Source: Rhodococcus erythropolis NBRC 15567 (GTDB lineage Bacteria; Actinomycetota; Actinomycetes; Mycobacteriales; Mycobacteriaceae). Taken from it: a DNA stretch of 64,000 nt. The position numbers and the translations under genes were made by a program. The DNA is taken from NCBI RefSeq assembly GCF_001552595.1, contig NZ_BCRM01000007.1, forward strand, positions 1 through 64,000, in the 5' to 3' direction. The notes beneath the pieces were generated by a model. That model did no database searches. It was not told the DNA's origin and saw only the letters and a list, made by a program, of their open reading frames with translations. Shown here piece after piece: positions 1 to 64,000 of this stretch. The stretch's first letter is position 1; every line of letters starts with the position of its first letter.

Positions 1-168
1 GTGTCCGACAATCTGTATGAATCCGACCTCCCGGCACGCGCGATCGAGTTGAGCTGCCACTTCCGCACAGGCAGTGCTGTTGGTGGCGTTTGCAGCCGAT
101 GCCTCGCCTCGGAGGTACGGGCTGATATCGATCGTAGGGATTTCGAAGGCGGGATTTTCGTGGGTCAT
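1..168 (-). CDS. 2OG-Fe(II) oxygenase, isopenicillin N synthase family (N-terminal 56 residues; continues past window start)
   Basis: This reading frame was read directly from the reverse strand. It starts at an ATG whose last bases overlap the TGA of the upstream permease gene (ATGA, 165-168) and runs open to base 1. The 56 residues match the start of the DIOX_N domain. Residues 8-17 (FEIPTIDISP) form the first strand, and residues 44-56 end in ACREVGFIQIVGH, the segment that precedes the conserved HG of non-haem iron oxygenases. The iron ligands lie outside the window. The overlap puts the gene in one operon with the ABC transporter genes at 165-1849. It would be the second enzyme of this family in the cluster, the other being at 3307-4284. 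The substrate is unknown. The family assignment is fairly sure although only the N-terminus is visible. Confidence 0.8.
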   Translation of the reverse strand, partial: MTHENPAFEIPTIDISPYLRGEASAANATNSTACAEVAAQLDRACREVGFIQIVGH

Positions 169-1070
169 TTAAAGTCCTTGCGGCCGGACGTGTGCCACTT
201 ACCGACGAGCACACGTGAGAGGAATCCAAAGGCAGAGAAGACGAGGACGCCGAACACCGACGCGATCACGATCGCGGCGATCAGATCCTCGGACTGAAGG
301 CGGCTTCGGTAGACGTCGAGCAGGGTCCCGATCCCGGGTTGTCCTTTGGCGAAGAACATGTCGCCGATGATGGCACCGACGACAACAAGGCCGGAGGCGG
401 TGCGGATGCCGGTGAGAATGGCCGGCATTGCCGCTCGCAGTTCGAGTTTCACCAGTCGATCCCAACGCGAGGCGCGGCCGAGGGTGAAGAGTTCGTGCAG
501 TCCGCGATCGACCGATTGCAACCCGAAGTGTGTGTTGGTGATGATCGGGAAGGCCGCGATGAGAACGCACACCAGGGTGCGCGCGGTCATGCCGTAGCCG
601 AACCAGAGTCCGATGAGGGGGACGATGGCGAGGATGGGAATGACCTGCAGCACAACGGCATATGGATAGACGATCCGCTCGATCCACTTGGCCTGGCTCA
701 TCAGCACGCCGGTTCCGACGCCGACTGCCACCGCGACGACGAAGCCGACCAGTGCTACCTGTGCCGTCACTGCGAGGGCTTCGAGCATGGGAGAGAGGTG
801 TTTCCAGTCGAGTAGCGACTTCGTCAGTACTTGACTCGGCGGCGGAAGGAGAAATCGACGTTCCGGGGAGAGAACGAGGTAGCTGACGATCGACCACGCT
901 GTGACCGCGCCGGCAAGTGAGAGCAGCGGATAGAGCAGGAAGGTGCCGAGCGCTCTCATTCGAGAGGGCCGTCCGGACTGTGGCTGTGCTTGCGCCGTGG
1001 TCGCAGAATCAGTACGAACGGCGGTATTGCGTACGGTGGTGCCCTGTTGTACTGCAAGGACTTCGGTCAT
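165..1070 (-). CDS. ABC transporter permease, TauC/SsuC type
   Basis: Inner-membrane permease of 301 residues for an importer of the nitrate/sulfonate/taurine class. A polar N-terminal tail of about 40 residues is followed by a hydrophobic segment (about residues 43-67) and further helices in the BPD_transp_1 domain. The cytoplasmic EAA loop, which docks on the ATPase, is visible at about residues 190-225 (ELFTLGRASRWDRLVKLEL, then PAILTGIR). The gene overlaps the ATPase gene upstream by four bases and the partial oxygenase gene downstream by four bases, so the three are translationally coupled. The matching binding protein is divergently encoded at 2101-3291. The transported compound cannot be read from the sequence. 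The neighbouring oxygenases and deaminase-like hydrolase suggest an organic nitrogen compound. Confidence 0.9.
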   Translation of the reverse strand: MTEVLAVQQGTTVRNTAVRTDSATTAQAQPQSGRPSRMRALGTFLLYPLLSLAGAVTAWSIVSYLVLSPERRFLLPPPSQVLTKSLLDWKHLSPMLEALAVTAQVALVGFVVAVAVGVGTGVLMSQAKWIERIVYPYAVVLQVIPILAIVPLIGLWFGYGMTARTLVCVLIAAFPIITNTHFGLQSVDRGLHELFTLGRASRWDRLVKLELRAAMPAILTGIRTASGLVVVGAIIGDMFFAKGQPGIGTLLDVYRSRLQSEDLIAAIVIASVFGVLVFSAFGFLSRVLVGKWHTSGRKDFK

Positions 1071-1849
1071 CGTGAGCTCCCATGGAGGCTGGCCGAGATC
1101 TCGGCGACGTGTTCGGTGTATCGGGCGTCGTAGCGCAGTTCCGGGCTACGCGGGTACGGGAAATCGATGTCCACGACCGAATGTATTCGTCCAGGCCTGG
1201 CGGTCATGACGACCACCTTGTTCGCGAGGTACACGGCCTCGGATACCGAGTGCGTGATGAACATCGAGGTGAACCCTTTGTCGGTGTAGAGCCTTTGGAG
1301 CTCTACCTGCATCTCCAGTCGTGTCATCTCGTCGAGCGCACCAAAAGGTTCGTCGAGCAGCATCACAGCGGGTGCGAGGGTGAGCGCACGCGCCAACGAG
1401 ACACGCATCTTCATTCCGCCTGACAACGCATTGGGCAGTTGTTTCGCAAAGTCCGCAAGGCCGACTGCGCGGATTGCCTCGTCGGCGCGCAACTTTCGCG
1501 CTGCTTTGTCGCCGCCACCGAGTTCAGCCGATAATTCGACGTTGGCCTGCACGGTTCGCCAGGGGAGGAGAGTCGGCTCCTGGAAGATGAAGCCAACTGA
1601 TTCGGTGTCGAGGGCAACCGCACCACTGGTCGGTCGCTCGAGGCCGGCCGCCATGCGCAACAAAGTCGACTTGCCACAGCCTGAGGGTCCGACCACGGCG
1701 ACGAAGTCTCCTCGCTCCACGTCCAGATCGATGCCGTCCAGCGCGACAGTGCCGGTATCGAACTTCTTGACGACATCGGAAAAGACCATCTGCATCGGCG
1801 CGGTGAGCTTGCGAGCGTCGGCATCCTGCATCGTGTTCGCGAGTTCCAT
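1067..1849 (-). CDS. ABC transporter ATP-binding protein, TauB/SsuB type
   Basis: Cytoplasmic ATPase of 260 residues that drives the permease encoded next to it. All nucleotide-binding motifs are intact: Walker A GPSGCGKST near residue 55, Q-loop FQEPTLLPW, signature LSGGMKMRVSLARA, Walker B VMLLDEPFGALD and the switch histidine in ITHSVSEA. The FQEPTLLPW Q-loop and the length are typical of the nitrate/sulfonate/taurine subfamily. It is the first gene of the leftward operon. Its ATG is preceded by an AG-rich stretch, and upstream lies the 1850-2100 region shared with the divergent binding-protein gene, which carries a long inverted repeat (1869-1919). Family confidence is high; the substrate is unknown. 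Confidence 0.93.
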   Translation of the reverse strand: MELANTMQDADARKLTAPMQMVFSDVVKKFDTGTVALDGIDLDVERGDFVAVVGPSGCGKSTLLRMAAGLERPTSGAVALDTESVGFIFQEPTLLPWRTVQANVELSAELGGGDKAARKLRADEAIRAVGLADFAKQLPNALSGGMKMRVSLARALTLAPAVMLLDEPFGALDEMTRLEMQVELQRLYTDKGFTSMFITHSVSEAVYLANKVVVMTARPGRIHSVVDIDFPYPRSPELRYDARYTEHVAEISASLHGSSR

Positions 1850-1868
1850 CTGAGCCTCCGGTTCAGTA

Positions 1869-1919
1869 ATGCATGCAAAAGTTCTTCAAGATGTAGTAAC
1901 TATCTTGAATTGCATGTAT
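1869..1919. promoter_or_regulatory. Extended inverted repeat in a divergent promoter region (candidate operator)
   Basis: The inner arms TTCAAGAT (1885-1892) and ATCTTGAA (1902-1909) are perfect and separated by 9 bp. Outer arms ATGCATGCAA (1869-1878) and TTGCATGTAT (1910-1919) pair with one mismatch. The element lies 20-70 bp upstream of the leftward transporter operon, in the only sizeable gap between it and the rightward binding-protein/oxygenase/hydrolase genes. One regulator could therefore control both arms. No regulator gene is visible in this part of the window. Confidence 0.55.
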
Positions 1920-2100
1920 GTCGCTTAGATTGCTGAATGTAAATGTGAGGTGACATTGCAGGTGAAGCGAGAATCCTGGCGCGCGTTACCTGATGGAAAC
2001 AACGAGGCGATTGCATGTAATCCACGTGCTGCAGAGTGTGCTCATCGGATCACCCTTCTTGGTTCGCCCACATCCCAATTGTTTTCACGAAGGAGACGCT

Positions 2101-3291
2101 GTGTATTCAAATCGCAAGGTGCATTCCAATCGCAGAAGTGTGGGAGCGGCGGGCGCGGCACTGGCCATGTGTGCAGCCATCGGATTGACTGCGTGCAGCT
2201 CCAGTGAGGCTGAGACGGCGAAAGCCGAATCTCTCGAACCAGCTGCCGAGGCGCAGAACCTTGCGGGTCTCTGTCCGGAAAACGTTGTGGTTCAACTCCA
2301 ATGGCAGCCGCAGTCGGATATGGGAGCGCTCTTCGAGATGCTCGGTCCCGGCTATTCGGTCGACACCGACGACAAGTCCGTCAGTGGGACTCTTGTCGCC
2401 GGAGGGAAGGACACCGGAGTCGACCTGACCTTGCGGGCCGGGGGACCGGCAATCGGGTTCCAATCCGTCAGCTCCCAGATGTACGTCGACGATTCCATCA
2501 CTCTCGGCTTGGTGCACGGGGATCAGGTGATCGCGGCAGCGGCAAGTCAGCCCGTTGTGGCCGTCACGCCATTGCTCAAATACAGCCCGGCAATCCTCTT
2601 GTGGGACAAAGAGTCTCATCCGGACTGGACGAGTGTTGCCGATATCGGCAAGTCCGACGCGAGTGTCGTCGTTTCCAAGGAGCAACTCTTTCCGCAGTGG
2701 CTCGTGGCGAAAGGACTACTGGAGCAGTCTCAGCTCGACACGAGCTACGACGGAGCTCCCTCGCGATTTGTCGGTGACCCGACCATCGCTCAGCAAGGAT
2801 TCGCGAATTCGGAACCGTACACGTACGAGAAGGAGACGCCGGCGTGGGACAAGCCGGTTTCCTATGACCTGCTGAAAGATTCGGGTTTCGACATCTACGC
2901 GTCCAATGTTTCCGTTCGTGCCGACAAGGTCGAGACACTCTCGCCGTGTTTGAGCAAGCTGGTTCCGATCATTCAGCAGGCCACCGCGGACTACATCACT
3001 GCGCCGGATGCGGCGAATGCTGCCATTGTCGACGTCGTCTCGCAGGACGTGTCGTTCTCTCCCTACACCGAGGGTGAAGCAGCGTTCAGTGCCCAGCTCC
3101 TGAAAGAGAAAGGCCTGATCGCGAACGAGGCAGACGGATCCGTCGGCACGTTCGACATGACGCGAGTCGCTCACACCGTCGAAGAACTGAAGCCCATTCT
3201 CAACGCCGGGGGTGCGGCGATACCGCAGTCATTGACTGCTGAAGAGATCTACACCGACAAATTCACCGATCGGTCCATCGGAATCCGCTGA
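2101..3291 (+). CDS. ABC transporter substrate-binding lipoprotein, NMT1/TauA-like
   Basis: Extracytoplasmic solute-binding protein of 396 residues that would feed the transporter at 165-1849. An upstream in-frame start at 1993 exists. The GTG at 2101 is preferred because it has a strong ribosome site (GAAGGAG, about 2090) and gives a proper lipoprotein signal: basic region with twin arginine (SNRRSVG), a hydrophobic core, then a lipobox LTAC whose cysteine is lipidated. The mature part has alternating strand/helix pattern and a VSSQM / TLGLVHGDQ region typical of periplasmic-binding type 2 folds. It is followed 15 bp later by the oxygenase gene and then by the amidohydrolase, probably as one rightward transcript. 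Confidence 0.82.
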   Translation: MYSNRKVHSNRRSVGAAGAALAMCAAIGLTACSSSEAETAKAESLEPAAEAQNLAGLCPENVVVQLQWQPQSDMGALFEMLGPGYSVDTDDKSVSGTLVAGGKDTGVDLTLRAGGPAIGFQSVSSQMYVDDSITLGLVHGDQVIAAAASQPVVAVTPLLKYSPAILLWDKESHPDWTSVADIGKSDASVVVSKEQLFPQWLVAKGLLEQSQLDTSYDGAPSRFVGDPTIAQQGFANSEPYTYEKETPAWDKPVSYDLLKDSGFDIYASNVSVRADKVETLSPCLSKLVPIIQQATADYITAPDAANAAIVDVVSQDVSFSPYTEGEAAFSAQLLKEKGLIANEADGSVGTFDMTRVAHTVEELKPILNAGGAAIPQSLTAEEIYTDKFTDRSIGIR

Positions 3292-3306
3292 AGGAGCTCA
3301 CAGCAA

Positions 3307-4284
3307 ATGACGTACGACATGACAGAACTCAACCGCGAGACCCGCATGGGTGGCCTGGGCACGGAGACCACCGACCGCGAGGTCCGAAGAATCGATCTCT
3401 CGGATTTCGAGAACCGGCGCAGCGAGATCGCCGAGGAGTTGTGGTCGGCAGCGACCGACATCGGATTCTTCCAAATCGTCAATCACGGAATCGATCTGGA
3501 CCAGGTCCGCGAGGCTTTCGCGGCGGCCGAGCGATTCTTTGCACTGCCCACTGAGGTGAAAGCGCAGTACCCGCTCAAGAAGGGTTTCAACTCCGGCTGG
3601 GAGAGCATGACGCAGGTGCGTCCGTCCATCGGAACACCTGATCAGAAAGAGTCCTACCAGGTGACCCGCCCGCATATGGGTGATCTGTGGCCCACTGCAG
3701 ACGAATTGGGTGGATTCCGCGAAACGATCCTGGACTTCGAAGCCAAGTGCTGGGGCATTGCGATGGACCTGTTGTCGTGCTTCGCCGAGAAGCTGGGATT
3801 CGAACGAGACTTCTTCACCAGGGCACATGACCCGTCGGTGGCCACCTACCAGAGCACACTGCGACTACTCCACTACTTCCCCCTTGCCGCCGACGCAGAT
3901 GTCGAAGGGATGTGGCGTGCCGGAGCGCACACCGATTTCGATTGCCTGACATTGCTTTTCCAGCGTGACGGTCAGGGCGGGTTGCAACTGTGCCCGGGCA
4001 AGGAGATGGACACCCAGGAATGGACGTCGGTGGTGCCGGCCGAGGAAGCGATCACCTGCAACATCGGCGACATGCTGATGAGATGGAGTGATGATGTCCT
4101 GCCGTCGAACTTCCACCGGGTCAAGAGTCCCGGAGTCACCGACTATCGGGGAGCCCGCTACAGCCTCGCGTTCTTCGCTCAGGCGAACCGCGACGTGACC
4201 ATCGAGGGGCCGGCGGGCAAATACCCGCCGATCACTGCCGAGGACTACATCGACCAGCGAGTACGCGCGAACTTCGCGCGTTGA
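3307..4284 (+). CDS. 2OG-Fe(II) dioxygenase, isopenicillin N synthase family
   Basis: Non-haem iron oxygenase of 325 residues, expected to hydroxylate or oxidatively demethylate a small molecule using 2-oxoglutarate. An N-terminal DIOX_N domain (about residues 20-150, including GFFQIVNHGI) is followed by the double-stranded beta helix. The iron facial triad is complete: H208 and D210 in AHTDFD, and H270 in NFHRV. The 2-oxoglutarate clamp RxS is R284 and S286 (ARYSLAFF). Family members include fungal thymine-7-hydroxylase and plant and antibiotic-pathway oxidases. The gene lies between the binding protein and the amidohydrolase, so substrate uptake, oxidation and deamination are probably successive steps. 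The exact substrate is not determinable here. Confidence 0.88.
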   Translation: MTYDMTELNRETRMGGLGTETTDREVRRIDLSDFENRRSEIAEELWSAATDIGFFQIVNHGIDLDQVREAFAAAERFFALPTEVKAQYPLKKGFNSGWESMTQVRPSIGTPDQKESYQVTRPHMGDLWPTADELGGFRETILDFEAKCWGIAMDLLSCFAEKLGFERDFFTRAHDPSVATYQSTLRLLHYFPLAADADVEGMWRAGAHTDFDCLTLLFQRDGQGGLQLCPGKEMDTQEWTSVVPAEEAITCNIGDMLMRWSDDVLPSNFHRVKSPGVTDYRGARYSLAFFAQANRDVTIEGPAGKYPPITAEDYIDQRVRANFAR

Positions 4285-4324
4285 TCCGTATCCGTTCCGT
4301 CACACACTTTCAGGAGAACTGGCG

Positions 4325-5653
4325 ATGACTACCGCGCCCAAGAACATGACCGACGCGATCATCCGGGACGTGACGTTGTACAGCGGCGGGCAATGGCTGA
4401 CCGGCCGCGACGTCGTCGTCTCGAATGGGGTGGTCGAATCGATCGAGAAGTCGACCGGCACCGCCACACCTGGAAGTGTGGACGGATCGGGGGCGTATCT
4501 GATCCCTGGGTTCGTCAACACCCATACGCACCTTCAGCAGTCACTGATGCGTGGGATCGCCGAAGGGACACCGCTTCTCGAATGGCTACTCGCGGTCGCA
4601 GAAGAGTCGGTTCAGATCACGCCGGAGCGCGCATACACGGCCACTGTCGCAGCCTCGCTGGAGGCATTGCGCAGCGGTACGACGACCCTGGTCGAACACA
4701 TGTGGCCGCACCCGTCCAGCGAGGTTCACGACGCTGTGATCCGGGCGTTGCACGACACCGGGATTCGTGCGGTGCTGGGACGCGGAACCGCAGACCGGGC
4801 GGACAAGACGAGGAAGTGGGGCTTCGATCCGCGGCTCATGCAACCACTCGGAGATGTTCTCGCACATACGGATCAGATGATGCGCGACGTCGCCGGTTCC
4901 CGCATTGACGTGGCAGTCGCGGTACCCAACCCACGTTCGCTGACCCCAGACGGGATGTCGGAAGTGCGTGAGTTCGCGCAGGCTCGCGACCTCACGGTCT
5001 CGATTCACCTGCTCGAGACGCAGACCGACAACACGATGTGTACCGAACACGCGGGCATGAACGCGGTCGACTACCTCGATTCCCATGGGTTCTTGTGGGA
5101 CCGGGTGCTGGCGGTCCACTGCGTCGAACTCGACGACCGTGGTCAGAAGGTGCTGGCGGAGCGCGGCGTCGGAGTGTCGTACAACCCCGTCAGCAACATG
5201 CGCCTCGGTAGCGGAATCGCGCCCGTCCCGAGTTTCCTCGACGCGGGGATCGCGGTGGGGTTGGGTGTGGACGGCGCAGCCAGCAACGACACTCAGGACA
5301 TGCTCGAGACGCTGCGCACCGGCGCCTACGTGCAGCGAGCCGCGCGCGGCCGCGCCGACCTGTTCGGCTTCGAAGCCATGATCGACATCGCATCCGGCGG
5401 TGCAAACGCAGCACTCGGTCTGCCGGCCAGGTCTGGCGGGATCTCCGTGGGCGATCCCGCCGACCTCACCATGATTCGGTTCGAACGCGACTTCGGTTGC
5501 CTCCCGGTGCGAGATCCGGGCGCGTCCATTCTCACGACGGGCAGTCGTCAGATCGTGGACACGGTGTTGGTTGCGGGCGAGGTCGTGCTCCGCGACGGGC
5601 ACTCCACTCGCGTCGACGAGGCGGAATTGATCCGGACGCTCAGCGCTTTGTGA
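4325..5653 (+). CDS. Amidohydrolase, cytosine deaminase/TrzA-like metal-dependent hydrolase
   Basis: Cytosolic metal-dependent hydrolase of 442 residues, probably deaminating an N-heterocycle. The amidohydrolase metal site is intact: H67 and H69 in NTHTH, H228 in VSIHLLE, H265 in AVHCVEL and D316 in GVDGAASND. The last motif is characteristic of the ATZ/TRZ, 8-oxoguanine deaminase and S-adenosylhomocysteine deaminase group. N- and C-terminal segments form the usual small beta-sandwich (VVVSNGVVES near the start, VAGEVVLRDG near the end). It has a good ribosome site (AGGAGAA, 4313-4319). Last gene of the rightward unit, converging on the acyl-CoA synthetase gene with only 6 bp between. Substrate unknown; purine, pyrimidine or pterin are reasonable guesses. 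Confidence 0.87.
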   Translation: MTTAPKNMTDAIIRDVTLYSGGQWLTGRDVVVSNGVVESIEKSTGTATPGSVDGSGAYLIPGFVNTHTHLQQSLMRGIAEGTPLLEWLLAVAEESVQITPERAYTATVAASLEALRSGTTTLVEHMWPHPSSEVHDAVIRALHDTGIRAVLGRGTADRADKTRKWGFDPRLMQPLGDVLAHTDQMMRDVAGSRIDVAVAVPNPRSLTPDGMSEVREFAQARDLTVSIHLLETQTDNTMCTEHAGMNAVDYLDSHGFLWDRVLAVHCVELDDRGQKVLAERGVGVSYNPVSNMRLGSGIAPVPSFLDAGIAVGLGVDGAASNDTQDMLETLRTGAYVQRAARGRADLFGFEAMIDIASGGANAALGLPARSGGISVGDPADLTMIRFERDFGCLPVRDPGASILTTGSRQIVDTVLVAGEVVLRDGHSTRVDEAELIRTLSAL

Positions 5654-5659
5654 CTGTGC

Positions 5660-7294
5660 TCAGTCTTCGCTGATCTCCATCTCGATCAGGACGCGGCGCA
5701 ACAGCTTTCCGGTGGCGTTGCGGGGAAGTTCGTCGATGAAGACGATCTCGCGGGGAACCTTGTAGCGCGCGAGATTCGACCGGACGTGATCCTTCAGCTC
5801 GTCGGAGTTCTGGTCGGCGCCGTGGGCGACGACGACAAACGCTCGCAGGCGGTGCCCGAAGTCGGCGTCCTCGACTCCGATGACTGCCGCTTCCAAGACG
5901 TCCTCTCGATCGGCGAGCAGGTTCTCGACTTCGAGCGGGTAGACGTTCTCGCCACCGGAGACGATCATGTCGTCGTCGCGGCCGTCGACGAAGAGGAGGC
6001 CGTTGGCGTCGAAGTGTCCGACGTCGCCGGTCGAGAGAAGTCCGTCGATACGTTCCTTGTCACGCCCGTCGGTGTATCCCTCGAAGCTCAGCCCGCTGGC
6101 GACGAAGATTCTGCCGATCGTGTGTGGGGTGGTGATCTTCTTGTTGTTCTCGTCGAACAGTTCGACGTGACAGGTCACCGGCGCGCGGCCCGCGGTTCCC
6201 GGCGCAATGGTCAGATCCTCGGGAGTCGCGACTGTCGCCACCGCGACCTCGGTGGATCCGTACAGGTTGTAGAGGACGTAGCCGAACGAGGCCGTGACTC
6301 GCTTGCACAGATCGGGTGAGAGTGACGAACCAGCCGAGAAGATGATCTTCAGGTTCGAGGTGTCGTACTTGGACAGCACATCGGGACCGAGGTCGATGAT
6401 CCGAGTGAGCATCGTCGGGACCACGACCAGACTGTCGCACTTGTATTGTGCGACAAGTTTGATCGTGTTCTCCGGGTCGAACTTTCGATGCATGACGACG
6501 GTCTGGCCGAGCGCCAACGCGAGAGCGAACTGCGAGACGCCGGTTCCGTGGAAGGCGGGGGCCGCCATCATCATGGTCTGTCCGCGGCGCAACGGCACGC
6601 GGTCGAGGAACTGTGCCGACGCGAGAGGGGAGGTGTGGCCACGCGGCGCGCCTTTGGGAGTTCCCGTTGTGCCGCTGGTGAGGAGGACGAAGCCACCGTT
6701 CTTCTCGGGTGCCGGCACCGACGACGTGGTGCGTCCGGCGATGGCCTCGTCGAGAGTAGCTGCCGTGGAACCGTCCGCGGCCGTGCCCTCTGGCCAGGAA
6801 CGATAGACGACGACGTCGTCCGGCAAGGCATCGGCGATGTCCGCGAACTCGTCGTCGTAGACAAAGGCGACCACCTTCTCACGCGCGGCGACGTCCACGA
6901 GTTGGGGCCGTGCGAAGCCCGTGTTCATGAGAACGAGCTTTGTTCCGTTCTTCGCTGCCGCCAGCATGGTCAGGACCAAGCCTCGATGGTTACGGCACAT
7001 CGCACCCATGACCGAGTCGGACGTGATGCCGTCGGCCTGCCACGCCCGGACCAACGCGTTGCTCTGACGCTCTAGCTCGGCATAGGTGATGGGTCCGCGC
7101 TCGTCGATGATCGCCACCGCGTCGTAGCCGTTCTCGGCGTGTGCATGGACCGGACCGGCAAAGGGTCCGTACTTGTCCACGGCTGCAATGGATTTGAGCC
7201 CGCGATCGAGGCGAGGGAACGGGACGAGTCCGGCTCGGAACATGACCCCCGCCGCGCCGATGGTGTCAGTGACCTTGGTGACCAATCCGGGCAT
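5660..7294 (-). CDS. Long/medium-chain acyl-CoA synthetase (FadD, AMP-binding)
   Basis: Activates a carboxylic acid through an acyl-adenylate to its CoA thioester. The 544-residue protein has the AMP-binding core LLTSGTTGTPKGAPRG (about residue 207), NLYGSTEVA, the ATP-grip STGDVGHFD, the hinge DGRDDDMIVSGGENVYPLEVE and the C-terminal catalytic lysine in NATGKLLRRVL. It resembles the mycobacterial FadD2 group, which also neighbours acyl-CoA dehydrogenase genes. The ATG at 7294 has a ribosome site (GAAGAGG). Two acyl-CoA dehydrogenase genes lie upstream in the same direction, but a hairpin at 7387-7424 separates them, so this gene probably has its own promoter. Role: feeding an unidentified acid into beta-oxidation. 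Confidence 0.9.
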   Translation of the reverse strand: MPGLVTKVTDTIGAAGVMFRAGLVPFPRLDRGLKSIAAVDKYGPFAGPVHAHAENGYDAVAIIDERGPITYAELERQSNALVRAWQADGITSDSVMGAMCRNHRGLVLTMLAAAKNGTKLVLMNTGFARPQLVDVAAREKVVAFVYDDEFADIADALPDDVVVYRSWPEGTAADGSTAATLDEAIAGRTTSSVPAPEKNGGFVLLTSGTTGTPKGAPRGHTSPLASAQFLDRVPLRRGQTMMMAAPAFHGTGVSQFALALALGQTVVMHRKFDPENTIKLVAQYKCDSLVVVPTMLTRIIDLGPDVLSKYDTSNLKIIFSAGSSLSPDLCKRVTASFGYVLYNLYGSTEVAVATVATPEDLTIAPGTAGRAPVTCHVELFDENNKKITTPHTIGRIFVASGLSFEGYTDGRDKERIDGLLSTGDVGHFDANGLLFVDGRDDDMIVSGGENVYPLEVENLLADREDVLEAAVIGVEDADFGHRLRAFVVVAHGADQNSDELKDHVRSNLARYKVPREIVFIDELPRNATGKLLRRVLIEMEISED

Positions 7295-7386
7295 ACGTGA
7301 ACCTCTTCCGAGCGTCGTTGTAGGACTGATTACACACTAATGGGCAATCAGGTTTCGGTGGTGAAGTTTCACGATGGCGACCGAGC

Positions 7387-7424
7387 ACTCCGCCCCGCCA
7401 CCTCGAAAGGTGGCGGGGCGGAGT
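7387..7424 (-). terminator. Strong GC-rich stem-loop downstream of the acyl-CoA dehydrogenase genes
   Basis: A perfect 17-bp stem (ACTCCGCCCCGCCACCT, 7387-7403, against 7408-7424) with a four-base loop. It lies about 45 bp after the stop of the second dehydrogenase gene. No T-run follows on either strand, so this is either an L-shaped terminator of the kind common in actinobacteria or an mRNA-stabilising end. Confidence 0.65.
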
Positions 7425-7450
7425 GTTTCGGGATCGGGTCTGTGCGACCG

Positions 7451-7480
7451 TCACTTCAGTTCGACCGTCACTTCAGTTCG
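7451..7480. repeat. 17-bp tandem duplication spanning the stop codon of the acyl-CoA dehydrogenase gene
   Basis: The block TCACTTCAGTTCGACCG (7451-7467) is followed directly by a second copy of its first 13 bases (7468-7480). The stop codon and last codons of the dehydrogenase (ELK, stop) therefore occur twice, with the second copy in the untranslated 3' end. Confidence 0.8.
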
Positions 7481-8673
7481 GCGGACGACTTTCCGAGCAG
7501 GCGGCGTGCGACGATCAGCTGCTGGATCTGCTGGGTGCCCTCGAAGATGTCGAGAATCTTCGAGTCGCGGCCCCACTTCTCGAGCAACGGGCGCTGCGAG
7601 TAGCCGTAAGTTCCGGCCAACTCGACTGCCTTGAGCGTCACGTCGGTGCCGGTGCGGCCGGCCTTCGCCTTGGACATGGACGCTTCGAGCGAGTTCGGCT
7701 TCTTGTTGTCCGCCATCCACGCCGCGCGCAGAGACAGCAGGTACGCGGCCTCCCAGTCGGCTTCCAAACGGATGAACTCGGCTGCAGCTGCATGCTGGTT
7801 GTAGACCGGTGTGTCGTAGGAGATCTCGACACCGGCTTCGGTCAGGATGCCGCGCAGTTCTTCGAGAGCCGCGCGTCCGACACCGACGGCCATGGCTGCA
7901 ACGAGGGGCCGGGTGTTGTCGAACGTCTGCATGACGCCGGCAAAGCCCTGCTCGACGTTGACCTCCGGGCTGCCGAGGATGTTGTCCGCGGGAATGCGGC
8001 AATCCTGGAGCAGGAGTACTGCGGTGTCGGAGGCCTTGATGCCCAGCTTGTGCTCGAGGCGAGCAACGCTCAGGCCCGGTGCGTCACGCGGAACGACGAA
8101 CGACTTGATGGCCGCTCGGCCCTTCGACTTGTCGACCGACGCCCACACGACGATGTGCGTCGAACGCTCACCGGCGGTGACGAAGATCTTCTCGCCGTTG
8201 AGAACCCACTCGTCGCCGTCGAGAACGGCGGTGGTGGTCACTGCGGCGGAGTCGGAACCGAAGCTCGGTTCGGTGATGGCCATCGAGGCCCACACCTTGC
8301 CGAAACGTTCGAGCTGTTCGTCGGTGGACACTGCGGCGATCGCGGCGTTGCCGAGCCCCTGGTAGGGGATCGAGAGCATGAGTCCGACGTCGCCCCAAGA
8401 TGTTTCGAGCGAGTTGAGGAGCGCAGACATGTTGCCGCCGTTGGCGTTGCCACCCTTGGCGCTCGCGTCGGACCGTCCGCCGCTGGCGCCGCCGATGTCT
8501 CCACCGGAATCGGAGAGGCCTTCGACCATGGCGGCCATGGTGTCGAGCTCGACGGGGTACTCGTGCTCAGCGAGATCGTACTTACGTGAAATGGGTCGGA
8601 AGATCTGCGCCGCGACCTGATGTGCCTGGTTCGCTGATGCTTTGAGCTTCTTGGGAAGTTCGAGGTTGATCAT
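7468..8673 (-). CDS. Acyl-CoA dehydrogenase (FadE)
   Basis: FAD enzyme of 401 residues that introduces the alpha-beta double bond of an acyl-CoA. Visible motifs are SMAITEPSFGSDSAA (FAD-contacting loop, about residues 130-145), the middle beta-domain WVLNGEKIFVTAG, and the C-terminal QQIQQLIVAR segment after DIFEGTQ, where the catalytic glutamate of many family members lies. An unusual Gly/Ser-rich insert (about residues 55-80, SDSGGDIGGASGG and following) sits in the N-terminal helical domain. It lies 27 bp after a second acyl-CoA dehydrogenase gene. In actinobacteria, adjacent FadE pairs often form heterotetramers, for example in sterol side-chain oxidation. Such a complex is a reasonable inference here, but the substrate is unknown. 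Confidence 0.88.
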   Translation of the reverse strand: MINLELPKKLKASANQAHQVAAQIFRPISRKYDLAEHEYPVELDTMAAMVEGLSDSGGDIGGASGGRSDASAKGGNANGGNMSALLNSLETSWGDVGLMLSIPYQGLGNAAIAAVSTDEQLERFGKVWASMAITEPSFGSDSAAVTTTAVLDGDEWVLNGEKIFVTAGERSTHIVVWASVDKSKGRAAIKSFVVPRDAPGLSVARLEHKLGIKASDTAVLLLQDCRIPADNILGSPEVNVEQGFAGVMQTFDNTRPLVAAMAVGVGRAALEELRGILTEAGVEISYDTPVYNQHAAAAEFIRLEADWEAAYLLSLRAAWMADNKKPNSLEASMSKAKAGRTGTDVTLKAVELAGTYGYSQRPLLEKWGRDSKILDIFEGTQQIQQLIVARRLLGKSSAELK

Positions 8674-8700
8674 CGTGGTTCTCCTGGAAGTTCAGCGGCG

Positions 8701-10143
8701 TCAGATGAGGACGATGCCCTCGGCAACGCCGATGGCACGGAGGTCGCGGTACCAGCGCTCGACCGGGTGTTCCTTGGTGAACCCGTGTCCACCGAGGAGT
8801 TGTACACCGTCGAGGCCGATCTGCATGCCCTTCTCGGAAGCCAGCTTCCGGGCCAGAGCGGATTCGCGAGCGAAGGACAAGCCTTGCTCGGCGCGTGAAG
8901 CGCCGCGAAGCGTGACCAGACGCAGTCCGTCGAGTTCGATGCCGATGTTGGCGACCATGAAGGCAACCGCCTGGCGGTGGCTGATCGGCTCGCCGAACGC
9001 TTCGCGCTCGTTGACGTACGGAATCACGTAGTCGAGAACTGCCTGGCTGGTGCCGACGGCCATGGACGCCCAACCGAGGCGAGCCAGGCGAATCGCGTCG
9101 GCGTATTCGGCCTTGCGCTGCTCGGCGTCACCGTCGCCGAGCAGTGCGGACTCCGACACAGCGACGTCGGTGAGGATCAGGCGACCCAGGCCGGCGGCGC
9201 GCAGACCCATGCTGGGATCTGCTTCGACGACGAGTCCCTTGGTGTCGGATTCGACGATGAAGAAGGACGGCTTGCCGTCGAGTTCCGCGGCGATGACGAA
9301 GAGTTCGGACGTAGCCGCGGCGGGCACCAAGCTCTTGACGCCGTTGAGCTTGTAGCCGCTGGGGGAGCGCACTGCCTTGGTCTGCAGGGCAAACGGATCG
9401 AACAGTGCGCGTGGTTCGTTGACCACCACTGCTGCGCCGGGGACCTGCTCGCCGGTGAAGGCCGGAAGGTAGGTCTTCTGCTGCGCGTCGGTGCCCCACT
9501 GCGTCAGTGCAACTGCAACACCGCTCGGTGCGAGGATCGGAAGTGCAAGTCCCATGTCTCCGTGCGCAAGTGCCTCGGCAACAAGAGAATTGGTGACTGC
9601 GCCGCGATCGGCGGCTGCTCCGTCGAGTTCTTCGGGAACGTTGATCAGCGTGATACCGAGCTCGGCCGCGCGCTTGGAGAGATCGGCGGGGGCCTGAGCT
9701 GCGCCGTCGGCGTCGTAGGCCGCGGGACGCAGGATTTCGGCCGCGAACTCACGCACCGTCTCGACGATCATCTTCTGGTCGTCGTCCGGGGTGAGATCGA
9801 AGTAGTCGGCGTTCTTGCTCGGGTTGTCGGGCAGGCGCTTGGGTGCACCGTTGCCCGAGACCTTCTGGAACCCTCGAGTGGCGGCACCCAGGGTTTTGAA
9901 GCCCGTCTTGGTGCCCTCGTAGGTCACGCGATCGATGGTCTGACGCAGATTGAACTTCTCGGCCAGTTCCGAACCGGTGATCTTGGTAAGCACACGCATG
10001 GCTGCGCCCATGGCGTCGCGTTTGATCGGGTTCAGGCCGACGGCGGACGTGTCGCGGGGCGCACCCTTGGCGCCGCCGCGCTGCGCGCCCGATTCGCTGC
10101 GCTGAGCGCTCTTGTCGGGGGCAACACTGTCTTGCTTGGTCAT
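8701..10143 (-). CDS. Acyl-CoA dehydrogenase (FadE), long N-terminal extension
   Basis: Acyl-CoA dehydrogenase of about 480 residues from the ATG at 10143. An in-frame ATG at 10197 would add 18 residues, but it lies inside a palindrome and probable -10 element (10187-10204), so it is unlikely to be translated. A disordered basic N-terminus (about 35 residues) and a helical stretch precede the dehydrogenase core, which begins near DQKMIVETVREFAAEILRPA. The core includes ALAHGDMGLALPILAPSGVA and a C-terminal QLLGGHGFTKEHPVERWYRD segment. The usual catalytic glutamate position near the C-terminus (RAIGVAEGIVLI) differs from its partner at 7468-8673. This suggests a complementary subunit rather than a duplicate. 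First gene of the operon. Confidence 0.85.
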   Translation of the reverse strand: MTKQDSVAPDKSAQRSESGAQRGGAKGAPRDTSAVGLNPIKRDAMGAAMRVLTKITGSELAEKFNLRQTIDRVTYEGTKTGFKTLGAATRGFQKVSGNGAPKRLPDNPSKNADYFDLTPDDDQKMIVETVREFAAEILRPAAYDADGAAQAPADLSKRAAELGITLINVPEELDGAAADRGAVTNSLVAEALAHGDMGLALPILAPSGVAVALTQWGTDAQQKTYLPAFTGEQVPGAAVVVNEPRALFDPFALQTKAVRSPSGYKLNGVKSLVPAAATSELFVIAAELDGKPSFFIVESDTKGLVVEADPSMGLRAAGLGRLILTDVAVSESALLGDGDAEQRKAEYADAIRLARLGWASMAVGTSQAVLDYVIPYVNEREAFGEPISHRQAVAFMVANIGIELDGLRLVTLRGASRAEQGLSFARESALARKLASEKGMQIGLDGVQLLGGHGFTKEHPVERWYRDLRAIGVAEGIVLI

Positions 10144-10186
10144 GATCACCAGCTGTTTCTCGGTGTTGGGGCGTTGGACGATTTTT

Positions 10187-10204
10187 ATCTTACTCATCAG
10201 TAAG
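10187..10204 (-). promoter_or_regulatory. Promoter -10 element overlapping a 16-bp palindrome (fadE operon)
   Basis: On the reverse strand the -10-like TAAGAT (10192-10187) overlaps the palindrome CTTACTCATCAGTAAG (10189-10204), which has 6-bp arms. The layout is that of a TetR- or GntR-type repressor site blocking a promoter. It indicates transcription starting near 10180 and translation from 10143. Confidence 0.6.
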
Positions 10205-10252
10205 GTCTGTTGTCGAGAAACCGCGAAATGATGCGCGTCATAGGCTCGGGGG

Positions 10253-11398
10253 GTGAGCCGGACAGAGGTGCCAGATCGGATACAGCGATATATGCGCTAC
10301 GCGCCGTTGGTGGTGGTCCCGTGCCTGTTGATCGCCAGCACGTATCCGGGGGAGTATCGAGTTCCCGTCACCTACTGGATGCTGTCGATGCTGTCGGCGC
10401 TCGCCTTCGTCGCCGGCCGTCGATGGCCGGTCTTCGCTTCACTGGTCATCTCGGCGCTCGCCGTTCCGATGTTCGTCGCCGACGCCTGGGGGCTGTCCGA
10501 ACTTGTTCCGTATCTCGGGGCTGTCGCCGTCGTCGACGTCACGATGCGGGCCGAGCGCAGAGAAATGGTTGCCGTATCGGCAGCAGGATGGTGCGGTTCG
10601 GTGCTCGCGGGGATCTGGTTCGAATCTCACGAAGCATTCTTCTCGGTCACCACGGCTGTGAAAGTGCTTGCGTACGTGGGGTTGCCACTGCTGCTCGGAC
10701 TGTATCTGCGCTCGCAGCGTGAATTGGCCGCGAACAATCTTGCGCAGACCCGCGCTGCGGAGCGCAGTGCGCTCGCCCGCGAACTGCACGACCTGGTTGC
10801 ACACCACATGGCATCGATCGTCCTGAGAATCGGCGTGGCTCAACATGTCTTGGCGCCCCAGGATGAGGCCGTGCGTGAGGTCCTCGCGGATGTGCGTGCG
10901 ACGGCGTCGGATGCGTTGGCCGATATCCGTCGGCTTCTGGTCGCACTTCGTGATCCTTCGCTCGGTGAGGTCGCTCTGGTCGAGCCGGATGCCGTAGACG
11001 CGGAAATCGGGGCGGCGATAGATCGTGTGCGTGCGGCGGGTTTCGAGGTGCAGTCGGTCTTCGATACCCAGGAGAATGTCGAGTCAGGCGCAGCCGATCT
11101 CGATGCAATCGGGAGGCTGACGTTGTTGCGGGTGATTCAGGAATCACTGACCAACGTCATGAAGCATGGCGACAAAAAGGGGCTGGTATCGGTCTCGGTC
11201 GGTCGCGATGACAACCGGGTCCATGTCAGGGTTGTCAACGACGTCGAGGGATCGCCCCGGAATGCAGGTCATGGCCTGGTGGGAATGCAGGAGCGCGCGG
11301 AGTTGGTCGGCGGCGAGATGACCGCCGGCACGAACAGTGACGGGAAATGGGAAGTGCACGTGAGTATTCCACTGGTTGTCTCGGGCGGTGTCTCGTGA
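10253..11398 (+). CDS. Sensor histidine kinase, NarL/DesK type
   Basis: Membrane sensor kinase of 381 residues. The N-terminal half has several hydrophobic helices (about residues 15-150: APLVVVPCLLIAST, YWMLSMLSALAFVAG, VLAYVGLPLLLGLYL), with no large extracellular domain. The dimerisation/phosphoacceptor domain HisKA_3 carries H179 in ARELHDLVAHH. The ATPase domain shows the N-box around LTNVMKHG and the G-box GHGLVGMQERAEL. The GTG start lies seven bases after a TAGGCT -10-like element (10241-10246) with no Shine-Dalgarno, so the mRNA may be leaderless. The stop overlaps the start of the response regulator (GTGA). The signal is unknown. The convergent neighbour is a multicopper oxidase, but no link to copper is shown. 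Confidence 0.9.
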   Translation: MSRTEVPDRIQRYMRYAPLVVVPCLLIASTYPGEYRVPVTYWMLSMLSALAFVAGRRWPVFASLVISALAVPMFVADAWGLSELVPYLGAVAVVDVTMRAERREMVAVSAAGWCGSVLAGIWFESHEAFFSVTTAVKVLAYVGLPLLLGLYLRSQRELAANNLAQTRAAERSALARELHDLVAHHMASIVLRIGVAQHVLAPQDEAVREVLADVRATASDALADIRRLLVALRDPSLGEVALVEPDAVDAEIGAAIDRVRAAGFEVQSVFDTQENVESGAADLDAIGRLTLLRVIQESLTNVMKHGDKKGLVSVSVGRDDNRVHVRVVNDVEGSPRNAGHGLVGMQERAELVGGEMTAGTNSDGKWEVHVSIPLVVSGGVS

Positions 11399-12033
11399 TC
11401 AGCGTGCTGATCGTCGACGACCAGCGACTGGTGCGCGCCGGTTTGCGGATGCTGTGCGCGGCAGCCGAGGACATGGCCGTTGCCGGTGAGGCGTCGAACG
11501 GCGTCGAGGCGGTGGCACTCGCTGCCGAATTGGACCCCGACGTGATTCTGATGGACTTGAGAATGCCCGGGCTGGACGGGATCGGTGCCACGCAGCAGAT
11601 CGTCAAGGCCGGTCGTCGAGCGCGCATTCTCGTGTTGACCACCTTCGACGACGACGATCATCTGTATCCCGCACTCGCCGCGGGGGCTTCGGGGTTCTTC
11701 GTCAAGGACACCGAACCCGCCGAGTTGCTCGGCGCCATTCGGCGGGTCGCCGAGGGCGAGATGGTGTTCACTCCGGAACTTCTCCGCCGCGTTGTGGATC
11801 GAGCGGTGATCGGTGGTATCGCAGACACGGCGGTGACAGAGAGCGTTCCGCTGACCGATCGCGAATCGCAGGTCCTCGCACTGGTGGCAGAAGGGAAGAG
11901 CAATCAGGAGATCGCGGACACGCTGCATCTGGGTGTGACCACGGTGAAGACACACGTGGCGAACCTGATGTCGAAGACCGGTTGCGACAATCGGGTTCGC
12001 CTCGCTGTGTACCACTTGCAGAACTTTCAGTGA
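11395..12033 (+). CDS. Response regulator, NarL/LuxR family
   Basis: Cognate DNA-binding regulator of 212 residues for the kinase upstream. The start chosen is the GTG overlapping the kinase stop (GTGA, 11395-11398), because ISVLIVDDQRLVRAGL is the canonical receiver N-terminus; a start at 11347 would add spurious residues. The phosphoacceptor is D54 (VILMDLRMPGLDG), with the acidic pair in VDD, switch threonine in LVLTTFDDD and lysine in FFVKDTEP. A LuxR helix-turn-helix occupies about residues 145-210 (LTDRESQVLALVAEGKSNQEIA, read here in two parts: LTDRESQVLAL and VAEGKSNQEIA). The 3' end overlaps the 3' end of the multicopper oxidase gene on the other strand by seven bases. Confidence 0.92.
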   Translation: MISVLIVDDQRLVRAGLRMLCAAAEDMAVAGEASNGVEAVALAAELDPDVILMDLRMPGLDGIGATQQIVKAGRRARILVLTTFDDDDHLYPALAAGASGFFVKDTEPAELLGAIRRVAEGEMVFTPELLRRVVDRAVIGGIADTAVTESVPLTDRESQVLALVAEGKSNQEIADTLHLGVTTVKTHVANLMSKTGCDNRVRLAVYHLQNFQ

Positions 12034-13559
12034 CCGGAGTGCGAACCAGGCATCGGCATGTCCATCGGCATGTCCATCTGCATCGGAGCCGCCTTCTGTC
12101 CCGGTTCGAGGACGAGGAATTGGCCCATCATCCCTTGGTCCTCGTGCATCAGCAGGTGGCAGTGGAACATGTACGGGAACGTGGGATCGGTGTACTCGGA
12201 CCACTGCAGTGCGACGCGAACCCTGCTGCCCGGCGGTGTGTAGACGGTGTCCTTGAGTCCGCGCAAGTGCGGCGGGGGAGTGCGACCGTCGACGTCGAGG
12301 ATCTGGAACTGTACGTCGTGGACATGGAAATTGTGTGGCCAGTTGTCCTTGTTGGTGATCGTCCACACCTCGGTCGCGCCGACCTCCGCCTCGAAGTCGA
12401 TGCGGTTCATGTCCATTCGTTGCCCGTTGATCATGTACCACTGCAGATCGAAGGTTCGGGAAACGCTTGCCTTCGACGGATCGAGACGCGGCAGTGCGGC
12501 CAACTGCGCCGGGAGAGTCGACCGTGACGCACGGCTGGCAACCCCCCGCAGCTCGATGATGTCGAAGCGGTCGTTCATGCCGAAGTTCTCGGCGTCGGAG
12601 GAACTCACGCCACCGCCGTCCTCGATCGGGAACGACACCAGTGTGGTGGTCGCACCGGGGTCGACGCGAACCACGATCTCGGCTCGTTCGCCGGGGCTGA
12701 GCTGAATCCGCTTGATCGCAATCGGTGATTCGAGCAGTCCGCCGTCGGTGGCAATCAGATCGAACGTGCGGTCGTCGGGGAACCCCAGGTTGTAGAGACG
12801 GCCGGAAGAGCCGTTCAGGATGCGCAACCGGACGACCCCGGTGGTGACGTCGAGGTAGGCGTCGGAGATGCCGTTGGTGACGATCGTGTCGCCGAGCAGG
12901 CCGATGTCGGTCGGATCTGATTCGTCGAAGCTGCCGTCGGCGAGGAATCGACGATCCTGGATTATCAGCGGAACATCGTCGACACCATAGGTTTTGGGGA
13001 TGTCCAACGCCCGGGTGTCGGCATCGTCGATCAGGAACAGTCCGGCAAGACCGCGCTGCACGTGCCGTTCGGTGGATCCGTGCGGGTGTGGGTGATACCA
13101 CAGCGTCGACGCCGGCTGACCGATCGTCCACGCCGGTTCCCAGCGTCCGCCGGCTTCGATGGTCTGGTGCGGGCCACCGTCGTATCTGGCGGGCAGATGC
13201 ATGCCGTGCCAATGGACGGTCGTGGGCTCTGCCAGTGTGTTGTCGATCGTGAATGCGACAGATTCTCCGCGCTCGGCGCGGACGGTGGGCCCCAGAATGG
13301 ATCCGTTGAAACCCCAAGTGTCGGTGAGTTTTCCCGCGACGATCTCGGCGGTTCCGGCACCGGCACGGAGTGTGAAGTGGCGAACACCTGCGTCGTCGAC
13401 GGTGGATTCGGCAAGCGGCGGAATCGGTAGCGGACGCGAAGTTCCGGCCACCGCCAACGTGGTGCTCTTCGCTGCCGGGTCGGCGCCGCAGCCCACCGCG
13501 AGCCCGAGGGGCGCTGCGGCCAGACCGAACAGAATCGTGCGCCTGGATATCCGGTTCAT
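12027..13559 (-). CDS. Multicopper oxidase, Tat-exported
   Basis: Secreted blue copper oxidase of 510 residues, in the CueO/CotA/bilirubin-oxidase class. The N-terminus MNRISRRTILFGLAAAPLG is a Tat signal with twin arginine, and a cysteine after it (GCG) could be lipidated. All copper motifs are present: HWHGMH (about residue 115), WYHPHPHG, NFHVHDVQ, and the C-terminal HCHLLMHEDQGMM, which carries the type 1 cysteine and axial methionine. The last about 20 residues are rich in Met, Asp and His (PMDMPMPGSHSGH), as in copper-detoxifying oxidases. The ribosome site (AGGAGAACG) is directly before the ATG and next to an inverted repeat at 13567-13597. Likely role: periplasmic cuprous, metal or phenolic oxidation. 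Confidence 0.92.
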   Translation of the reverse strand: MNRISRRTILFGLAAAPLGLAVGCGADPAAKSTTLAVAGTSRPLPIPPLAESTVDDAGVRHFTLRAGAGTAEIVAGKLTDTWGFNGSILGPTVRAERGESVAFTIDNTLAEPTTVHWHGMHLPARYDGGPHQTIEAGGRWEPAWTIGQPASTLWYHPHPHGSTERHVQRGLAGLFLIDDADTRALDIPKTYGVDDVPLIIQDRRFLADGSFDESDPTDIGLLGDTIVTNGISDAYLDVTTGVVRLRILNGSSGRLYNLGFPDDRTFDLIATDGGLLESPIAIKRIQLSPGERAEIVVRVDPGATTTLVSFPIEDGGGVSSSDAENFGMNDRFDIIELRGVASRASRSTLPAQLAALPRLDPSKASVSRTFDLQWYMINGQRMDMNRIDFEAEVGATEVWTITNKDNWPHNFHVHDVQFQILDVDGRTPPPHLRGLKDTVYTPPGSRVRVALQWSEYTDPTFPYMFHCHLLMHEDQGMMGQFLVLEPGQKAAPMQMDMPMDMPMPGSHSGH

Positions 13560-13566
13560 CGTTCTC

Positions 13567-13597
13567 CTGGAAGTAGTGCGTGATCAACTACTTCCAG
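13567..13597 (-). promoter_or_regulatory. Perfect 11-bp inverted repeat in the leader of the multicopper oxidase gene
   Basis: Arms CTGGAAGTAGT (13567-13577) and ACTACTTCCAG (13587-13597) are perfect complements around a 9-base spacer. The near arm touches the Shine-Dalgarno region of the oxidase gene. It could be an operator (the arms are one helical turn and 20 bp centre to centre) or an RNA hairpin masking the ribosome site. Confidence 0.6.
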
Positions 13598-13696
13598 TCA
13601 ACGGGCCGAGATGTCGTGCCGAATCCTGCCGACGGGCCTGTCGGAACTCCTCCCTCGGACCCTTGCGGCGGGTGGGATGTTCTGGTATCCGGGTGG

Positions 13697-14479
13697 TTAC
13701 CGCAGGCGGGCCAGAACGTCTTCGTGCAGCAGTCCGTTGGTGGCGACCGCGCTGCCGCCGTGCGGACCTGCGCCGCCGTCCAGATCGGTGAACGCGCCGC
13801 CGGCCTCACGGACCAATACGTCGAGCGCTGCCAGATCCCACAGGGAAACCTCGGGTTCGGCAGCAATGTCGACGGCGCCTTCGGCCACGAGGCAGTAGGA
13901 GAAGAAGTCCCCGTAACCGCGCACGCGCCATACGTGGTCGGTGAGTTCGACGAACTGATCGCGAATTCCGCGGTCCTTCCACCCCGAGAGGCTCGAGAAG
14001 CTCAGGCTCGCTGACTCGCTGCGATCGACGGCGGATACCTGGATCGCCCGCGCATCACTGTCCCCGAAGGACGTATGTGCGCCCAAACCTGTTGCAGCCC
14101 ACCATCGCCGATTCAGGGCGGGTGCGCTCACGACGCCGATGACGGGGACGCCGTCCTCGAGCAAGCTGATCAGCGTGGCCCACACCGGTACGTTGCGGAC
14201 GAAGTTCTTGGTCCCGTCGATGGGGTCGACCACCCACTGCCTGCCCTCGAAGACTGCGTCGCCGCCGAATTCTTCGCCCAGTACGGAATCCTCCGGTCGG
14301 TGCTCACCGAGTGTCGCGCGCACTGCACGCTCGACAGCGAGGTCAGCGTCGGAGACAGGGGTGAGGTCCGGCTTGTCGTCGACTCGAAGATCGAGCGCAC
14401 CGAAGCGGGCGCGAGTGATCGCGTCAGCCTCGTCGGCGATACGGAGGGCGAGTGCGAGGTCGGATGCGCGATCGGTCAC
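13697..14479 (-). CDS. hisN: Histidinol-phosphatase, inositol monophosphatase family
   Basis: Mg-dependent phosphatase of 260 residues. In corynebacteria and mycobacteria this member of the inositol monophosphatase family performs the histidinol-phosphate step of histidine synthesis. The metal site is visible: E69/E70 in LGEEFGG, D85 and D88 in [10 protein letters not shown], and the distal aspartate in [16 protein letters not shown]. Length is normal for the family. Being next to prfB is also seen for hisN in Corynebacterium, which supports the assignment over a general inositol phosphatase. The gene reads leftward and a carbonic anhydrase gene lies 19 bp upstream in the same direction, so the two are probably co-transcribed. 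Symbol confidence is moderate; the family is certain. Confidence 0.85.
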
Positions 14480-14498
14480 GGGTACACAACCTACCGGC

Positions 14499-14993
14499 TC
14501 AAACGGGGAGGACTTCGTTCAGCTTTCCGGTGGCGACGTCGAAGACGAATCCGCGTAGGGAGGTCGTCGCGGTGACGAACGGACTGTTCTCGATGCGCTT
14601 CAACGACTGACGGACGTCCTCGTCGATGTCGGGGAACGATTCGGCAGCCCAGTTGGGTTTGATGCCGATCTCGTCCTGGATGGATCGCTTGAAGTCGTCG
14701 TCGGTGAACGTCAGCATTCCGCAGTCGGTGTGGTGGATGAGGATGATCTCGGTAGTTCCCAGCAGACGCTGGCTGATGGCGAGGGATCGGATCTCGTCGT
14801 CGGTGACGACTCCACCCGCATTGCGGATGACGTGCGATTCACCTTCCTGGATCCCCAGCACCCGATAGACGTCGATGCGGGCGTCCATGCAGGCGAGAAC
14901 GGCAACGTGCTTGCTGGGTGGGAGGGGGAGCGGACCGGTGAACTGCTCGGCGTAGGCGGCGTTGTTCTGCAGGTATTCGTCGGTGACAGTCAT
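14499..14993 (-). CDS. Beta-class carbonic anhydrase
   Basis: Zinc enzyme of 164 residues that interconverts CO2 and bicarbonate. The ligands fit the beta class: C35 with D37 in ACMDARID, and H88/C91 in IHHTDCGML. The short form and the sequence HVIRNAGG resemble the mycobacterial Rv1284 type. The open frame extends far upstream, but the ATG at 14993 ([10 protein letters not shown]) is the only start giving a family-like N-terminus; a GTG directly before it is possible. The gene lies upstream of hisN, and its start faces the prfB promoter region (14994-15126). Confidence 0.9.
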
Positions 14994-15112
14994 CACTCCA
15001 GTAGGTTCCCTCGGACCCTGGTTGGCAAGGCTTCCAGTCGCGGTGATCCCAATAGGTGACGCACGGGGGAGCGGACAGGGTGACGCACAGCAGAGCCCAG
15101 GTCGGCACCCGG

Positions 15113-15126
15113 TAGCCTTGAGAACC
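15113..15126 (+). promoter_or_regulatory. Probable -10 element for leaderless prfB transcription
   Basis: TAGCCT (15113-15118) lies eight bases before the GTG start of prfB, and no Shine-Dalgarno sequence is present between them. In actinobacteria this spacing is characteristic of transcripts that begin at the start codon. No convincing -35 box was seen. Confidence 0.4.
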
Positions 15127-16233
15127 GTGCATCCCGACGTAATTGCAGACCTGAACGCCCTCGACACCACCCTTCGCACCTGCGAATCGGTTGTGGACGT
15201 CGAGGAGCTGCGCCGACGCATCGACGAGCTCGAGCACCAGGCGGCCGACCCCGGTCTGTGGAACGACCAGGAACACGCCCAGCAGGTCACCAGCCAGCTA
15301 TCCCACGCCCAGGCGGAGCTTCGCCGCATCGTCGCACTGCGCGAGCGGCTCGACGAGATGCCGATCCTCTACGAACTGGCAGAAGACGAAGGCCCCGACG
15401 CGGTGGCAGATGCCGACGCCGAGCGGGCGAGCCTGCGTGACGACATCGCGGCGATGGAAGTCAAGACCATGCTGTCGGGCGAGTACGACGAGCGCGACGC
15501 ACTCATCAACATCCGCTCCGGCGCCGGCGGTATCGACGCCGCAGACTGGGCCGAGATGCTCATGCGTATGTACATCCGCTGGGCGGAGAAGCACGACTAC
15601 GGCGTCGAGGTCTACGACACGTCGTACGCCGAAGAAGCCGGACTCAAGAGCGCGACGTTCGCGATCAAGGGCCCGTACACCTACGGAACGCTGTCCGTCG
15701 AGATGGGCACCCACCGGCTCGTCCGAATCAGCCCGTTCGACAACCAGGGGCGTCGCCAGACGTCGTTCGCCGAGGTCGAGGTCCTGCCGGTCGTCGAGAC
15801 GACCGACCACATCGAGATCAACGAGAACGACATCCGCGTCGACGTCTACCGCTCGTCCGGTCCGGGTGGCCAGTCCGTGAACACCACTGACTCCGCCGTT
15901 CGACTCACACACATCCCGACGGGAATCGTCGTCACCTGTCAGAACGAGAAGTCGCAGCTCCAGAACAAGGTGTCGGCGATGCGCGTCCTGCAGGCCAAGC
16001 TGCTCGCGGTCAAGCGTCAGGAAGAGCGCGCCGAGATGGATGCGCTCAAGGGCGACAGCGGCAGCTCGTGGGGCAACCAGATGCGTTCCTACGTTCTGCA
16101 TCCGTACCAGATGGTCAAGGACCTGCGTACCGAGTACGAGGTCAACAACCCGTCGGCAGTGCTCGACGGCGACATCGACGGGTTCCTCGAGGCCGGCATC
16201 CGCTGGCGCATGAGCGAGAACCAGTCCGCATAG
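15127..16233 (+). CDS. prfB: Peptide chain release factor 2
   Basis: Release factor of 368 residues recognising UGA and UAA. The tripeptide that reads the stop codon is SPF ([11 protein letters not shown], about residue 200) and the catalytic GGQ lies in [18 protein letters not shown]. The open frame begins well upstream at 14962, but the GTG at 15127 gives the normal RF2 N-terminus ([15 protein letters not shown]). The reading frame is continuous, with no in-frame UGA near codon 26, so the autoregulatory +1 frameshift of Escherichia coli prfB is absent. It heads the conserved block with the mscS-like gene, ftsE, ftsX and smpB. The GTG lies eight bases after a TAGCCT element and may be leaderless. 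Confidence 0.97.
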
Positions 16234-16255
16234 CGTTCGGATACCGAAAGGCACG

Positions 16256-17140
16256 ATGACTTTACTTCGACCTGGGCAGAACCTGCTCGATTGGCTTCAA
16301 ACCACCGGTTTGTCCGTCCTCATGACCGTGCTCGGCGCGATGATTCTCGCCCGGTTGGTCAGTTGGGGCGGCAACAAGGTCACCGACCAGATCGACTCCA
16401 ACTATCAGTTGGGCGATGCGCTGGTTCGCTCCGAGGCGACCAAGCATCGCCACTCGGTCGCGCAGGTCATCACCTGGGTGGTCATCACGTTCATCTACGT
16501 GATCGCGACGCTGAAGGTTCTCGACCAACTGAACCTGCCGATCGGCAGTCTCGTGGCGCCGGCAACTGTTCTCGGTGCGGCGCTCGGTTTCGGTGCACAG
16601 CGCGTCGTGCAGGACATTCTTGCCGGTTTCTTCATCATCACCGAACGCCAGTACGGCTTCGGTGACACCGTCCGGCTTGCGATCACCGGCTCCTCCGACG
16701 ACGCCGAAGGTGTCATCGAGGACGTGACCCTGCGCGTGACGCGGATGAGAAACTCCGACGGCGAGGTCATCACCGTTCCCAACGGCCAGATCGTGAAAGC
16801 GACCAACCTGTCCAAGGACTGGGCACGCGCCGTCATCGACGTTCCGGTTCCGGCGACTGCCGACCTCACCCGGGTCAACGAGGTACTTCGTCAGGTCGGA
16901 GTCGACGCGATGGCTGACCGTGGACTCAAGAAACTGCTGCTCGACGAGCCCACTGTCATGGGCGTCGAAAGCCTCGAGGTCGATCAGGTCAACGTGCGGA
17001 TGGTTGCGCGCACGCTGCCTGGCAAACAATTCCAGGTCGGGCGAGCACTTCGTGTCCGCGTCGCCGCAGCACTGCGACGTCAGGGGATCACGGTGTCACC
17101 GGATCTGCACACCGCACGGACCGAGGAGGCGAGCGAATGA
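16256..17140 (+). CDS. Mechanosensitive ion channel, MscS family
   Basis: Small-conductance mechanosensitive channel of 294 residues in the cytoplasmic membrane. Three hydrophobic helices can be seen: about residues 15-38 (TTGLSVLMTVLGAMILARLV), 65-90 (VITWVVITFIYVIATLKVL) and the Gly/Ala-rich pore helix about 97-128 (ATVLGAALGFGAQ, then DILAGFFIITERQ). The beta domain with VPNGQIVKATNLS and a C-terminal alpha/beta domain complete the fold. It starts 22 bp after prfB and its stop overlaps the next gene start (ATGA). The same gene sits at this place in mycobacteria (the Rv3104c position). Role: release of solutes at osmotic downshock. Confidence 0.9.
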   Translation: MTLLRPGQNLLDWLQTTGLSVLMTVLGAMILARLVSWGGNKVTDQIDSNYQLGDALVRSEATKHRHSVAQVITWVVITFIYVIATLKVLDQLNLPIGSLVAPATVLGAALGFGAQRVVQDILAGFFIITERQYGFGDTVRLAITGSSDDAEGVIEDVTLRVTRMRNSDGEVITVPNGQIVKATNLSKDWARAVIDVPVPATADLTRVNEVLRQVGVDAMADRGLKKLLLDEPTVMGVESLEVDQVNVRMVARTLPGKQFQVGRALRVRVAAALRRQGITVSPDLHTARTEEASE

Positions 17141-17616
17141 CCGATCAGGAACCGCGCCGCGGACTCGACCGCCTGATTCACCTGGACTGGCTTCCGTCAC
17201 GGATCTTCGGCGGCCGGATGCGCACCTCGACGTTCATTCTCGTGGTCGCCTGGATCCTCACGTATCTGCTGCACACCTACCTCAATCCGGAAGAAACGGC
17301 AGCAACTCCGCCGCCGAGCGTCGACACGTCCGTCACCGAGCCGTACATCGCTCCATCGGTCAAACCGTCGACGACGACCCCCGTGCCGTCCTCGACCGAG
17401 CAGACGACCACCTCCGAGGCTCCGTCCTCGGAATCGAGTACGGGCAGCTCCGGTTCTCCGACGCCGACTTCTGGTCCAGCGCCTGCTCCGGGAAACGCCG
17501 AACAGTCTGCGACCACAGTGCCGACGACTCCTGCGACGACGACCGTCCCGCAACCTGGCGCGGCAATGCAGGCACCGACGTCGGTGCCACAGTCACCTGC
17601 GACCACCGGTACCTGA
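17137..17616 (+). CDS. Membrane-anchored Thr/Ser/Pro-rich protein of unknown function
   Basis: A 159-residue protein with no recognised enzymatic domain. A charged N-terminus (about residues 1-25) precedes a single hydrophobic segment (about 29-45, STFILVVAWILTYLLHTYL). After that the rest is a low-complexity extracellular tail very rich in Thr, Pro, Ser and Ala (repeats such as TTTPVPSST and TTVPTTPAT). It may be a flexible spacer through the cell wall. It overlaps the mscS-like gene by four bases and precedes ftsE by 65 bp. A proline-rich membrane protein occurs at the same place in mycobacteria. A link to FtsEX or to the channel is suggested only by position. Confidence 0.75.
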   Translation: MTDQEPRRGLDRLIHLDWLPSRIFGGRMRTSTFILVVAWILTYLLHTYLNPEETAATPPPSVDTSVTEPYIAPSVKPSTTTPVPSSTEQTTTSEAPSSESSTGSSGSPTPTSGPAPAPGNAEQSATTVPTTPATTTVPQPGAAMQAPTSVPQSPATTGT

Positions 17617-17667
17617 TAAGGACGAGGGTGCTCGCGCGTGGCGCCAAGGTCACCGTTAGATAACGGC

Positions 17668-17681
17668 TAGACTGGCTAGTT
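17668..17681 (+). promoter_or_regulatory. Probable -10 element for leaderless ftsE transcription
   Basis: TAGACT (17668-17673) lies eight bases before the GTG start of ftsE (17682). No purine-rich ribosome site is present in the gap. This gives ftsEX a promoter separate from prfB and the channel gene. Confidence 0.45.
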
Positions 17682-18371
17682 GTGATCAGCATGAAGAATG
17701 TGTCGAAGTCCTACAAGGCCTCCACCAGGCCGGCGCTCGACAAAGTCAGCGTGGAGGTGGAGAAGGGGGAGTTCGTCTTCCTCATCGGCCCCTCCGGCTC
17801 TGGCAAGTCGACGTTCATGCGGTTGCTGCTCAAGATGGAGTCGCCCACGTCCGGTGACATCGAGGTCGCGGATTTCCACGTCAACAAGTTGGCGGCCCGC
17901 CGCGTGCCGAAGCTTCGCCAAAGCATGGGTTGTGTTTTCCAGGACTTCCGCCTGCTTCAGCAGAAGACGGTGTCCGAGAACGTCGCCTTTGCGTTGGAAG
18001 TCATCGGCAAACCCCGCAACGTCATCGCGCGCACTGTGCCCGAGGTTCTCGACATGGTCGGTCTGGCCGGCAAAGCCGATCGACTGCCCACCGAACTCTC
18101 CGGCGGTGAGCAGCAGCGCGTCGCCATCGCCCGCGCATTCGTGAACCGCCCGCTCGTGCTGCTCGCCGACGAGCCCACCGGCAACCTGGACCCCGAAACG
18201 AGCCAGGACATCATGTTGCTGCTCGAGCGGATCAACCGCACAGGCACCACCGTCGTGATGGCGACCCACGATCACCACATCGTCGACTCCATGCGTCGAC
18301 GCGTCATCGAACTCGATCTCGGCAAGGTGACCAGAGACGAAGCGCGGGGTGTGTACGGCGTCGGCAGGTAG
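17682..18371 (+). CDS. ftsE: Cell-division ATP-binding protein FtsE
   Basis: ABC ATPase of 229 residues that works with FtsX to control cell-wall hydrolases at the division site. Motifs: Walker [11 protein letters not shown] (about residue 37), Q-loop [11 protein letters not shown], signature [14 protein letters not shown], Walker [13 protein letters not shown] and the H-loop in [10 protein letters not shown]. The FQDFRLL Q-loop and length are FtsE-specific. The GTG at 17682 gives [12 protein letters not shown], the expected N-terminus, while the internal ATG at 17691 would cut it. A TAGACT element eight bases upstream suggests a leaderless message. ftsX follows after 81 bp. Confidence 0.96.
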
Positions 18372-18452
18372 CGCCGACTACGACCACACGTCCCGTACGC
18401 CCACCGGTTGTCGTGAAACAACCGGCCTCTCGAAAAGGAATCGGATTCCCCG

Positions 18453-19358
18453 ATGCGCGCCAGCTTTATTTTCAGCGAAGTCCTGACCGGCCTACGCCGC
18501 AACATCACGATGACCATCGCCATGATCTTGACGACGGCAATCTCCCTCGGTCTCTTCGGCGGTGGTCTGCTGGTCGTGCAGATGGCAGGCAAGACCCAGC
18601 AGATCTTCCTCGAACGCGTCGAGGTGCAGATCTTCCTGACCGACGACATCTCTTCGGCTGATCCCGGTTGCGAGCAGGAGATCTGCAGTTCGTTGCGCAA
18701 GGAACTCGAGCAGACTCCGTCCGTCGTCGCGGTTCAGTACCTCAACCGCGAAGACGCCGTGAAGGACGCCACCGAGCGCGTGTTCAAGGACCAGCCCGAG
18801 CTGGCAGCGCTGGTGAGCCCGGACAGCTTCCCGGCGTCGTTCAAGGTCAAGCTCAGTGACCCGGAGCGGTTCGGCGTCATCAACGACACCTTCGGTTCGA
18901 GGCCCGGCGTCGAGAGTGTGCTCAATCAGCGCGAGTTGGTGGACCGACTGTTCAGCGTGCTCGGTGGAGTGCGCAACGCAGCGTTCGCGATCGCGATCGT
19001 CCAGGCGATCGCGGCCATCCTGCTGATCGCCAACATGGTCCAGATCGCCGCGTTCACGCGTCGTACCGAGGTCAACATCATGCGGTTGGTCGGCGCGACG
19101 CGGTGGTACACCCAGCTTCCGTTCCTCCTCGAAGCCGTCGTGGCGGCTTTGATCGGTGCGGTGCTCGCCATTGCCGGACTGTTCACGGCGAAGAACGTCT
19201 TCATCGACGGGGTCCTGTCCGATGTCTACGAAGCCAATATCGTGGCGCGGATCTCCAACAGTGACGTGCTGTTCGTCTCGCCGATCCTCGTGCTTGCCGG
19301 CGTCGGAATGGCCGCGGTGACGGCGTACGTGACACTGCGTCTGTACGTCCGCGAATAA
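18453..19358 (+). CDS. ftsX: Cell-division permease-like protein FtsX
   Basis: Integral membrane partner of FtsE, 301 residues. It has one N-terminal helix (about residues 22-45, MTIAMILTTAISLGLFGGGL), then an extracellular domain of about 120 residues that contacts the peptidoglycan hydrolase, with a cysteine pair (GCEQEICSS) found in actinobacterial FtsX. Three C-terminal helices make up the FtsX permease domain (FAIAIVQAIAAILLIANMV, VVAALIGAVLAIAGLF, FVSPILVLAGVGMAAV). Order and spacing with ftsE and smpB are conserved. It lacks ATP-driven transport function in this family and transmits FtsE state to the outside. Confidence 0.96.
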   Translation: MRASFIFSEVLTGLRRNITMTIAMILTTAISLGLFGGGLLVVQMAGKTQQIFLERVEVQIFLTDDISSADPGCEQEICSSLRKELEQTPSVVAVQYLNREDAVKDATERVFKDQPELAALVSPDSFPASFKVKLSDPERFGVINDTFGSRPGVESVLNQRELVDRLFSVLGGVRNAAFAIAIVQAIAAILLIANMVQIAAFTRRTEVNIMRLVGATRWYTQLPFLLEAVVAALIGAVLAIAGLFTAKNVFIDGVLSDVYEANIVARISNSDVLFVSPILVLAGVGMAAVTAYVTLRLYVRE

Positions 19359-19434
19359 TCGGTTTGCACGAGCTTCTATGCTGGAACAGCAAGAACCATT
19401 CGACAGCAAGACAGCGGACTGAGAGGCCCGGACA

Positions 19435-19908
19435 GTGAAGGAAAAGGGCCGCAAGGTCATTGCGACCAATCGCAAAGCACGCCACAACTACACGATCATC
19501 GACACCTACGAGGCCGGTATCGCGCTCGTCGGGACCGAGGTCAAGAGTCTGCGTGAAGGCAAGGCGTCGCTCGTCGATGCGTTCGCCACCGTGGACAACG
19601 GCGAAGTGTGGTTGCGCTCGTTGCACATTCCGGAGTACACGCAAGGCACGTGGAACAACCACTCACCGCGCCGCACCCGAAAGCTCCTGCTGCACAAGCG
19701 TGAGATCGAGCACCTCGTCGGCAAGACCCGCGAGGGAAACCAGACACTGGTTCCGCTGTCGATGTACTTCAACGACGGCAAGGTCAAGGTCGAACTCGCG
19801 CTGGCAAAGGGTAAGCAGGACTACGACAAGCGCCAGGACATGGCCAAGCGGACCGCCGAGCGCGAGGTGACCCGCGAGCTCGGTCGTCGTATCAAGGGCA
19901 TGCGCTGA
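19435..19908 (+). CDS. smpB: SsrA-binding protein SmpB
   Basis: Binds tmRNA and carries it to stalled ribosomes for trans-translation; 157 residues. Characteristic segments are the N-terminal [27 protein letters not shown], the [12 protein letters not shown] loop, and a basic C-terminal tail ([18 protein letters not shown]) that enters the mRNA channel. The GTG at 19435 has a good purine-rich site (GAGAGG, about 19421). A TATGCT sequence at 19377-19382 could be the -10 of its own promoter. Its RNA partner ssrA is encoded 4.1 kb downstream at 24034-24401. Its last codons overlap the probable CTG start of the next gene. Confidence 0.97.
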
Positions 19909-20774
19909 CCTCCATCCTGCTTGCCCTCGTGGCGGCAGTTGCCTACGGAGTCAGCGACTTCGTCGGGGGAGTTGCATCACGACGAGTTGCCGCACTGCGC
20001 GTGGTGATCGTCTCGTATCCGCTCTCGCTCGTCATCGTTCTGATCGCAGCACCTTTCGTATCCGGGACGCTGACGCTGAACGGTTTGATCTGGGGCGCGA
20101 TCGCGGGCGTCACGAGTGGTCTGGCGGTGTGGTGGTTCTATCTCGCGCTGGCAACTGGCCCAATGTCGGTGGTCTCGCCGCTGACAGCTGTTCTGGTGGC
20201 GGGTATTCCGGTCCTCGTCGGATTCGCTTTCGGTGAGCGGCCGGGGTTGATCGCGTACCTGGGTATTGCCGTCGCGCTGGTCGCCGTCGTCCTGGTCAGC
20301 CGCGAGTCGCCTGACGACACCGCGGGTGAGGTTGCCGGCGGAATCACTCTCCGCTTCACCAGGCAAGTGGCGCTTCTGACCGTCGGAAGCGGCGGCGCAT
20401 TTGCTCTCTCGTTCATCGCACTTCACCAGATCGGCGAGGGCAGCGGGCTTTGGGCGTTGGCCGTATCTCGCGGCGCCGCGACCGTCGTGGTGTGGTTGGT
20501 CGCGCTGGCGGCCGGTCACTTCGTTCTCCCACGAGGCGAGCCACTCAAACTCGCGGTGTACGTCAGCGTCCTCGACGTCGTCGCGAACGGGACGATGATC
20601 TACGCCTTCCAAGGCGGAATGCTCTCACTGGTCAGCGTGATCGGTTCGCTGTATCCGGCTGCGACGGTTCTGCTCGCCATGGTGATGCTGGGCGAGCGAG
20701 TAAGCCGCGTGCAACAAGCGGGAATGCTGTTGGCGCTGGCGGCAGTCGGCATGATTGCCGTCGCGGGCGCCTAG
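19905..20774 (+). CDS. EamA/DMT family transporter (probable CTG start)
   Basis: Membrane transporter with about ten hydrophobic helices in two EamA repeats (first repeat [12 protein letters not shown], second about residues 155-290), probably exporting a small metabolite. The first ATG/GTG in frame is the GTG at 19929, which truncates the first helix and has no ribosome site. In frame upstream, the CTG at 19905 adds LTSILLAL, completing the helix. It lies six bases after AAGGG (19894-19898) and overlaps the smpB stop (CTGA). A CTG start is therefore preferred, giving 289 residues. Substrate unknown. The gene converges on the regulator at 20811-21395 with only 36 bp between. Confidence 0.75.
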
Positions 20775-20810
20775 ATTCTTTCGAGTTCCAGCGTTTTCAG
20801 TCCTAGTGTT

Positions 20811-21395
20811 TCAGCCGCGTCTGTCGGCCGGCGCTGCGCGTAGGTGAACACGCTCGCCCTGTTTCCCGAAGAGACTGATCGCCTCCGCAGGTCGGCCGTC
20901 GGCAGCGCTGATGCGGTGCGGAATGTGGGTGTCGAACTCGGCGGCCTCACCTGCCCCCATGATGAAATCTCGGTCGCCGAGTTGGAGTCGGATGCGCCCG
21001 GACAGAACGTAGACCCACTCGTAGCCCTCGTGGGATCCCGGTTCGCGATCGTCGTCGGTGGGGGAGATGATCATCTTGTAGGCCTGGAGGTTGCCGGGCT
21101 GACTGGTCAGCGGAATGACCGTCATACATCCGACCGTTCGCGGTTCTTCTCGAACGCGGGGGTCCTTGATCTTGCTGTTCACCAGGTCGTCCAACGGGAC
21201 GCCGTGTGCCTTGGCGATCGGCAGCAGCAACTCCAAGTTGGCTCGGCGAGTACCGGATTCGAGTCTCGAGAGTGTGCTTACGCTGATGTCGGTGGTCTCC
21301 GACAGGTCGGCCAGGGTCATGTCGGACTGCTGGCGCAACGCACGTAGGCGAGGGCCGATGCCGGCTAGAACGGCTTCGAACGATGTTTCGGTCAT
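20811..21395 (-). CDS. XRE-type helix-turn-helix regulator with C-terminal cupin domain
   Basis: Transcription regulator of 194 residues. The N-terminal HTH_3 domain (about residues 8-65: LRALRQQSDMTLADLSETT, then STLSRLESGTRRA) binds DNA. The C-terminal cupin (about 100-175: EGYEWVYVLSGRIRLQLGD, PHRISA) probably senses a small molecule or metal. The ATG at 21395 is chosen over an upstream TTG because it gives the normal HTH spacing. The gene is divergent from the thioredoxin-reductase-like flavoprotein gene (65 bp apart). A short inverted repeat, TTGCC-N5-GGCAA, lies in that gap, so it may control itself and the flavoprotein. Confidence 0.88.
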   Translation of the reverse strand: MTETSFEAVLAGIGPRLRALRQQSDMTLADLSETTDISVSTLSRLESGTRRANLELLLPIAKAHGVPLDDLVNSKIKDPRVREEPRTVGCMTVIPLTSQPGNLQAYKMIISPTDDDREPGSHEGYEWVYVLSGRIRLQLGDRDFIMGAGEAAEFDTHIPHRISAADGRPAEAISLFGKQGERVHLRAAPADRRG

Positions 21396-21404
21396 GGATC
21401 TATT

Positions 21405-21419
21405 TTGCCAAAGCGGCAA
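21405..21419. promoter_or_regulatory. Short inverted repeat between divergent regulator and flavoprotein genes
   Basis: TTGCC (21405-21409) and GGCAA (21415-21419) are perfect complements around AAAGC. The site lies ten bases upstream of the XRE-cupin regulator start and about 45 bases upstream of the flavoprotein start, a likely place for an autoregulatory operator. Confidence 0.4.
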
Positions 21420-21460
21420 CAGTGTTTGTCAAGAACGCGGTCTCTTGTCATTCTGGATTC

Positions 21461-22408
21461 ATGACGCAGAACTCATTCGACGTAGCAGTAATCGGAGCCG
21501 GCGCGGCAGGGCTGAACGCCGCACTCATCCTTGGTCAGGCACGCAGGTCCGTGATCGTCTTCGACAACGGATCACCACGGAACGCGGCCGCCGATCACAT
21601 GAACGGATTCCTCTCCCGCGACGGCATGAACCCCGCCGAATTGTTGACCATCGGCCGAGGTGAGGTCCGCAAATTCGGCGGCGAGTTCCATGACGGCACC
21701 GTTGTCTCCGTGACACGGGACGGCGAGAAGTTCTCGGTAGAACTGGCTGACGGCAGCAAGATTCAGGTGCGCAAGGTCCTCGTTGCAACGGGTCTGACGG
21801 ACCGCCTGCCGGACGAACTCGAAGTCTTCGGCGAGCGTTGGGGCCGCGACGTGTTGCACTGCCCGTACTGCCACGGGTACAGCGTGCGCGATCAGCCGCT
21901 TGGCGTGATCGCCAAGAGCGCGGAATTTGCGATGCACCAGGCCCTCATGGTTCGCCAGTGGTCCGACGACGTAGTTCTCTTCCTCCATCGAATCACCGAA
22001 CTGAGTTCCGAAGATCGGGAAAAGCTTGCAGCTCGCGATATTTCGATCGTCGAGGGTGAGGTCGCTGGTCCCGTCGTCGAGGATGATCGGTTGGTGGGCG
22101 TGCGGTTGGCAGACGGCACTGTGGTCGCGCGTTCGGCGGTCTTTGTCGGTGGCGCTCTCACGATGGACCCCAACGATGCGATCTTGCGCGCATTCGGCGC
22201 GCAGCGCGCTGAGACGATGATGGGCGATTTCGTCACAGTCGACATGATGGGGGCGACGAGCGTGCCCGGCGTGTTCGCTGCGGGCAACGTCGTCGACCCG
22301 GGTGCCCAGGTCATCATGGCCGCAGCCGCCGGGGCGAAGGCTGGAGCGGGGATCAACATGATGTTGACCAACGACGACCTCGAGGTTGCACTGGCGCTTC
22401 GCAGTTGA
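21461..22408 (+). CDS. Thioredoxin-reductase-like FAD/NAD(P) disulfide oxidoreductase
   Basis: Flavoprotein of 315 residues in the TrxB/AhpF/GliT family. It has FAD-binding GAGAAGLNAA (residues about 11-20), the redox disulfide CPYC (HCPYCHGYSVRD, about residue 135), and a C-terminal FAD motif (VPGVFAAGNVVDPGAQVIMAA, in two parts). The NAD(P)-binding site in the middle is degenerate (GVIAKSAEFAMHQALMV instead of GGGDSA-type). This fits the ferredoxin- or small-molecule-linked branch, such as holomycin/gliotoxin-type dithiol oxidases, rather than classical thioredoxin reductase. The open frame begins upstream but MTQNSFDVAVIGAG at 21461 is the natural start. The divergent cupin regulator probably controls it. 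Confidence 0.83.
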   Translation: MTQNSFDVAVIGAGAAGLNAALILGQARRSVIVFDNGSPRNAAADHMNGFLSRDGMNPAELLTIGRGEVRKFGGEFHDGTVVSVTRDGEKFSVELADGSKIQVRKVLVATGLTDRLPDELEVFGERWGRDVLHCPYCHGYSVRDQPLGVIAKSAEFAMHQALMVRQWSDDVVLFLHRITELSSEDREKLAARDISIVEGEVAGPVVEDDRLVGVRLADGTVVARSAVFVGGALTMDPNDAILRAFGAQRAETMMGDFVTVDMMGATSVPGVFAAGNVVDPGAQVIMAAAAGAKAGAGINMMLTNDDLEVALALRS

Positions 22409-22428
22409 ATTGTGCGTAGCGTGGGGTG

Positions 22429-23967
22429 ATGGACGCAGTGAGAGTGTTGATCACGGGTGCGACCGGATACATCGGCGGACGTCTTGCCCCTCGTCTGGTC
22501 GAAGAGGGCCATCTAGTTCGAGTTGTGGTGCGCAGCCCGGAGAAACTACGCGATGTTCCCTGGCATGATTCCGTGGAGATCAAGCGTGGGGATCTGACCG
22601 ACAGTGCCTCCCTCTCAGGTGTTTTCGACGATATCGACGTGGTCTACTACCTCGTTCACGCCATGGGCGGTGGAGGGTCGTTCTCGGATATCGACAAGCG
22701 AAGCGCGGAGAACGTCGCCGCCGCTGCCCGCGATGCGGGGGTGCGCCGGATCGTGTACCTGGGCGGGCTTCATCCGTCCGACCGAGAGTTGTCGACTCAC
22801 TTGCAGTCTCGGCTCGAAGTCGGTCGGATCCTCCTCGACTCCGAGGTTCCGACCGTTGTATTTCAAGCTGGGGTGGTGATCGGATCGGGTTCGGCGTCCT
22901 TCGAAATGGTGCGCCACTTGACCAATCGGCTTCCGGTGATGACCACACCCAAGTGGGTGCACAACAACATTCAGCCGATCGCGGTGCGTGACGTACTCCA
23001 CTATTTGATCGCAGCCGCGGCGACAACGCCGGAGGTCAACCGCGCCTTCGACATCGGTGGGCCAGATGTCATGCAGTACGGCGAGATGATGAACACCTAC
23101 GCCGACGTCGCAGGATTGGTACGCCGACGCATCCTCGTCTTGCCCGTCCTCACCCCGCGTCTGGCAGGTCACTGGGTGGGATTGGTCACGCCGATCCCGC
23201 GGGGCTTGGCGATGCCACTGATCGAATCACTGCAGAACGACGCGGTGATGCACAACCACGACATCGACGACTTCATCCCGCCTCCGGCCGGTGGCCTCAC
23301 ACCGTACCGGGAAGCTGTGCGTTTGGCGCTTCGCAAGATCGAGACCGGTGAGGTGGAGACGGCGTGGTCCGGTGCGACGATCGCGGGAGCGCCGTCCGAT
23401 CCTCTTCCGTCCGACCCGGACTGGGCAGGGGAGGCAGTTTACGTAGACCACCGCGAACGTGACTGTGCTGCGGATCCGAAAACCCTCTGGTCGGTCGTCG
23501 AGTCGATCGGCGGCGAGAATGGTTGGTATTCATTCCCTTTGGCGTGGGCCATCCGGGGGTGGATGGACCGCGCGGTCGGCGGGGTCGGACTGCGCCGGGG
23601 TAGGCGGGATCCACGTCGGCTCAACACCGGTGAAGCCCTGGACTTCTGGCGTGTCGAAGAAATCGATCGAGGCAAGTTGCTCCGATTGCGCGCCGAGATG
23701 AAGGTCCCGGGCGGAGCATGGTTGGAGTTGCGAGTGTCGGAAGGTCCGGCGGGTGCGGATGGACGGCCGGTGGGTTCGCATCTCGATCAGCGTGCGGTCT
23801 TCTTCCCTCGCGGGCTCGCCGGCCGGGCGTACTGGTACTCGATCCTGCCTTTCCACGGAGTGGTCTTCCAGGGGATGATCACCAACATCACCGGTGCTGC
23901 AGAGCGTGAGACCGCAGCAATCAGGGAATCAGCTGCGGCGCAGGACACGGAAAGTGCCGCCGATTAA
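22429..23967 (+). CDS. NAD(P)-binding SDR-like protein fused to DUF2867
   Basis: A 512-residue two-domain protein. The N-terminal half (residues 1-290) is an atypical short-chain dehydrogenase with nucleotide motif ITGATGYIGGRLAP and a VYYLVHAMGGGG loop in place of a full catalytic YxxxK. The C-terminal DUF2867 domain (about 330-500) begins WAGEAVYVDHRERD and contains FPLAWAIRGWMDRAVGG and LPFHGVVFQGM, a START-like hydrophobic pocket in this family. Its function is unknown; quinone or lipid-related reduction is often suggested for such fusions. A GTG lies directly before the chosen ATG and either could be used. It follows the flavoprotein gene by 20 bp and may share its transcript. Confidence 0.82.
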   Translation: MDAVRVLITGATGYIGGRLAPRLVEEGHLVRVVVRSPEKLRDVPWHDSVEIKRGDLTDSASLSGVFDDIDVVYYLVHAMGGGGSFSDIDKRSAENVAAAARDAGVRRIVYLGGLHPSDRELSTHLQSRLEVGRILLDSEVPTVVFQAGVVIGSGSASFEMVRHLTNRLPVMTTPKWVHNNIQPIAVRDVLHYLIAAAATTPEVNRAFDIGGPDVMQYGEMMNTYADVAGLVRRRILVLPVLTPRLAGHWVGLVTPIPRGLAMPLIESLQNDAVMHNHDIDDFIPPPAGGLTPYREAVRLALRKIETGEVETAWSGATIAGAPSDPLPSDPDWAGEAVYVDHRERDCAADPKTLWSVVESIGGENGWYSFPLAWAIRGWMDRAVGGVGLRRGRRDPRRLNTGEALDFWRVEEIDRGKLLRLRAEMKVPGGAWLELRVSEGPAGADGRPVGSHLDQRAVFFPRGLAGRAYWYSILPFHGVVFQGMITNITGAAERETAAIRESAAAQDTESAAD

Positions 23968-23971
23968 TTGG

Positions 23972-24001
23972 TATGACTTCCGAACTTCGGCGCGTTATAG
24001 T
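23972..24001 (+). promoter_or_regulatory. Promoter of ssrA
   Basis: A near-consensus -10 TATAGT (23996-24001) follows a -35-like TATGAC (23972-23977) at 18 bp. Transcription would begin near 24008. The roughly 26-base leader contains GCCCC/GGGGC complementary arms and would be removed by RNase P ahead of the mature 5' end. Confidence 0.6.
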
Positions 24002-24033
24002 GAATAGCCCCACGAAAGACGCGGGGCACACAC

Positions 24034-24401
24034 GGGGCTGAACGGTTTCGACTGCGTGTGTTGAGTTAGGGGAAGCGTGTCGGTGCAGGCAAGAGACCAC
24101 CGTAAGCGTCGCTGCAAACCTATAAGCGCCGATTCCAATCAGCGCGACTACGCTCTCGCTGCCTAAGTAGCGAAGCGTGTCTGTCAGCCCGGGGTTGCCC
24201 TCGACCCGGTTCCTGGCATCAGCTAGAGGGCTTTACTGTTCGGCTCGGTCACGGAGTCGAATGGGACATCAAACAGTGACTGGGATCGTCATCCTGGCTT
24301 GTTCGCGAGACTGGGAGATCCAAGTAGAGACTTAGCGAACTGCACACGGAGAAGCCCTAGCGATTCAACGTAGGACCCGGGTTCAATTCCCGGCAGCTCC
24401 A
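24034..24401 (+). ncRNA. ssrA: Transfer-messenger RNA (tmRNA)
   Basis: The 5' end GGGGCTGAACGGTTTCGAC and 3' end with T-arm GGGTTCAATTCCCGGCAGCTCC are the hallmarks of tmRNA. The acceptor arms GGGGCTG and CAGCTCC pair over seven positions, with one G-U. The tag frame runs from the resume codon GCC (24128-24130) to TAA (24164-24166) and encodes ADSNQRDYALAA, ending in the protease-recognised ALAA. CCA is not encoded at the 3' end. Works with SmpB (19435-19908) to rescue stalled ribosomes and mark the unfinished proteins for ClpXP. Exact ends inferred from pairing. Confidence 0.96.
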
Positions 24402-24406
24402 CAACA

Positions 24407-24447
24407 GGTCGGGCCGGAGAGCACACGCTCTCCGGCCCGACCTTTTT
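24407..24447 (+). terminator. Rho-independent terminator of ssrA
   Basis: A perfect 16-bp stem (GGTCGGGCCGGAGAGC, 24407-24422, with 24427-24442) and a four-base loop are followed at once by five T residues. This is the clearest intrinsic terminator in the window. Confidence 0.93.
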
Positions 24448-24493
24448 GCGGTCTTGCTGCGGCACTCTGCTGAGCGCCCGCGACCTTTTACGA

Positions 24494-25474
24494 TCAGGAG
24501 CCGAAGAATCCCAGGTCGACCGAGCCGACGAAGCCGGGAGCTTCCTTGGCCAGCGGCTTACCGTCCAGATCGGCAGGCAATGCAACGCCCAGGCTTTGGA
24601 GGATGGTCGGTGTGATGTCGGCGATCGTGTACGCGTCGGTGGTCTTGCCGGCCGCGTATCCCGCACCGCGTGCAATGACGAATGTCGTTGCTTCCGCCGG
24701 CGTCTGGCCACCGTGCCCTCCAGCAGGCTTGTGGCCGTGATCCGCAGTGACCAGAACCGTCCACTTCTCACCGGTCTTCGCGGCGCGTTGATCAACGGCA
24801 TCGACAATCTTGCCCACCTGAGCGTCGACCGAGGCAATGGACTCTTCGTACGCAGCGCCGTTGGTGCCGCCGCTGTGCCCCGCGCCGTCCACCTGATCGA
24901 GTTGGGTGAAGATCAGGTCAGGTCCCTTGTCGGTGATGTCGCGGGCGACGGCGTCAGCGGTCGCAGCATCGGTGGCCGCTCCGGAACCTGCATCGGCAGT
25001 GGTGACGACAACGTCGGCTTTCGGCGTGCCGCTGGATGCGATGTTGTCGATGCCTCCCCAGGTGGAGATCGACTCGGTGAGCAGAGAGGGCTGTGCTGTT
25101 TCCAACCGTGTGAACACGCTCGGGTAGAGGTCGAAGCGGGCGCCTGCGTACGTGTTGTCCTTGACACCGTGCTTGGTGTCCCAGACTCCGGTCAGGATGG
25201 TCGACCACGACGGTCCGGAGATGGTGGTGTGGCCGAGGATGGAAGATTCTCCGCTGGTTCCTTCGGCGATCAGCTTCTGGAGACGGGGAGCGTCGGCGGT
25301 CTTGATGTGGCTGAGCATGGTGCCGTCGAGGCCGATGACAACTGTCTTCTCGGCGGCCGACGGATTGAGGTCGGACGATCCGGGAATTGCTGCAGCAGTT
25401 GCAGTTCCGGCAGCAACAGCGCCGGCGAGGAGGAGTGTGATAGCGGCTGAGGTGCGTGCGATTTTCTTGGTCAC
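24494..25474 (-). CDS. Secreted type I phosphodiesterase/alkaline-phosphatase-superfamily protein
   Basis: Exported metal-dependent phosphohydrolase of 326 residues. An N-terminal signal peptide (MTKKIARTSAAITLLLAGA, cleavage near TATAAA) precedes the core. D50 in VIGLDGTM is the first metal ligand. The segment GHTTISGPSWSTILTG followed by KHGVKDN holds the nucleophile region of nucleotide pyrophosphatase/phosphodiesterases. The late metal motif is TADHGHKP. Probably releases phosphate from nucleotides or phosphodiesters outside the cell. Two copies of a GntR/HutC-like operator lie upstream (25490-25505 and 25554-25569), so it is likely induced by a phosphate, phosphonate or aminosugar signal. 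Its 3' end faces the ssrA terminator. Confidence 0.87.
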   Translation of the reverse strand: MTKKIARTSAAITLLLAGAVAAGTATAAAIPGSSDLNPSAAEKTVVIGLDGTMLSHIKTADAPRLQKLIAEGTSGESSILGHTTISGPSWSTILTGVWDTKHGVKDNTYAGARFDLYPSVFTRLETAQPSLLTESISTWGGIDNIASSGTPKADVVVTTADAGSGAATDAATADAVARDITDKGPDLIFTQLDQVDGAGHSGGTNGAAYEESIASVDAQVGKIVDAVDQRAAKTGEKWTVLVTADHGHKPAGGHGGQTPAEATTFVIARGAGYAAGKTTDAYTIADITPTILQSLGVALPADLDGKPLAKEAPGFVGSVDLGFFGS

Positions 25475-25489
25475 GCTAAAGATATTGCG

Positions 25490-25505
25490 ATAGGACTAGA
25501 CCAAT
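25490..25505. promoter_or_regulatory. GntR/HutC-like operator, copy 1
   Basis: ATAGGACTAGACCAAT, 16 bp upstream of the phosphodiesterase start codon. It shares 15 of 16 bases with copy 2. The core GGACTAGACC differs at one position from the GGTCTAGACC core of DasR-type sites. Confidence 0.6.
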
Positions 25506-25553
25506 TGCACTACCTGAATGCGAGGGTTGTCCGATTGTTCACGACGGATTCAG

Positions 25554-25569
25554 ATTGGACTAGACCAAT
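25554..25569. promoter_or_regulatory. GntR/HutC-like operator, copy 2
   Basis: ATTGGACTAGACCAAT is palindromic at seven of eight base pairs and lies 64 bp upstream of copy 1. TGGACTAGACCA matches the DasR-type core TGGTCTAGACCA at 11 of 12 positions and the mycobacterial PhnF site TGGTATAGACCA at 10 of 12. Both comparisons are from memory of those consensus sequences. Confidence 0.6.
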
Positions 25570-25575
25570 GTTTGC

Positions 25576-26859
25576 TCACGCGGCCCAGCCGTCAAGGATG
25601 ACGCTGACCGCGTGATCGAGGTGGAGGGGCTCTCCGCTCCACGCCGGTACGATCGCGTCGTCGGGTACGTCTCCGCGCAATAGGTCATCGGCGAACCCCT
25701 CTGTTGGCGGTGCTGGGTCGATGACGTCTCCATTGGCGTACTGGAACTCGAACTTCTGCTCGCCGAGTGCAGAGATCGTGAACTTGCCGTCGTGCAGCGC
25801 GCGGTGGCAGGTACCGCAAAGCATGATCAAATTGTCCAAGTCCGTATTGCCGCCGCGTCCCCAGAATTTCACGTGATGTGCGTGCAGGAAGCGGGTCCGT
25901 CCGCATCCTGGTGTGCGGCAGCATCCGTCGCGGTAGTTCAATGCCAACATTTGTTTAGCGCTGACGACGCGAGTCCGCCGACCTAGATTCAGAACGCATC
26001 CTTCCTTGGTCGTTCCCAGTCGAAGCTTGGCGTTGCAGAGCACTTCCTCAGCGGCATTTTGAGGCAATGCGGGTCCGCTCGGCACTCGGACGGTGTTCGC
26101 TTCGTGGAAGAACACAACTTCGTTCGCGGCGGCCTTGGGCGTGCGGTCCGTGACTGCGGCGGTGGCGAGCTCTGCCATCGCGACGAGACCTGGCCCGATA
26201 TTTCCGACCGGGTTCTTTGCGGCCTTCTCGTCGACGGGGCGGATGGCGGCGATTCGGGTGCGTTCACGTTCCGCCACAGCTAACGCTGCGAGGATTCGGG
26301 CGCCGTCCTGCGCAGGCAGGCGTCCTTTGATGACAAATTCGCCCGTATCCGGGTCCCAATGCCAGCGGACCTGAAGATGTTCGACCGCTTTGGTTTTGCC
26401 GGATTCGTTGTCGGTTGCTTTACGCAGACCTGCGGCGAGACGATCGATCTGGGCTGCGGGCGCCTCACATCCGAACCGAACCATCTGCTTTTCGTTGGAG
26501 GGCGTGGTGACCCGGGTGAGGGCGCGAACCTTCGAGTAGGACAGGCGGCCTTGCTCGAAGGCCTTCCGCATCTCGGGCAAAGGTCGGAGCGCTTTGGCGA
26601 CGCGAACGTATTCACGGCCGGTGTGCAGGCTCATTCCGCACTTCCACGACAACCAGTGGGCGCACGAGTGAAGTCCCGGACCGGTCCATCCGCGGTCTTC
26701 GTCGAATTTCGACAGGAGGGTAAGGAATCGAGCCGTGGCCGCGGCGATCTGGCCGGCGAGGGCGCAGATTTCCGAGCCGAGCTGATCCACGTCGTCTCGG
26801 GCGGAACCCTGCGTTTCTTCATCGATCAGTGGTGCGTTCTCGATTAATGCTGCGTTCAT
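25576..26859 (-). CDS. DUF222 / HNH-endonuclease signature protein (13E12-repeat family)
   Basis: A 427-residue protein of a family present in many copies in actinobacterial genomes. The N-terminal DUF222 domain (about residues 35-290, GPGLHSCAHWLSWKCGMS, LRPLPEMRKAFEQG) is helical. The C-terminal HNH zinc domain (about 310-365) shows CRTPGCG, LHAHHVKFWGRGG, and NLIMLCGTCHRALHDG, so the histidine, asparagine and cysteine positions are complete. Its biological role is unknown, although members have been linked to mobile DNA and damage responses. The start ATG at 26859 is in a short AT-rich upstream region. It is not flanked here by transposase or repeats. Confidence 0.88.
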   Translation of the reverse strand: MNAALIENAPLIDEETQGSARDDVDQLGSEICALAGQIAAATARFLTLLSKFDEDRGWTGPGLHSCAHWLSWKCGMSLHTGREYVRVAKALRPLPEMRKAFEQGRLSYSKVRALTRVTTPSNEKQMVRFGCEAPAAQIDRLAAGLRKATDNESGKTKAVEHLQVRWHWDPDTGEFVIKGRLPAQDGARILAALAVAERERTRIAAIRPVDEKAAKNPVGNIGPGLVAMAELATAAVTDRTPKAAANEVVFFHEANTVRVPSGPALPQNAAEEVLCNAKLRLGTTKEGCVLNLGRRTRVVSAKQMLALNYRDGCCRTPGCGRTRFLHAHHVKFWGRGGNTDLDNLIMLCGTCHRALHDGKFTISALGEQKFEFQYANGDVIDPAPPTEGFADDLLRGDVPDDAIVPAWSGEPLHLDHAVSVILDGWAA

Positions 26860-26968
26860 GGTTGCCCCCCCGGCTCGCGTCCGACATCATTTCGAATGTA
26901 CGTTCGATGATAGATGTGGGTGCCGACACCTTCACGGATACGGGGTGAAAGCGTCCCCGCGGGGACGT

Positions 26969-27784
26969 CTAACTGCTTCCGATCGAGTACTCGGCGTAGG
27001 TGCCGACATCCTTGAAGCCGAGGTTTCGATAGAGCTGTGCGCCGTCGCTGGACGCCTGAAGTACTGCTGTTCGGGCACCTCGCTCGCGGGCGATGTCGAG
27101 TGCGGCAAGGGTGACCGCCGAGCCGAATCCGCGTCGGCGAGCCGTTTCGAGTGTGACGACGCCATACAGTCCGGCGACGCCGGCGGCAAAGTGGACCTCG
27201 GCTCCGGCGACAGGCTGGGAGTTCGCGTACCCCACGACAAACGAACTCCGCGAACGCTCATCGAGGGCGGCATCAGCGGTGTCTTCGAAGAATCCAATTA
27301 CTGCGGCTGAGGGCGGCGACCAGTTGGCGGCCATCACGGCGGCATAGTCGGCGAGCTGGGTACGAGTAGTCACCCGATGAACGGAGAGTTCTGGGACAGG
27401 CGTCGGATGAGGGACGACGTCAAGGTCCGCCGTCATCGCTCGTTCTTCCTCGGAGCGCACGCAGCCGAGGGCGGACAGGCGAGCCCCGAGGTCAGAGGGA
27501 TTGTCGCGGGGTCCGGTCCACCAGGAGAACGGACGTCCGGTTGCTCGAATCGAGGCGAGGATGTCGATCAGTCGCCGATCTTCGGGCCCGTCGGCAGGTA
27601 CGGCGAAGCGAGCACCAGCGATGATGTTGAAAGTGTCGTCGGCGAGGCCGCTGTCTGCGACGACAACATCCGCAGTGACCGTGACCGATGCAGTCGGCAA
27701 GTGTTCATGCAGGTGGCAGGCATGGGAAAACAAGTTGGCGTCCATGGCGTCGAGGACGTCACCGACGAGTGCTTCACGATTCAC
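26969..27784 (-). CDS. GNAT-family N-acetyltransferase
   Basis: Acetyl-CoA-dependent acetyltransferase, about 271 residues. The C-terminal half carries the GNAT core: strand AGAEVHFAAGVAGLYGVVT, the acetyl-CoA pyrophosphate motif RRRGFGSAVTLAAL and GAQLYRNLGFKDVGTYAEY. The N-terminal half (about residues 1-120) is a degenerate second GNAT-like domain. An in-frame ATG at 27835 would leave only 2 bp to the divergent hydrolase start. The GTG at 27784 gives the usual family N-terminus (NREALVGDVLDAMDANL) and leaves room for promoters, so it is preferred without a clear ribosome site. Substrate unknown. Confidence 0.78.
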   Translation of the reverse strand: MNREALVGDVLDAMDANLFSHACHLHEHLPTASVTVTADVVVADSGLADDTFNIIAGARFAVPADGPEDRRLIDILASIRATGRPFSWWTGPRDNPSDLGARLSALGCVRSEEERAMTADLDVVPHPTPVPELSVHRVTTRTQLADYAAVMAANWSPPSAAVIGFFEDTADAALDERSRSSFVVGYANSQPVAGAEVHFAAGVAGLYGVVTLETARRRGFGSAVTLAALDIARERGARTAVLQASSDGAQLYRNLGFKDVGTYAEYSIGSS

Positions 27785-27837
27785 AAAAGAAATTCTACGA
27801 ACCCCATCCAAATGGTTTTCGGCTCCGAATGCCATGC

Positions 27838-28470
27838 ATGACGCCCAACCGACGGCAACCGCAGGACGGTGACCAGTACCTGGTGGTGCTCGTGCTGCCT
27901 GGAGGAAAGGTCTCGAGCCATCGCCCGGCTCGCGCCTGGCATCAGTCCAACCTTCGGATGCGCCCGTTCACCGCTCAGCTTCGCCGCTCCGGTGTGAGAG
28001 CGGTGCAGGCTCGCTATCGGGTTCGTGGTTGGAACGGTGCCGAGCGCAGTCCGGTCGCCGACGCTCGAGCCGCACTCGACGCGATAACGAAACGTAATGC
28101 ACAAGCTCGGGTGATTTTGCTGGGCCACTCGATGGGCGGACGGGTCGCCGCCGAACTGTGTGGCGATCCGGCGGTGGTCGGTGTGGTTGCGCTGGCGCCG
28201 TGGTGGCCCGATGGAACGTCGGTGAATCTGCGTTCGGACACACCACTGGTTGTGCTCCACGGCACGGCCGACTCGTGGACCGACTCGGCAGCGTCTCGTC
28301 GGAAAGTTGACGAACTGCAGAAGTCGGGTAAGAGCGCTGAATGGATCGGCATCGGCGGCGCAGGCCACTTCATGCTCCGTCGGGCGGCGACCTGGCATCG
28401 CCTCGTCGCGGATGCAATCGCAGGAATGAGTCGCGGGGTAGCCGCAACAAAGATGGGAGAACGACGATGA
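27838..28470 (+). CDS. Alpha/beta-fold hydrolase
   Basis: Serine hydrolase of 210 residues. The nucleophile elbow is GHSMGG (about residue 99); the acid is probably in LHGTADSWTD and the base histidine in GGAGHFMLRR near the C-terminus. The N-terminal YLVVLVLPGGKVSSH supplies the oxyanion-hole strand. It is the first gene of a six-gene rightward run in which every junction is an ATGA or GTGA overlap (28467, 29744, 30478, 31764, 33077). It could release or transfer an acyl group for the lipid-modifying enzymes that follow, but its substrate is not known. Confidence 0.83.
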   Translation: MTPNRRQPQDGDQYLVVLVLPGGKVSSHRPARAWHQSNLRMRPFTAQLRRSGVRAVQARYRVRGWNGAERSPVADARAALDAITKRNAQARVILLGHSMGGRVAAELCGDPAVVGVVALAPWWPDGTSVNLRSDTPLVVLHGTADSWTDSAASRRKVDELQKSGKSAEWIGIGGAGHFMLRRAATWHRLVADAIAGMSRGVAATKMGERR

Positions 28471-29747
28471 GTTCCGACAAGCGCAAGGTGGCCGTCGTCG
28501 GTAGTGGTGTCGCAGGTCTGACAGCGGCGTGGGTGCTCAGTAAGGACAGTGACGTCACCCTCTACGAAGCGGATTCACGGCTCGGCGGGCACGCGGACAC
28601 CCATTCGGTCACCGACCCGGAAGGGCGAAGCCTCGCCATCGACACGGGGTTCATCGTTCACAACGATCGCACCTATCCGACATTGTTGCGATTGTTCGCA
28701 GAACTCGATGTGCCTACGCAGGAATCCGACATGAGTATGTCGGTCAGGTGTGGGGGTTGCGGTCTCGAGTACTCGGGGGGCCAAGGGTTGCGCGGCGTTC
28801 TCCCGACGCCGGGGCTCCTTGTCAACGGCAGCTTTCTGTCCATGTTGATGGAGGTCAAGCGCTTCCATCGCCGTGCCCGCGCCCTGCTCGACAACACGGA
28901 TCCGTCGGCACCCGACCAGACACTGGGAGTGTTTCTGCGCAGCGGCCGGTTCTCCGACTACTTCACCGCTCACTTCATGACTCCGCTCGTGTCGGCAGTC
29001 TGGTCGTGTGATCCCGGCTCGGCGCTGAAGTATCCCGCGCGGTACCTGTTCTCGTTCCTCGATCACCACGGAATGCTGAGCGTCACTGGATCGCCGACCT
29101 GGCGAACAGTCACCGGTGGATCGGGCGAATACGTTCGTCTCGTCGCCAAAAGTATCGGGGATATCCGCCTGAACACGCCAGTTCGCGCCGTCCACCGGTT
29201 TGACGATCGCGTCGACATTCGTGACGGCGACGACCAGATCCAGACCTTCGACGCAGTTGTGGTCGCAACGCATCCGCAGCAAGCACTGAAGATTTTGGCG
29301 GATCCGACGCCTGCCGAATCCCAGGTCCTCGGCGCAATGCCGTACTCCGTCAACCACACCCAACTTCACACGGACGAAAATGTGCTGCCCGGCAACACCA
29401 ATGCGCGCGCGTCGTGGAACTACTACATCCCTGAATGCAACGCGAAGCCAGATCACGTTCTGGTCAGCTACGACATGACGAGGTTGCAGCGGCTGCCGGA
29501 GACCGGTCGGCGCTACCTGGTGACGTTGGGGGGAGACGAAATGGTGTCCCCGGACTCGGTGATCGATCAGATGACCTACGAGCATCCGCAGTACACACCC
29601 ACCTCCGTCGCCGCTCAAGCGCGGCTTCCCGAGTTGGACTCGGACGTGCTCGCGTTTGCCGGTGCGTACCACGGATGGGGCTTCCACGAGGACGGTGCAC
29701 TGTCTGGCCTGCGTGCCGCCGAACGCGTCGGAGGTCGGTGGCCGTGA
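28467..29747 (+). CDS. FAD-dependent amine-oxidase-like oxidoreductase (COG2907)
   Basis: Flavoprotein of 426 residues with N-terminal FAD motif VAVVGSGVAGLTAAW and the following E-R-GG signature LYEADSRLGGHADTH. FAD/NAD amine-oxidase fold continues with DTGFIVHNDRTYPTLLRLF, and the C-terminus AYHGWGFHEDGALSG is characteristic of COG2907. The longer open frame starts at 28341, but the ATG at 28467 has a ribosome site (GGGAGA) and overlaps the hydrolase stop. In several bacteria COG2907 is linked to DUF1365 and cyclopropane-synthase genes. In Rhodobacter sphaeroides, related genes belong to the singlet-oxygen response. It probably oxidises or reduces an unsaturated acyl chain or isoprenoid. 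Confidence 0.85.
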   Translation: MSSDKRKVAVVGSGVAGLTAAWVLSKDSDVTLYEADSRLGGHADTHSVTDPEGRSLAIDTGFIVHNDRTYPTLLRLFAELDVPTQESDMSMSVRCGGCGLEYSGGQGLRGVLPTPGLLVNGSFLSMLMEVKRFHRRARALLDNTDPSAPDQTLGVFLRSGRFSDYFTAHFMTPLVSAVWSCDPGSALKYPARYLFSFLDHHGMLSVTGSPTWRTVTGGSGEYVRLVAKSIGDIRLNTPVRAVHRFDDRVDIRDGDDQIQTFDAVVVATHPQQALKILADPTPAESQVLGAMPYSVNHTQLHTDENVLPGNTNARASWNYYIPECNAKPDHVLVSYDMTRLQRLPETGRRYLVTLGGDEMVSPDSVIDQMTYEHPQYTPTSVAAQARLPELDSDVLAFAGAYHGWGFHEDGALSGLRAAERVGGRWP

Positions 29748-30481
29748 CTGCACCCATCACGCCGTCCATCGTTCATACGAGCATCCGGCACGTACGAACG
29801 GAGCCGTTGCACAACGAGTTCGAGTACCGAAGCTACAGCTGGCTCGTCGACGTCGACGATCTGCCCGAGCTCCCGAAGGCTTTGCGACCCTTGGCGAAGT
29901 TCGACGCCGGAGATCACCTCGGCGACCCCACCCGATCGATTCGTGCCAACGTCGAGTCTTTTCTGGCAACTAACGGATTGGAGTTCGCCGGCGGCCGCAT
30001 CCTCATGCTTGCGAACGCACGTGTTCTCGGGCATGTGTTCAACCCACTGAGTGTGTTCTGGTGTCTGAACGACGACGGCAGTCAGCGGTGCCTCGTTGCC
30101 GAGGTTCACAACACCTACGGCGAGCGGCATTGCTACCTGCTCGAAACCGACGAACGCGGCGGGGCTCGCACGTCCAAAGAGTTCTACGTGTCTCCATTCA
30201 ACGATCTGGACGGCGAGTACCGGATGCGACTTCCGCTACCCGACACCGCGCTCGCGCTCTCGATAGTTCTGGCCCGTGACGGCAAGGCGCCATTCGTAGC
30301 CACGGTGTCCGGTCGTTGTGTGCCGGCGACGACGCGCGAGATCGTCCGCAGTGCGCTCTCCATCCCGCTGGCTCCGCTGCGAGTCGCCGCGCAGATCAGA
30401 TTTCAAGGAATCCGGCTGTGGGCCAGGCGCTTACCCATCGTTCCCCGACCGCAACATCACCCGCAGGAGGCAGTGCAATGA
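29744..30481 (+). CDS. DUF1365 family protein (COG3496)
   Basis: A 245-residue protein of unknown biochemical function. It starts at the GTG overlapping the upstream stop (GTGA); the long open frame before it is not translated as this protein. Family hallmarks are the N-terminal IRHVRTEPLHNEFEYRSY, NPLSVFWCLNDDG, EVHNTYGERHCYLL and the KEFYVSPFNDLDGEYRMRL segment. There is no signal peptide. The family is nearly always found with COG2907 oxidoreductases and cyclopropane-fatty-acid synthase homologues, as here. It is thought to assist modification of membrane acyl chains. A substrate-binding or accessory role is an inference. Confidence 0.85.
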   Translation: MTAPITPSIVHTSIRHVRTEPLHNEFEYRSYSWLVDVDDLPELPKALRPLAKFDAGDHLGDPTRSIRANVESFLATNGLEFAGGRILMLANARVLGHVFNPLSVFWCLNDDGSQRCLVAEVHNTYGERHCYLLETDERGGARTSKEFYVSPFNDLDGEYRMRLPLPDTALALSIVLARDGKAPFVATVSGRCVPATTREIVRSALSIPLAPLRVAAQIRFQGIRLWARRLPIVPRPQHHPQEAVQ

Positions 30482-31767
30482 CCACGACCACTCTCGGCAC
30501 CGAACCTTCCGCTCACACGATCGAATCCGAGCGGTGGCCGGGCGTTGCCACGGTGCCCAGCGGTTTCAAAGTGAGGGTTGCGTCGCCGGTTGCCCGCGCT
30601 CTGTTCCACAAGGCGGTCGCGCGCTTGCCGCTGCGCGTTCAGATGCCCAACGGTGAGTTCTCCGGTGGAGGTAGTCCGGATTCGCCGTTGATGGTCATCC
30701 ACCGTCCAGACGACTTCGCTGCTCGTGTGGGCGACAGTGGGTTGATCGGATTCGGCGAGTCGTACATGGCGGGCGATTGGGAAGCCTCCGACCTCACCGC
30801 GGTCCTGGAAGTCTTCGCCTCCCGGGTGGCGACGCTGATTCCCGACTTCCTGCAGCGGCTACGAGGCCTCTACATTCCGAAGCAGCCTCGCAGTGAGCGG
30901 AATTCGACGCAGAACACGCGCTCGAACATCTCCCGGCACTACGACCTCTCGAACGAGATGTTCGAACTGTTCCTCGACGACACCATGACGTATTCCAGTG
31001 CTCTCTTCGAGGATCTGTCGGTGGGAGCTGCCCCGTCGTGGGACGCGTTCGCAGCGGCTCAGCATCGGAAGATCGATCGCCTGCTGGACGGTGCGGGTGT
31101 CGGTCCCGGTTCGCGAGTGCTCGAAATCGGCACAGGCTGGGGAGAATTGGCGATCCGAGCAGCCGAGCGCGGAGCAACGGTGCGCTCAGTGACACTGTCG
31201 GTCGAACAGCAGGAATTGGCGGCGAAGCGGATAAGCGCTGCGGGACTGGCAGATCGCGTTCAGGTCGACCTTCTCGACTATCGGCAAGTACAGGGGGAGT
31301 ACGACGCCGTCGTGTCGGTCGAGATGATCGAGGCTGTCGGCCACCAGTACTGGGGAAGCTACTTCCAGACGATCGACGCCCTGCTGGCGCCGGGTGGGCG
31401 CGCGGCGATCCAAGCCATCACGATGCCGCACGATCGGATGCTCGCGACCCGCAACACCTACACCTGGGTGCACAAGTACATCTTCCCCGGCGGATTTCTC
31501 CCGTCGGTGCGGGCGATAGAGGACGTCACCGAACGCATGACAACCCTTCGGGTGCGTGAGCGGATGTCGATGGGCGATCACTACGCGCAGACGTTGCGGC
31601 TGTGGGACGAGCGTTTCAGTGCTCGCGCCGACGAAGCGTCCGCGCTCGGGTTCGACGCAGTGTTCGCGCGCATGTGGCATTTCTATCTCTGCTACTCCGA
31701 GGCGGGGTTTCGCTCGGGGTATCTCGACGTCCAGCAAATTGTTCTCGATCGGAGGAACCAGCGATGA
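30478..31767 (+). CDS. Cyclopropane-fatty-acyl-phospholipid synthase-type methyltransferase 1
   Basis: SAM-dependent lipid methyltransferase of 429 residues. An N-terminal domain (about residues 30-130, FGESYMAGDW) binds the membrane or lipid. The Rossmann core has SAM motif VLEIGTGWGELAIRAAERG and the catalytic-site sequences SRHYDLSNEMFELFLDD, VSVEMIEAVGHQYWGSYF and YIFPGGFLPS. It transfers a methyl(ene) group to the double bond of an unsaturated acyl chain. It most resembles the UfaA1/Cfa branch next to DUF1365 in mycobacteria. It overlaps both neighbours by four bases. A second, different homologue follows at once, so the two are probably successive or alternative methylation steps. Confidence 0.9.
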   Translation: MTTTTLGTEPSAHTIESERWPGVATVPSGFKVRVASPVARALFHKAVARLPLRVQMPNGEFSGGGSPDSPLMVIHRPDDFAARVGDSGLIGFGESYMAGDWEASDLTAVLEVFASRVATLIPDFLQRLRGLYIPKQPRSERNSTQNTRSNISRHYDLSNEMFELFLDDTMTYSSALFEDLSVGAAPSWDAFAAAQHRKIDRLLDGAGVGPGSRVLEIGTGWGELAIRAAERGATVRSVTLSVEQQELAAKRISAAGLADRVQVDLLDYRQVQGEYDAVVSVEMIEAVGHQYWGSYFQTIDALLAPGGRAAIQAITMPHDRMLATRNTYTWVHKYIFPGGFLPSVRAIEDVTERMTTLRVRERMSMGDHYAQTLRLWDERFSARADEASALGFDAVFARMWHFYLCYSEAGFRSGYLDVQQIVLDRRNQR

Positions 31768-33080
31768 CCGCCACGATGGATCGGACGGCACAAGGTGCCG
31801 GCGTTGCGGGCCGTCTCTCGGACATCCTCAGGCCACTTGTCGGCGGCGAACTTCCGGTGAGATTGACTGCTTGGGACGGCAGCACAGCAGGTCCGGAAGA
31901 TGCTCCGAAAGTGACGCTCTACAGCCCGAATGTGCTGCGACGCTTGCTCTGGAATCCCGGCGAGTTGGGAGCGGCGCAGGCATATGTTCTCGGTGAACTC
32001 GACGTCGAAGGCGATCTCGGTGATGCGCTCACACACGTGTGGAAGGTCTCTGCCGAGCGGGGGCTCGGGTCGATCACCCCGACCCCGTCTCTCGTCCTGG
32101 CCGCGGTCAAGGCTGCGCGATCCTTCGGTGCTTTCGGGAGACCTTTGGCTCCACCGTCGTCGCAGGCTCAGGTGAAGGGCCGCTTGCACAGTCTCGCCCG
32201 CGACCGCGAGGCGATCGGGCACCACTACGATTTGTCGAACGATTTCTACCAACTGATCCTCGATGAGAACATGGCGTACTCCTCGGGCTATTGGACTTCC
32301 GACGCGCCGGAATACACGCTCGAAGACTCACAGACAGACAAGCTGGATCTGGTGTGCCGCAAGGTCGGTCTCGATCGGGCGCGAGGCCTGCGGTTTCTCG
32401 ATGTCGGCTGTGGTTGGGGCTCGCTGAGCCTGCATGCAGCGCGTGAGTACGGCGCTCGGGTTGTCGGCATCACGATCTCGGCGGAGCAGAAAGCTTTTGT
32501 CGACGCGAAGATCCGCGAACTCGGTTTGGAAGACTGGGTCGAGATCCGGCTCCAAGATTATCGTGAGATTCCGGACGGGCCCTTCGATGCGGTCGCGTCG
32601 ATCGAGATGGGTGAGCACGTCGGTGAGGACAACTATCCGACATACGTGAAAGCGCTCCACGACAACGTTATTGCCGGCGGCCGTGTGCTGATTCAGCAGA
32701 TGTCACGCACCGGTGCGCACCCCGGGGGAGGTCCGTTCATCGAGTCGTTCATCGCGCCGGACATGTACATGCGGCCGGTCGGTCGCACTGTTGCGATGAT
32801 CGAGGAAGGTGGACTCGAAGTCCGGGACGTGCACGCCCTGCGTGACCACTACGTGCGGACCGTCGACGCGTGGATCGAGACCTTCGAATCGAACTGGGAT
32901 CGCGTCGTGGATCTCGTGGGTGTCGAAGTCGCTCGGGTGTGGCGTCTCTACCTCGTCGGCGGAGGAATGGCATTTCGGGACGGCAGGATGGGCGTCGATC
33001 AGATTCTGTCGGTCCGGCCGCACGGTGATGGTCGATCCGATATGGAATCGGTCCGGCCGCAGTGGGTGTCGCGGCGATGA
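31764..33080 (+). CDS. Cyclopropane-fatty-acyl-phospholipid synthase-type methyltransferase 2
   Basis: A second SAM-dependent acyl-chain methyltransferase, 438 residues, with the same domain order. The N-terminal domain includes LGAAQAYVLGELDVEGDL. SAM motif is FLDVGCGWGSLSLHAAREYG. Active-site segments are GHHYDLSNDFYQLILDENM, ASIEMGEHVGEDNY and RTGAHPGGGPFIESFIAPDMY (read in parts). Identity to the first copy is limited to these motifs, so they are not a recent duplication. The start at 31764 overlaps the first copy by four bases with ribosome site GGAGGAA. Likely products: cyclopropane or 10-methyl branched acyl chains. Confidence 0.9.
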   Translation: MTATMDRTAQGAGVAGRLSDILRPLVGGELPVRLTAWDGSTAGPEDAPKVTLYSPNVLRRLLWNPGELGAAQAYVLGELDVEGDLGDALTHVWKVSAERGLGSITPTPSLVLAAVKAARSFGAFGRPLAPPSSQAQVKGRLHSLARDREAIGHHYDLSNDFYQLILDENMAYSSGYWTSDAPEYTLEDSQTDKLDLVCRKVGLDRARGLRFLDVGCGWGSLSLHAAREYGARVVGITISAEQKAFVDAKIRELGLEDWVEIRLQDYREIPDGPFDAVASIEMGEHVGEDNYPTYVKALHDNVIAGGRVLIQQMSRTGAHPGGGPFIESFIAPDMYMRPVGRTVAMIEEGGLEVRDVHALRDHYVRTVDAWIETFESNWDRVVDLVGVEVARVWRLYLVGGGMAFRDGRMGVDQILSVRPHGDGRSDMESVRPQWVSRR

Positions 33081-33880
33081 ACGGATTCGACTGGGGCGCA
33101 TTCGGAGTGGTCACGCTCACGAGCCTGTTGGCGATCGCCGTCGGAATGGCAGTGACAGCCACCATCGGTGTACGGATCGGGCGGCACAATGTTGTCGACG
33201 TGTCATGGGGCGCCGGCTTCGTTCTGATCGCGCTCGTGTCCGCGGTAGTGGGAACCGGCGACCTCTGGCGCCGGTTGTTGATGCTTGCACTGGTGGCGAT
33301 CTGGGGTCTGCGGTTGGCGACGCACATGGCGATCAGATCCCGCGGCAAGGGTGAAGACCCGCGGTACGAAGAAATGCTCGGACGAGCGACGGGTAATCGA
33401 ACGCTGTATGCGATCCGCAAGATTTATCTCACGCAGGGGATTTCGTTGTGGTTCGTCTCCCTGCCTATCCAGGTCGCCGCAGTATCGAACGGCAGCTTCG
33501 GGCTTCTTGTTGTGCTCGGTATCGCGCTGTGGATTGTCGGCGTCACGTTCGAGACGGTCGGCGACCGGCAGATGGAGGAATTCAAATCCGATCCGGGTAG
33601 CCGTGGCCACATCATGGATCAAGGTTTGTGGGCGTGGACGCGGCATCCCAACTATTTCGGCGACGCATGCGTCTGGTGGGGGATCTTCCTCGTCTCGGCG
33701 TCCGTGTGGCCGGGAGTGTTGACTGTCCTCTCGCCGATCGCCATGACGTACTTCCTGGTCTTCGCCACCGGTGCGCGGTTGCTCGAGCGACATATGGAAC
33801 AGCGTCCGGGTTATCGCGAGTACCAGCAGCGGACAAGTTACTTCATTCCGCGCCCGCCGAAAGCCCGATCCGGGACGTAG
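33077..33880 (+). CDS. DUF1295 membrane protein, steroid-5-alpha-reductase/ICMT-like
   Basis: Polytopic membrane protein of 267 residues. Five or six hydrophobic helices are visible (for example VVTLTSLLAIAVGMAVTATI, IQVAAVSNGSFGLLVVLGIA). The DUF1295 signature is FKSDPGSRGHIMDQGLWAWTRHPNYFGDACVWWGIF (residues about 173-210, cited here in pieces: MDQGLWAWTRHPNYFGD and VWWGIF), the conserved NADPH- or SAM-binding histidine/asparagine region. The C-terminus YREYQQRTSYFIPRPPK is also typical. Last gene of the lipid operon. As a putative reductase it could saturate a methylene intermediate made by the methyltransferases. Confidence 0.85.
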   Translation: MNGFDWGAFGVVTLTSLLAIAVGMAVTATIGVRIGRHNVVDVSWGAGFVLIALVSAVVGTGDLWRRLLMLALVAIWGLRLATHMAIRSRGKGEDPRYEEMLGRATGNRTLYAIRKIYLTQGISLWFVSLPIQVAAVSNGSFGLLVVLGIALWIVGVTFETVGDRQMEEFKSDPGSRGHIMDQGLWAWTRHPNYFGDACVWWGIFLVSASVWPGVLTVLSPIAMTYFLVFATGARLLERHMEQRPGYREYQQRTSYFIPRPPKARSGT

Positions 33881-33903
33881 GCTCTTTCGGGTGAGGCGAG
33901 AGC

Positions 33904-34281
33904 ATGGGTGATCTGAAGCTGCCGGGTGCAGTGGGAGCGGTTGCCGTCGGCGGAGCATTGGGGGCACTGAGTCGATACGGGCTGGGGGAGCTCTTTCCCC
34001 ACATCTGGACGACGCTGGTCATCAACGTCGTCGGCTCGTTCGTTCTCGGTGTTCTCGCGGCCCTCCTCGTCCACAACAAGGTTGGGTACCTCTTTCTCGG
34101 CACCGGGTTCTGTGGCGGCTTCACCACTTTCTCGTCCTTCGCGGTTCACGCCGTGACGGAGAGTCCGTGGCGATCGATTCTCTATGTTCTCGGGACGCTG
34201 ATTCCCGCGATCCTCGCCGCTGCACTGGGCAAAGGGCTCGGTGAACGCTGGATCCGCGCGCGGGACGGAGCGTCGGCATGA
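33904..34281 (+). CDS. crcB: Fluoride channel subunit CrcB/Fluc 1
   Basis: Small membrane protein of 125 residues with four hydrophobic helices, forming half of a dual-topology fluoride exporter. Conserved features are the N-terminal GGALGALSRYGLGEL, the asparagine in TLVINVVGSFVLG and the phenylalanine/threonine track GTGFCGGFTTFSSFAVHA. The start ATG has AGGCGAGAGC upstream. It overlaps the second crcB gene by four bases (ATGA), the pattern of heterodimeric Fluc pairs in Gram-positive bacteria. No fluoride riboswitch was recognised in the short 23-bp gap before it. Confidence 0.93.
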   Translation: MGDLKLPGAVGAVAVGGALGALSRYGLGELFPHIWTTLVINVVGSFVLGVLAALLVHNKVGYLFLGTGFCGGFTTFSSFAVHAVTESPWRSILYVLGTLIPAILAAALGKGLGERWIRARDGASA

Positions 34282-34622
34282 CAGTTCTCCTGGTGGCACT
34301 CGGCGGCGGCGCTGGTGCGAGCGGCCGGTACCTGTTGGCGCGGTATGTACCCGCGTACAAGGGATTCCCGGCTGCGACGTTCGCCGCCAACGTGATCGGC
34401 TGCTTCCTCCTTGGATTGTTCACCGGGGCAGCTCTTTCCACCGACATGGCTGCACTTCTGGCGACCGGATTCTGCGGTGGCTTGTCCACCTACTCGACCT
34501 TTGCGAACGAGAATGTCGGGATGGTCGAGAGGCGCCAGACGGCCCTCTCGCTGATCTACATCATCGTCAGTTTGATCGTCGGACTGTCCGCTGCGTGGTT
34601 GGGAATCCAGATCACCGATTGA
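34278..34622 (+). CDS. crcB: Fluoride channel subunit CrcB/Fluc 2
   Basis: Second CrcB-type subunit, 114 residues, four helices. It begins [20 protein letters not shown]. The pore-lining asparagine is in [12 protein letters not shown] and the polar track is [15 protein letters not shown], slightly different from subunit 1 (GGFTTFSSF). Such paired genes encode antiparallel heterodimers that protect the cell from fluoride. It overlaps its partner and precedes pgm by 97 bp. The same crcB-crcB-pgm neighbourhood exists in mycobacteria, though with a different orientation there. Confidence 0.93.
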
Positions 34623-34719
34623 CCGATCCGGCGTCGAGCGTGCACGCCACGCGGCCAGGGTAGACAATTGTCCACAGTCGCGTCGACACAGTGGTCGACC
34701 ACCGGGCCGAGGGGGATTC

Positions 34720-36357
34720 GTGGCGCACGAACGAGCAGGACAAGTGGCTCTGCCAGAGGATCTGATCGACGTTCCTCATCTGGTCACCGCGTATTACACG
34801 CGCACCCCGGATCCCGAGAACCCGATGCAGCAGGTACTTTTCGGCACTTCAGGACATCGCGGTTCCAGTCTCGACGCGGCGTTCAACGAAGCTCACATCC
34901 TGGCGACAACCCAGGCGATTGTCGAGTACCGCGCTTCGCAGGGCATCGACGGACCACTGTTCATCGGCCGCGACACACATGCGCTCTCGGAGCCTGCCTG
35001 GCTGTCGGCCTTGGAGGTTCTGGTCGCCAACGACGTCGTCGTCCTCGTCGATTCACGCGATGCCTACACGCCCACCCCGGCGGTCAGCCACGCGATCTTG
35101 CGGTACAACTCGACGGGACCGGAGGCAAAGGCCGACGGCATCGTCGTGACGCCTTCACACAATCCGCCGCGTGACGGCGGCTTCAAATACAACCCGCCAC
35201 ACGGCGGACCCGCGGATACGGATGCGACGTCGGTTATCGCCGATCGAGCGAACGAGCTACTGCGCAAGGGGCTTTCCGGGGTACGGCGTGTCACGGCGGC
35301 GCAGGCACTGGACCGCGTCGAACGCTACGACTTCCTCCGGTACTACGTCGAAGACCTCCCCTCTGTCCTCAACCTCGATGCAATCCGCGATGCCGGAATC
35401 AGGATCGGTGCAGATCCCCTCGGCGGGGCAAGCGTCGACTACTGGGGCGCGATTGCCGAAACTCACCGACTCGACCTCGAAGTGGTGAATCCTCTCGTCG
35501 ATCCGACCTGGCGATTCATGACGCTCGACACTGACGGCAAGATCCGCATGGACTGTTCGTCGCCCGACGCGATGGCGTCGCTGATCGGAATTCGGGATCG
35601 CTACGACATCGCGACCGGAAACGATGCAGACTCCGACCGCCATGGCATCGTCACGCCCGACGGCGGTTTGATGAACCCGAATCACTATCTCGCCGTTGCC
35701 ATCGAGTATCTCTTCGCGAACCGGCCAGGGTGGCGCGCAGACACCAAGGTGGGCAAGACACTCGTGAGTTCCTCGATGATCGACCGCGTGGTCAGCAGTG
35801 TGGGCCGCGAATTGCTCGAGGTTCCAGTCGGTTTCAAGTGGTTCGTTCCCGGTCTGCTCGACGGGTCCGTGGGATTCGGCGGCGAGGAAAGCGCCGGTGC
35901 ATCCTTCCTTCGCCACGACGGTTCCGTCTGGACGACGGACAAGGACGGCATCATCCTTGCGTTGCTGGCGTCGGAAATCACCGCGGTGACGGGAGAGTCT
36001 CCGTCAGCGCATTACGACGCGTTGGCCGAGAAGTTCGGGAGCCCGGCGTACGCACGGATCGATGCACCCGCGACACGCGCACAGAAGGCAGTCTTGGCAA
36101 AACTGTCTCCCGATCAGGTGAGTGCGACCGAACTGGCGGGTGAACCGATCACGGCGACACTGACCGCGGCGCCCGGAAACGGCGCGGCGATCGGTGGTCT
36201 CAAGGTGACGACAGAGAACGCGTGGTTTGCAGCGAGGCCGTCCGGCACGGAGGACGTGTACAAGATTTATGCCGAGTCGATGAAGGGCGCCGATCATCTG
36301 GCTCAGGTTCAGGCAGCGGCCAAGGACTTGGTGTCCGGCGTCTTGAAGGCGAACTAG
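34720..36357 (+). CDS. pgm: Phosphoglucomutase (alpha-D-glucose phosphate-specific)
   Basis: Interconverts glucose-1-phosphate and glucose-6-phosphate, linking glycolysis to UDP-glucose, trehalose and wall polysaccharide synthesis. The 545-residue protein has the N-terminal [10 protein letters not shown], the phosphoserine loop [19 protein letters not shown] (serine about residue 146), the metal loop [11 protein letters not shown], the sugar loop [11 protein letters not shown] and the phosphate-binding [12 protein letters not shown]. The start GTG follows GAGGGGG at 34710. The product is the long, Pgm-type enzyme of about 545 residues. Its 3' end runs into the hairpin at 36373-36400. Confidence 0.95.
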
Positions 36358-36372
36358 CTCGCGGACCGCTCG

Positions 36373-36400
36373 TGTCGCCCGGCTAGAATTCCGGGCGACA
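36373..36400 (+). promoter_or_regulatory. Palindrome containing a -10 element directly before the MFS gene
   Basis: TGTCGCCCGG (36373-36382) and CCGGGCGACA (36391-36400) are perfect 10-bp arms. The 8-base centre CTAGAATT contains the -10 hexamer TAGAAT (36384-36389). The right arm ends on the A of the ATG at 36400, so transcription could start at or just before the start codon. The same hairpin may also terminate pgm transcription. Confidence 0.55.
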
Positions 36401-37653
36401 TGAAAACTCGTGCAGCCAAGCTGCCACAGGAAATTTGGGTACTGGTCGCCGCCAGCTTCGTCATCGCCCTCGGATTCGGGTTGGTCGCTCCGGCTCTACC
36501 GCAGTTCGCGCGCAGCTTCGACGTATCGGTCACCGCCGCCACGATCGTGATCTCGTCTTTCGCTTTTATGCGATTGGTGTTCGCGCCGATGAGCGGCTCT
36601 TTGGTACAGAAACTCGGTGAGCGTCCGGTCTACATCGTCGGCCTTTTGATCGTCGCGGTCTCGACCGGTGCGTGCGCTTTCGCCGGGGAGTACTGGCAAC
36701 TTCTGCTGTTCCGGTCGTTGGGCGGTATCGGGTCGACGATGTTCACGGTGTCGGCTCTCGGGCTGATCATTCGCATGTCACCGCCGGACAGTCGCGGCCG
36801 CGTCTCGGGGCTGTACGCGACAAGCTTTCTCATGGGATCGATCGGCGGCCCGCTGGTCGGCGGTGCGCTGTTGCAGTTCGGTCTGCGGATGCCGTTCATC
36901 ATCTACGCAGTTGCGCTGGTGATCGCCGCGCTCGTTGTCTTCGTGAGCCTGCGTGGATCTCACCTGGCGTCACCGGACAAGGCTGTCGATGTGAAGTCGA
37001 TGACTCTCGCCGAAGGGCTCCAGTCGCCGGTGTACCGGGCAGCGCTCGGATCGAACCTCGCCTTCGGCGGGGTGATCTTCGGAGTTCGCGTTGCCATGGT
37101 CCCTCTGTTCGTCGTGGAGTTCCTCGACCGAGACCCGTCGATAGCGGCCTACGCTCTCACGATCTTTGCCGTCGGAAACGCGTTGGTGTTGATCGTTTCC
37201 GGACGGCTCTCGGACCGCTTCGGACGCAAGCCCTTTGTCGTGAGCGGTCTGCTCATCTGCGGTCTGGGAACCATCGCAATGGGATTCACCGACAACCTTG
37301 TGGTGTTCTTCGCCATCGCCGCAGTGACTGGTGTCGGCTCCGGGCTCATGAGTCCGGCCCAGCAGGCCGCGGTTGCCGATGTTGTCGGATCGACGGCCCG
37401 AGGCGGACCCGTTCTGGCGGTATTCCAGATGATGTCCGACATCGGTGGGGTAGTGGCGCCGATTTGTGCCGGGCTGATCGCCCAGCATGTGTCGTACTCG
37501 GCGGCCTTCGCGGTGATGGGAGCCGTAGTAGTCGTGTCGGCGACGGGTTGGTTGTTCGTTCCGTCGCGAACGAAGCCCGTCGAATCCGTCGTCGAAGATC
37601 TGACTGATGTGACGGTGCTAACGGATACTCCTGCGCGGATAAACCTGGACTGA
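36400..37653 (+). CDS. Major facilitator superfamily transporter
   Basis: Twelve-helix drug/metabolite transporter of 417 residues. Conserved MFS signals: the helix 2-3 loop GSLVQKLGERPVY, helix 5 MGSIGGPLVGGALLQFG (the motif C of drug:H+ antiporters), and the second-half loop GRLSDRFGRKPFVV. The C-terminal about 35 residues are hydrophilic. No ribosome site precedes the ATG. A TAGAAT -10 element lies ten bases before it inside a palindrome, so the message is probably leaderless and repressor-controlled. No regulator gene adjoins it. Efflux of a toxic compound is likely but the substrate is unknown. Confidence 0.88.
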   Translation: MKTRAAKLPQEIWVLVAASFVIALGFGLVAPALPQFARSFDVSVTAATIVISSFAFMRLVFAPMSGSLVQKLGERPVYIVGLLIVAVSTGACAFAGEYWQLLLFRSLGGIGSTMFTVSALGLIIRMSPPDSRGRVSGLYATSFLMGSIGGPLVGGALLQFGLRMPFIIYAVALVIAALVVFVSLRGSHLASPDKAVDVKSMTLAEGLQSPVYRAALGSNLAFGGVIFGVRVAMVPLFVVEFLDRDPSIAAYALTIFAVGNALVLIVSGRLSDRFGRKPFVVSGLLICGLGTIAMGFTDNLVVFFAIAAVTGVGSGLMSPAQQAAVADVVGSTARGGPVLAVFQMMSDIGGVVAPICAGLIAQHVSYSAAFAVMGAVVVVSATGWLFVPSRTKPVESVVEDLTDVTVLTDTPARINLD

Positions 37654-37678
37654 CCGGGCATTCTGTACTCTCGATCGG

Positions 37679-38167
37679 GTGGCAATTCGCATCGTGAGTC
37701 TTGTGGCCCGATTGGGTTTGGCGGCCGTTTGGCTGATTTCCGGGGGACTCAAGTTCTTTGATCCCGTGCAGACGAAGATCGCGGTGCGCGCCTATCAACT
37801 GTTGCCCGAGTCGCTGGTAGGTCCGGTGGCGACGGCTCTTCCCCTGGTCGAAATAGTGCTGGGCCTGCTGATCCTCGTCGGGCTGGCGGTGCGCGTATCC
37901 GCTGCGGTCTCGGTGGTCATCCTCACGGTTCTCATTGCGGTGATCATTTCGGTGTGGGCCAGGGGATTGTCCATCGACTGCGGATGTTTCGGCGGCGGAG
38001 GTGCAGCCGACGTCGGCGCTTGGGACTATCTGAAGGAGATTCTCCGGGACCTCGGCTTCTTGGCACTTGCCGTCTGGCTGCTCGTGTTCCCGCGTTCGCC
38101 GCTCGCATTGGGGCCCGGATCACGCGCGGCGTTCTCAGTGGATACTCAGTCTTCAGTGGCAAGGTAA
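37679..38167 (+). CDS. MauE/DoxX-type membrane protein
   Basis: Four-helix membrane protein of 162 residues in the MauE family (methylamine utilisation protein, DoxX-like). The N-terminal ARLGLAAVWLISGGLKFFDP and the VEIVLGLLILVGL helix are typical. The loop IDCGCFGGGG holds a CxC cysteine pair that probably shuttles electrons to a periplasmic thiol protein. The GTG at 37679 lies 7-9 bases after a TACTCT/TGTACT element and has no ribosome site, suggesting a leaderless message. The next gene, 43 bp downstream, encodes a DsbA-like thioredoxin-fold protein, the natural partner. Confidence 0.85.
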   Translation: MAIRIVSLVARLGLAAVWLISGGLKFFDPVQTKIAVRAYQLLPESLVGPVATALPLVEIVLGLLILVGLAVRVSAAVSVVILTVLIAVIISVWARGLSIDCGCFGGGGAADVGAWDYLKEILRDLGFLALAVWLLVFPRSPLALGPGSRAAFSVDTQSSVAR

Positions 38168-38209
38168 GCAATCGGTAAATCGTTTCGACGCACGAAGGAC
38201 TGCATCAGC

Positions 38210-38953
38210 GTGAGCACCAAGAGCAGCAAGAACAAATACTCGCCGGAACCGGTCTCGAGCCGCTCCACCTACATCATCGGTGGCCTCGCGGTGCTCGTGA
38301 TCGCGGCCCTCGTCATCGGCGGTGTCTTGTGGACGAACAGCAAGAACAAGCCCCAGAACGACGGCTACGGCTCCGTGCAGAGTTCCGAAGTTGCCGTCAC
38401 GGTGCAGGACAACGGAGTGGTGCTGCTCGGCAAGCCCTCCGCCGCGACGACCATTGATCTCTTCGAGGATCCGCTGTGCCCGGCCTGCGCTGCTCTCGAG
38501 CACCTCAGTGGCCAGGCTCTCGCGGCCGCCGTCGACAACGGTGACGTCGCCGTGCGGTACCACATGCTGAACTTCCTCAACCGGGCGTCGGGCAGCGGTG
38601 ACTACTCCACACGGGCCGGCGCCGCTCTGCTCTGCGTCGCTCAGGGTGGTGACGCGATCGCGTACTCCGCATTCCACAACAAGCTTTTCGCGACCGACAC
38701 GCAGCCTGCCGAGGGCGGCAGCAGCGATCACACCAACGACGACCTCGCCCAGATCGCTCGTGATGCGGGCGCATCCGAGGACGTGGCAACCTGCATCTCT
38801 TCCGGCACCAACGTCGAAGCCGCCGCGGCTAATGCCGCAGCCGCCAGCCAGGCGCTCAAGGATGTCGGGTCGAACGGGACGCCCACGGTAGTGGCGAACG
38901 GCAAGATCGTTGACACGGGCAGCAGCGACTGGGTTTCCAAGCTCTCCTCCTGA
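38210..38953 (+). CDS. Membrane-anchored DsbA-like thioredoxin-fold protein
   Basis: Disulfide oxidoreductase of 247 residues. A short cytoplasmic basic tail and a single hydrophobic helix (about residues 22-44, TYIIGGLAVLVIAALVIGGVL) anchor it outside the membrane. The thioredoxin_4/DsbA-like domain has the redox motif DPLCPACAALE (CPAC, about residue 88), a helical insert, and the cis-proline region GTPTVVANGK. Mycobacterial homologues belong to the Dsb-like thiol system of the envelope. The MauE gene just upstream could recycle its active site. A hairpin at 38957-38989 ends the unit. Confidence 0.88.
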   Translation: MSTKSSKNKYSPEPVSSRSTYIIGGLAVLVIAALVIGGVLWTNSKNKPQNDGYGSVQSSEVAVTVQDNGVVLLGKPSAATTIDLFEDPLCPACAALEHLSGQALAAAVDNGDVAVRYHMLNFLNRASGSGDYSTRAGAALLCVAQGGDAIAYSAFHNKLFATDTQPAEGGSSDHTNDDLAQIARDAGASEDVATCISSGTNVEAAAANAAAASQALKDVGSNGTPTVVANGKIVDTGSSDWVSKLSS

Positions 38954-38956
38954 GCT

Positions 38957-38989
38957 GAAGCGGCCGCTCGGACGAGGAGCGGCCGCTTC
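38957..38989 (+). terminator. Stem-loop after the DsbA-like gene
   Basis: Perfect 13-bp stem GAAGCGGCCGCTC (38957-38969) with 38977-38989 and a seven-base loop, three bases after the stop codon. There is no T-run, as is usual for actinobacterial terminators. Confidence 0.7.
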
Positions 38990-39098
38990 GCTCTGACCAG
39001 GCGATTTGTTGCCCAGGAGTCAAGTGGTGTAACTTTCTTCCAGCAAGCGGAAAGCAGAAAAGCCGCTGCGAGTTCGACTGTTAGAGTTAATTGAATAC

Positions 39099-39171
39099 GG
39101 GGCTATGGCGCAGCTGGTAGCGCACCACACTGGCAGTGTGGGGGTCAGGGGTTCGAGTCCCCTTAGCTCCA
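39099..39171 (+). tRNA. tRNA-Ala (anticodon GGC)
   Basis: A complete cloverleaf of 73 bases. The acceptor stem is GGGGCTA with TAGCTCC, the D-arm GCGC-AGCTGGTA-GCGC, the anticodon stem CCACA/TGTGG with loop CTGGCAG (anticodon GGC), and the T-arm AGGGG-TTCGAGT-CCCCT. The discriminator is A and CCA is not encoded. A -10-like TAGAGT is at 39082-39087. No integrated element is seen at its 3' end. Confidence 0.96.
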
Positions 39172-39175
39172 CCCG

Positions 39176-39213
39176 AACAAATGCTCTGCACCAATCGGTG
39201 CAGAGCATTTGTT
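39176..39213 (+). terminator. Terminator of tRNA-Ala
   Basis: A 17-bp perfect stem (39176-39192 with 39197-39213) beginning AACAAATGCTCTGCACC, loop AATC, then GTTTCG. It starts five bases after the tRNA 3' end. Confidence 0.88.
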
Positions 39214-39296
39214 GTTTCGTGCGCAATACTGTCCGCGGTGAGGCTTGATCATCCCGTGCATTCTCGGCATGGGGACCGTCGGCGGAACGGAGAACC

Positions 39297-40412
39297 ATGA
39301 GTGCACACGTGGCGATAATCGGGGCAGGATATGCGGGCGTCATGGCAGCGAAGCGACTGCTGCGAACTCGGTCGGACATCACGGTGAGCGTCGTGAATCC
39401 GCGCCCACACTTCGTGCAAAGAATCAGGCTCCATCAGATGATCGCAGCTGGCTACGACGCGACGGTCTCGTTCGACAGCGCATTACCGCGTACGGCACAC
39501 CGAGTATTCGGAACGGTGACGGACATCGACGCCGCGGTCAGCAGGCTTACGCTCGACAACGGCATCGTGCTCGACTACGACTACTTGGTCTACGCAGTCG
39601 GAAGTAGGCAGTTACCCAGCACGATCGCCGGGGCGGACGAGCACGGGTTCGGCGTCGCCAAATTCGAGGACGCAGTCCGCCTCTCGTCCAGGCTGGCGAC
39701 TCTCGACGAGAAGGCTGCGGTCTGCGTTGTCGGCGGCGGTCTCACCGGAATCGAGACTGCCGCAGAATTGGCTGAGCAGCGAAGCAGCCGAATCACTTTG
39801 GTGACCGGAGGAATCTTGGCCCCGGACCTGTCAGAGCATGCTCGATCGGCAATTCTCAGAACATTGACCGACCTTGGGGTTGATATTGTCACCGAATCCC
39901 GGGTGACTCGGATCGACGGTTCGTCCTGCGAGCTAGCGGGAGGTGTACGGGTTGAGGCCGATTGCACGATTCTCGCGACAGAATTCGGTGTCCCCGAGCT
40001 GGCGCGCCGAAGTGGCCTCCCGGGCGACGATCTCGGTCGTCTGAAGGTCGACGATCGACTGGAATGCTCGTCCCACCCCAACATCTTTGGTGCGGGTGAT
40101 GCGGTCGCAGTCGGTGCTCTTTCACTGAGGATGAGTTGTCAGGCCGCGATCCCCTTGGGAGTCCATGCGGCCGAAACGATCCTGCATCGACTCGAAGGTT
40201 CCGCGCCGCGCCCGGTGACTCCGAAGTTCGCAGGCCGGTGCATCAGTCTCGGGAGGCGGCGAGGTGTGTTCCAGCGGACCACTCGTGTCGACGAGTCAAC
40301 GGGAGTGGTCATTGCGGGCAGGGCGGGTGGATTCGTCAAGGAAAGGGTCTGTTCGTCGACGACCGAATGGGCTGTCACTCCGCGCCGCTCTCTCTTCTAC
40401 AGCTGGACATGA
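39297..40412 (+). CDS. NAD(P)/FAD-dependent oxidoreductase, NDH-2/Pyr_redox_2 type
   Basis: Two-dinucleotide-binding flavoprotein of 371 residues. FAD site IIGAGYAGVMAAKRL at the N-terminus, then VNPRPHFVQRIRLHQM, the sequence of type II NADH dehydrogenase-like proteins. The NAD(P) site is VVGGGLTGIETAAELAE (about residue 147), and FGAGDAVAVG is the second FAD contact. It lacks CxxC redox cysteines and a clear membrane-binding C-terminal helix, so it may be a soluble NADH:quinone or ferredoxin-linked reductase. It converges on the adenylation-carrier-thioesterase gene with 11 bp between, and need not be functionally linked to it. Confidence 0.85.
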   Translation: MSAHVAIIGAGYAGVMAAKRLLRTRSDITVSVVNPRPHFVQRIRLHQMIAAGYDATVSFDSALPRTAHRVFGTVTDIDAAVSRLTLDNGIVLDYDYLVYAVGSRQLPSTIAGADEHGFGVAKFEDAVRLSSRLATLDEKAAVCVVGGGLTGIETAAELAEQRSSRITLVTGGILAPDLSEHARSAILRTLTDLGVDIVTESRVTRIDGSSCELAGGVRVEADCTILATEFGVPELARRSGLPGDDLGRLKVDDRLECSSHPNIFGAGDAVAVGALSLRMSCQAAIPLGVHAAETILHRLEGSAPRPVTPKFAGRCISLGRRRGVFQRTTRVDESTGVVIAGRAGGFVKERVCSSTTEWAVTPRRSLFYSWT

Positions 40413-40423
40413 GCCGCAGTTGG

Positions 40424-42958
40424 TCACGCTCGATCGCAGATTCGGTCGATGATCGCCGCAGTCTTGCGGACGTACGGTTGACGGACGACGTCTTCGTGAC
40501 ACGCGTCGACGTCGTCGAAATCGAGGGAGCCTGTGGCGATGAGTGACCAGATCTCACGTCCACGGTTGTTGGTGGCTCCACGGATCACCGTGACAGGCGC
40601 GGCGCACGTTCGCATCCGATGCTTCCGGAGCGCCTGGCCGCCGATGTAGAGGAACACCGTCCACTGGGTGGCCGGTGGGTACTGCAGAATGCCGGCGAAG
40701 AGCGTGCGGATCCACATCGCCGCGACGGTGCGCCTGGTCGGCTTCCACCGGGTATTGGTGGATGGTTGTGGTGCGAGGTCGACGATCGACGGATCCAAAC
40801 TGATGCCCGCTCGACCGGCCAGTCGTGTGGCAGTCTCCGTGGAGATTCTGGTGTCGAGAACGGTGACGTGCTCGACAGTGTCACCGGACTCGGACAGCTG
40901 TGACGCCATCTCCAGCGCCACGTAGCCGCCGTACGAGTAACCGGCGAGGAGGTATGGCCCGGTGGGCTGAATCTTCTTGATTTCGAATATGAAACGGCGG
41001 GCGCTTGCTTTCACTGACCGGTCGGGTAGTCCGCGAGATTCGAAGCCATGTGGCTGAAGTGCGTAAACCGGCCGATCGGTGTGAAGCGCTTTCGACAAGG
41101 TGGACAGCGTCGTCGATGGGCACCCCGCTCCGTTCATGATGAACAGCGGTCGCCCGGACCCTTCGAGCTTCAGCGGAACCATCGTGTTGTGACAGACACG
41201 ATCATCGGGATCGATTCTGCACCGATCCACCAGCGCTGCAAGGTCTTTGACGGTGCTGGCGGCCGCGAACTCCGCCGCCGTGATCCGGATCCGGAACATG
41301 TCGTGAATCTTTGCCACCACTTCGGTTGAAGCAAGCGAATCGCCACCGAGTTCGAAGAAGTCGTCATCACGGTCGATGGAGTCGATACCGAGAATCGACT
41401 CCCAGATCGAGGACAACCACAATTCGGCGGGCCCGGCGAGAGTCGGTGGAGTGGACCGCACCTCGACGGAGGGCAGCGCTGTTCGATCGACCTTTCCTCT
41501 TTCGTTGCGCGGCAACGCTGGCATCAGAACAAAATGTCGGGGGAGCATCCAGGCCGGCAGATATGTCGCCAATTCGCGCCGCATCTCGGCGCCCGACCGT
41601 GCCATCACGGCTTTGGTCAGGACCACGTAGGCGACAATCTCCGGTCGATCGTTCTCGAGGACGACAGCCACGAAAACATCGGAGACGCCGGGAATTCGAC
41701 GAATATGCGCCTCGACTTCCATCGGCTCTACCAAATAGCCCCGAATCTTGACGGCGTCGTCGACGCGTCCCCGCAGTTGTAGTTCGCCGCGTTCGTCGAT
41801 ACGGCCCCGGTCACCGGTCCGGTAGATGCTCACTCCGTCGCCGAGGCGCGTGAATCGTGCCGCAGTGCGATCCGGGTCACCGTGGTATCCATCGGCAAGA
41901 TCGCTCGAGACAACCTGTATCTCGCCGATCTCTCCGTCGGGGAGAGGCACGCCGTTCACATCGACGATCTGTACATCCTTGCCGTCGCGAGCACGTCCGG
42001 CCGGAACCACTCCGACGGGTAGTTCGGAATGTGGTGGGAACGCGTTGTACGCGACGACACCGGTCTCGGTGGTGGCCAGCCAGTTGACGTACGTGACGCG
42101 AGCGAAGCCGTGACTGCGATGGCGCGCGTAGTCCTCGCCGTGCACTGCTTCCCCGTACGTCACGACGACCCGCAGCGATCCGAGCGAATTATCCGGTGCT
42201 TCATCGGATTCGAGGCTTGACCATGCCCGCAGGAATGACGGCGCGCAGTGCGCGGTCGTGATCGAATTCTCGATCAGCCAGTCGTCGATTCCCGAAACTC
42301 CGTCTACGCGTGGATCCCAGCAGAAGACCGTGACGCCGTTCATCAGTCCCATGATCAGGGCCGTGATTCCGGCTCCGAAACTGACGGGCAACAGGTTTCC
42401 GATGTGATCATCGGGGCGCAGGTCGATTGCTGCGGCAAGTTCGTCGGCTTTGTTCAGGCACATGGAGTGGCTCAACACGACTCCCTTGGGCGCTCCACTG
42501 GTCCCTGATGTGAACGCGATCATGGCAGGGTCGGAACTCGATGGTTCCAGCGCGTTGTCGAAACGGAAGCCGGTTGCGGCCGATTCGTCGAGGATCGACT
42601 GCAGCGCGACGGCGCCCGAGGCGCTCATGATGTGCGCTCGCCGGGCCTCGGGGAGTTGTGGGTCGATCATGACCAAGGGCCGACCGGAAATCAGAGTAGC
42701 GAGGATGGCGGGCACCGACTCGGCGGTTGGTTCGAGATCGACCGCAACCGGGCGAGCCCCGTGTGACCCACGCAGGCGAAGTTCGCGGACCAATGCATCG
42801 GTCCGGAGTTCGAGTTCGGCGAAAGTGATCCGGTCGCGTGGAGTCACGACGGCAACGCTGTCGTGCTGCATCGAGGTGACTCGGCGCCACCTCGACTCGA
42901 TCGTCTCGTCGATGACTGCATAGCGAGTGCGCTCGAGACCTAAGTCGACAACCTTCAT
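40424..42958 (-). CDS. Stand-alone A-PCP-TE enzyme (NRPS-like, single module)
   Basis: An 844-residue single-module synthetase with no condensation domain. Adenylation domain (about residues 20-495): FTSGTSGAPKGVV, WLATTETGVV, YRTGDRGRID, GRVDDAVKIRGYLVEP and the lysine in NERGKVDRTAL. Carrier domain: phosphopantetheine serine S542 in ELGGDSLAST. Type I thioesterase (about 600-845): S676 in GYSYGGY, D703 in VLDTRIS and H822 in DACHEDV. The A4 motif reads VSFGAGI, with Gly196 where amino-acid-activating domains have Asp, so the substrate is probably not an alpha-amino acid. Tridomain enzymes of this shape make atromentin- or furanone-type dimers from aryl-keto acids. ATG at 42958 (after GGAG) is preferred to the GTG at 42961. 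Product unknown. Confidence 0.88.
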   Translation of the reverse strand: MKVVDLGLERTRYAVIDETIESRWRRVTSMQHDSVAVVTPRDRITFAELELRTDALVRELRLRGSHGARPVAVDLEPTAESVPAILATLISGRPLVMIDPQLPEARRAHIMSASGAVALQSILDESAATGFRFDNALEPSSSDPAMIAFTSGTSGAPKGVVLSHSMCLNKADELAAAIDLRPDDHIGNLLPVSFGAGITALIMGLMNGVTVFCWDPRVDGVSGIDDWLIENSITTAHCAPSFLRAWSSLESDEAPDNSLGSLRVVVTYGEAVHGEDYARHRSHGFARVTYVNWLATTETGVVAYNAFPPHSELPVGVVPAGRARDGKDVQIVDVNGVPLPDGEIGEIQVVSSDLADGYHGDPDRTAARFTRLGDGVSIYRTGDRGRIDERGELQLRGRVDDAVKIRGYLVEPMEVEAHIRRIPGVSDVFVAVVLENDRPEIVAYVVLTKAVMARSGAEMRRELATYLPAWMLPRHFVLMPALPRNERGKVDRTALPSVEVRSTPPTLAGPAELWLSSIWESILGIDSIDRDDDFFELGGDSLASTEVVAKIHDMFRIRITAAEFAAASTVKDLAALVDRCRIDPDDRVCHNTMVPLKLEGSGRPLFIMNGAGCPSTTLSTLSKALHTDRPVYALQPHGFESRGLPDRSVKASARRFIFEIKKIQPTGPYLLAGYSYGGYVALEMASQLSESGDTVEHVTVLDTRISTETATRLAGRAGISLDPSIVDLAPQPSTNTRWKPTRRTVAAMWIRTLFAGILQYPPATQWTVFLYIGGQALRKHRMRTCAAPVTVIRGATNNRGREIWSLIATGSLDFDDVDACHEDVVRQPYVRKTAAIIDRICDRA

Positions 42959-42987
42959 CACAGTAGCTCCGTCCGACTTTCAGCTAT

Positions 42988-43036
42988 CTTTGAGCAAAGA
43001 CTACATAAGGTTTGTGAAGTAGGTCCATAACAAACC
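42988..43036. promoter_or_regulatory. Two inverted repeats in the promoter region between A-PCP-TE and lipocalin genes
   Basis: CTTTG-AG-CAAAG (42988-42999) and GGTTTG (43009-43014) with CAAACC (43031-43036) lie in the AT-rich 180-bp gap between the divergent genes. They are candidate operators. No dedicated regulator gene is adjacent. Confidence 0.4.
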
Positions 43037-43136
43037 GAAAGTAGTTTTACATACGTCCCCATCCTCCAGTCCGTCAGCTCCGAATACCTTGAGGAACCAA
43101 TGCCGATCGAGCGTTGTACAGACGAGGAGCAATGAC

Positions 43137-43739
43137 ATGAAGTGGTCGGGGCGAAGTGCGATTGCGATTGCGGGAGTGTGCGCCGCAGCGACGCTGTTTT
43201 CGGGAACCGCGCAGGCGAGCCCACTCTGGGAACCTCTGCAGCCGGTGGCGAACCTGGACGCCGCGCGCTACGTAGGGGAATGGAACCAGGTGGCGGCGAT
43301 TCCTCAGCCCTTCAACCTCGCGTGCGCGAAGGACACCCGGGCGAGTTACGGGATCGTCGATTCGTCGAACGTGAGCGTGAAGAACACGTGTACGACGTGG
43401 ACCGGCCAAGCCAACGAGATCGTCGGGAATGCCCGAGTTACCGATCCAGCAACGGGTGCCCAGTTGCATGTGAGCTTCCCCGGGGTGCCCTCGCAGGAGA
43501 GTTTGGACGGTCCGCCCAACTACATCGTCACGTATATCGCCGACGACTATTCGTGGGCACTGGTGGGCGATCCACTCAGGCTTTCCGGGTTCGTGCTCTC
43601 ACGGTCCCCGATTGTCGACGCGGCCGGCTGGAGTGAGATCCGTCGGGTCGCCGAATCCCGTGGATACAACGCGTGCACGATCTTGACGTCACCGACCACC
43701 GAGGGCACGTCGGACATCCGTCCGCTCTGCACGGTGTGA
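43137..43739 (+). CDS. Secreted lipocalin (Blc-like)
   Basis: Exported lipocalin of 200 residues. Signal peptide: KWSGRSAIAIAGVCAAATLF, cleaved near GTAQAS. The lipocalin hallmark is ARYVGEWNQVAAIPQPF (GxW). Strands continue with ASYGIVDSSNVSVKNTCTTW, NARVTDP, YIVTYIADDYSWALVGDP and the helix-preceding motif LSRSP. Cysteines near residues 62, 83 and the C-terminus (ACTILTS, PLCTV) could form disulfides. An upstream in-frame start at 43089 is rejected because AGGAG precedes the ATG at 43137 and only this start gives a clean signal. It is divergent from the A-PCP-TE gene. It may bind a lipid or the product of that enzyme, which is inference. Confidence 0.87.
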   Translation: MKWSGRSAIAIAGVCAAATLFSGTAQASPLWEPLQPVANLDAARYVGEWNQVAAIPQPFNLACAKDTRASYGIVDSSNVSVKNTCTTWTGQANEIVGNARVTDPATGAQLHVSFPGVPSQESLDGPPNYIVTYIADDYSWALVGDPLRLSGFVLSRSPIVDAAGWSEIRRVAESRGYNACTILTSPTTEGTSDIRPLCTV

Positions 43740-43820
43740 GTCTGCTGTCAGCGTGAACCTTCCGGAGCCACACTCCACTACGATCACTGATCGGTACGTG
43801 TGGTTTCGGAAGGTTGCGTG

Positions 43821-44873
43821 GTGGCGAAGAAGCAGATTCCCGTAATAGTCGTCGCAGGCTTTCTCGGTTCGGGCAAGACGACGCTGCTCAACCATCTTCT
43901 GCGCAACAACGACGGTGTACGCATCGGCGTGATCGTCAACGACTTCGGCTCCGTCAACATCGACTCGATGATGGTCGCCGGTCAGGTCGATTCGATGGTC
44001 TCTCTCAGCAACGGCTGTTTGTGCTGCGCTGTCGACGTCTCGGACATGGACGAGATGCTCAACAAGTTGGCGCACCGGCAATCCGGGATCGACGTCATCG
44101 TCATCGAGGCGAGCGGGCTTGCTGAGCCGCGGAACATGATTCGACTCGTCCTCGGAAGTGAGAACCCGTCTGTCGTCTACGGCGGCCTGGTGGTCCTGGT
44201 CGACGGAGCCAATTTCTCCACCGTTCGCCGCGAACATCCCGAGCTCGATCAACATGTCCGCCTGGCAGACCTGGTGGTAGTCAACAAGATCGACAGCGTT
44301 CCGGTCTCCGAGCGCGAGAGATTCACGGCCGGAATTCGCGAGTTGAATCCGCGAGCGCCGATAGTGGAGACGGCGCATTCACGGATAGACCCTGCTCTGC
44401 TGTTCGATTCCGGTGAGGTGACCCCTCCCGCTCCGGGCGATCAACTGAGCCTCGACGAGCTCCTGCGCGAGGGGCACGACGACGATCACGAGGACGGCTC
44501 GTGTCACCACGATCACCTGCACCACCGCTACGAATCGGTTGATTTCACGTCGGAGATGCCACTCGATGCCAGGGCTCTGACGCATTTCCTCGAGAATCAA
44601 CCGCCTGGGGTGTACCGCATCAAAGGATTCGTGAACTTCGAGATTCCGGGTTACACAGGAAAATTCGAGATCCAATCGGTGGGTGATCATGTTCGGATCA
44701 CGCCGCTGCGGTGGAAGTCGGGCGAACCTCGAACCACGCAACTGGTTGTGATCGGTACCGGGATGGATTCGGGAGTGGTCGGCAGCGCACTCCGCGCCTG
44801 CGTGCGCGAGGAAACGGTCGAACCGCACCCCGACGCCATGCTGGGATTGCACCGCTATACCGTCGGGGCGTGA
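43821..44873 (+). CDS. CobW/G3E-family GTPase metallochaperone
   Basis: GTP-driven metal chaperone of 350 residues. P-loop GFLGSGKTTLLNHLL near the N-terminus, metal-binding CLCC (NGCLCCAV, about residue 70), Walker B IEASGLAEP, NKID specificity motif, and a His/Asp-rich stretch (HDDDHEDGSCHHDHLHHRY, about residue 223) that would buffer metal. The C-terminal CobW_C domain begins MPLDARALTHFLENQPPG. The start is GTG at 43821 (AKKQIPV), seven bases after GGAAGG; the GTG at 43818 is an alternative. The stop overlaps the bluB start (GTGA). The pairing with bluB suggests delivery of cobalt for cobalamin rather than zinc. Confidence 0.88.
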   Translation: MAKKQIPVIVVAGFLGSGKTTLLNHLLRNNDGVRIGVIVNDFGSVNIDSMMVAGQVDSMVSLSNGCLCCAVDVSDMDEMLNKLAHRQSGIDVIVIEASGLAEPRNMIRLVLGSENPSVVYGGLVVLVDGANFSTVRREHPELDQHVRLADLVVVNKIDSVPVSERERFTAGIRELNPRAPIVETAHSRIDPALLFDSGEVTPPAPGDQLSLDELLREGHDDDHEDGSCHHDHLHHRYESVDFTSEMPLDARALTHFLENQPPGVYRIKGFVNFEIPGYTGKFEIQSVGDHVRITPLRWKSGEPRTTQLVVIGTGMDSGVVGSALRACVREETVEPHPDAMLGLHRYTVGA

Positions 44874-45499
44874 GTGAATCAGATGTATCCGTGTACGAAG
44901 CGATTCGGCGACGGCGAGACGTTCGCGCCGAGTTCTCGGGAGAGGTCATCCCCGACGAAACTCTGATGCGCATTCTCGACGCCGCCCATCGCGCGCCGAG
45001 CGTGGGAAACACGCAACCGTGGGATTTTGTCGTCGTTCGTAATCCGGAGACGCTCAATACCTTCGCGGCACATGTCGCCGATGCCCGGCTGAAGTTCGCG
45101 CAGTCTTTGCCCGAGGATCGCCGATCGACGTTCGACCCCATCAAAATCGAGGGAATCGCCGAGAGCGGTACCGGCATCGTCGTCACTTACGACCCGTCAC
45201 GCGGTGGCCCGAACATCCTCGGCCGTCATACCGTCGACGACACCGGACTGTTCTCGGCGGTACTCGCAATTCAGAATTTGTGGCTCGCCGCAGTGGCCGA
45301 GGAGATCGGCATCGGCTGGGTTTCGTTCTACGACGAGAAGTACCTCACCGAACTCATGGGCATTCCGTCGCCCGTACGCCCCATTGCGTGGCTGTGCGTC
45401 GGGAAGGTGACTGAGTTTCAACAGGTTCCGGATCTCGAGCGCTTCGGATGGCGACAGCGCCGGCCATTGGCCGACGCTGTCCACTACGAAACCTATTGA
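44870..45499 (+). CDS. bluB: 5,6-dimethylbenzimidazole synthase (nitroreductase family)
   Basis: FMN-destroying enzyme of 209 residues that makes dimethylbenzimidazole, the lower ligand of vitamin B12. BluB-type signatures are RRRDVRAEFSGE near the N-terminus, AAHRAPSVGNTQPWDFVVV, NLWLAAVAEEIGIGWVSFYD and PIAWLCVGKV. These distinguish it from general nitroreductases. The start is the GTG that overlaps the stop of the CobW-type gene, so the two are co-translated. No cobalamin riboswitch is apparent in the 81 bp before the pair. Converges on the DEAD-box helicase gene. Confidence 0.87.
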   Translation: MSESDVSVYEAIRRRRDVRAEFSGEVIPDETLMRILDAAHRAPSVGNTQPWDFVVVRNPETLNTFAAHVADARLKFAQSLPEDRRSTFDPIKIEGIAESGTGIVVTYDPSRGGPNILGRHTVDDTGLFSAVLAIQNLWLAAVAEEIGIGWVSFYDEKYLTELMGIPSPVRPIAWLCVGKVTEFQQVPDLERFGWRQRRPLADAVHYETY

Positions 45500-45514
45500 G
45501 TTGTACCGGGTGGC

Positions 45515-46954
45515 CTAGCGCGCGGGACGGCCCCCGGTGGAGCCTGCGGTGCGAGCGCCGCCGCCGGTGCGGGGACGGCGAGCGCCGCCGCCTGCATGTT
45601 CCTGACGAGCAACTCCGCCGGTGCGAGCACCGCGTGACTGACCGCCTTGTCCGGAGCGCGCCTGACCCGAACGTGCTGCGCCGCCGCGTCCACCCTGGCC
45701 GGCGGGACGCTGTCCGCGTCCACCGTTCGGCTGGGCCGGAGCCTTCGGAGCCGGCGTGACGTGCGGTGCGATGTCGCCGACCAACTTGACGACGTGCTCG
45801 GAGTTGGCAGTCGAACGAACCGGGGTCACCTTGATGGCTGCCTTACGCATGAGGATCGCGAGATCCTTACGCTGCTCGGGCAGAACCACGGTGACCACGT
45901 CGCCGGCGCTGCCTGCTCGAGCGGTGCGACCACTGCGGTGCAGGTACGCCTTGTGCTCGGCCGGCGGATCGACGTGGACGACCAACTCGACGTCGTCGAC
46001 GTGGACGCCGCGCGCTGCGACGTCGGTGGCGACGAGGACGCGCGCTTCACCGGCGGAGAATGCCGCCAGGTTACGGTCGCGAGCAGCCTGAGAGAGGTTG
46101 CCGTGCAGGTCCACTGACGGGATGCCCGACTCGGTGAGCTGGCGAGCCAACTTGCGTGCCTGGTGCTTGGTGCGCATGAACAGGATGCGACGACCGGTAC
46201 CGGAAGCGAGCTTCTCGACCAGAGCCTTCTTGGCTTCGACGCCGTCGACGTCGAACACGTGGTGCGTCATCGCGGCGACGGGGGAGTTGGCCTCGTCGAC
46301 CGAATGCATGACCTCGTTCTTGAGGAAACGCTTGACGAGCTTGTCGACGCCGTTGTCCAGCGTTGCCGAGAACAGAAGGCGCTGCCCGTCCTGCGGGGTG
46401 GACGAGAGGATGCGGGTGACGACGGGCAGGAAGCCGAGGTCGGCCATGTGGTCGGCCTCGTCGAGCACGGTGATCTCGACGGCGTCGAGGCTGACGAATT
46501 TCTGCTTCATGAGGTCTTCGAGGCGACCGGGGCAGGCGACGACGATGTCGACTCCGGCCTTGAGGGCCTGAACCTGGCGGTGCTGCGAGACGCCACCAAA
46601 GATGGTGGTCACGCGCAAGTCGTATGCGGCGGCCAACGGTTCGAGGGTTGCGGTGATCTGGGTGGCGAGCTCACGCGTCGGTGCGAGCACCAGGCCGAGC
46701 GGTCGACCCGGACGACGCTTGCCTCCGGACAGTTCGCCGGCGAGGCGGGAGACCATGGGGATGGAGAACGCGAGGGTCTTGCCGCTTCCGGTCTTTCCGC
46801 GGCCCAGTACGTCGCGCCCCGAAAGAGTGTCGGGGAGGGTGTCGATCTGGATCGGGAACGGAGAAGTGATTCCGCCGTCTTCGAGAGCTTTCACCAGCGG
46901 TGCGCGCACACCGAGGGCTGCGAAGGTGGTAGCGGGCGTAGAGATGTCAGACAA
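45515..46954 (-). CDS. DEAD/DEAH-box ATP-dependent RNA helicase
   Basis: RNA helicase of 479 residues, RhlE/CsdA-like. Motifs in order: Q-motif ITSPFPIQIDTLPDTLSG, GRGKTGSGKT (Walker A), PTREL, DEAD in VLDEADHMADLG, SAT, then RecA2 motifs ARVLVATDVAARG and HRSGRTARAG. The last 80-100 residues are a low-complexity Gly/Arg/Ala/Gln-rich tail that binds RNA non-specifically. The reading frame begins with a TTG codon (46954). Upstream is a 228-bp leader containing a hairpin at 46972-46991 near the ribosome site. Probable role: ribosome assembly and RNA unwinding, especially in the cold. Confidence 0.92.
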   Translation of the reverse strand: MSDISTPATTFAALGVRAPLVKALEDGGITSPFPIQIDTLPDTLSGRDVLGRGKTGSGKTLAFSIPMVSRLAGELSGGKRRPGRPLGLVLAPTRELATQITATLEPLAAAYDLRVTTIFGGVSQHRQVQALKAGVDIVVACPGRLEDLMKQKFVSLDAVEITVLDEADHMADLGFLPVVTRILSSTPQDGQRLLFSATLDNGVDKLVKRFLKNEVMHSVDEANSPVAAMTHHVFDVDGVEAKKALVEKLASGTGRRILFMRTKHQARKLARQLTESGIPSVDLHGNLSQAARDRNLAAFSAGEARVLVATDVAARGVHVDDVELVVHVDPPAEHKAYLHRSGRTARAGSAGDVVTVVLPEQRKDLAILMRKAAIKVTPVRSTANSEHVVKLVGDIAPHVTPAPKAPAQPNGGRGQRPAGQGGRGGAARSGQARSGQGGQSRGARTGGVARQEHAGGGARRPRTGGGARTAGSTGGRPAR

Positions 46955-46971
46955 GTGTGTTCAGAGCCTTT

Positions 46972-46991
46972 CGGGCACGTGTTCGTGCCCG
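46972..46991 (-). promoter_or_regulatory. Hairpin in the leader of the DEAD-box helicase gene
   Basis: CGGGCACG (46972-46979) pairs with CGTGCCCG (46984-46991) across a four-base loop. It sits on the reverse strand just upstream of the purine-rich GAAAGG that precedes the TTG start. Such a hairpin could delay or regulate translation. Otherwise no gene is seen in 46955-47182. Confidence 0.4.
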
Positions 46992-47182
46992 GATGCCGAC
47001 ACGGGAATTAACCGGTCGAACAATCAAGCACAGTGGTGGCGGCGCTGCCGGTCGGCAGGCTTCTTCGCCGTAAGAAGAGCGGGTGCATTGAGCACTCAGC
47101 AAGAAAATTTGCGTTCTACGACGCTGGATGCCCGATTTCAGGCACCTAGTGATCGCAACTCTACCTTCTCGGAGCGTTCGAC

Positions 47183-47596
47183 CTACAACCCGACCCATTC
47201 GGAGACGCCGTTCGCGAAGTGTTGCCGCTTCCAGATCGGTACCTCGTGCTTGATGCGCTCCACCAGTTCGGCGCACGCGGCGAACGCCTCCGCTCGATGC
47301 GGGGCGGCGACGGCGGCGACCAGTGCGAGGTCACCGATCTCGAGGTGACCGACGCGATGGATCGCGGCAACCGGCAGGCCGGTCGAGGCTGCAACCTCTT
47401 GGCAGCACGTCTGGAGGAAGCGCTCGGCATCCGGATGCGCTTGGTACTCCAACGCTGAAACTGCTTGACCTCCATCGTGATTGCGCACCGTTCCCGTGAA
47501 CACCACAACAGCGCCGTTCTTCGGACCGGCTACGGCGGCGTCGACGGTGTCTGCGTGAATCGGTTGCTCGGAGATCCGAGCCAGTAGCTCACTCAT
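47183..47596 (-). CDS. moaE: Molybdopterin synthase catalytic subunit MoaE
   Basis: Large subunit of molybdopterin synthase, 137 residues. It transfers sulfur from MoaD to cyclic pyranopterin phosphate. Conserved: [49 protein letters not shown] (read in two parts) and the C-terminal lysine motif VPIWKRQHF. It overlaps the 3' end of the upstream moaC-mog fusion by eight bases, so the two are translationally coupled. MoaD is encoded separately at 50969-51226. Confidence 0.95.
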   Translation of the reverse strand: MSELLARISEQPIHADTVDAAVAGPKNGAVVVFTGTVRNHDGGQAVSALEYQAHPDAERFLQTCCQEVAASTGLPVAAIHRVGHLEIGDLALVAAVAAPHRAEAFAACAELVERIKHEVPIWKRQHFANGVSEWVGL

Positions 47597-48575
47597 CGTG
47601 TGCTCCTCCGCCTGCGACCTGCGCGAGCAGGTGATCGATGATGGGTTCGAGGACGGCGAGACCGTCCTTCACTCCACCGGGAGAACCCGGAAGATTGACG
47701 ATGACCGTCGTACCTGTGAGACCTGCCACACCGCGGCTCAGTGACGCGTGCGGGGTCTTCTCGAGGCCCTTGGTTCGGATCGCTTCTGCGACCCCGGGCA
47801 ACTCACGGGTCAAGACTGCCCGGGTAGCTTCCGGGGTTGCATCCGTGGGGGAGGCACCGGTGCCGCCGGTGCTGATGACAAGCGACGGGGAGCCCTCCTT
47901 GGCGTCAGCGATGCCCGCCGCGATGTCTGCGTCGGCGTACACAAGCGGTCCACGCACCTCGAAGTCCCGCTCGCGTAGCCAGGCTGCGATCGTCGGTCCG
48001 GTGGTGTCGGGTCTGGTTCCGTTGGCACCGCCGGTGGAAGCGACGAGGACGGTTGCGGACCGTGGCGAGGTGAAGGCGTGCGCTGGAGATGTCTGTGCGC
48101 TCTGAGTGTCGCGGGTCCAATGTCCGTGTTTACCACCGTCTTTGGTGAGCAGGCGAACACCGTTCATGGTGGCTCCGGGATCGACGGCTTTGACCATGTC
48201 GTGCAAGGTCAGGCCAGCCACCGCGACGGCGGTGAGTGCTTCCATCTCGACGCCGGTCTGTCCGCGAGTCTTTGCCGTCGCTTCGACGGTGATCGAGGTT
48301 TCGGTGAACCCGAAGTTCACCTTGACCGACGAAAGCGCGAGCTGATGACACAACGGGATCAGCTCGGACGTCTTTTTTGCACCGGCGATTCCGGCAATGC
48401 GCGCGGTGGTGAGGACATCGGCCTTGGGCATGCCGTCGGCGCGGACGAGGCGAACTACCTCGGCGGTCGTGACGAGTTCACCGGCAGCGACGGCGATGCG
48501 CGTCGTCTCTGCCTTGGCGCTGACGTCGACCATGCGCGCTCGGCCTTCGCTGTCGACGTGTGTCAATTCGGTCAT
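47589..48575 (-). CDS. moaC: Fused MoaC - MogA/MoaB molybdenum cofactor protein
   Basis: A bifunctional protein of 328 residues. Residues 1 to about 155 are MoaC, cyclic pyranopterin monophosphate synthase, with KADVLTTARIAGIAGAKKT, LIPLCHQLAL, GVEMEALTAVAVA and the C-terminal KAVDPG segment. Residues about 170-328 are the MogA/MoaB adenylyltransferase fold with VISTGGTGASPTD and NLPGSPGGVKDGL. Fusing an early step (MoaC) and a late step (MPT adenylylation) is known as MoaCB in some actinobacteria. It lies 28 bp after moeA in the same direction. Confidence 0.93.
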   Translation of the reverse strand: MTELTHVDSEGRARMVDVSAKAETTRIAVAAGELVTTAEVVRLVRADGMPKADVLTTARIAGIAGAKKTSELIPLCHQLALSSVKVNFGFTETSITVEATAKTRGQTGVEMEALTAVAVAGLTLHDMVKAVDPGATMNGVRLLTKDGGKHGHWTRDTQSAQTSPAHAFTSPRSATVLVASTGGANGTRPDTTGPTIAAWLRERDFEVRGPLVYADADIAAGIADAKEGSPSLVISTGGTGASPTDATPEATRAVLTRELPGVAEAIRTKGLEKTPHASLSRGVAGLTGTTVIVNLPGSPGGVKDGLAVLEPIIDHLLAQVAGGGAHDE

Positions 48576-48603
48576 GAGTGTCCTTTGAATCAGATCGAGT
48601 GAA

Positions 48604-49806
48604 TCAAATCGAGGAAGTCGAGAGCGGGACGACGTCGACGAGATCGCCCGCGCCGAGTTCGGTCACGGCAGCGGGGACGTCGATCAGGACGTCGGCCCAC
48701 GCCATTGCTGCAACGAGGTGCGAGCCGGGTCCGGCCACGAGTTCGATACCGTCCGCAGTTTTACGCGCGCGCAGGAACTGGCGCTTGCCATCCACCGAAC
48801 GCAGCGGTGCAGTAAGTGGCAGCCGTTCGCGCGGGATCTCGGGCAGACCCGCGGCCCGGCGCAGTTCGCCGCGGGCGAAGACCTCGAACGAGACCATCGT
48901 GCTGACCGGGTTGCCCGGGAAACTCAGGACCGGCACTTCGTTCACCACTGCAGTGCCTTGCGGGCCACCAGGTTGCATTGCGACGTGGCCGAAGTGTGCA
49001 CCCAGAGGGGTGAGAGTTTCCTTCACCACCTCGAAATCGCCCATGGACACCCCACCGGAGGTGAAAACCAGATCGGCGACCGAGGTTGCGTACGAGAGTA
49101 ATTCGCGGAATTCGGCCGGGTCGTCGCTGCTTCGGGCGACGGATACGACATCGGCGCCGTTGGCTTCGGCCAATGTTGCCAAAGCTGGTCCGTTGGAATC
49201 GTAGATCTCGCCGGGTTCGAGAGTTGTTCCGGCACTTTTCAGTTCGGCGCCCGTCGTAATTATCGCGACCCGTGGCTTCGTGTACGTGTCGAGCGAGGCC
49301 AGGCCCACAGCACTCAGCGCGGCGATATGGCGAGGTTCCAAGTGTGTTCCGGCCGTGACCAGTAGCATTCCGGCAGTGATGTCACTGCCACGTTCGCGAA
49401 CGAATTCGCCTACAGACCTGCCCCGTTCGATGGTGACCACGTGCTCGGTGACGCCCGTGGTGTCCTCGACGGGAACGACGGCGTCGGCACCCTCGGGGAG
49501 CGGCGCACCGGTCATGATGCGAAATGCCGATCCTGGAAGGTGTTTCGGTGGTTTTCCGCTTCCAGCGGCGATCACGCCTCGAACCGTCAGTGTGGTCGGA
49601 ACCGAGGCCACAGAAGCAGCATCGACCGCATATCCGTCCATCTGTGAGTTGCGGAAGAGGGGCAGGTCCACCGGCGATGCGATATCCGAGCAAGTTATGC
49701 GCCCCAACGCTTCTGCCGTCGGAACCGCCGACGGAGAGAGGGTGTGCAGGCCGGTGAGCAATCCGGAGATGTGCGCAGCGTGTTCCTCGACCGAACGCGC
49801 GCTCAT
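48604..49806 (-). CDS. moeA: Molybdopterin molybdenumtransferase MoeA
   Basis: Inserts molybdate into adenylylated molybdopterin. The 400-residue protein has the domain order MoeA_N (FRNSQMDGYAVDAASV, FRIMTGAPLPEGADAVVPVE read in two parts), the MoCF-binding domain (PRVAIITTGAEL, IYDSNGPALATLAEANGAD, VFTSGGVSMGDFEVVKE, LSFPGNPVST) and the C-terminal beta-barrel. The open frame starts at 49866, but the ATG at 49806 (SARSVEEHAAHISGLL) is the usual N-terminus and follows GAGG. First gene of the leftward moeA-moaC-moaE unit, divergent from moaA. Confidence 0.95.
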   Translation of the reverse strand: MSARSVEEHAAHISGLLTGLHTLSPSAVPTAEALGRITCSDIASPVDLPLFRNSQMDGYAVDAASVASVPTTLTVRGVIAAGSGKPPKHLPGSAFRIMTGAPLPEGADAVVPVEDTTGVTEHVVTIERGRSVGEFVRERGSDITAGMLLVTAGTHLEPRHIAALSAVGLASLDTYTKPRVAIITTGAELKSAGTTLEPGEIYDSNGPALATLAEANGADVVSVARSSDDPAEFRELLSYATSVADLVFTSGGVSMGDFEVVKETLTPLGAHFGHVAMQPGGPQGTAVVNEVPVLSFPGNPVSTMVSFEVFARGELRRAAGLPEIPRERLPLTAPLRSVDGKRQFLRARKTADGIELVAGPGSHLVAAMAWADVLIDVPAAVTELGAGDLVDVVPLSTSSI

Positions 49807-49917
49807 GACAGTAACCTCGACAACCTCGACATGTTTTGATCCTAGGCGGTGTGGTCCGTCCGACACACGGAGTACGGCTTTCGGTCATACTGGAGCAATA
49901 CGGAAGTTGGTGAAGTG

Positions 49918-50976
49918 ATGACAGTGGTCTCGATGGGAATTCCCACCGTGCGGTTTGACGCTGCCTCCCTCGCCGGTCGTCCCGAGACGGATCTCCTGGT
50001 CGACAGGTTCGGGCGTGTTGCCAGAGATCTGCGAGTCTCGATCACCGAGAAGTGTTCACTTCGTTGCACGTATTGCATGCCGGAGGAAGGCTTGCCGGCC
50101 ATCGCTGCGGAAGACCTTCTGAGTGCCGACGAGATCGTTCGAGTAGTCGGAATCGGTGTCGAACGAGTCGGTATTCGCGAGGTGAGGTTCACCGGCGGCG
50201 AACCGCTGATGCGTAGTGACCTCGAAAAGATCATCGCGGGGTGCGCCGCGCGCGTGCCAGGAATTCCACTTGCCATGACCACCAACGCCGTTGGGCTCGA
50301 ACATCGTGCCGCAAAGCTGGCTGCAGCTGGTTTGACCCGCGTCAATGTTTCCCTGGATTCGGTTGATCGCGCGCACTTCGCGGAATTGACGCGTCGAGAC
50401 AGGTTGCCTTCGGTTCTCGCGGGAATCCGAGCGGCCGCGGTGGCTGGACTGGCGCCGCTCAAGGTAAATGCCGTTCTCATGCGCGAAACGCTCCACGGCG
50501 CGGCGGACCTTTTACAGTGGTGCCTCGACGCCGGAGTCGAATTGCGGTTCATCGAACAAATGCCTCTCGATGCAGACCATGCTTGGGCGCGCGAGAACAT
50601 GGTGACTGCGGCTGAATTGCTGTCGGTATTGAGTGACCGTTTCGAATTGGCCGCAATCGGTCGCGAAGACCCGTCGGCTCCTGCTGAAGAATGGCGTGTC
50701 GACGGAACTGAAATGACGGTGGGGATCATCGCTTCGGTGACGCGCTCGTTCTGCAGTGATTGCGATCGGACGCGAATGACAGCAGAGGGAACAATTCGGT
50801 CATGTTTGTTCAGTGACCGTGAAGTTGATCTGCGCGCGGCGCTCAGATCGGGAGCAAGTGACGACGAACTTGCGGATTTGTGGCGCGGTGCGATGTGGAA
50901 CAAATGGGCAGGGCACGGCATCGACGCCGCGGACTTCGTTCCGCCCGAAAGAAGTATGGGAGCGATCGGTGGCTGA
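49918..50976 (+). CDS. moaA: GTP 3',8-cyclase MoaA (radical SAM)
   Basis: First enzyme of molybdenum cofactor synthesis, 352 residues. It converts GTP to 3',8-cyclo-7,8-dihydro-GTP. The N-terminal radical-SAM cluster is [14 protein letters not shown], and the second cluster is [11 protein letters not shown] with a later cysteine in SCLFS. The SAM motif GGEP is in [11 protein letters not shown]. The C-terminus ends in GG (SMGAIGG), as required for activity. MTVVSMGIP at 49918 is chosen over the upstream 49849 start because GAAG precedes it and moeA starts at 49806. moaD overlaps its 3' end. Confidence 0.95.
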
Positions 50977-51226
50977 TCCGCATTCGATCTCGGTTCGTTA
51001 CTTTGCTGCTGCAGCGGATGTATCCGGTTGCCGTAGCGAGGTAGTCGCCATCTCGCCCGACAACACACTTGCCGAGTTGGTGGCGGTCTTGGTCGGGCGA
51101 TACGGACCGGAGATGGAGCGAGTGCTGTCGGTCTCGGCGTTCCTCGTGGGTGACGAGTTGACTCGCGACGTCAGTCGTCTGACTGGTCCAGTCGTGGACG
51201 TTCTGCCGCCCTTTGCGGGGGGATAG
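50969..51226 (+). CDS. moaD: Molybdopterin synthase sulfur carrier subunit MoaD
   Basis: Ubiquitin-fold sulfur carrier of 85 residues. It begins [20 protein letters not shown], has the [15 protein letters not shown] middle and ends in the essential GG (LPPFAGG), which is adenylylated and thiocarboxylated. The GTG at 50969 overlaps the end of moaA by eight bases; the longer open frame from 50813 overlaps moaA in another frame and is rejected. It completes the set moaA, moaC-mog, moaD, moaE and moeA, although MoeB is not in the window. Confidence 0.93.
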
Positions 51227-51260
51227 TCAGTTGGCACGACCACTTTTGTGGTGATTACTC

Positions 51261-51275
51261 GCCCTCATGGAGGGC
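51261..51275 (+). terminator. Small stem-loop after moaD
   Basis: GCCCTC (51261-51266) and GAGGGC (51270-51275) flank a three-base loop, 35 bases after moaD. No T-run follows. It marks the end of the high-GC moa unit; after it the base composition falls. No gene is seen in 51227-51443. Confidence 0.4.
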
Positions 51276-51443
51276 AGCGTCGAATTGAGGCCGAATAGTG
51301 CGTTCCAGTCTCATTCAGCGTGAGGAATGCGAGGTCGGAAAGCGATTTCGTCGTCTCTGCTGGAGATTCGCTGATCGAAGCCTGTATGCATCACTTGTCC
51401 CTATGACATGATGTGGGAATCGTTGTTTCGAGGAGAGGGTTCG

Positions 51444-52820
51444 ATGGTGAGTTCGTGGAAAGTGACTTGGGAAAACTTCAGAGGATATCAGAATCCCACT
51501 GAATTTGAATTTCCGAAGATTACTCTACTTATTGGTCGAAACAATGTGGGAAAGACATCGGCCTACGCACCTCTATTGCTCTTGAAGCAGACTTTGGATG
51601 CGAAAGATCGTCGAACAAATCTACTGACACGCGGCAGCCTCCTCGATGCGGGGACTTTTAAGGAGATTGTCTACGGTCACGACAGTGATCGATCCCTGCG
51701 GTTCAAAATGGACCTGGGTCTAGGCGATTTGAGGGTACGAGGTCGCGATAGTCGCCCTATTACAGACGCTTCGTTAGATATCTCGTTTGACGCACGAGAG
51801 GATGGTTTGTCTTGTGCGTTGACTAAGACAATTATGTCAGATCGCTCGGGCAATAATATCGTAAAAAGAATCAAGAATACCAAGAAGGATTCATGGAGGG
51901 TCTCCGCCCCAGTGTTACCTCCTCGAAGCTCTGGAGGGCGTCCAATTCGGGAGATTTCAGATTTCTCGAGAGCTTTGAACGAGGAGATGCCTCACGGATT
52001 TCTCTTTTCAGGGCTTGGGGCGATCTATATGCCGAGTAAATGGAGGAAGGACGAGCAACGCTGGGAAGCGGCACGTCCTTGGATGGACGCAGTCTTCGAT
52101 CTGTATGATATACAGAGTTCTTTTAATCACACATTTGAGAATCGATTGCGAAATATTTCCTATCTTGGGCCACTCCGATCCTTGCCGTCTCGTACGTATC
52201 GCATATCGCCGGAGGTTCCATCGGATGTTGGACGAGATGGCCAGTTTGCTCCGGAACTTTTGATGAGATCCGATAATGGAGATGTCAAACGTAGCGTAAA
52301 TCGTTGGCTATCGACTCTGGGGTACGGCGACCTCGATTTCCGTCAGCTTGGTGATGATTTTTTCCAGGTGCTCGTCCGGTCCAGTCGTGATGGTATCGAG
52401 GTCAACCTGTCTCACACAGGCATTGGTTTATCGCAACTTCTCCCAATTTTGGTTCAAGGCAGTTTGACTCGTGACGGGGATACATTTATCGTACAACAGC
52501 CTGAGATTCATCTGAATCCTGCGCAGCAGTGCATTATTACGGATTTTTTAGTAGATCGTGCTGTCGGCGGAACGCGAACTATTGTCGAGACGCATAGCGA
52601 GCACCTGGTGTTGAGGCTACGTAGACGGATTGCGGAAGGCGTTATAAGCGCTCAAGATGTTGCAGTTTATTACTGTGACAATATAAACGATGTATCCACT
52701 GCAGAAAGAATATCGATCGGAGAGCGGGCGGAACTCAATATACAAGATTGGCCATCTGGATTCTTTGAGGAACAGCTTGAAGATTCTTTTGCTTTGGCAC
52801 TCGCGCAGGCCGGCCGATGA
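51444..52820 (+). CDS. OLD/ABC-type AAA ATPase with DUF3696-like C-terminus (candidate defence ATPase)
   Basis: ATPase of 458 residues. Walker A GRNNVGKT (residues 31-38) follows an N-terminal FRGYQNPTEFEFPKITLLIG as in AAA_15/OLD proteins. A helical/beta insert fills the middle. Signature-like LSHTGIGLSQLLPIL, Walker B VQQPEIHLNP (catalytic E354) and switch H384 in VETHSEHLVLR follow. The C-terminal LNIQDWPSGFFEEQ (D435-W436-P437) matches DUF3696. There is no TOPRIM nuclease. ATG at 51444 has a strong ribosome site (GAGGAGAGGG); earlier ATGs at 51408 and 51411 do not. It overlaps a PIN-like gene by four bases. Codon use is AT-rich, unlike the flanking moa and nadE genes, indicating horizontal transfer. 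Probably senses phage or damaged nucleic acid and controls its partner nuclease. Confidence 0.85.
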   Translation: MVSSWKVTWENFRGYQNPTEFEFPKITLLIGRNNVGKTSAYAPLLLLKQTLDAKDRRTNLLTRGSLLDAGTFKEIVYGHDSDRSLRFKMDLGLGDLRVRGRDSRPITDASLDISFDAREDGLSCALTKTIMSDRSGNNIVKRIKNTKKDSWRVSAPVLPPRSSGGRPIREISDFSRALNEEMPHGFLFSGLGAIYMPSKWRKDEQRWEAARPWMDAVFDLYDIQSSFNHTFENRLRNISYLGPLRSLPSRTYRISPEVPSDVGRDGQFAPELLMRSDNGDVKRSVNRWLSTLGYGDLDFRQLGDDFFQVLVRSSRDGIEVNLSHTGIGLSQLLPILVQGSLTRDGDTFIVQQPEIHLNPAQQCIITDFLVDRAVGGTRTIVETHSEHLVLRLRRRIAEGVISAQDVAVYYCDNINDVSTAERISIGERAELNIQDWPSGFFEEQLEDSFALALAQAGR

Positions 52821-53311
52821 AATCTCTGAAGGATTGGTGTTCGACGGGCTTAGTGGTTGATACTTGCGTTCTTGCCCATTCACTTAATGGGCCTAACAAG
52901 TTCAATTCCAGCGCTATCGAACTTATGCAGCACATTCTTGGAGATGCTACGATTTGCCTAATTCTGGACGACACGGGAAAAAGATCGCCGAATGCTGAAA
53001 CTAGCCTCCTTTATTCGGAGTATAAGAGGACATTACCTCCTAATTCGTTTCCACTAGTTGTGCTGACTCGGCTTCTAGGAAGTCAGAGGGTTATATTTGC
53101 GGATCGGCCTAGTGTTTCTGACAGAAAAAAAATAGCGAAATTGATACCTAAGAATAAAAAAGATAGAGCTGTTCTTGGAGCAGCCGTTTCATCTATCGAT
53201 CGCTTTTTGGTGTCGAACGATTTTGATGATTTTAATATAAGTGTTAGATCTAAGGTCGGTAAGGAACTGCATGTCGTAGTGTTGTCGTCAGATCAGGTTT
53301 ATCAAGAATAG
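52817..53311 (+). CDS. PIN-like nuclease domain protein, partner of the ATPase
   Basis: A 164-residue protein with the order of acidic residues of PIN nucleases: D15 at the end of the first strand (GLVVDTCVLAHSLN), a glutamate in the next helices (E35 or E61/E68), D116 in KKDRAVLGAA and D135 with D137/D138 in FLVSNDFDDFN. These would bind metal to cut RNA or single-stranded nucleic acid. Its ATG overlaps the ATPase stop (ATGA), so the two are made together. Composition is strongly AT-rich (53101-53160 has 20 G+C in 60 bases). No antitoxin-sized gene accompanies it, so the ATPase is the likely regulator. Family call is by motif reading only. Confidence 0.7.
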   Translation: MKSLKDWCSTGLVVDTCVLAHSLNGPNKFNSSAIELMQHILGDATICLILDDTGKRSPNAETSLLYSEYKRTLPPNSFPLVVLTRLLGSQRVIFADRPSVSDRKKIAKLIPKNKKDRAVLGAAVSSIDRFLVSNDFDDFNISVRSKVGKELHVVVLSSDQVYQE

Positions 53312-53656
53312 AGAATTCACTCTCGGCAAGGGTTTGGAGGGTTGGGGATTTGGGTTGGTTCGAATATGGTGTCGCTTCGGCAATTGGTCTTTCTGAATCG
53401 TTTCGGCTGAATTTCATGATTCGCGATATATATCTTTGCAATTTCTTTGCTGTGCAATCGTTAGCGTGAGATGCACTTGAGAACAGGCAGTCGAGCGAGT
53501 TAATTTTCTTGCGTAAATGGAAGGGCTTGGTAGCTATAGATGGTAAGGTGAGGCGGTCTTTGGGAGTTTGATCGCATTACTTCGTTAGATGTGAAAGGCG
53601 ATTTGCGGCTCGGGTACGGGCGCGCGCGTCAATATCTTCACGGTTGAAGGACAGTC
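53312..53656. other. AT-rich gene-free stretch at the right edge of the insertion
   Basis: 345 bp with no convincing reading frame. The first two thirds share the low GC of the PIN gene, and composition returns to the host level near 53590. No transposase remnant, tRNA or clear flanking direct repeat was recognised. It may contain the right boundary of the acquired segment and the terminator of the ATPase-PIN operon. Confidence 0.6.
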
Positions 53657-54481
53657 TTATCGCCACCAGGTATCCAGGGGGGTTACCGGCACCGTGCGCT
53701 TGTGACGAGTGTTGGCGAACATCTTCTCGAGCTTTTCGGCTACCTCGGAGGAAACGTCCTTTCCTTCGAGGTAGTCGTCTATCTGTGAGTACGTGACGCC
53801 GAGGGCAACTTCGTCGGGCAGCGCGGGTCGGTCGTCCTCGAGGTCGGCGGTCGGCACCTTGCGCCACGTGCTCTCGGGTGCGCCCAATTCCTGCAGTAGC
53901 GCAGCGCCCTGCCGTTTGCTCAGGCCGGTGAGCGGCGTGATGTCGACGCCGCCGTCACCGAATTTCGTGAAGAAGCCGGTAATCGCTTCTGCGGCGTGGT
54001 CGGTACCGATCACGAGGTAGCCGAGCTGACCGGCAATCGCATACTGAATGACCATTCGTTCGCGCGCCTTGATGTTGCCACGGACGAAGTCGCGTAGTTC
54101 GCCGTTCCCCAACGCCTCAGAGGCCTCACGGGCTGTGGCGTCGGCGCCAGGCTTGACGTTGACCGTGAGAGAGCGGTCCGGCTTGATGAAGCCGAGTGCG
54201 ATCTGAGCATCGGATTCGTCGGCCTGCGCGCCATAGGGGAGTCGAACTGCGACGAACTCGGCCTCGTGGCCTTCTTCACGAAGTTCAGTGACCGCGCGTT
54301 GGGCGAGGGCTCCGGCGAGCGTGCTGTCCTGACCGCCGCTGATTCCCAGAACGAACCCTTTGGCGGGGGTCGAGCGCACGTAGTCCTTCAGGAACTGGAC
54401 TCGCGCGCGAACCTCCGCTGCGGCGTCGATTGTCGGCTTTGTGCCGAGTTCTTCGATGATGCTTTCACGCAGTGTGGCCAT
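53657..54481 (-). CDS. nadE: Ammonia-dependent NAD+ synthetase
   Basis: Last step of NAD synthesis, from deamido-NAD with ammonia. 274 residues, a single NAD_synthase domain without the N-terminal glutaminase. PP-loop [12 protein letters not shown] (about residue 45), [42 protein letters not shown] (in parts [18 protein letters not shown]) and the C-terminal [14 protein letters not shown]. Length and sequence match the Escherichia-type NadE. Many actinobacteria instead carry a glutaminase-fused form, so a second enzyme may exist elsewhere. The high-GC composition contrasts with the insertion next to it. Confidence 0.93.
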
Positions 54482-54549
54482 GAATGGACTCTAGCGATGT
54501 GAGCAGGCGCGTGCAGTGCCACCGTATCCGGGGCGGTACGGTCGCGCAC

Positions 54550-55104
54550 ATGAGTGCGAACAACGTTCTGGTGGTCAGTGCGACGAAGTCGGAAGCGGCA
54601 TACGTGCCGCAAGGATACGAACTGCTGATCACGGGGATTGGAAAGGTCAGTGCTGCAACAGCAGTCGCCTCTGCTCTCGCGCGGTACGAGCGGGAGAATC
54701 TGCCGCTGGTCGTCAACGTCGGGACCGCCGGTGCGCTGCACGCGCACCACGGTGGCCTCTATGTTCCCGGGGTTGTCATCAATCACGACATCAGCAGCAC
54801 CGCGATCCGAGCGCTGGGGCACGACGTCGCGGACCGTTTGGTGCTCGCCGGCGGTGACGACTCGGTGTTGGCGACCGGCGACGCATTCATCGCCGACACT
54901 GCGACCCGGGACGCTCTCGCTCAGCGAGCCGATCTGGTCGACATGGAGGGGTTTGCCATCGCATTCGCCGCGCAGGCTGCGGGTGCTACCTGCCGACTCG
55001 TCAAACATGTCAGCGATCACGCGGACGACTCGGCCTTGGACTGGCCCGCGATGATCGATGCCAGCGCCCGCGAATTGGGGCGCTGGCTGCTCGACAACGT
55101 CTGA
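54550..55104 (+). CDS. Nucleosidase / purine phosphorylase-like protein
   Basis: A 184-residue member of the PNP/MTA-SAH nucleosidase superfamily, shorter than usual. Conserved: VVSATKSEAAYVP at the start, ITGIGKVSAATAVASALA, VNVGTAGALHAHHGGLYVPG (in parts VNVGTAGAL and HHGGLYVPG), and VDMEGFAIAFAA, with the Met-Glu that contacts ribose, followed by KHVSDHADD with the catalytic aspartate. ATG at 54550 is chosen because it follows a -10-like TACGGT (54537-54542) by seven bases, and earlier codons overlap the nadE promoter. Likely splits a nucleoside for salvage; actual substrate unknown. Confidence 0.85.
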   Translation: MSANNVLVVSATKSEAAYVPQGYELLITGIGKVSAATAVASALARYERENLPLVVNVGTAGALHAHHGGLYVPGVVINHDISSTAIRALGHDVADRLVLAGGDDSVLATGDAFIADTATRDALAQRADLVDMEGFAIAFAAQAAGATCRLVKHVSDHADDSALDWPAMIDASARELGRWLLDNV

Positions 55105-55123
55105 TCGAGCCTGCAGCGTCTGG

Positions 55124-55903
55124 TCAAGCCTGCGCAGTCAGTATCAATCCGGTGTTGTCGGGCTTGCGCAGGGTCAGTGTGTCGGCGTCGACGGTGTAGC
55201 TCACTTCACCGTCGAGTACCGCCAGGATCTGACGCTCGATGTCCATGTTCTCCTCGGGGCAGGCCATTCGCGTGGTTGCCATCGGCGTGAACGTGACTGT
55301 GGTGTCGGATACCTGGGCGCTTCCGGTCATGCGATTGCATCCGGTGGTTCCGCTGACCGAACCGTCTGCGGCAATCGTGAGTTCGGGAGCTGACGTCTCC
55401 AGAGCCAGGCTCGTACTGATCGCATCGGGACCGATGAGTGACGTGACGGTCCACGTCGTGCCCTGCAGAGGTCGATCCGGCGTGACGATCTTCTTGTCCT
55501 GCAGAGTCACTGTGGCGTCGTCCGATGTCAGGGTGAGGGTGTCGCCGTCGAGGCTCCACGTCGGCGCGGAGGTCAGCAATGTTGTTGTCCAGGCGTCGGA
55601 TTCGGCGATGCCGGGAGGGCAGCCCATCATGGTCGACGCCATGGTGCCGGTGGTCAGCTTGCCGTCGGTGAACTCGACCGAGCCGTTTGCCGTGTTGCAT
55701 CCGGCACTCGCGGACACTCGATCCGCTTGGCTGAAATCGAGAGTCAGCGGGCCACCGCCGGGAATTTGTGTTCCGTCGACGGAGGTCGAGATGAAGACGC
55801 GGCCGGAGGGGTCCGTCTTGTCCTCGGGGGAGTCGGACGAAGCGGAGCAACCGCTTACCGCGGCGATGGTCAGGAGGCCGATGACGGCAGCTGCGATGCG
55901 CAT
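55124..55903 (-). CDS. Lipoprotein with two META (HslJ-like) domains
   Basis: Surface lipoprotein of 259 residues. Signal MRIAAAVIGLLTIAAVSGC ends in a lipobox cysteine. Two META domains follow in tandem. The first (about residues 35-135) carries SASAGCNTANGSVEF and MMGCPPGIAESD. The second (about 140-255) carries VSGTTGCNRMTGSAQV and RMACPEENMDIE, each with the family's paired cysteines. META domains occur in heat-shock and secreted proteins; their function is not known. It converges on the nucleosidase gene with 19 bp between. Confidence 0.86.
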   Translation of the reverse strand: MRIAAAVIGLLTIAAVSGCSASSDSPEDKTDPSGRVFISTSVDGTQIPGGGPLTLDFSQADRVSASAGCNTANGSVEFTDGKLTTGTMASTMMGCPPGIAESDAWTTTLLTSAPTWSLDGDTLTLTSDDATVTLQDKKIVTPDRPLQGTTWTVTSLIGPDAISTSLALETSAPELTIAADGSVSGTTGCNRMTGSAQVSDTTVTFTPMATTRMACPEENMDIERQILAVLDGEVSYTVDADTLTLRKPDNTGLILTAQA

Positions 55904-55938
55904 GGGCTCACATTAAGTGGTGGGACGGATCTGGGGAG

Positions 55939-56538
55939 TCAACATCGAGTAACGCGCCGGGCAAGGTCTTCCCAGCCGGCGGCCAGGCGCTCGGTGGTCA
56001 TCCCGAGATCGCGCACCTGATGAAGGACAAGCGACGCTTCGAGTGGTGCCAACAGCGCTGAAGCGAGCAGATCGAGGTCGCCCTCGACGCCGGCTCCTCG
56101 AAGAAGTCCGATGACGTGAGCGATGCCGAGTGCTCGTGCCGGACCGCCGAAGCGGTATTCAGGAGCGTTTTCCGCCGCTCGGAGGACTTCGCCCTGTACT
56201 TCCACCATGGCGATCCGGGCTCGTCCGAACGCGATGAGGCGCTCGATCGGCGGCGCGCCAGGACCCAACGGTGGGGGGCCGAACATGAATGCCTGCTGCA
56301 GTTCTCGCTCGGTGTGATCGAGCAGTGCCTGCATCAGTCCCGATCGATTGCCGAAGCGCCGAAAAACTGTGCCCTTGCCCACACCGGCCCGGCACGCGAC
56401 GGCATCCATCGTGACCGCGTCGACACCTCGCTCGGCGACGAGGAGGGCTGCGGCGTCGAGCAGAAGTACGCGGTTACGTGCTGCGTCACCGCGCTCGACG
56501 GGTACGGCGCCGATCTGGGGGAGGGGGATTGCGCTCAC
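55939..56538 (-). CDS. TetR-family transcription regulator
   Basis: Repressor of 199 residues. The N-terminal HTH (about residues 20-65) reads VLLLDAAALLVAERGVDAVT, MDAVACRAGVGKGTVFRRFGN in parts, and the rest is the helical ligand-binding domain. The start is a GTG at 56538. It is divergent from the FMN reductase gene, with a perfect 12-bp palindrome in the gap, so it almost certainly controls that gene and itself. The inducer is unknown, probably a quinone or electrophile if the reductase detoxifies such compounds. Confidence 0.92.
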   Translation of the reverse strand: MSAIPLPQIGAVPVERGDAARNRVLLLDAAALLVAERGVDAVTMDAVACRAGVGKGTVFRRFGNRSGLMQALLDHTERELQQAFMFGPPPLGPGAPPIERLIAFGRARIAMVEVQGEVLRAAENAPEYRFGGPARALGIAHVIGLLRGAGVEGDLDLLASALLAPLEASLVLHQVRDLGMTTERLAAGWEDLARRVTRC

Positions 56539-56570
56539 GGGATCAGGTTACAGGGCCGGGGAATGTAAGT

Positions 56571-56582
56571 GGACCGCGGTCC
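56571..56582. promoter_or_regulatory. TetR-type operator palindrome
   Basis: GGACCGCGGTCC is a perfect 12-bp palindrome, and the flanks extend the symmetry imperfectly (AAGT on the left, GTTT on the right). It lies 33 bp from the regulator start and 63 bp from the FMN reductase start, where a shared repressor site is expected. Confidence 0.72.
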
Positions 56583-56644
56583 GTTTAGTTGATATAACTT
56601 TCAACCGGAGCCACCAACCGCACCACTCTCGAAGGAATCTCGTT

Positions 56645-57211
56645 ATGTCACAGACCAATGTTCTCGTTCTCGTCGGCAGCCTGCGCGCCGGATCCGTCAA
56701 TCGCCAGCTTGCCGAGACGGCTGTGTCCGCCGCACCCGAGGGTGCAACGCTGACGGTCTTCGAAGGCCTCGCCGACGTCCCCTTCTACAACGAAGACATC
56801 GACGTCGAGGGTGCTTCCATTCCCGCTGTCGACGCACTGCGCGCCGCTGCGAGCGACGCTGACGCGTTCCTGCTCGTCACCCCCGAATACAACGGCACCA
56901 TCCCCGCTGTTCTGAAGAACGCCATCGACTGGATCTCGCGTCCGTACGGTGTCGGTGCAGTCAAGGACAAGGCTGTCGCAGTCATCAGCGCTTCGCCCAG
57001 CGGTAACGGCGCCAAGTGGGCACACGAAGACACCACCAAGGCAGTCCGCATCGCCGGCGGCAAGGTCGTCGAGGACACCGCACTGAGCATCGGTGGAACC
57101 GGCGCACTGTTCGGTGAGCTGCACCCGCGTGAGAACGCAGAGGTGCTCGCTCAGGTCTCCAAGGTCGTCTCCGACCTCGTCGACGCCAGCAAGCAGCTCA
57201 TCAACGCGTAA
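56645..57211 (+). CDS. NAD(P)H-dependent FMN reductase / quinone reductase
   Basis: Flavodoxin-fold reductase of 188 residues. It starts VLVLVGSLRAGSVNRQLAE, the FMN phosphate loop, and continues with LLVTPEYNGTIPAVLKNAIDW, a signature of FMN_red proteins such as ArsH and ChrR. The ATG at 56645 follows AAGGAA. It likely reduces quinones, azo dyes or flavin with two electrons to prevent radical formation. The divergent TetR regulator and operator palindrome suggest that it is induced by its substrate. A long hairpin (57221-57258) ends the gene. Confidence 0.9.
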   Translation: MSQTNVLVLVGSLRAGSVNRQLAETAVSAAPEGATLTVFEGLADVPFYNEDIDVEGASIPAVDALRAAASDADAFLLVTPEYNGTIPAVLKNAIDWISRPYGVGAVKDKAVAVISASPSGNGAKWAHEDTTKAVRIAGGKVVEDTALSIGGTGALFGELHPRENAEVLAQVSKVVSDLVDASKQLINA

Positions 57212-57220
57212 TCCGTTTCA

Positions 57221-57258
57221 CGAGTGAGGGCCATGCCGGAAGGTATGGCCCTCACTCG
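57221..57258. terminator. Bidirectional stem-loop between convergent genes
   Basis: CGAGTGAGGGCCAT (57221-57234) pairs perfectly with ATGGCCCTCACTCG (57245-57258), loop of ten bases. It lies between the stops of the FMN reductase and the siderophore-interacting protein genes and may terminate both. Confidence 0.75.
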
Positions 57259-57283
57259 TATGCGAGTCACGCCCATCTGTGCG

Positions 57284-58111
57284 CTAAAGCCCTTCGCGTT
57301 CCATAGCGTCGTCGACGGCGTCGCGAACCGACTCGAAATCCTTGCCGGCCATCATCGCTTCGCCCATCGCGGCATCGATACGATCGGCGACGACGGCGTA
57401 CCGACGCTCCCAGTTCTCCTTGTCCTCCCGCCAGTAACCCATCACGTGCATGCGGGGTGCCGGGATTTCCCATGTTCGACGCAGATGGGCGCGGATGCGT
57501 CTGGCGGTCGCGGCCTCGACTGCGCACCAGATGTAGCCCTCGCCGGGAGGCAGGGGAATGGCAGCCAATTCGGCGAGCAGTGAGTCTGCTTCGTCGATCC
57601 ATCGGTAGTTAGCGGCGGCGCGCGTCGTGAACGTCTGCTGTTCGCTCGGCGCGGGCACCTGTGCAATGACGTGGATCGGTAGACCGTCGGGTGCTTCTTC
57701 CAAGATCCGCCCGATCGCAGGCAGTGCGGCGTGATCGGCGACGAGTAGCAGCCAGTCGCACTCTGCCGGCGGCTTGAACCACCCGCTCGCAGTCGAAAGA
57801 TGGACGGTCTCGCCCGGTTGCGCATTCTCGGCCCAGAGCGCAGCTCCGCCGTGGCCGTGGAGAACGAAGTCGATCTCCAGTTCGTTCTTCGAGGGCTGCC
57901 AGCGCCGGACCGTGTAACTACGGGCGTGAGGGGGGTCGAGGGGGAATCTGACGAGCACCCGTTCGTCGGGGCTCCCGCTCGTCTCGAAGTCGCTCAGGCC
58001 CGCACCGCCGAAGGTGATTCTGCGCATCTTAGGTGTCACCTGCTGCGTTCTCGTCACGGTTGCCTGGTGGCGCGGAGCTTCGTCCTTCGGGGGTGTTTCC
58101 ACGACGCTCAT
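57284..58111 (-). CDS. Siderophore-interacting protein (FAD/NADPH ferric reductase)
   Basis: Flavin ferric-siderophore reductase of 275 residues, ViuB/SIP type. The FAD-binding barrel is about residues 15-125 (QQVTPKMRRITFGG, PHARSYTVRRW with the R-S-Y-T motif, and FVLHGHGGAALWAENAQPG). The NADPH domain SIP has DWLLLVADHAALPAIGRIL, GYIWCAVEAATARRIRAHL and GYWREDKENWER at the C-terminus. It reduces Fe(III) in imported siderophores to release iron. The start ATG is in the gap to nrdH. No iron box was identified with confidence, and no siderophore genes adjoin it. Confidence 0.92.
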   Translation of the reverse strand: MSVVETPPKDEAPRHQATVTRTQQVTPKMRRITFGGAGLSDFETSGSPDERVLVRFPLDPPHARSYTVRRWQPSKNELEIDFVLHGHGGAALWAENAQPGETVHLSTASGWFKPPAECDWLLLVADHAALPAIGRILEEAPDGLPIHVIAQVPAPSEQQTFTTRAAANYRWIDEADSLLAELAAIPLPPGEGYIWCAVEAATARRIRAHLRRTWEIPAPRMHVMGYWREDKENWERRYAVVADRIDAAMGEAMMAGKDFESVRDAVDDAMEREGL

Positions 58112-58237
58112 GGTAGGTCCGAGTAGTGGTTTTCAGATGCTGTCAGGCCTGCGACCGAAATGTGACGGGCGACACGCCGACGCGCCGGAAGATGTGTGCG
58201 CTGAACTGGGGCTACCTGGGAATTTCAACGATGTGAC

Positions 58238-58286
58238 TCACAACATCTCGCGTTATGTGTTTCTGTCGGCCACTAGGTGTAGTGTC
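58238..58286 (+). promoter_or_regulatory. NrdR-box-like pair upstream of nrdH
   Basis: CCACTAGGTGTAGTGT (58271-58286) fits the NrdR consensus ACACWATATATWGTGT well, with arms CACTA/TAGTG. A weaker match, TCACAACATCTCGCGT (58238-58253), lies 33 bp upstream, close to the three-turn spacing of paired NrdR boxes. NrdR represses ribonucleotide reductase genes when dATP is plentiful. No other feature was seen in 58112-58402. Confidence 0.6.
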
Positions 58287-58402
58287 TTGAGCACTGAGAG
58301 ACCACAACGCGGAACGCCTCGAGCGAGACTCCGGCAATCGGTCGAATCGGTGCTGAACATCACTACATCGGCCTTTGTTGGCTAAGCGAAAGAGGGACTC
58401 TC

Positions 58403-58633
58403 ATGAGCATCACCGTCTACACCAAGCCCGCTTGCGTTCAGTGCAATGCCACCTACCGCGCCCTCGACAAGGCCGGTCTCGAATACAACATCATCGACAT
58501 CACCGAGGATGCCGAAGCCCGCGACTACGTCATGGCTCTCGGGTACCTCCAGGCGCCCATCGTGGTTGCCGGTGAAGATCACTGGTCGGGTTTCCGTCCC
58601 GATCGCATCAAGACCCTGACCGTCGCTGCTTGA
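58403..58633 (+). CDS. nrdH: NrdH glutaredoxin-like electron donor
   Basis: Small redoxin of 76 residues that reduces class Ib ribonucleotide reductase. It has the active-site CVQC (PACVQCNAT, residues 11-14), glutaredoxin size, and the C-terminal WSGFRPDRI motif characteristic of NrdH, which lets thioredoxin reductase rather than glutathione reduce it. Ribosome site AGAGGG precedes the ATG. First gene of nrdHIE, under NrdR-box control. Confidence 0.96.
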   Translation: MSITVYTKPACVQCNATYRALDKAGLEYNIIDITEDAEARDYVMALGYLQAPIVVAGEDHWSGFRPDRIKTLTVAA

Positions 58634-58715
58634 AGCGCCGCAGTGTCGGCGGTGGACACCTCCGCCGACACATCTGAGTAGTTCCGGGCACCGTACAAGA
58701 AAATGGTGACAACCG

Positions 58716-59195
58716 ATGACTTCGCTGGTCTATTTTTCCAGCGTGTCGGAGAACACCCACCGATTCGTTCAACGTCTCGGCCTGCCTGCGACACGTATAC
58801 CTATCCATGACCGTGACGGCTCATTTCGTGTAAACGAGCCCTATGTGCTGATTCTGCCCACCTATGGTGGCGGGGTCACCGTGACAGGGCGCGACACCAG
58901 TTATGTGCCGAAGCCGGTCATTCGTTTTTTGAACAATCCACACAACAGGTCGTTGATCAGAGCAGTGATCGCGGCGGGAAACACCAATTTCGGTGAGTCC
59001 TTTTGCTATGCAGGAAACATCATTTCCCAGAAATGCCACGTTCCTTTTCTGTACCGGTTCGAACTCATGGGCACTGCCGAGGATGTCGACCGAGTACGAG
59101 AAGGCTTGGGGGAGTTCTGGAATCATCTCGAAACAGAGAAGGAGCACGGGCAGTGGCGCCAACCATCACTGACACGATCGCGGCAGGAAGCGTAG
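58716..59195 (+). CDS. nrdI: NrdI flavodoxin-like protein
   Basis: FMN protein of 159 residues. It supplies the oxidant (superoxide/peroxide) to assemble the Mn(III)2-tyrosyl radical of NrdF. The N-terminal [19 protein letters not shown] is the flavin phosphate loop, and [21 protein letters not shown] and [13 protein letters not shown] are family-specific. It lies between nrdH and nrdE, as in most class Ib operons. Its 3' end overlaps the nrdE start by 43 bases. Confidence 0.96.
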
Positions 59196-61336
59196 AGCGT
59201 GATGCACGCGGCGGCGATTCCACCAACGGTCTCGACTACCACGCACTCAATGCCATGCTCAACCTGTACGGCGCCAACGGTGAGATCCAGTTCGAGATGG
59301 ATGTCGCTGCAGCCCGTCAGTACTTCTTGCAGCACGTCAACCAGAACACCGTGTTCTTCCACAACCTCGACGAGAAGCTGGACTACCTCGTCGAGGAAAA
59401 CTATTACGAGCCCGAGGTTCTCGATCAGTACTCACGTACTTTCGTGAAGTTCCTGATCGATCACGCGTACGCCAAGAAGTTCCGCTTCCCGACGTTCCTG
59501 GGTGCATTCAAGTACTACACCTCCTACACGCTCAAGACCTTCGACGGTAAGCGCTACCTCGAGCGTTTCGAAGATCGTGTCTGCATGGTTGCGCTCACCC
59601 TGGCCGCAGGCAACGAAGACCTGGCCGTCGAACTCGTCGACGAGATCATCGCCGGACGCTTCCAGCCCGCCACCCCGACGTTCCTGAACTCGGGCAAGAA
59701 GCAGCGCGGTGAGCCCGTGTCCTGCTTCCTGCTTCGTATCGAAGACAACATGGAGTCCATCGGCCGCTCCATCAACTCGGCACTGCAGCTGTCCAAGCGC
59801 GGTGGCGGAGTTGCCTTGCTGCTCACCAATGTTCGTGAGCACGGCGCCCCGATCAAGAAGATCGAGAACCAGAGTTCGGGTGTCATCCCGATCATGAAGC
59901 TTCTCGAGGACTCGTTCTCCTACGCCAACCAGTTGGGTGCGCGTCAGGGCGCCGGCGCCGTGTACCTCCATGCGCACCACCCCGACATCTACCGCTTCCT
60001 CGACACCAAGCGTGAGAACGCCGACGAGAAGATCCGCATCAAGACGCTCTCTCTCGGCGTCGTGATCCCGGACATCACTTTCGAACTGGCGAAGAAGAAC
60101 GAGGACATGTACCTGTTCTCGCCGTACGACGTCGAGCGCATCTACGGAGTTCCGTTCTCCGACATCAACGTCTCCGAGAAGTACTACGAGATGGTCGACG
60201 ACAAGCGAATTCGCAAGTCCAAGATCAAGGCTCGCGAGTTCTTCCAGACCGTCGCCGAATTGCAGTTCGAATCGGGCTACCCCTACATCATGTTCGAGGA
60301 CACGGTGAACCGGGCAAACCCGATCGAAGGCAAGATCACTCACTCGAACCTGTGCTCGGAGATCCTGCAGGTTTCGACGCCTTCACTGTTCAACGACGAC
60401 CTGTCCTACTCGAAGGTCGGCAAGGACATCTCCTGCAACCTGGGTTCGCTGAACATCGCGAAGACCATGGACTCGCCCGACTTCGCCAAGACCATCGAAG
60501 TGTCGATCCGCGGATTGACGGCAGTGTCCGACCAGACGCACATCTATTCGGTGCCGTCGATCGAGCAGGGCAACAACGACTCTCACGCCATCGGCCTCGG
60601 TCAGATGAACCTGCACGGATACCTCGCTCGTGAGCGGATCTTCTACGGCAGTGAAGAAGGCATCGACTTCACGAACATCTACTTCTACACCGTGCTGTTC
60701 CACGCACTGCGTGCGTCGAACAAGATCGCCATCGAGCGCGGCTCGTACTTCAAGGGTTTCCCGGAGTCGAAGTACGCCTCGGGTGAATTCTTCGACAAGT
60801 ACACCGACCAGGTCTGGGAGCCTGCAACCGACAAGGTTCGCGGACTCTTCGCCGATGCGAAGCTGCACATCCCCACCCAGGACGACTGGCGTGAGCTGAA
60901 GGCTTCGGTTCAGAAGCACGGTATCTACAACCAGAACCTTCAGGCCGTCCCGCCGACCGGCTCGATCTCGTACATCAACTACTCCACCAGCTCTATCCAC
61001 CCGGTGGCGTCGAAGATCGAGATCCGCAAGGAAGGCAAGATCGGTCGCGTCTACTACCCGGCGCCCTACCTGACCAACGACAACCTGGAGTACTACCAGG
61101 ATGCCTACGAAATCGGGTACGAGAAGATCGTCGACACCTATGCTGCCGCAACGCAACACGTCGACCAGGGCCTGTCGCTGACGCTGTTCTTCAAGGACAC
61201 CGCCACCACACGCGACATCAACAAGGCGCAGATCTACGCGTGGCGTAAGGGCATCAAGACGCTGTACTACATCCGTCTGCGTCAGATGGCACTCGAAGGC
61301 ACCGAGGTCGAGGGCTGCGTTTCCTGCATGCTGTAA
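59153..61336 (+). CDS. nrdE: Ribonucleoside-diphosphate reductase alpha subunit, class Ib
   Basis: Catalytic subunit of 727 residues that makes deoxyribonucleotides. Visible active-site segments: [22 protein letters not shown] (first cysteine, in parts [14 protein letters not shown] and SCFLL), [15 protein letters not shown] with the thiyl cysteine region, [11 protein letters not shown], and the C-terminal EGCVSCML, which carries the cysteine pair re-reduced by NrdH. No long N-terminal ATP cone is present, as expected for class Ib. The long frame begins at 59003; the GTG at 59153 is preferred for its ribosome site (GAGAAGGAG, about 59136) and standard start. A hairpin follows at 61351. Confidence 0.96.
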
Positions 61337-61350
61337 AGGGCTCCGCCCCC

Positions 61351-61390
61351 GTGCGCCTTTTCGGTAGTGGTTACTACCGAAAAGGCGCAC
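61351..61390 (+). terminator. Terminator after nrdE
   Basis: A perfect 18-bp stem beginning GTGCGCCTTTTCGGTAGT (61351-61368, pairing with 61373-61390), loop GGTT, 14 bases after the nrdE stop. It separates nrdHIE from the opposing gene pair and from nrdF. Confidence 0.8.
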
Positions 61391-61397
61391 AGGGGTA

Positions 61398-61610
61398 TCA
61401 AGCCGGCGGACGGCCTGGACCGTGCATCTTGCCGGCATTCTTCGGCATTCGACCGTGCTCGGTGAGTGCGCGCCGAAGGAGAAACTCGATCTGGGCGTTG
61501 GTACTTCGGAGATCGTCGGCGGCCCAGCGGGCAAGCGCGTCGTGCACCGCTGGGTCCAACCGAAGCAGGATCTTCTTACGCTCCGATCTCGGAGCTGGAT
61601 CCGTGGCCAT
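61398..61610 (-). CDS. Small ribbon-helix-helix-like protein
   Basis: A 70-residue basic protein. Residues 11-25 (RKKILLRLDPAVHDA) form the beta strand and first helix of an Arc/MetJ-like ribbon-helix-helix, followed by helix two (ALARWAADDLRSTNAQIEFLLRRAL), then a disordered Gly/Pro tail (MHGPGRPPA). It is a probable DNA-binding protein or antitoxin-like regulator. It lies 12 bp after the SPFH gene in the same direction and may be co-transcribed with it. No toxin gene adjoins it. Function unknown. Confidence 0.75.
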   Translation of the reverse strand: MATDPAPRSERKKILLRLDPAVHDALARWAADDLRSTNAQIEFLLRRALTEHGRMPKNAGKMHGPGRPPA

Positions 61611-61622
61611 GTGGCCTTTCCT

Positions 61623-62540
61623 TTACTGGTAGAGCGAACCGGTGTTCAGCACCGGTTGTGCGTCGCGGTCGCCGCACAGCACGACCAGAAGGTTACTGAT
61701 CATCGTCGCCTTGCGTTCCTCGTCGAGTTCGACGACGTGCTTTTCCTCGAGCTGCTTGAGTGCCATGTCGACCATGGACACCGCGCCTTCGACGATTTGC
61801 TTGCGGGCGGCGATCACTGCACCCGCTTGCTGGCGCCGAAGCATTGCGCTGGCGATCTCGGGTGCATACGAGAGCCTGTTGATGCGTGTCTCGATAACTT
61901 CGACACCCGCCGCACGCACGCGGGCGTGAACCTCCTCCGACAAGGTGGTGGTGATGATATCGGCGTTCTCGCGCAACGAGACTCGGCCTTCGGCGTCGTA
62001 CGGGTAGCTGCCGGCGATATGGCGGACTGCCGCCTCGGTCTGCACCGAGACGAACTCCTCGTAGTCGTCCACCTGGAATGAGGCGAGCGCTGTGTCGGCA
62101 ACTTGCCAGACGACCACCGCCGAGATCTCGATGGGATTTCCGTCGGCGTCGTTCACTTTCGCCTGACCGGTCTCGTGGTTTCGGATACGCGTAGAGATCG
62201 ATCGACGGACCGTCAGCGGATTTGTCCATCGCAGGCCCGGCGTGCGCAGGGTGCCGCTGTACGAGCTTCCCAGGAGTTGAAGGACTCGGGCTTGATTCGG
62301 TTGCACCAAGGTCAGGCCCATCAGCAGGGGGAGTGACGCGATGAACAGCACCACACCGACCGGAATCAGGGCGAAGAGTCCCAGAACTCCGCCAACGACG
62401 GACAGCGCGATTCCGGCCAGGAAGAGAAGTACGCCGCCGAGGAGCATCCAGCTGCCGGACAGGTCCCAGCCTGGGCGTTCGGCGATCGTTGTGGTGGCGA
62501 CTCCGGTCGGTTTCTCGGCCACGGTGGGTGTGCTGGTCAT
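61623..62540 (-). CDS. SPFH/band-7 membrane protein
   Basis: A 305-residue stomatin-like protein. A polar N-terminus is followed by two close hydrophobic segments (about residues 32-75: [20 protein letters not shown] and [20 protein letters not shown]). Next comes the SPFH domain ([36 protein letters not shown]) and a coiled-coil flotillin-like stretch ([20 protein letters not shown]). A C-terminal tail ends LNTGSLYQ. The ATG at 62540 (MTSTPT) has AAGCGAG upstream; one at 62558 is possible. Likely role: organising membrane microdomains. It lies between nrdE and nrdF on the opposite strand. Confidence 0.82.
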
Positions 62541-62564
62541 GCGGGACTCGCTTTCCATCGGTAA

Positions 62565-62585
62565 GTGATATTTAATTGATATCAC
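62565..62585. promoter_or_regulatory. Inverted repeat upstream of the SPFH gene
   Basis: GTGATAT (62565-62571) and ATATCAC (62579-62585) are perfect arms around TTAATTG. The site covers the likely promoter of the leftward SPFH-RHH pair and lies upstream of the NrdR boxes of nrdF. It resembles PadR/GntR-type operators in form. The RHH protein encoded downstream is another possible binder. Confidence 0.5.
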
Positions 62586-62615
62586 ATTTTTTGTACTCGT
62601 GAAGGGGCGCGTGCG

Positions 62616-62663
62616 ACACATGTTGTTGTGTTGGCATCGCGGACCCGACACAACGGGTAGTGT
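62616..62663 (+). promoter_or_regulatory. Paired NrdR boxes upstream of nrdF
   Basis: ACACATGTTGTTGTGT (62616-62631) and ACACAACGGGTAGTGT (62648-62663) both match the consensus ACACWATATATWGTGT at 12 of 16 positions. Their starts are 32 bp apart, the three-turn spacing typical of NrdR tandem sites. They show that nrdF, although separate, is co-regulated with nrdHIE. Confidence 0.8.
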
Positions 62664-62701
62664 TCAGGCAAGCCAACATTCGGCAGTATCTCTCTCGCTA
62701 G

Positions 62702-63676
<975 letters not shown>

Positions 63677-63688
63677 AGCGACCTATAT

Positions 63689-63730
63689 ACCGAAGCCCGA
63701 CTCCTGCACACGCGGGAATCGGGCTTCGGT
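63689..63730. terminator. Stem-loop after nrdF
   Basis: ACCGAAGCCCGA (63689-63700) pairs with TCGGGCTTCGGT (63719-63730). The inner part also pairs with one G-T, giving an extended hairpin between the convergent nrdF and NUDIX genes. Confidence 0.7.
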
Positions 63731-63749
63731 CGTCGATGGGGGGAGTGGG

Positions 63750-64000
63750 TCAGCGCAGAAACCACGCTTCCGGCTTGTCCAGCAATGCTTTTGCGAGGCG
63801 CAGACGCGAGGTTTCCGTCATGTCTGAAGGCAATTCGCTCGGCGCGAACCACGCGACCTCGAGGTTTTCGTCGTCCGCCACGTGTGCATCTCCGCCGGTC
63901 CACCTGGCCAGGAAGCAGACGTCGAGGTACTGAGTTACGTCACCATTGGGGTACGTAATGGGTTCTGTGACATCGACACTCGTGATCCGAATCAATTCGG
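63750..64000 (-). CDS. NUDIX hydrolase, C-terminal part (continues past window end)
   Basis: The reading frame is open to base 64000, so this is the last about 83 residues of a longer protein. It reads ELIRITSVDVTEPITYPNG, DVTQYLDVCFLARWTGG, ENLEVAWFAPSELP and ends LDKPEAWFLR. This is the region after the Nudix box in ADP-ribose/nucleotide pyrophosphatase-like proteins, and the Nudix box itself would lie beyond the window. The internal TTG at 63995 is not a believable start. Substrate unknown. It converges on nrdF. Confidence 0.8.
   Translation of the reverse strand, partial: ELIRITSVDVTEPITYPNGDVTQYLDVCFLARWTGGDAHVADDENLEVAWFAPSELPSDMTETSRLRLAKALLDKPEAWFLR

Follow-up and report, generated by a model that had tools for sequence, protein, structure and literature searches.

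The locus considered here raises a twofold question: whether two overlapping, AT-rich genes of Rhodococcus erythropolis NBRC 15567, encoding an ABC-type ATPase and a small PIN-like protein, form an antiviral module, and whether such a module is of a new kind. A sequence-only reading of the window, i.e., the whole 64,000-nt stretch of contig NZ_BCRM01000007.1 that was analysed (from a 6.6-Mb genome assembled in 67 contigs), had presented the pair as an undescribed combination. This description does not stand, as related pairs are already held in PADLOC-DB under the names HEC-03A and HEC-03B; judged from the sequences, the window pair is a divergent, well supported sister clade of this catalogued candidate, and is not unnamed in kind.

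The gene pair and its insertion site

The locus comprises the following features.

51229-53661, no strand: AT-rich insert (GC 0.472) between a MoaD-like ORF and nadE, holding the gene pair only; borders approximate
51430-51435, forward strand: ribosome-binding-site-like GAGGAG, spaced 8 nt from the ATG at 51444; motif judged by eye
51444-52820, forward strand: ATPase ORF, 458 aa; ABC-type, AAA_15/DUF3696 family, related to HEC-03B (Pfam, PADLOC, AlphaFold2 model)
51534-51557, forward strand: Walker A GRNNVGKT, residues 31-38; G31, N33, G36, and K37 invariant in 42 aligned sequences
52416-52436, forward strand: ABC signature-like TGIGLSQ, residues 325-331; G326, G328, S330, and Q331 in 71/71
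52485-52505, forward strand: Walker B region FIVQQPE, residues 348-354; both the Walker B acid (351) and the catalytic Glu (352) are replaced by Gln
52587-52604, forward strand: H-loop ETHSEH, residues 382-387; E382 and H384 in 71/71
52644-52784, forward strand: DUF3696-like C-terminal part, residues 401-447; PF12476 at 21.5 bits, just below the cut-off of 22
52817-53311, forward strand: PIN-fold protein ORF, 164 aa; predicted RNase effector
52859-52861, forward strand: D15, PIN acidic position; Asp in 73/74 aligned proteins, Glu in 1
52967-52969, forward strand: D51, conserved acidic position; 74/74 aligned proteins
53018-53020, forward strand: E68, PIN acidic position; Glu in 72/74 aligned proteins, Gln in 2
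53162-53164, forward strand: D116, PIN acidic position; Asp in 73/74 aligned proteins, Glu in 1
53219-53221, forward strand: D135, PIN acidic position; Asp in 73/74 aligned proteins, gap in 1

The two reading frames lie on the same strand and share the 4 bp ATGA; their combined GC content is 0.466 versus 0.618 for the 64-kb window, bearing out the AT-richness and the overlap initially described. Of the stretches of the pair's length in the window, 0.4% are equally AT-rich (those overlapping the pair counted in). Third-position GC is 0.46 for the ATPase gene and 0.38 for the PIN gene, with 0.63 for neighbouring moaA. An in-frame ATG upstream, at 51408, provides an alternative start for the ATPase. 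Promoter and terminator scanning yielded no more candidates than were obtained from shuffled sequences, and no direct repeats of at least 14 nt were found in the insert. Elsewhere in the window, a tmRNA gene occupies 24034-24402 (+), with the tag ADSNQRDYALAA.

Upstream of the insert are encoded MoeA and MoaA (Pfam), followed by a MoaD-like ORF recognized by eye from its PPFAGG ending (the 82-aa stretch scanned was without a Pfam match at 1e-5), while downstream lies nadE, for NAD synthase. Homology with two close congeners (L087/L088) stops at 51228 and restarts at 53663/53662. The MoaD-nadE interval, measured in 23 of 27 congeners, spans 182 bp in one of these two (G022, locus L088), 220 bp in L107 (end of the MoaD-like gene included), and 681-1229 bp in the other 21, mostly with other ORFs; it is thus a variable site in the genus (window 51229-53661; L085-L111). 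Given these differing intervals, and the absence of the insert from all 27 other congeners searched, the pair is best regarded as lone cargo in a variable site. Among the 28 congeneric genomes, the ATPase occurs in the source genome and, as a distant relative, in G008 (contig C4, 4207-4893), where it is 33% identical over 218 residues and has a 288-aa partner; a match at the same coordinates was also obtained on plasmid NC_012521 of Rhodococcus opacus B4. Searching 396 Actinomycetota genomes with a PIN alignment returned the source genome's own PIN alone.

The two proteins and their pairing

The larger protein matches AAA_15 (5e-16) and AAA_21 in Pfam, with no TOPRIM match up to E 1, in agreement with its initial classification as a DUF3696-like, OLD/ABC-type ATPase lacking TOPRIM. 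Its AlphaFold2 model (pLDDT 91.0) resembles the heads of SMC, Rad50, and PtuA, and its PADLOC scores are 207 bits for PDC-M55A, 179 for NsnB, 179 for HEC-03B, and 68 for AriA. Walker A, Walker B, and the H-loop had all been read as intact; this holds for Walker A, with K37 kept in 71/71 compared ATPases, and for the H-loop, but not for Walker B, in which (as V350-Q351-Q352-P353-E354) both acidic positions are Gln. The second of these, Q352, aligns to the Glu of Rad50 LILDEP and to the latter of the two Glu residues in TsOLD IIEEP; of the 71 compared ATPases, 70 have Gln at position 352 and one has His. Exceptions to the Walker B Gln are Glu in 1 of the 42 nearest homologues and Arg in L045, and Glu is present at the catalytic position in 4/15 Pseudomonadota PIN loci. 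One subclade of HEC-03-type ATPases (L175-L178) has a catalytic Glu (LEEPE) and constitutes a natural counterpart to the Gln-bearing majority. In other ABC ATPases, Glu-to-Gln replacement at the catalytic position slows hydrolysis; for this reason, the window ATPase may act as an ATP-occupied clamp or switch and not as a cycling motor.

The 164-aa partner is without a match up to E 1 in Pfam and NCBIfam and gives a single weak match in PADLOC (PtuA, E 0.011). It had been considered PIN-like on account of D15, D116, and D135; the AlphaFold2 model (mean pLDDT 91.9) indeed matches PIN domains with confidence, and each of these Asp residues is found in 73/74 aligned proteins, with D51 and E68, initially unnamed, conserved as well. 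VapC toxins are numerous among the nearest structural matches, and the better-ranked matches (VapC, HARP, PRORP, Nob1, and SMG6) are RNases. This model supports a PIN fold for the second protein, a predicted nuclease.

Relatives of the pair were collected in a genome contig scan, and the best 80 of 422 formed a first set, biased towards the window. In this set (best 80 of 422), a whole PIN gene is directly downstream of the ATPase gene on the same strand at 73/80 loci, as would be expected of the conserved gene pair envisaged by the sequence-only reading. The remaining seven comprise one locus with its PIN in pieces (L043), three contigs ending after the ATPase gene (L058, L076, and L078, within 23, 225, and 27 bases), and three loci truly without PIN (L045 and L064, of one lineage, and L074). 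The ATPases of L045 and L064 are cyanobacterial and lie beside a Doc/Fic-like ORF on the opposite strand (by eye), a possible case of partner loss. An apparent ATPase-PIN fusion (P0087, 624 aa) was left out, its ATPase part being out of frame before the PIN part (by eye), which looks like a frameshift.

Two types of PIN partner can be distinguished among the best 80 of 422: type A, represented by the window and 24 loci, and type B, the HEC-03 type, with 49 whole loci. The HEC-03A model matches 5/5 type B partners scanned (9e-30 to 1e-37); the window PIN is unmatched by it up to E 1, as are the other type A partners scanned (4/4) up to E 0.1, and profile searches connect the two types only weakly (best E about 1e-5). 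Type A forms a single branch of the ATPase tree, with SH-aLRT support of 95, 97, and 100 in three quick trees built without bootstrap; partner type switches once, and all rows of the window's clade carry PIN. Distances of the ATPase and PIN proteins are correlated both in the window clade (Mantel r 0.866, 23 pairs) and in the HEC-03 type (Mantel r 0.729, 48 pairs), with 0/2000 permutations as high in either case. The two proteins therefore co-diverge within each clade, in part through the common descent of their host lineages.

Two less biased draws were made with the HEC-03B profile (E 1e-25). Among 396 Actinomycetota genomes, 7 matches were obtained, 2 of them with PIN by profile (the window and L115) and 5 without. 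Beside one related ATPase of this kind, a 177-aa protein (L120:902-1432, -) appears PIN-like by eye from its LVIDACVA start and is missed by both PIN profiles. The 398 Pseudomonadota genomes, in a draw centred on the L009 genome, gave 20 matches, 15 with PIN (E 4e-36 or better, including L149, which is that same genome), the other 5 (E 3e-28 to 8e-26) lacking it. On viral contigs, PIN was present at 5/15 ATPase loci; scanning viral contigs with the PIN alignment found no relative. These draws and the viral contigs imply that PIN is nearly constant within both clades and gives way to other partners beyond them. Downstream of more distant family ATPases lie longer ORFs of about 284-371 aa, without a PIN-profile match and possibly encoding other effectors (L074, L083, L117, L118, L121, L142, L152, L156-L163, L179, L180, L182, L183); six of these longer partners, together with the L120 partner, had no match in PADLOC. 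Adjacent ATPase and PIN genes are a recurrent arrangement across many bacterial phyla, as well as on plasmids and viral contigs, and their status as a conserved two-gene unit, beyond chance, is supported.

RNA ligases, defence context, and proposed mechanism

A third gene accompanies many of the related pairs. At the two DUF3696 plasmid loci examined, an RNA ligase family protein is annotated directly after PIN, and Pfam RNA_ligase was detected in 4/4 third-gene proteins scanned (2e-21 to 3e-34). Within the best 80 of 422, an RNA ligase follows PIN at 10/49 whole type B loci, some contigs ending early, and at 0/24 type A loci; the source genome gave no RNA_ligase match. The corresponding fraction is 10/15 for PIN loci of the Pseudomonadota draw of 398 genomes (10/14 without its type A centre) and 3/4 for type B PIN loci on viral contigs. 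All twelve ligases compared retain the K-x-D-G motif, that of L034 (EKLDGGN) falling outside the longer pattern. On the ATPase tree, ligase presence requires four changes and is spread over three separate parts, a pattern in which parsimony cannot tell gain from loss. Ligases were recorded at L024, L027, L030, L034, L036, L041, L053, L062, L068, L071, L143, L144, L151, L153, L155, L167, and L169-L177. RNA is the predicted PIN substrate because so many related pairs carry this third gene; since the ligase is absent from type A loci and from the source genome, this argument rests on the relatives.

Defence genes were sought among neighbours (up to two ORFs of at least 200 aa per side, cut to 450 aa) with PADLOC at E 1e-20. 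For type A (88 proteins, 24 loci), the 25 of 46 families listed are all type I restriction, one protein each. For type B, the sample comprised 26 loci and 81 proteins (of 105 prepared, RNA ligases mostly left out); among the 25 of 56 families listed, HmaB was matched in 4 proteins, the HmaA, HmaC, DrmA, DrmD, DrmMI, BrxH, and DpdE models in 2 each, and type IIG and a PDC in one. A control (84 of 116 prepared proteins, at fixed positions in Actinomycetota) matched five models, i.e., BrxH, three of DpdF, and SngC, with one protein each; it covers one phylum, counts families and not proteins, contains helicase-type matches of its own, and serves for contrast only. Type B thus often sits among defence genes (Hma, DISARM, type IIG), and type A shows no clear excess of defence genes over the control. 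Co-location with defence islands, by which the initial proposal was to be judged, is accordingly found for the sister HEC-03 type and not clearly for the window's own clade, such that a defence role for the latter leans on its sister. Next to one HEC-03-type pair, L033:9915-11264 (+) encodes a Swt1-like HEPN domain with DUF499.

We consider it somewhat probable that the window pair is a two-gene antiviral module in which the ABC ATPase restrains the PIN nuclease and releases RNA cutting when a phage is sensed. The ATPase would act as a guard, binding the PIN effector and keeping it inactive. The clamp would open on a trigger or when ATP is lost, thereby freeing or activating PIN, which would then cut RNA, probably tRNA. 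The outcome would be translational arrest of the infected cell, by analogy with PARIS and Septu, and in ligase-bearing relatives the RNA ligase would reseal the cut RNA. Adjacency, co-divergence, the PIN and ATPase folds, the kept acidic site, the prevalent Walker B Gln, the mobile character, the ligases of relatives, the defence-gene neighbours of the HEC-03 type, and the ATPase-gated tRNA cutting documented for PARIS and Septu all speak for this antiviral model; weighing on it are the genomic context of the window clade, the ligase-free state of type A, the non-universal Walker B Gln, and the other partners found with distant ATPases. A more specific version is put forward tentatively: the pair may belong, as a stand-alone branch, to a widespread immune family in which the ATPase gave up the catalytic Glu (in Actinobacteria along with the Walker B acid) and serves as an ATP-occupied clamp, not a motor, on an RNA-cutting PIN; sister lineages would have repeatedly acquired an RNA ligase to undo the cut, rendering the arrest reversible. 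Were this to hold, an undo step would be built into some bacterial antiviral systems, and ATP occupancy would be the main way in which an ABC ATPase acts in immunity.

The best-surviving rival, rather unlikely in our estimation, is a toxin-antitoxin-like or stress module with no special link to phage, in which the ATPase would read ATP or DNA damage and let PIN slow translation. The PIN toxins of VapBC cut tRNA or rRNA, many VapC proteins are among the nearest structural matches, and the window clade is without clear defence-island context; the RNA ligase of relatives would also suit a reversible pause. Against this stand the placement of the sister clade among Hma and DISARM genes, the related pairs on plasmids and viral contigs, and a sporadic presence (1/28 congeneric genomes). 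A PIN nuclease that cuts invading phage or plasmid DNA, loaded onto it by the SMC/Rad50-like ATPase, is improbable, given that the better-ranked structural matches are RNases and that RNA ligases recur beside the PIN gene in relatives. The presence of HARP and PRORP among the structural matches brings to mind a domesticated RNA-processing unit, e.g., one that matures tRNA, as the PIN-type RNase P HARP does, but sporadic presence, the AT-rich insert, and the plasmid and viral occurrences of related pairs make this very doubtful. Least credible of all is a divergent member of a described multi-gene system (Menshen or PDC-M55) with its other parts lost or hidden: NsnB and PDC-M55A do score at least as high as HEC-03B on the ATPase, but PDC-M55B is unmatched in the source genome, the insert holds two genes only, and the ATPase tree places the window in a clade with PIN in all rows.

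Comparison with known systems

A PIN nuclease is the effector in VapBC and in DefensePredictor DS-3 and DS-5, as is predicted for the window pair. VapB is a small DNA-binding antitoxin, whereas the partner here is a 458-aa ABC ATPase. In one report, VapBC PIN toxins are said to cut tRNA, DS-3 to be a one-protein system, and DS-5 to combine PIN with a DUF5830/AcrIF4-like protein (PMC13092281). In Gabija and OLD systems, TOPRIM is fused to the ATPase, with a helicase partner in Gabija, whereas the window ATPase is without TOPRIM and the insert without a third gene. PtuB, the effector of Septu and of retron Eco7 (PtuA/PtuB), is of HNH type, and the window partner is modelled as PIN. Published reports describe Septu as cutting tRNA-Tyr (PMC13096335) and, for PARIS, sequestration of AriB by AriA and cleavage of tRNA by AriB after a phage trigger (PMC12409363). 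PARIS, like the window pair, sets an ABC-type ATPase beside a small nuclease; its effector AriB is a Toprim nuclease, in contrast to PIN, and the AriA model reaches 68 bits on the window ATPase.

The ATPase family is also common to Menshen (NsnABC; NsnB, 179 bits) and PDC-M55 (PDC-M55A, 207 bits). Menshen is reported to add a DUF262 protein and a predicted OLD nuclease (PMC10952713), whereas the window insert contains ATPase and PIN alone, flanked by MoaD-like/MoaA/MoeA and NAD synthase genes. The PDC-M55B model (PDLC04708, 315 positions) had no match in the source genome at E 1e-5. Membership in PARIS, Septu, Gabija, Menshen, or PDC-M55 was thus rejected, as the Toprim, HNH, TOPRIM/helicase, DUF262/OLD, and PDC-M55B parts, respectively, are missing.

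HEC stands for "Hma-embedded candidate", and several HECs, including HEC-06, are reported to have displayed activity (PMC12988326); HEC-03 is mentioned once elsewhere, as a detected subtype (PMC13356809), and our literature search found no phage test of HEC-03 itself. It likewise found no description of the ATPase-PIN pair, of the accompanying RNA ligase, or of the Walker B of the ATPase; a preprint by Payne et al., which appears to define the candidates, and an ABC-ATPase survey (gkaa726) lay outside this search and may cover some of these. The accession following HEC-03B is HEC-04, so that no HEC-03C comes next in number, and the HEC-04 model gave weak matches in three genomes.

HEC-03 itself, composed of PIN-type HEC-03A and the ATPase HEC-03B, shares with the window pair its gene order, adjacency or overlap, ATPase family, and PIN acidic positions. 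The two differ in that (i) the window PIN escapes the HEC-03A model and the window lies in a separate clade (SH-aLRT 95-100), (ii) HEC-03B matches the window ATPase at E 4e-53 and 179 bits, below PDC-M55A, compared to 434-557 bits for four clear HEC-03 members, (iii) the window pair is a lone insert between a MoaD-like ORF and nadE as opposed to Hma-embedded, and (iv) HEC-03-type loci often have the RNA ligase that the window pair is without. What is new is the clade beside HEC-03, with two features for which the literature search gave no description: the Gln in place of the catalytic Glu, and the recurrent RNA ligase of the sister clade. A clade missed by the HEC-03A model of PADLOC-DB 2.0.0 is thereby revealed, and a catalogued candidate is tied to a testable mechanism, in which a PIN RNase would be guarded by an ABC ATPase bearing a natural Glu-to-Gln replacement.
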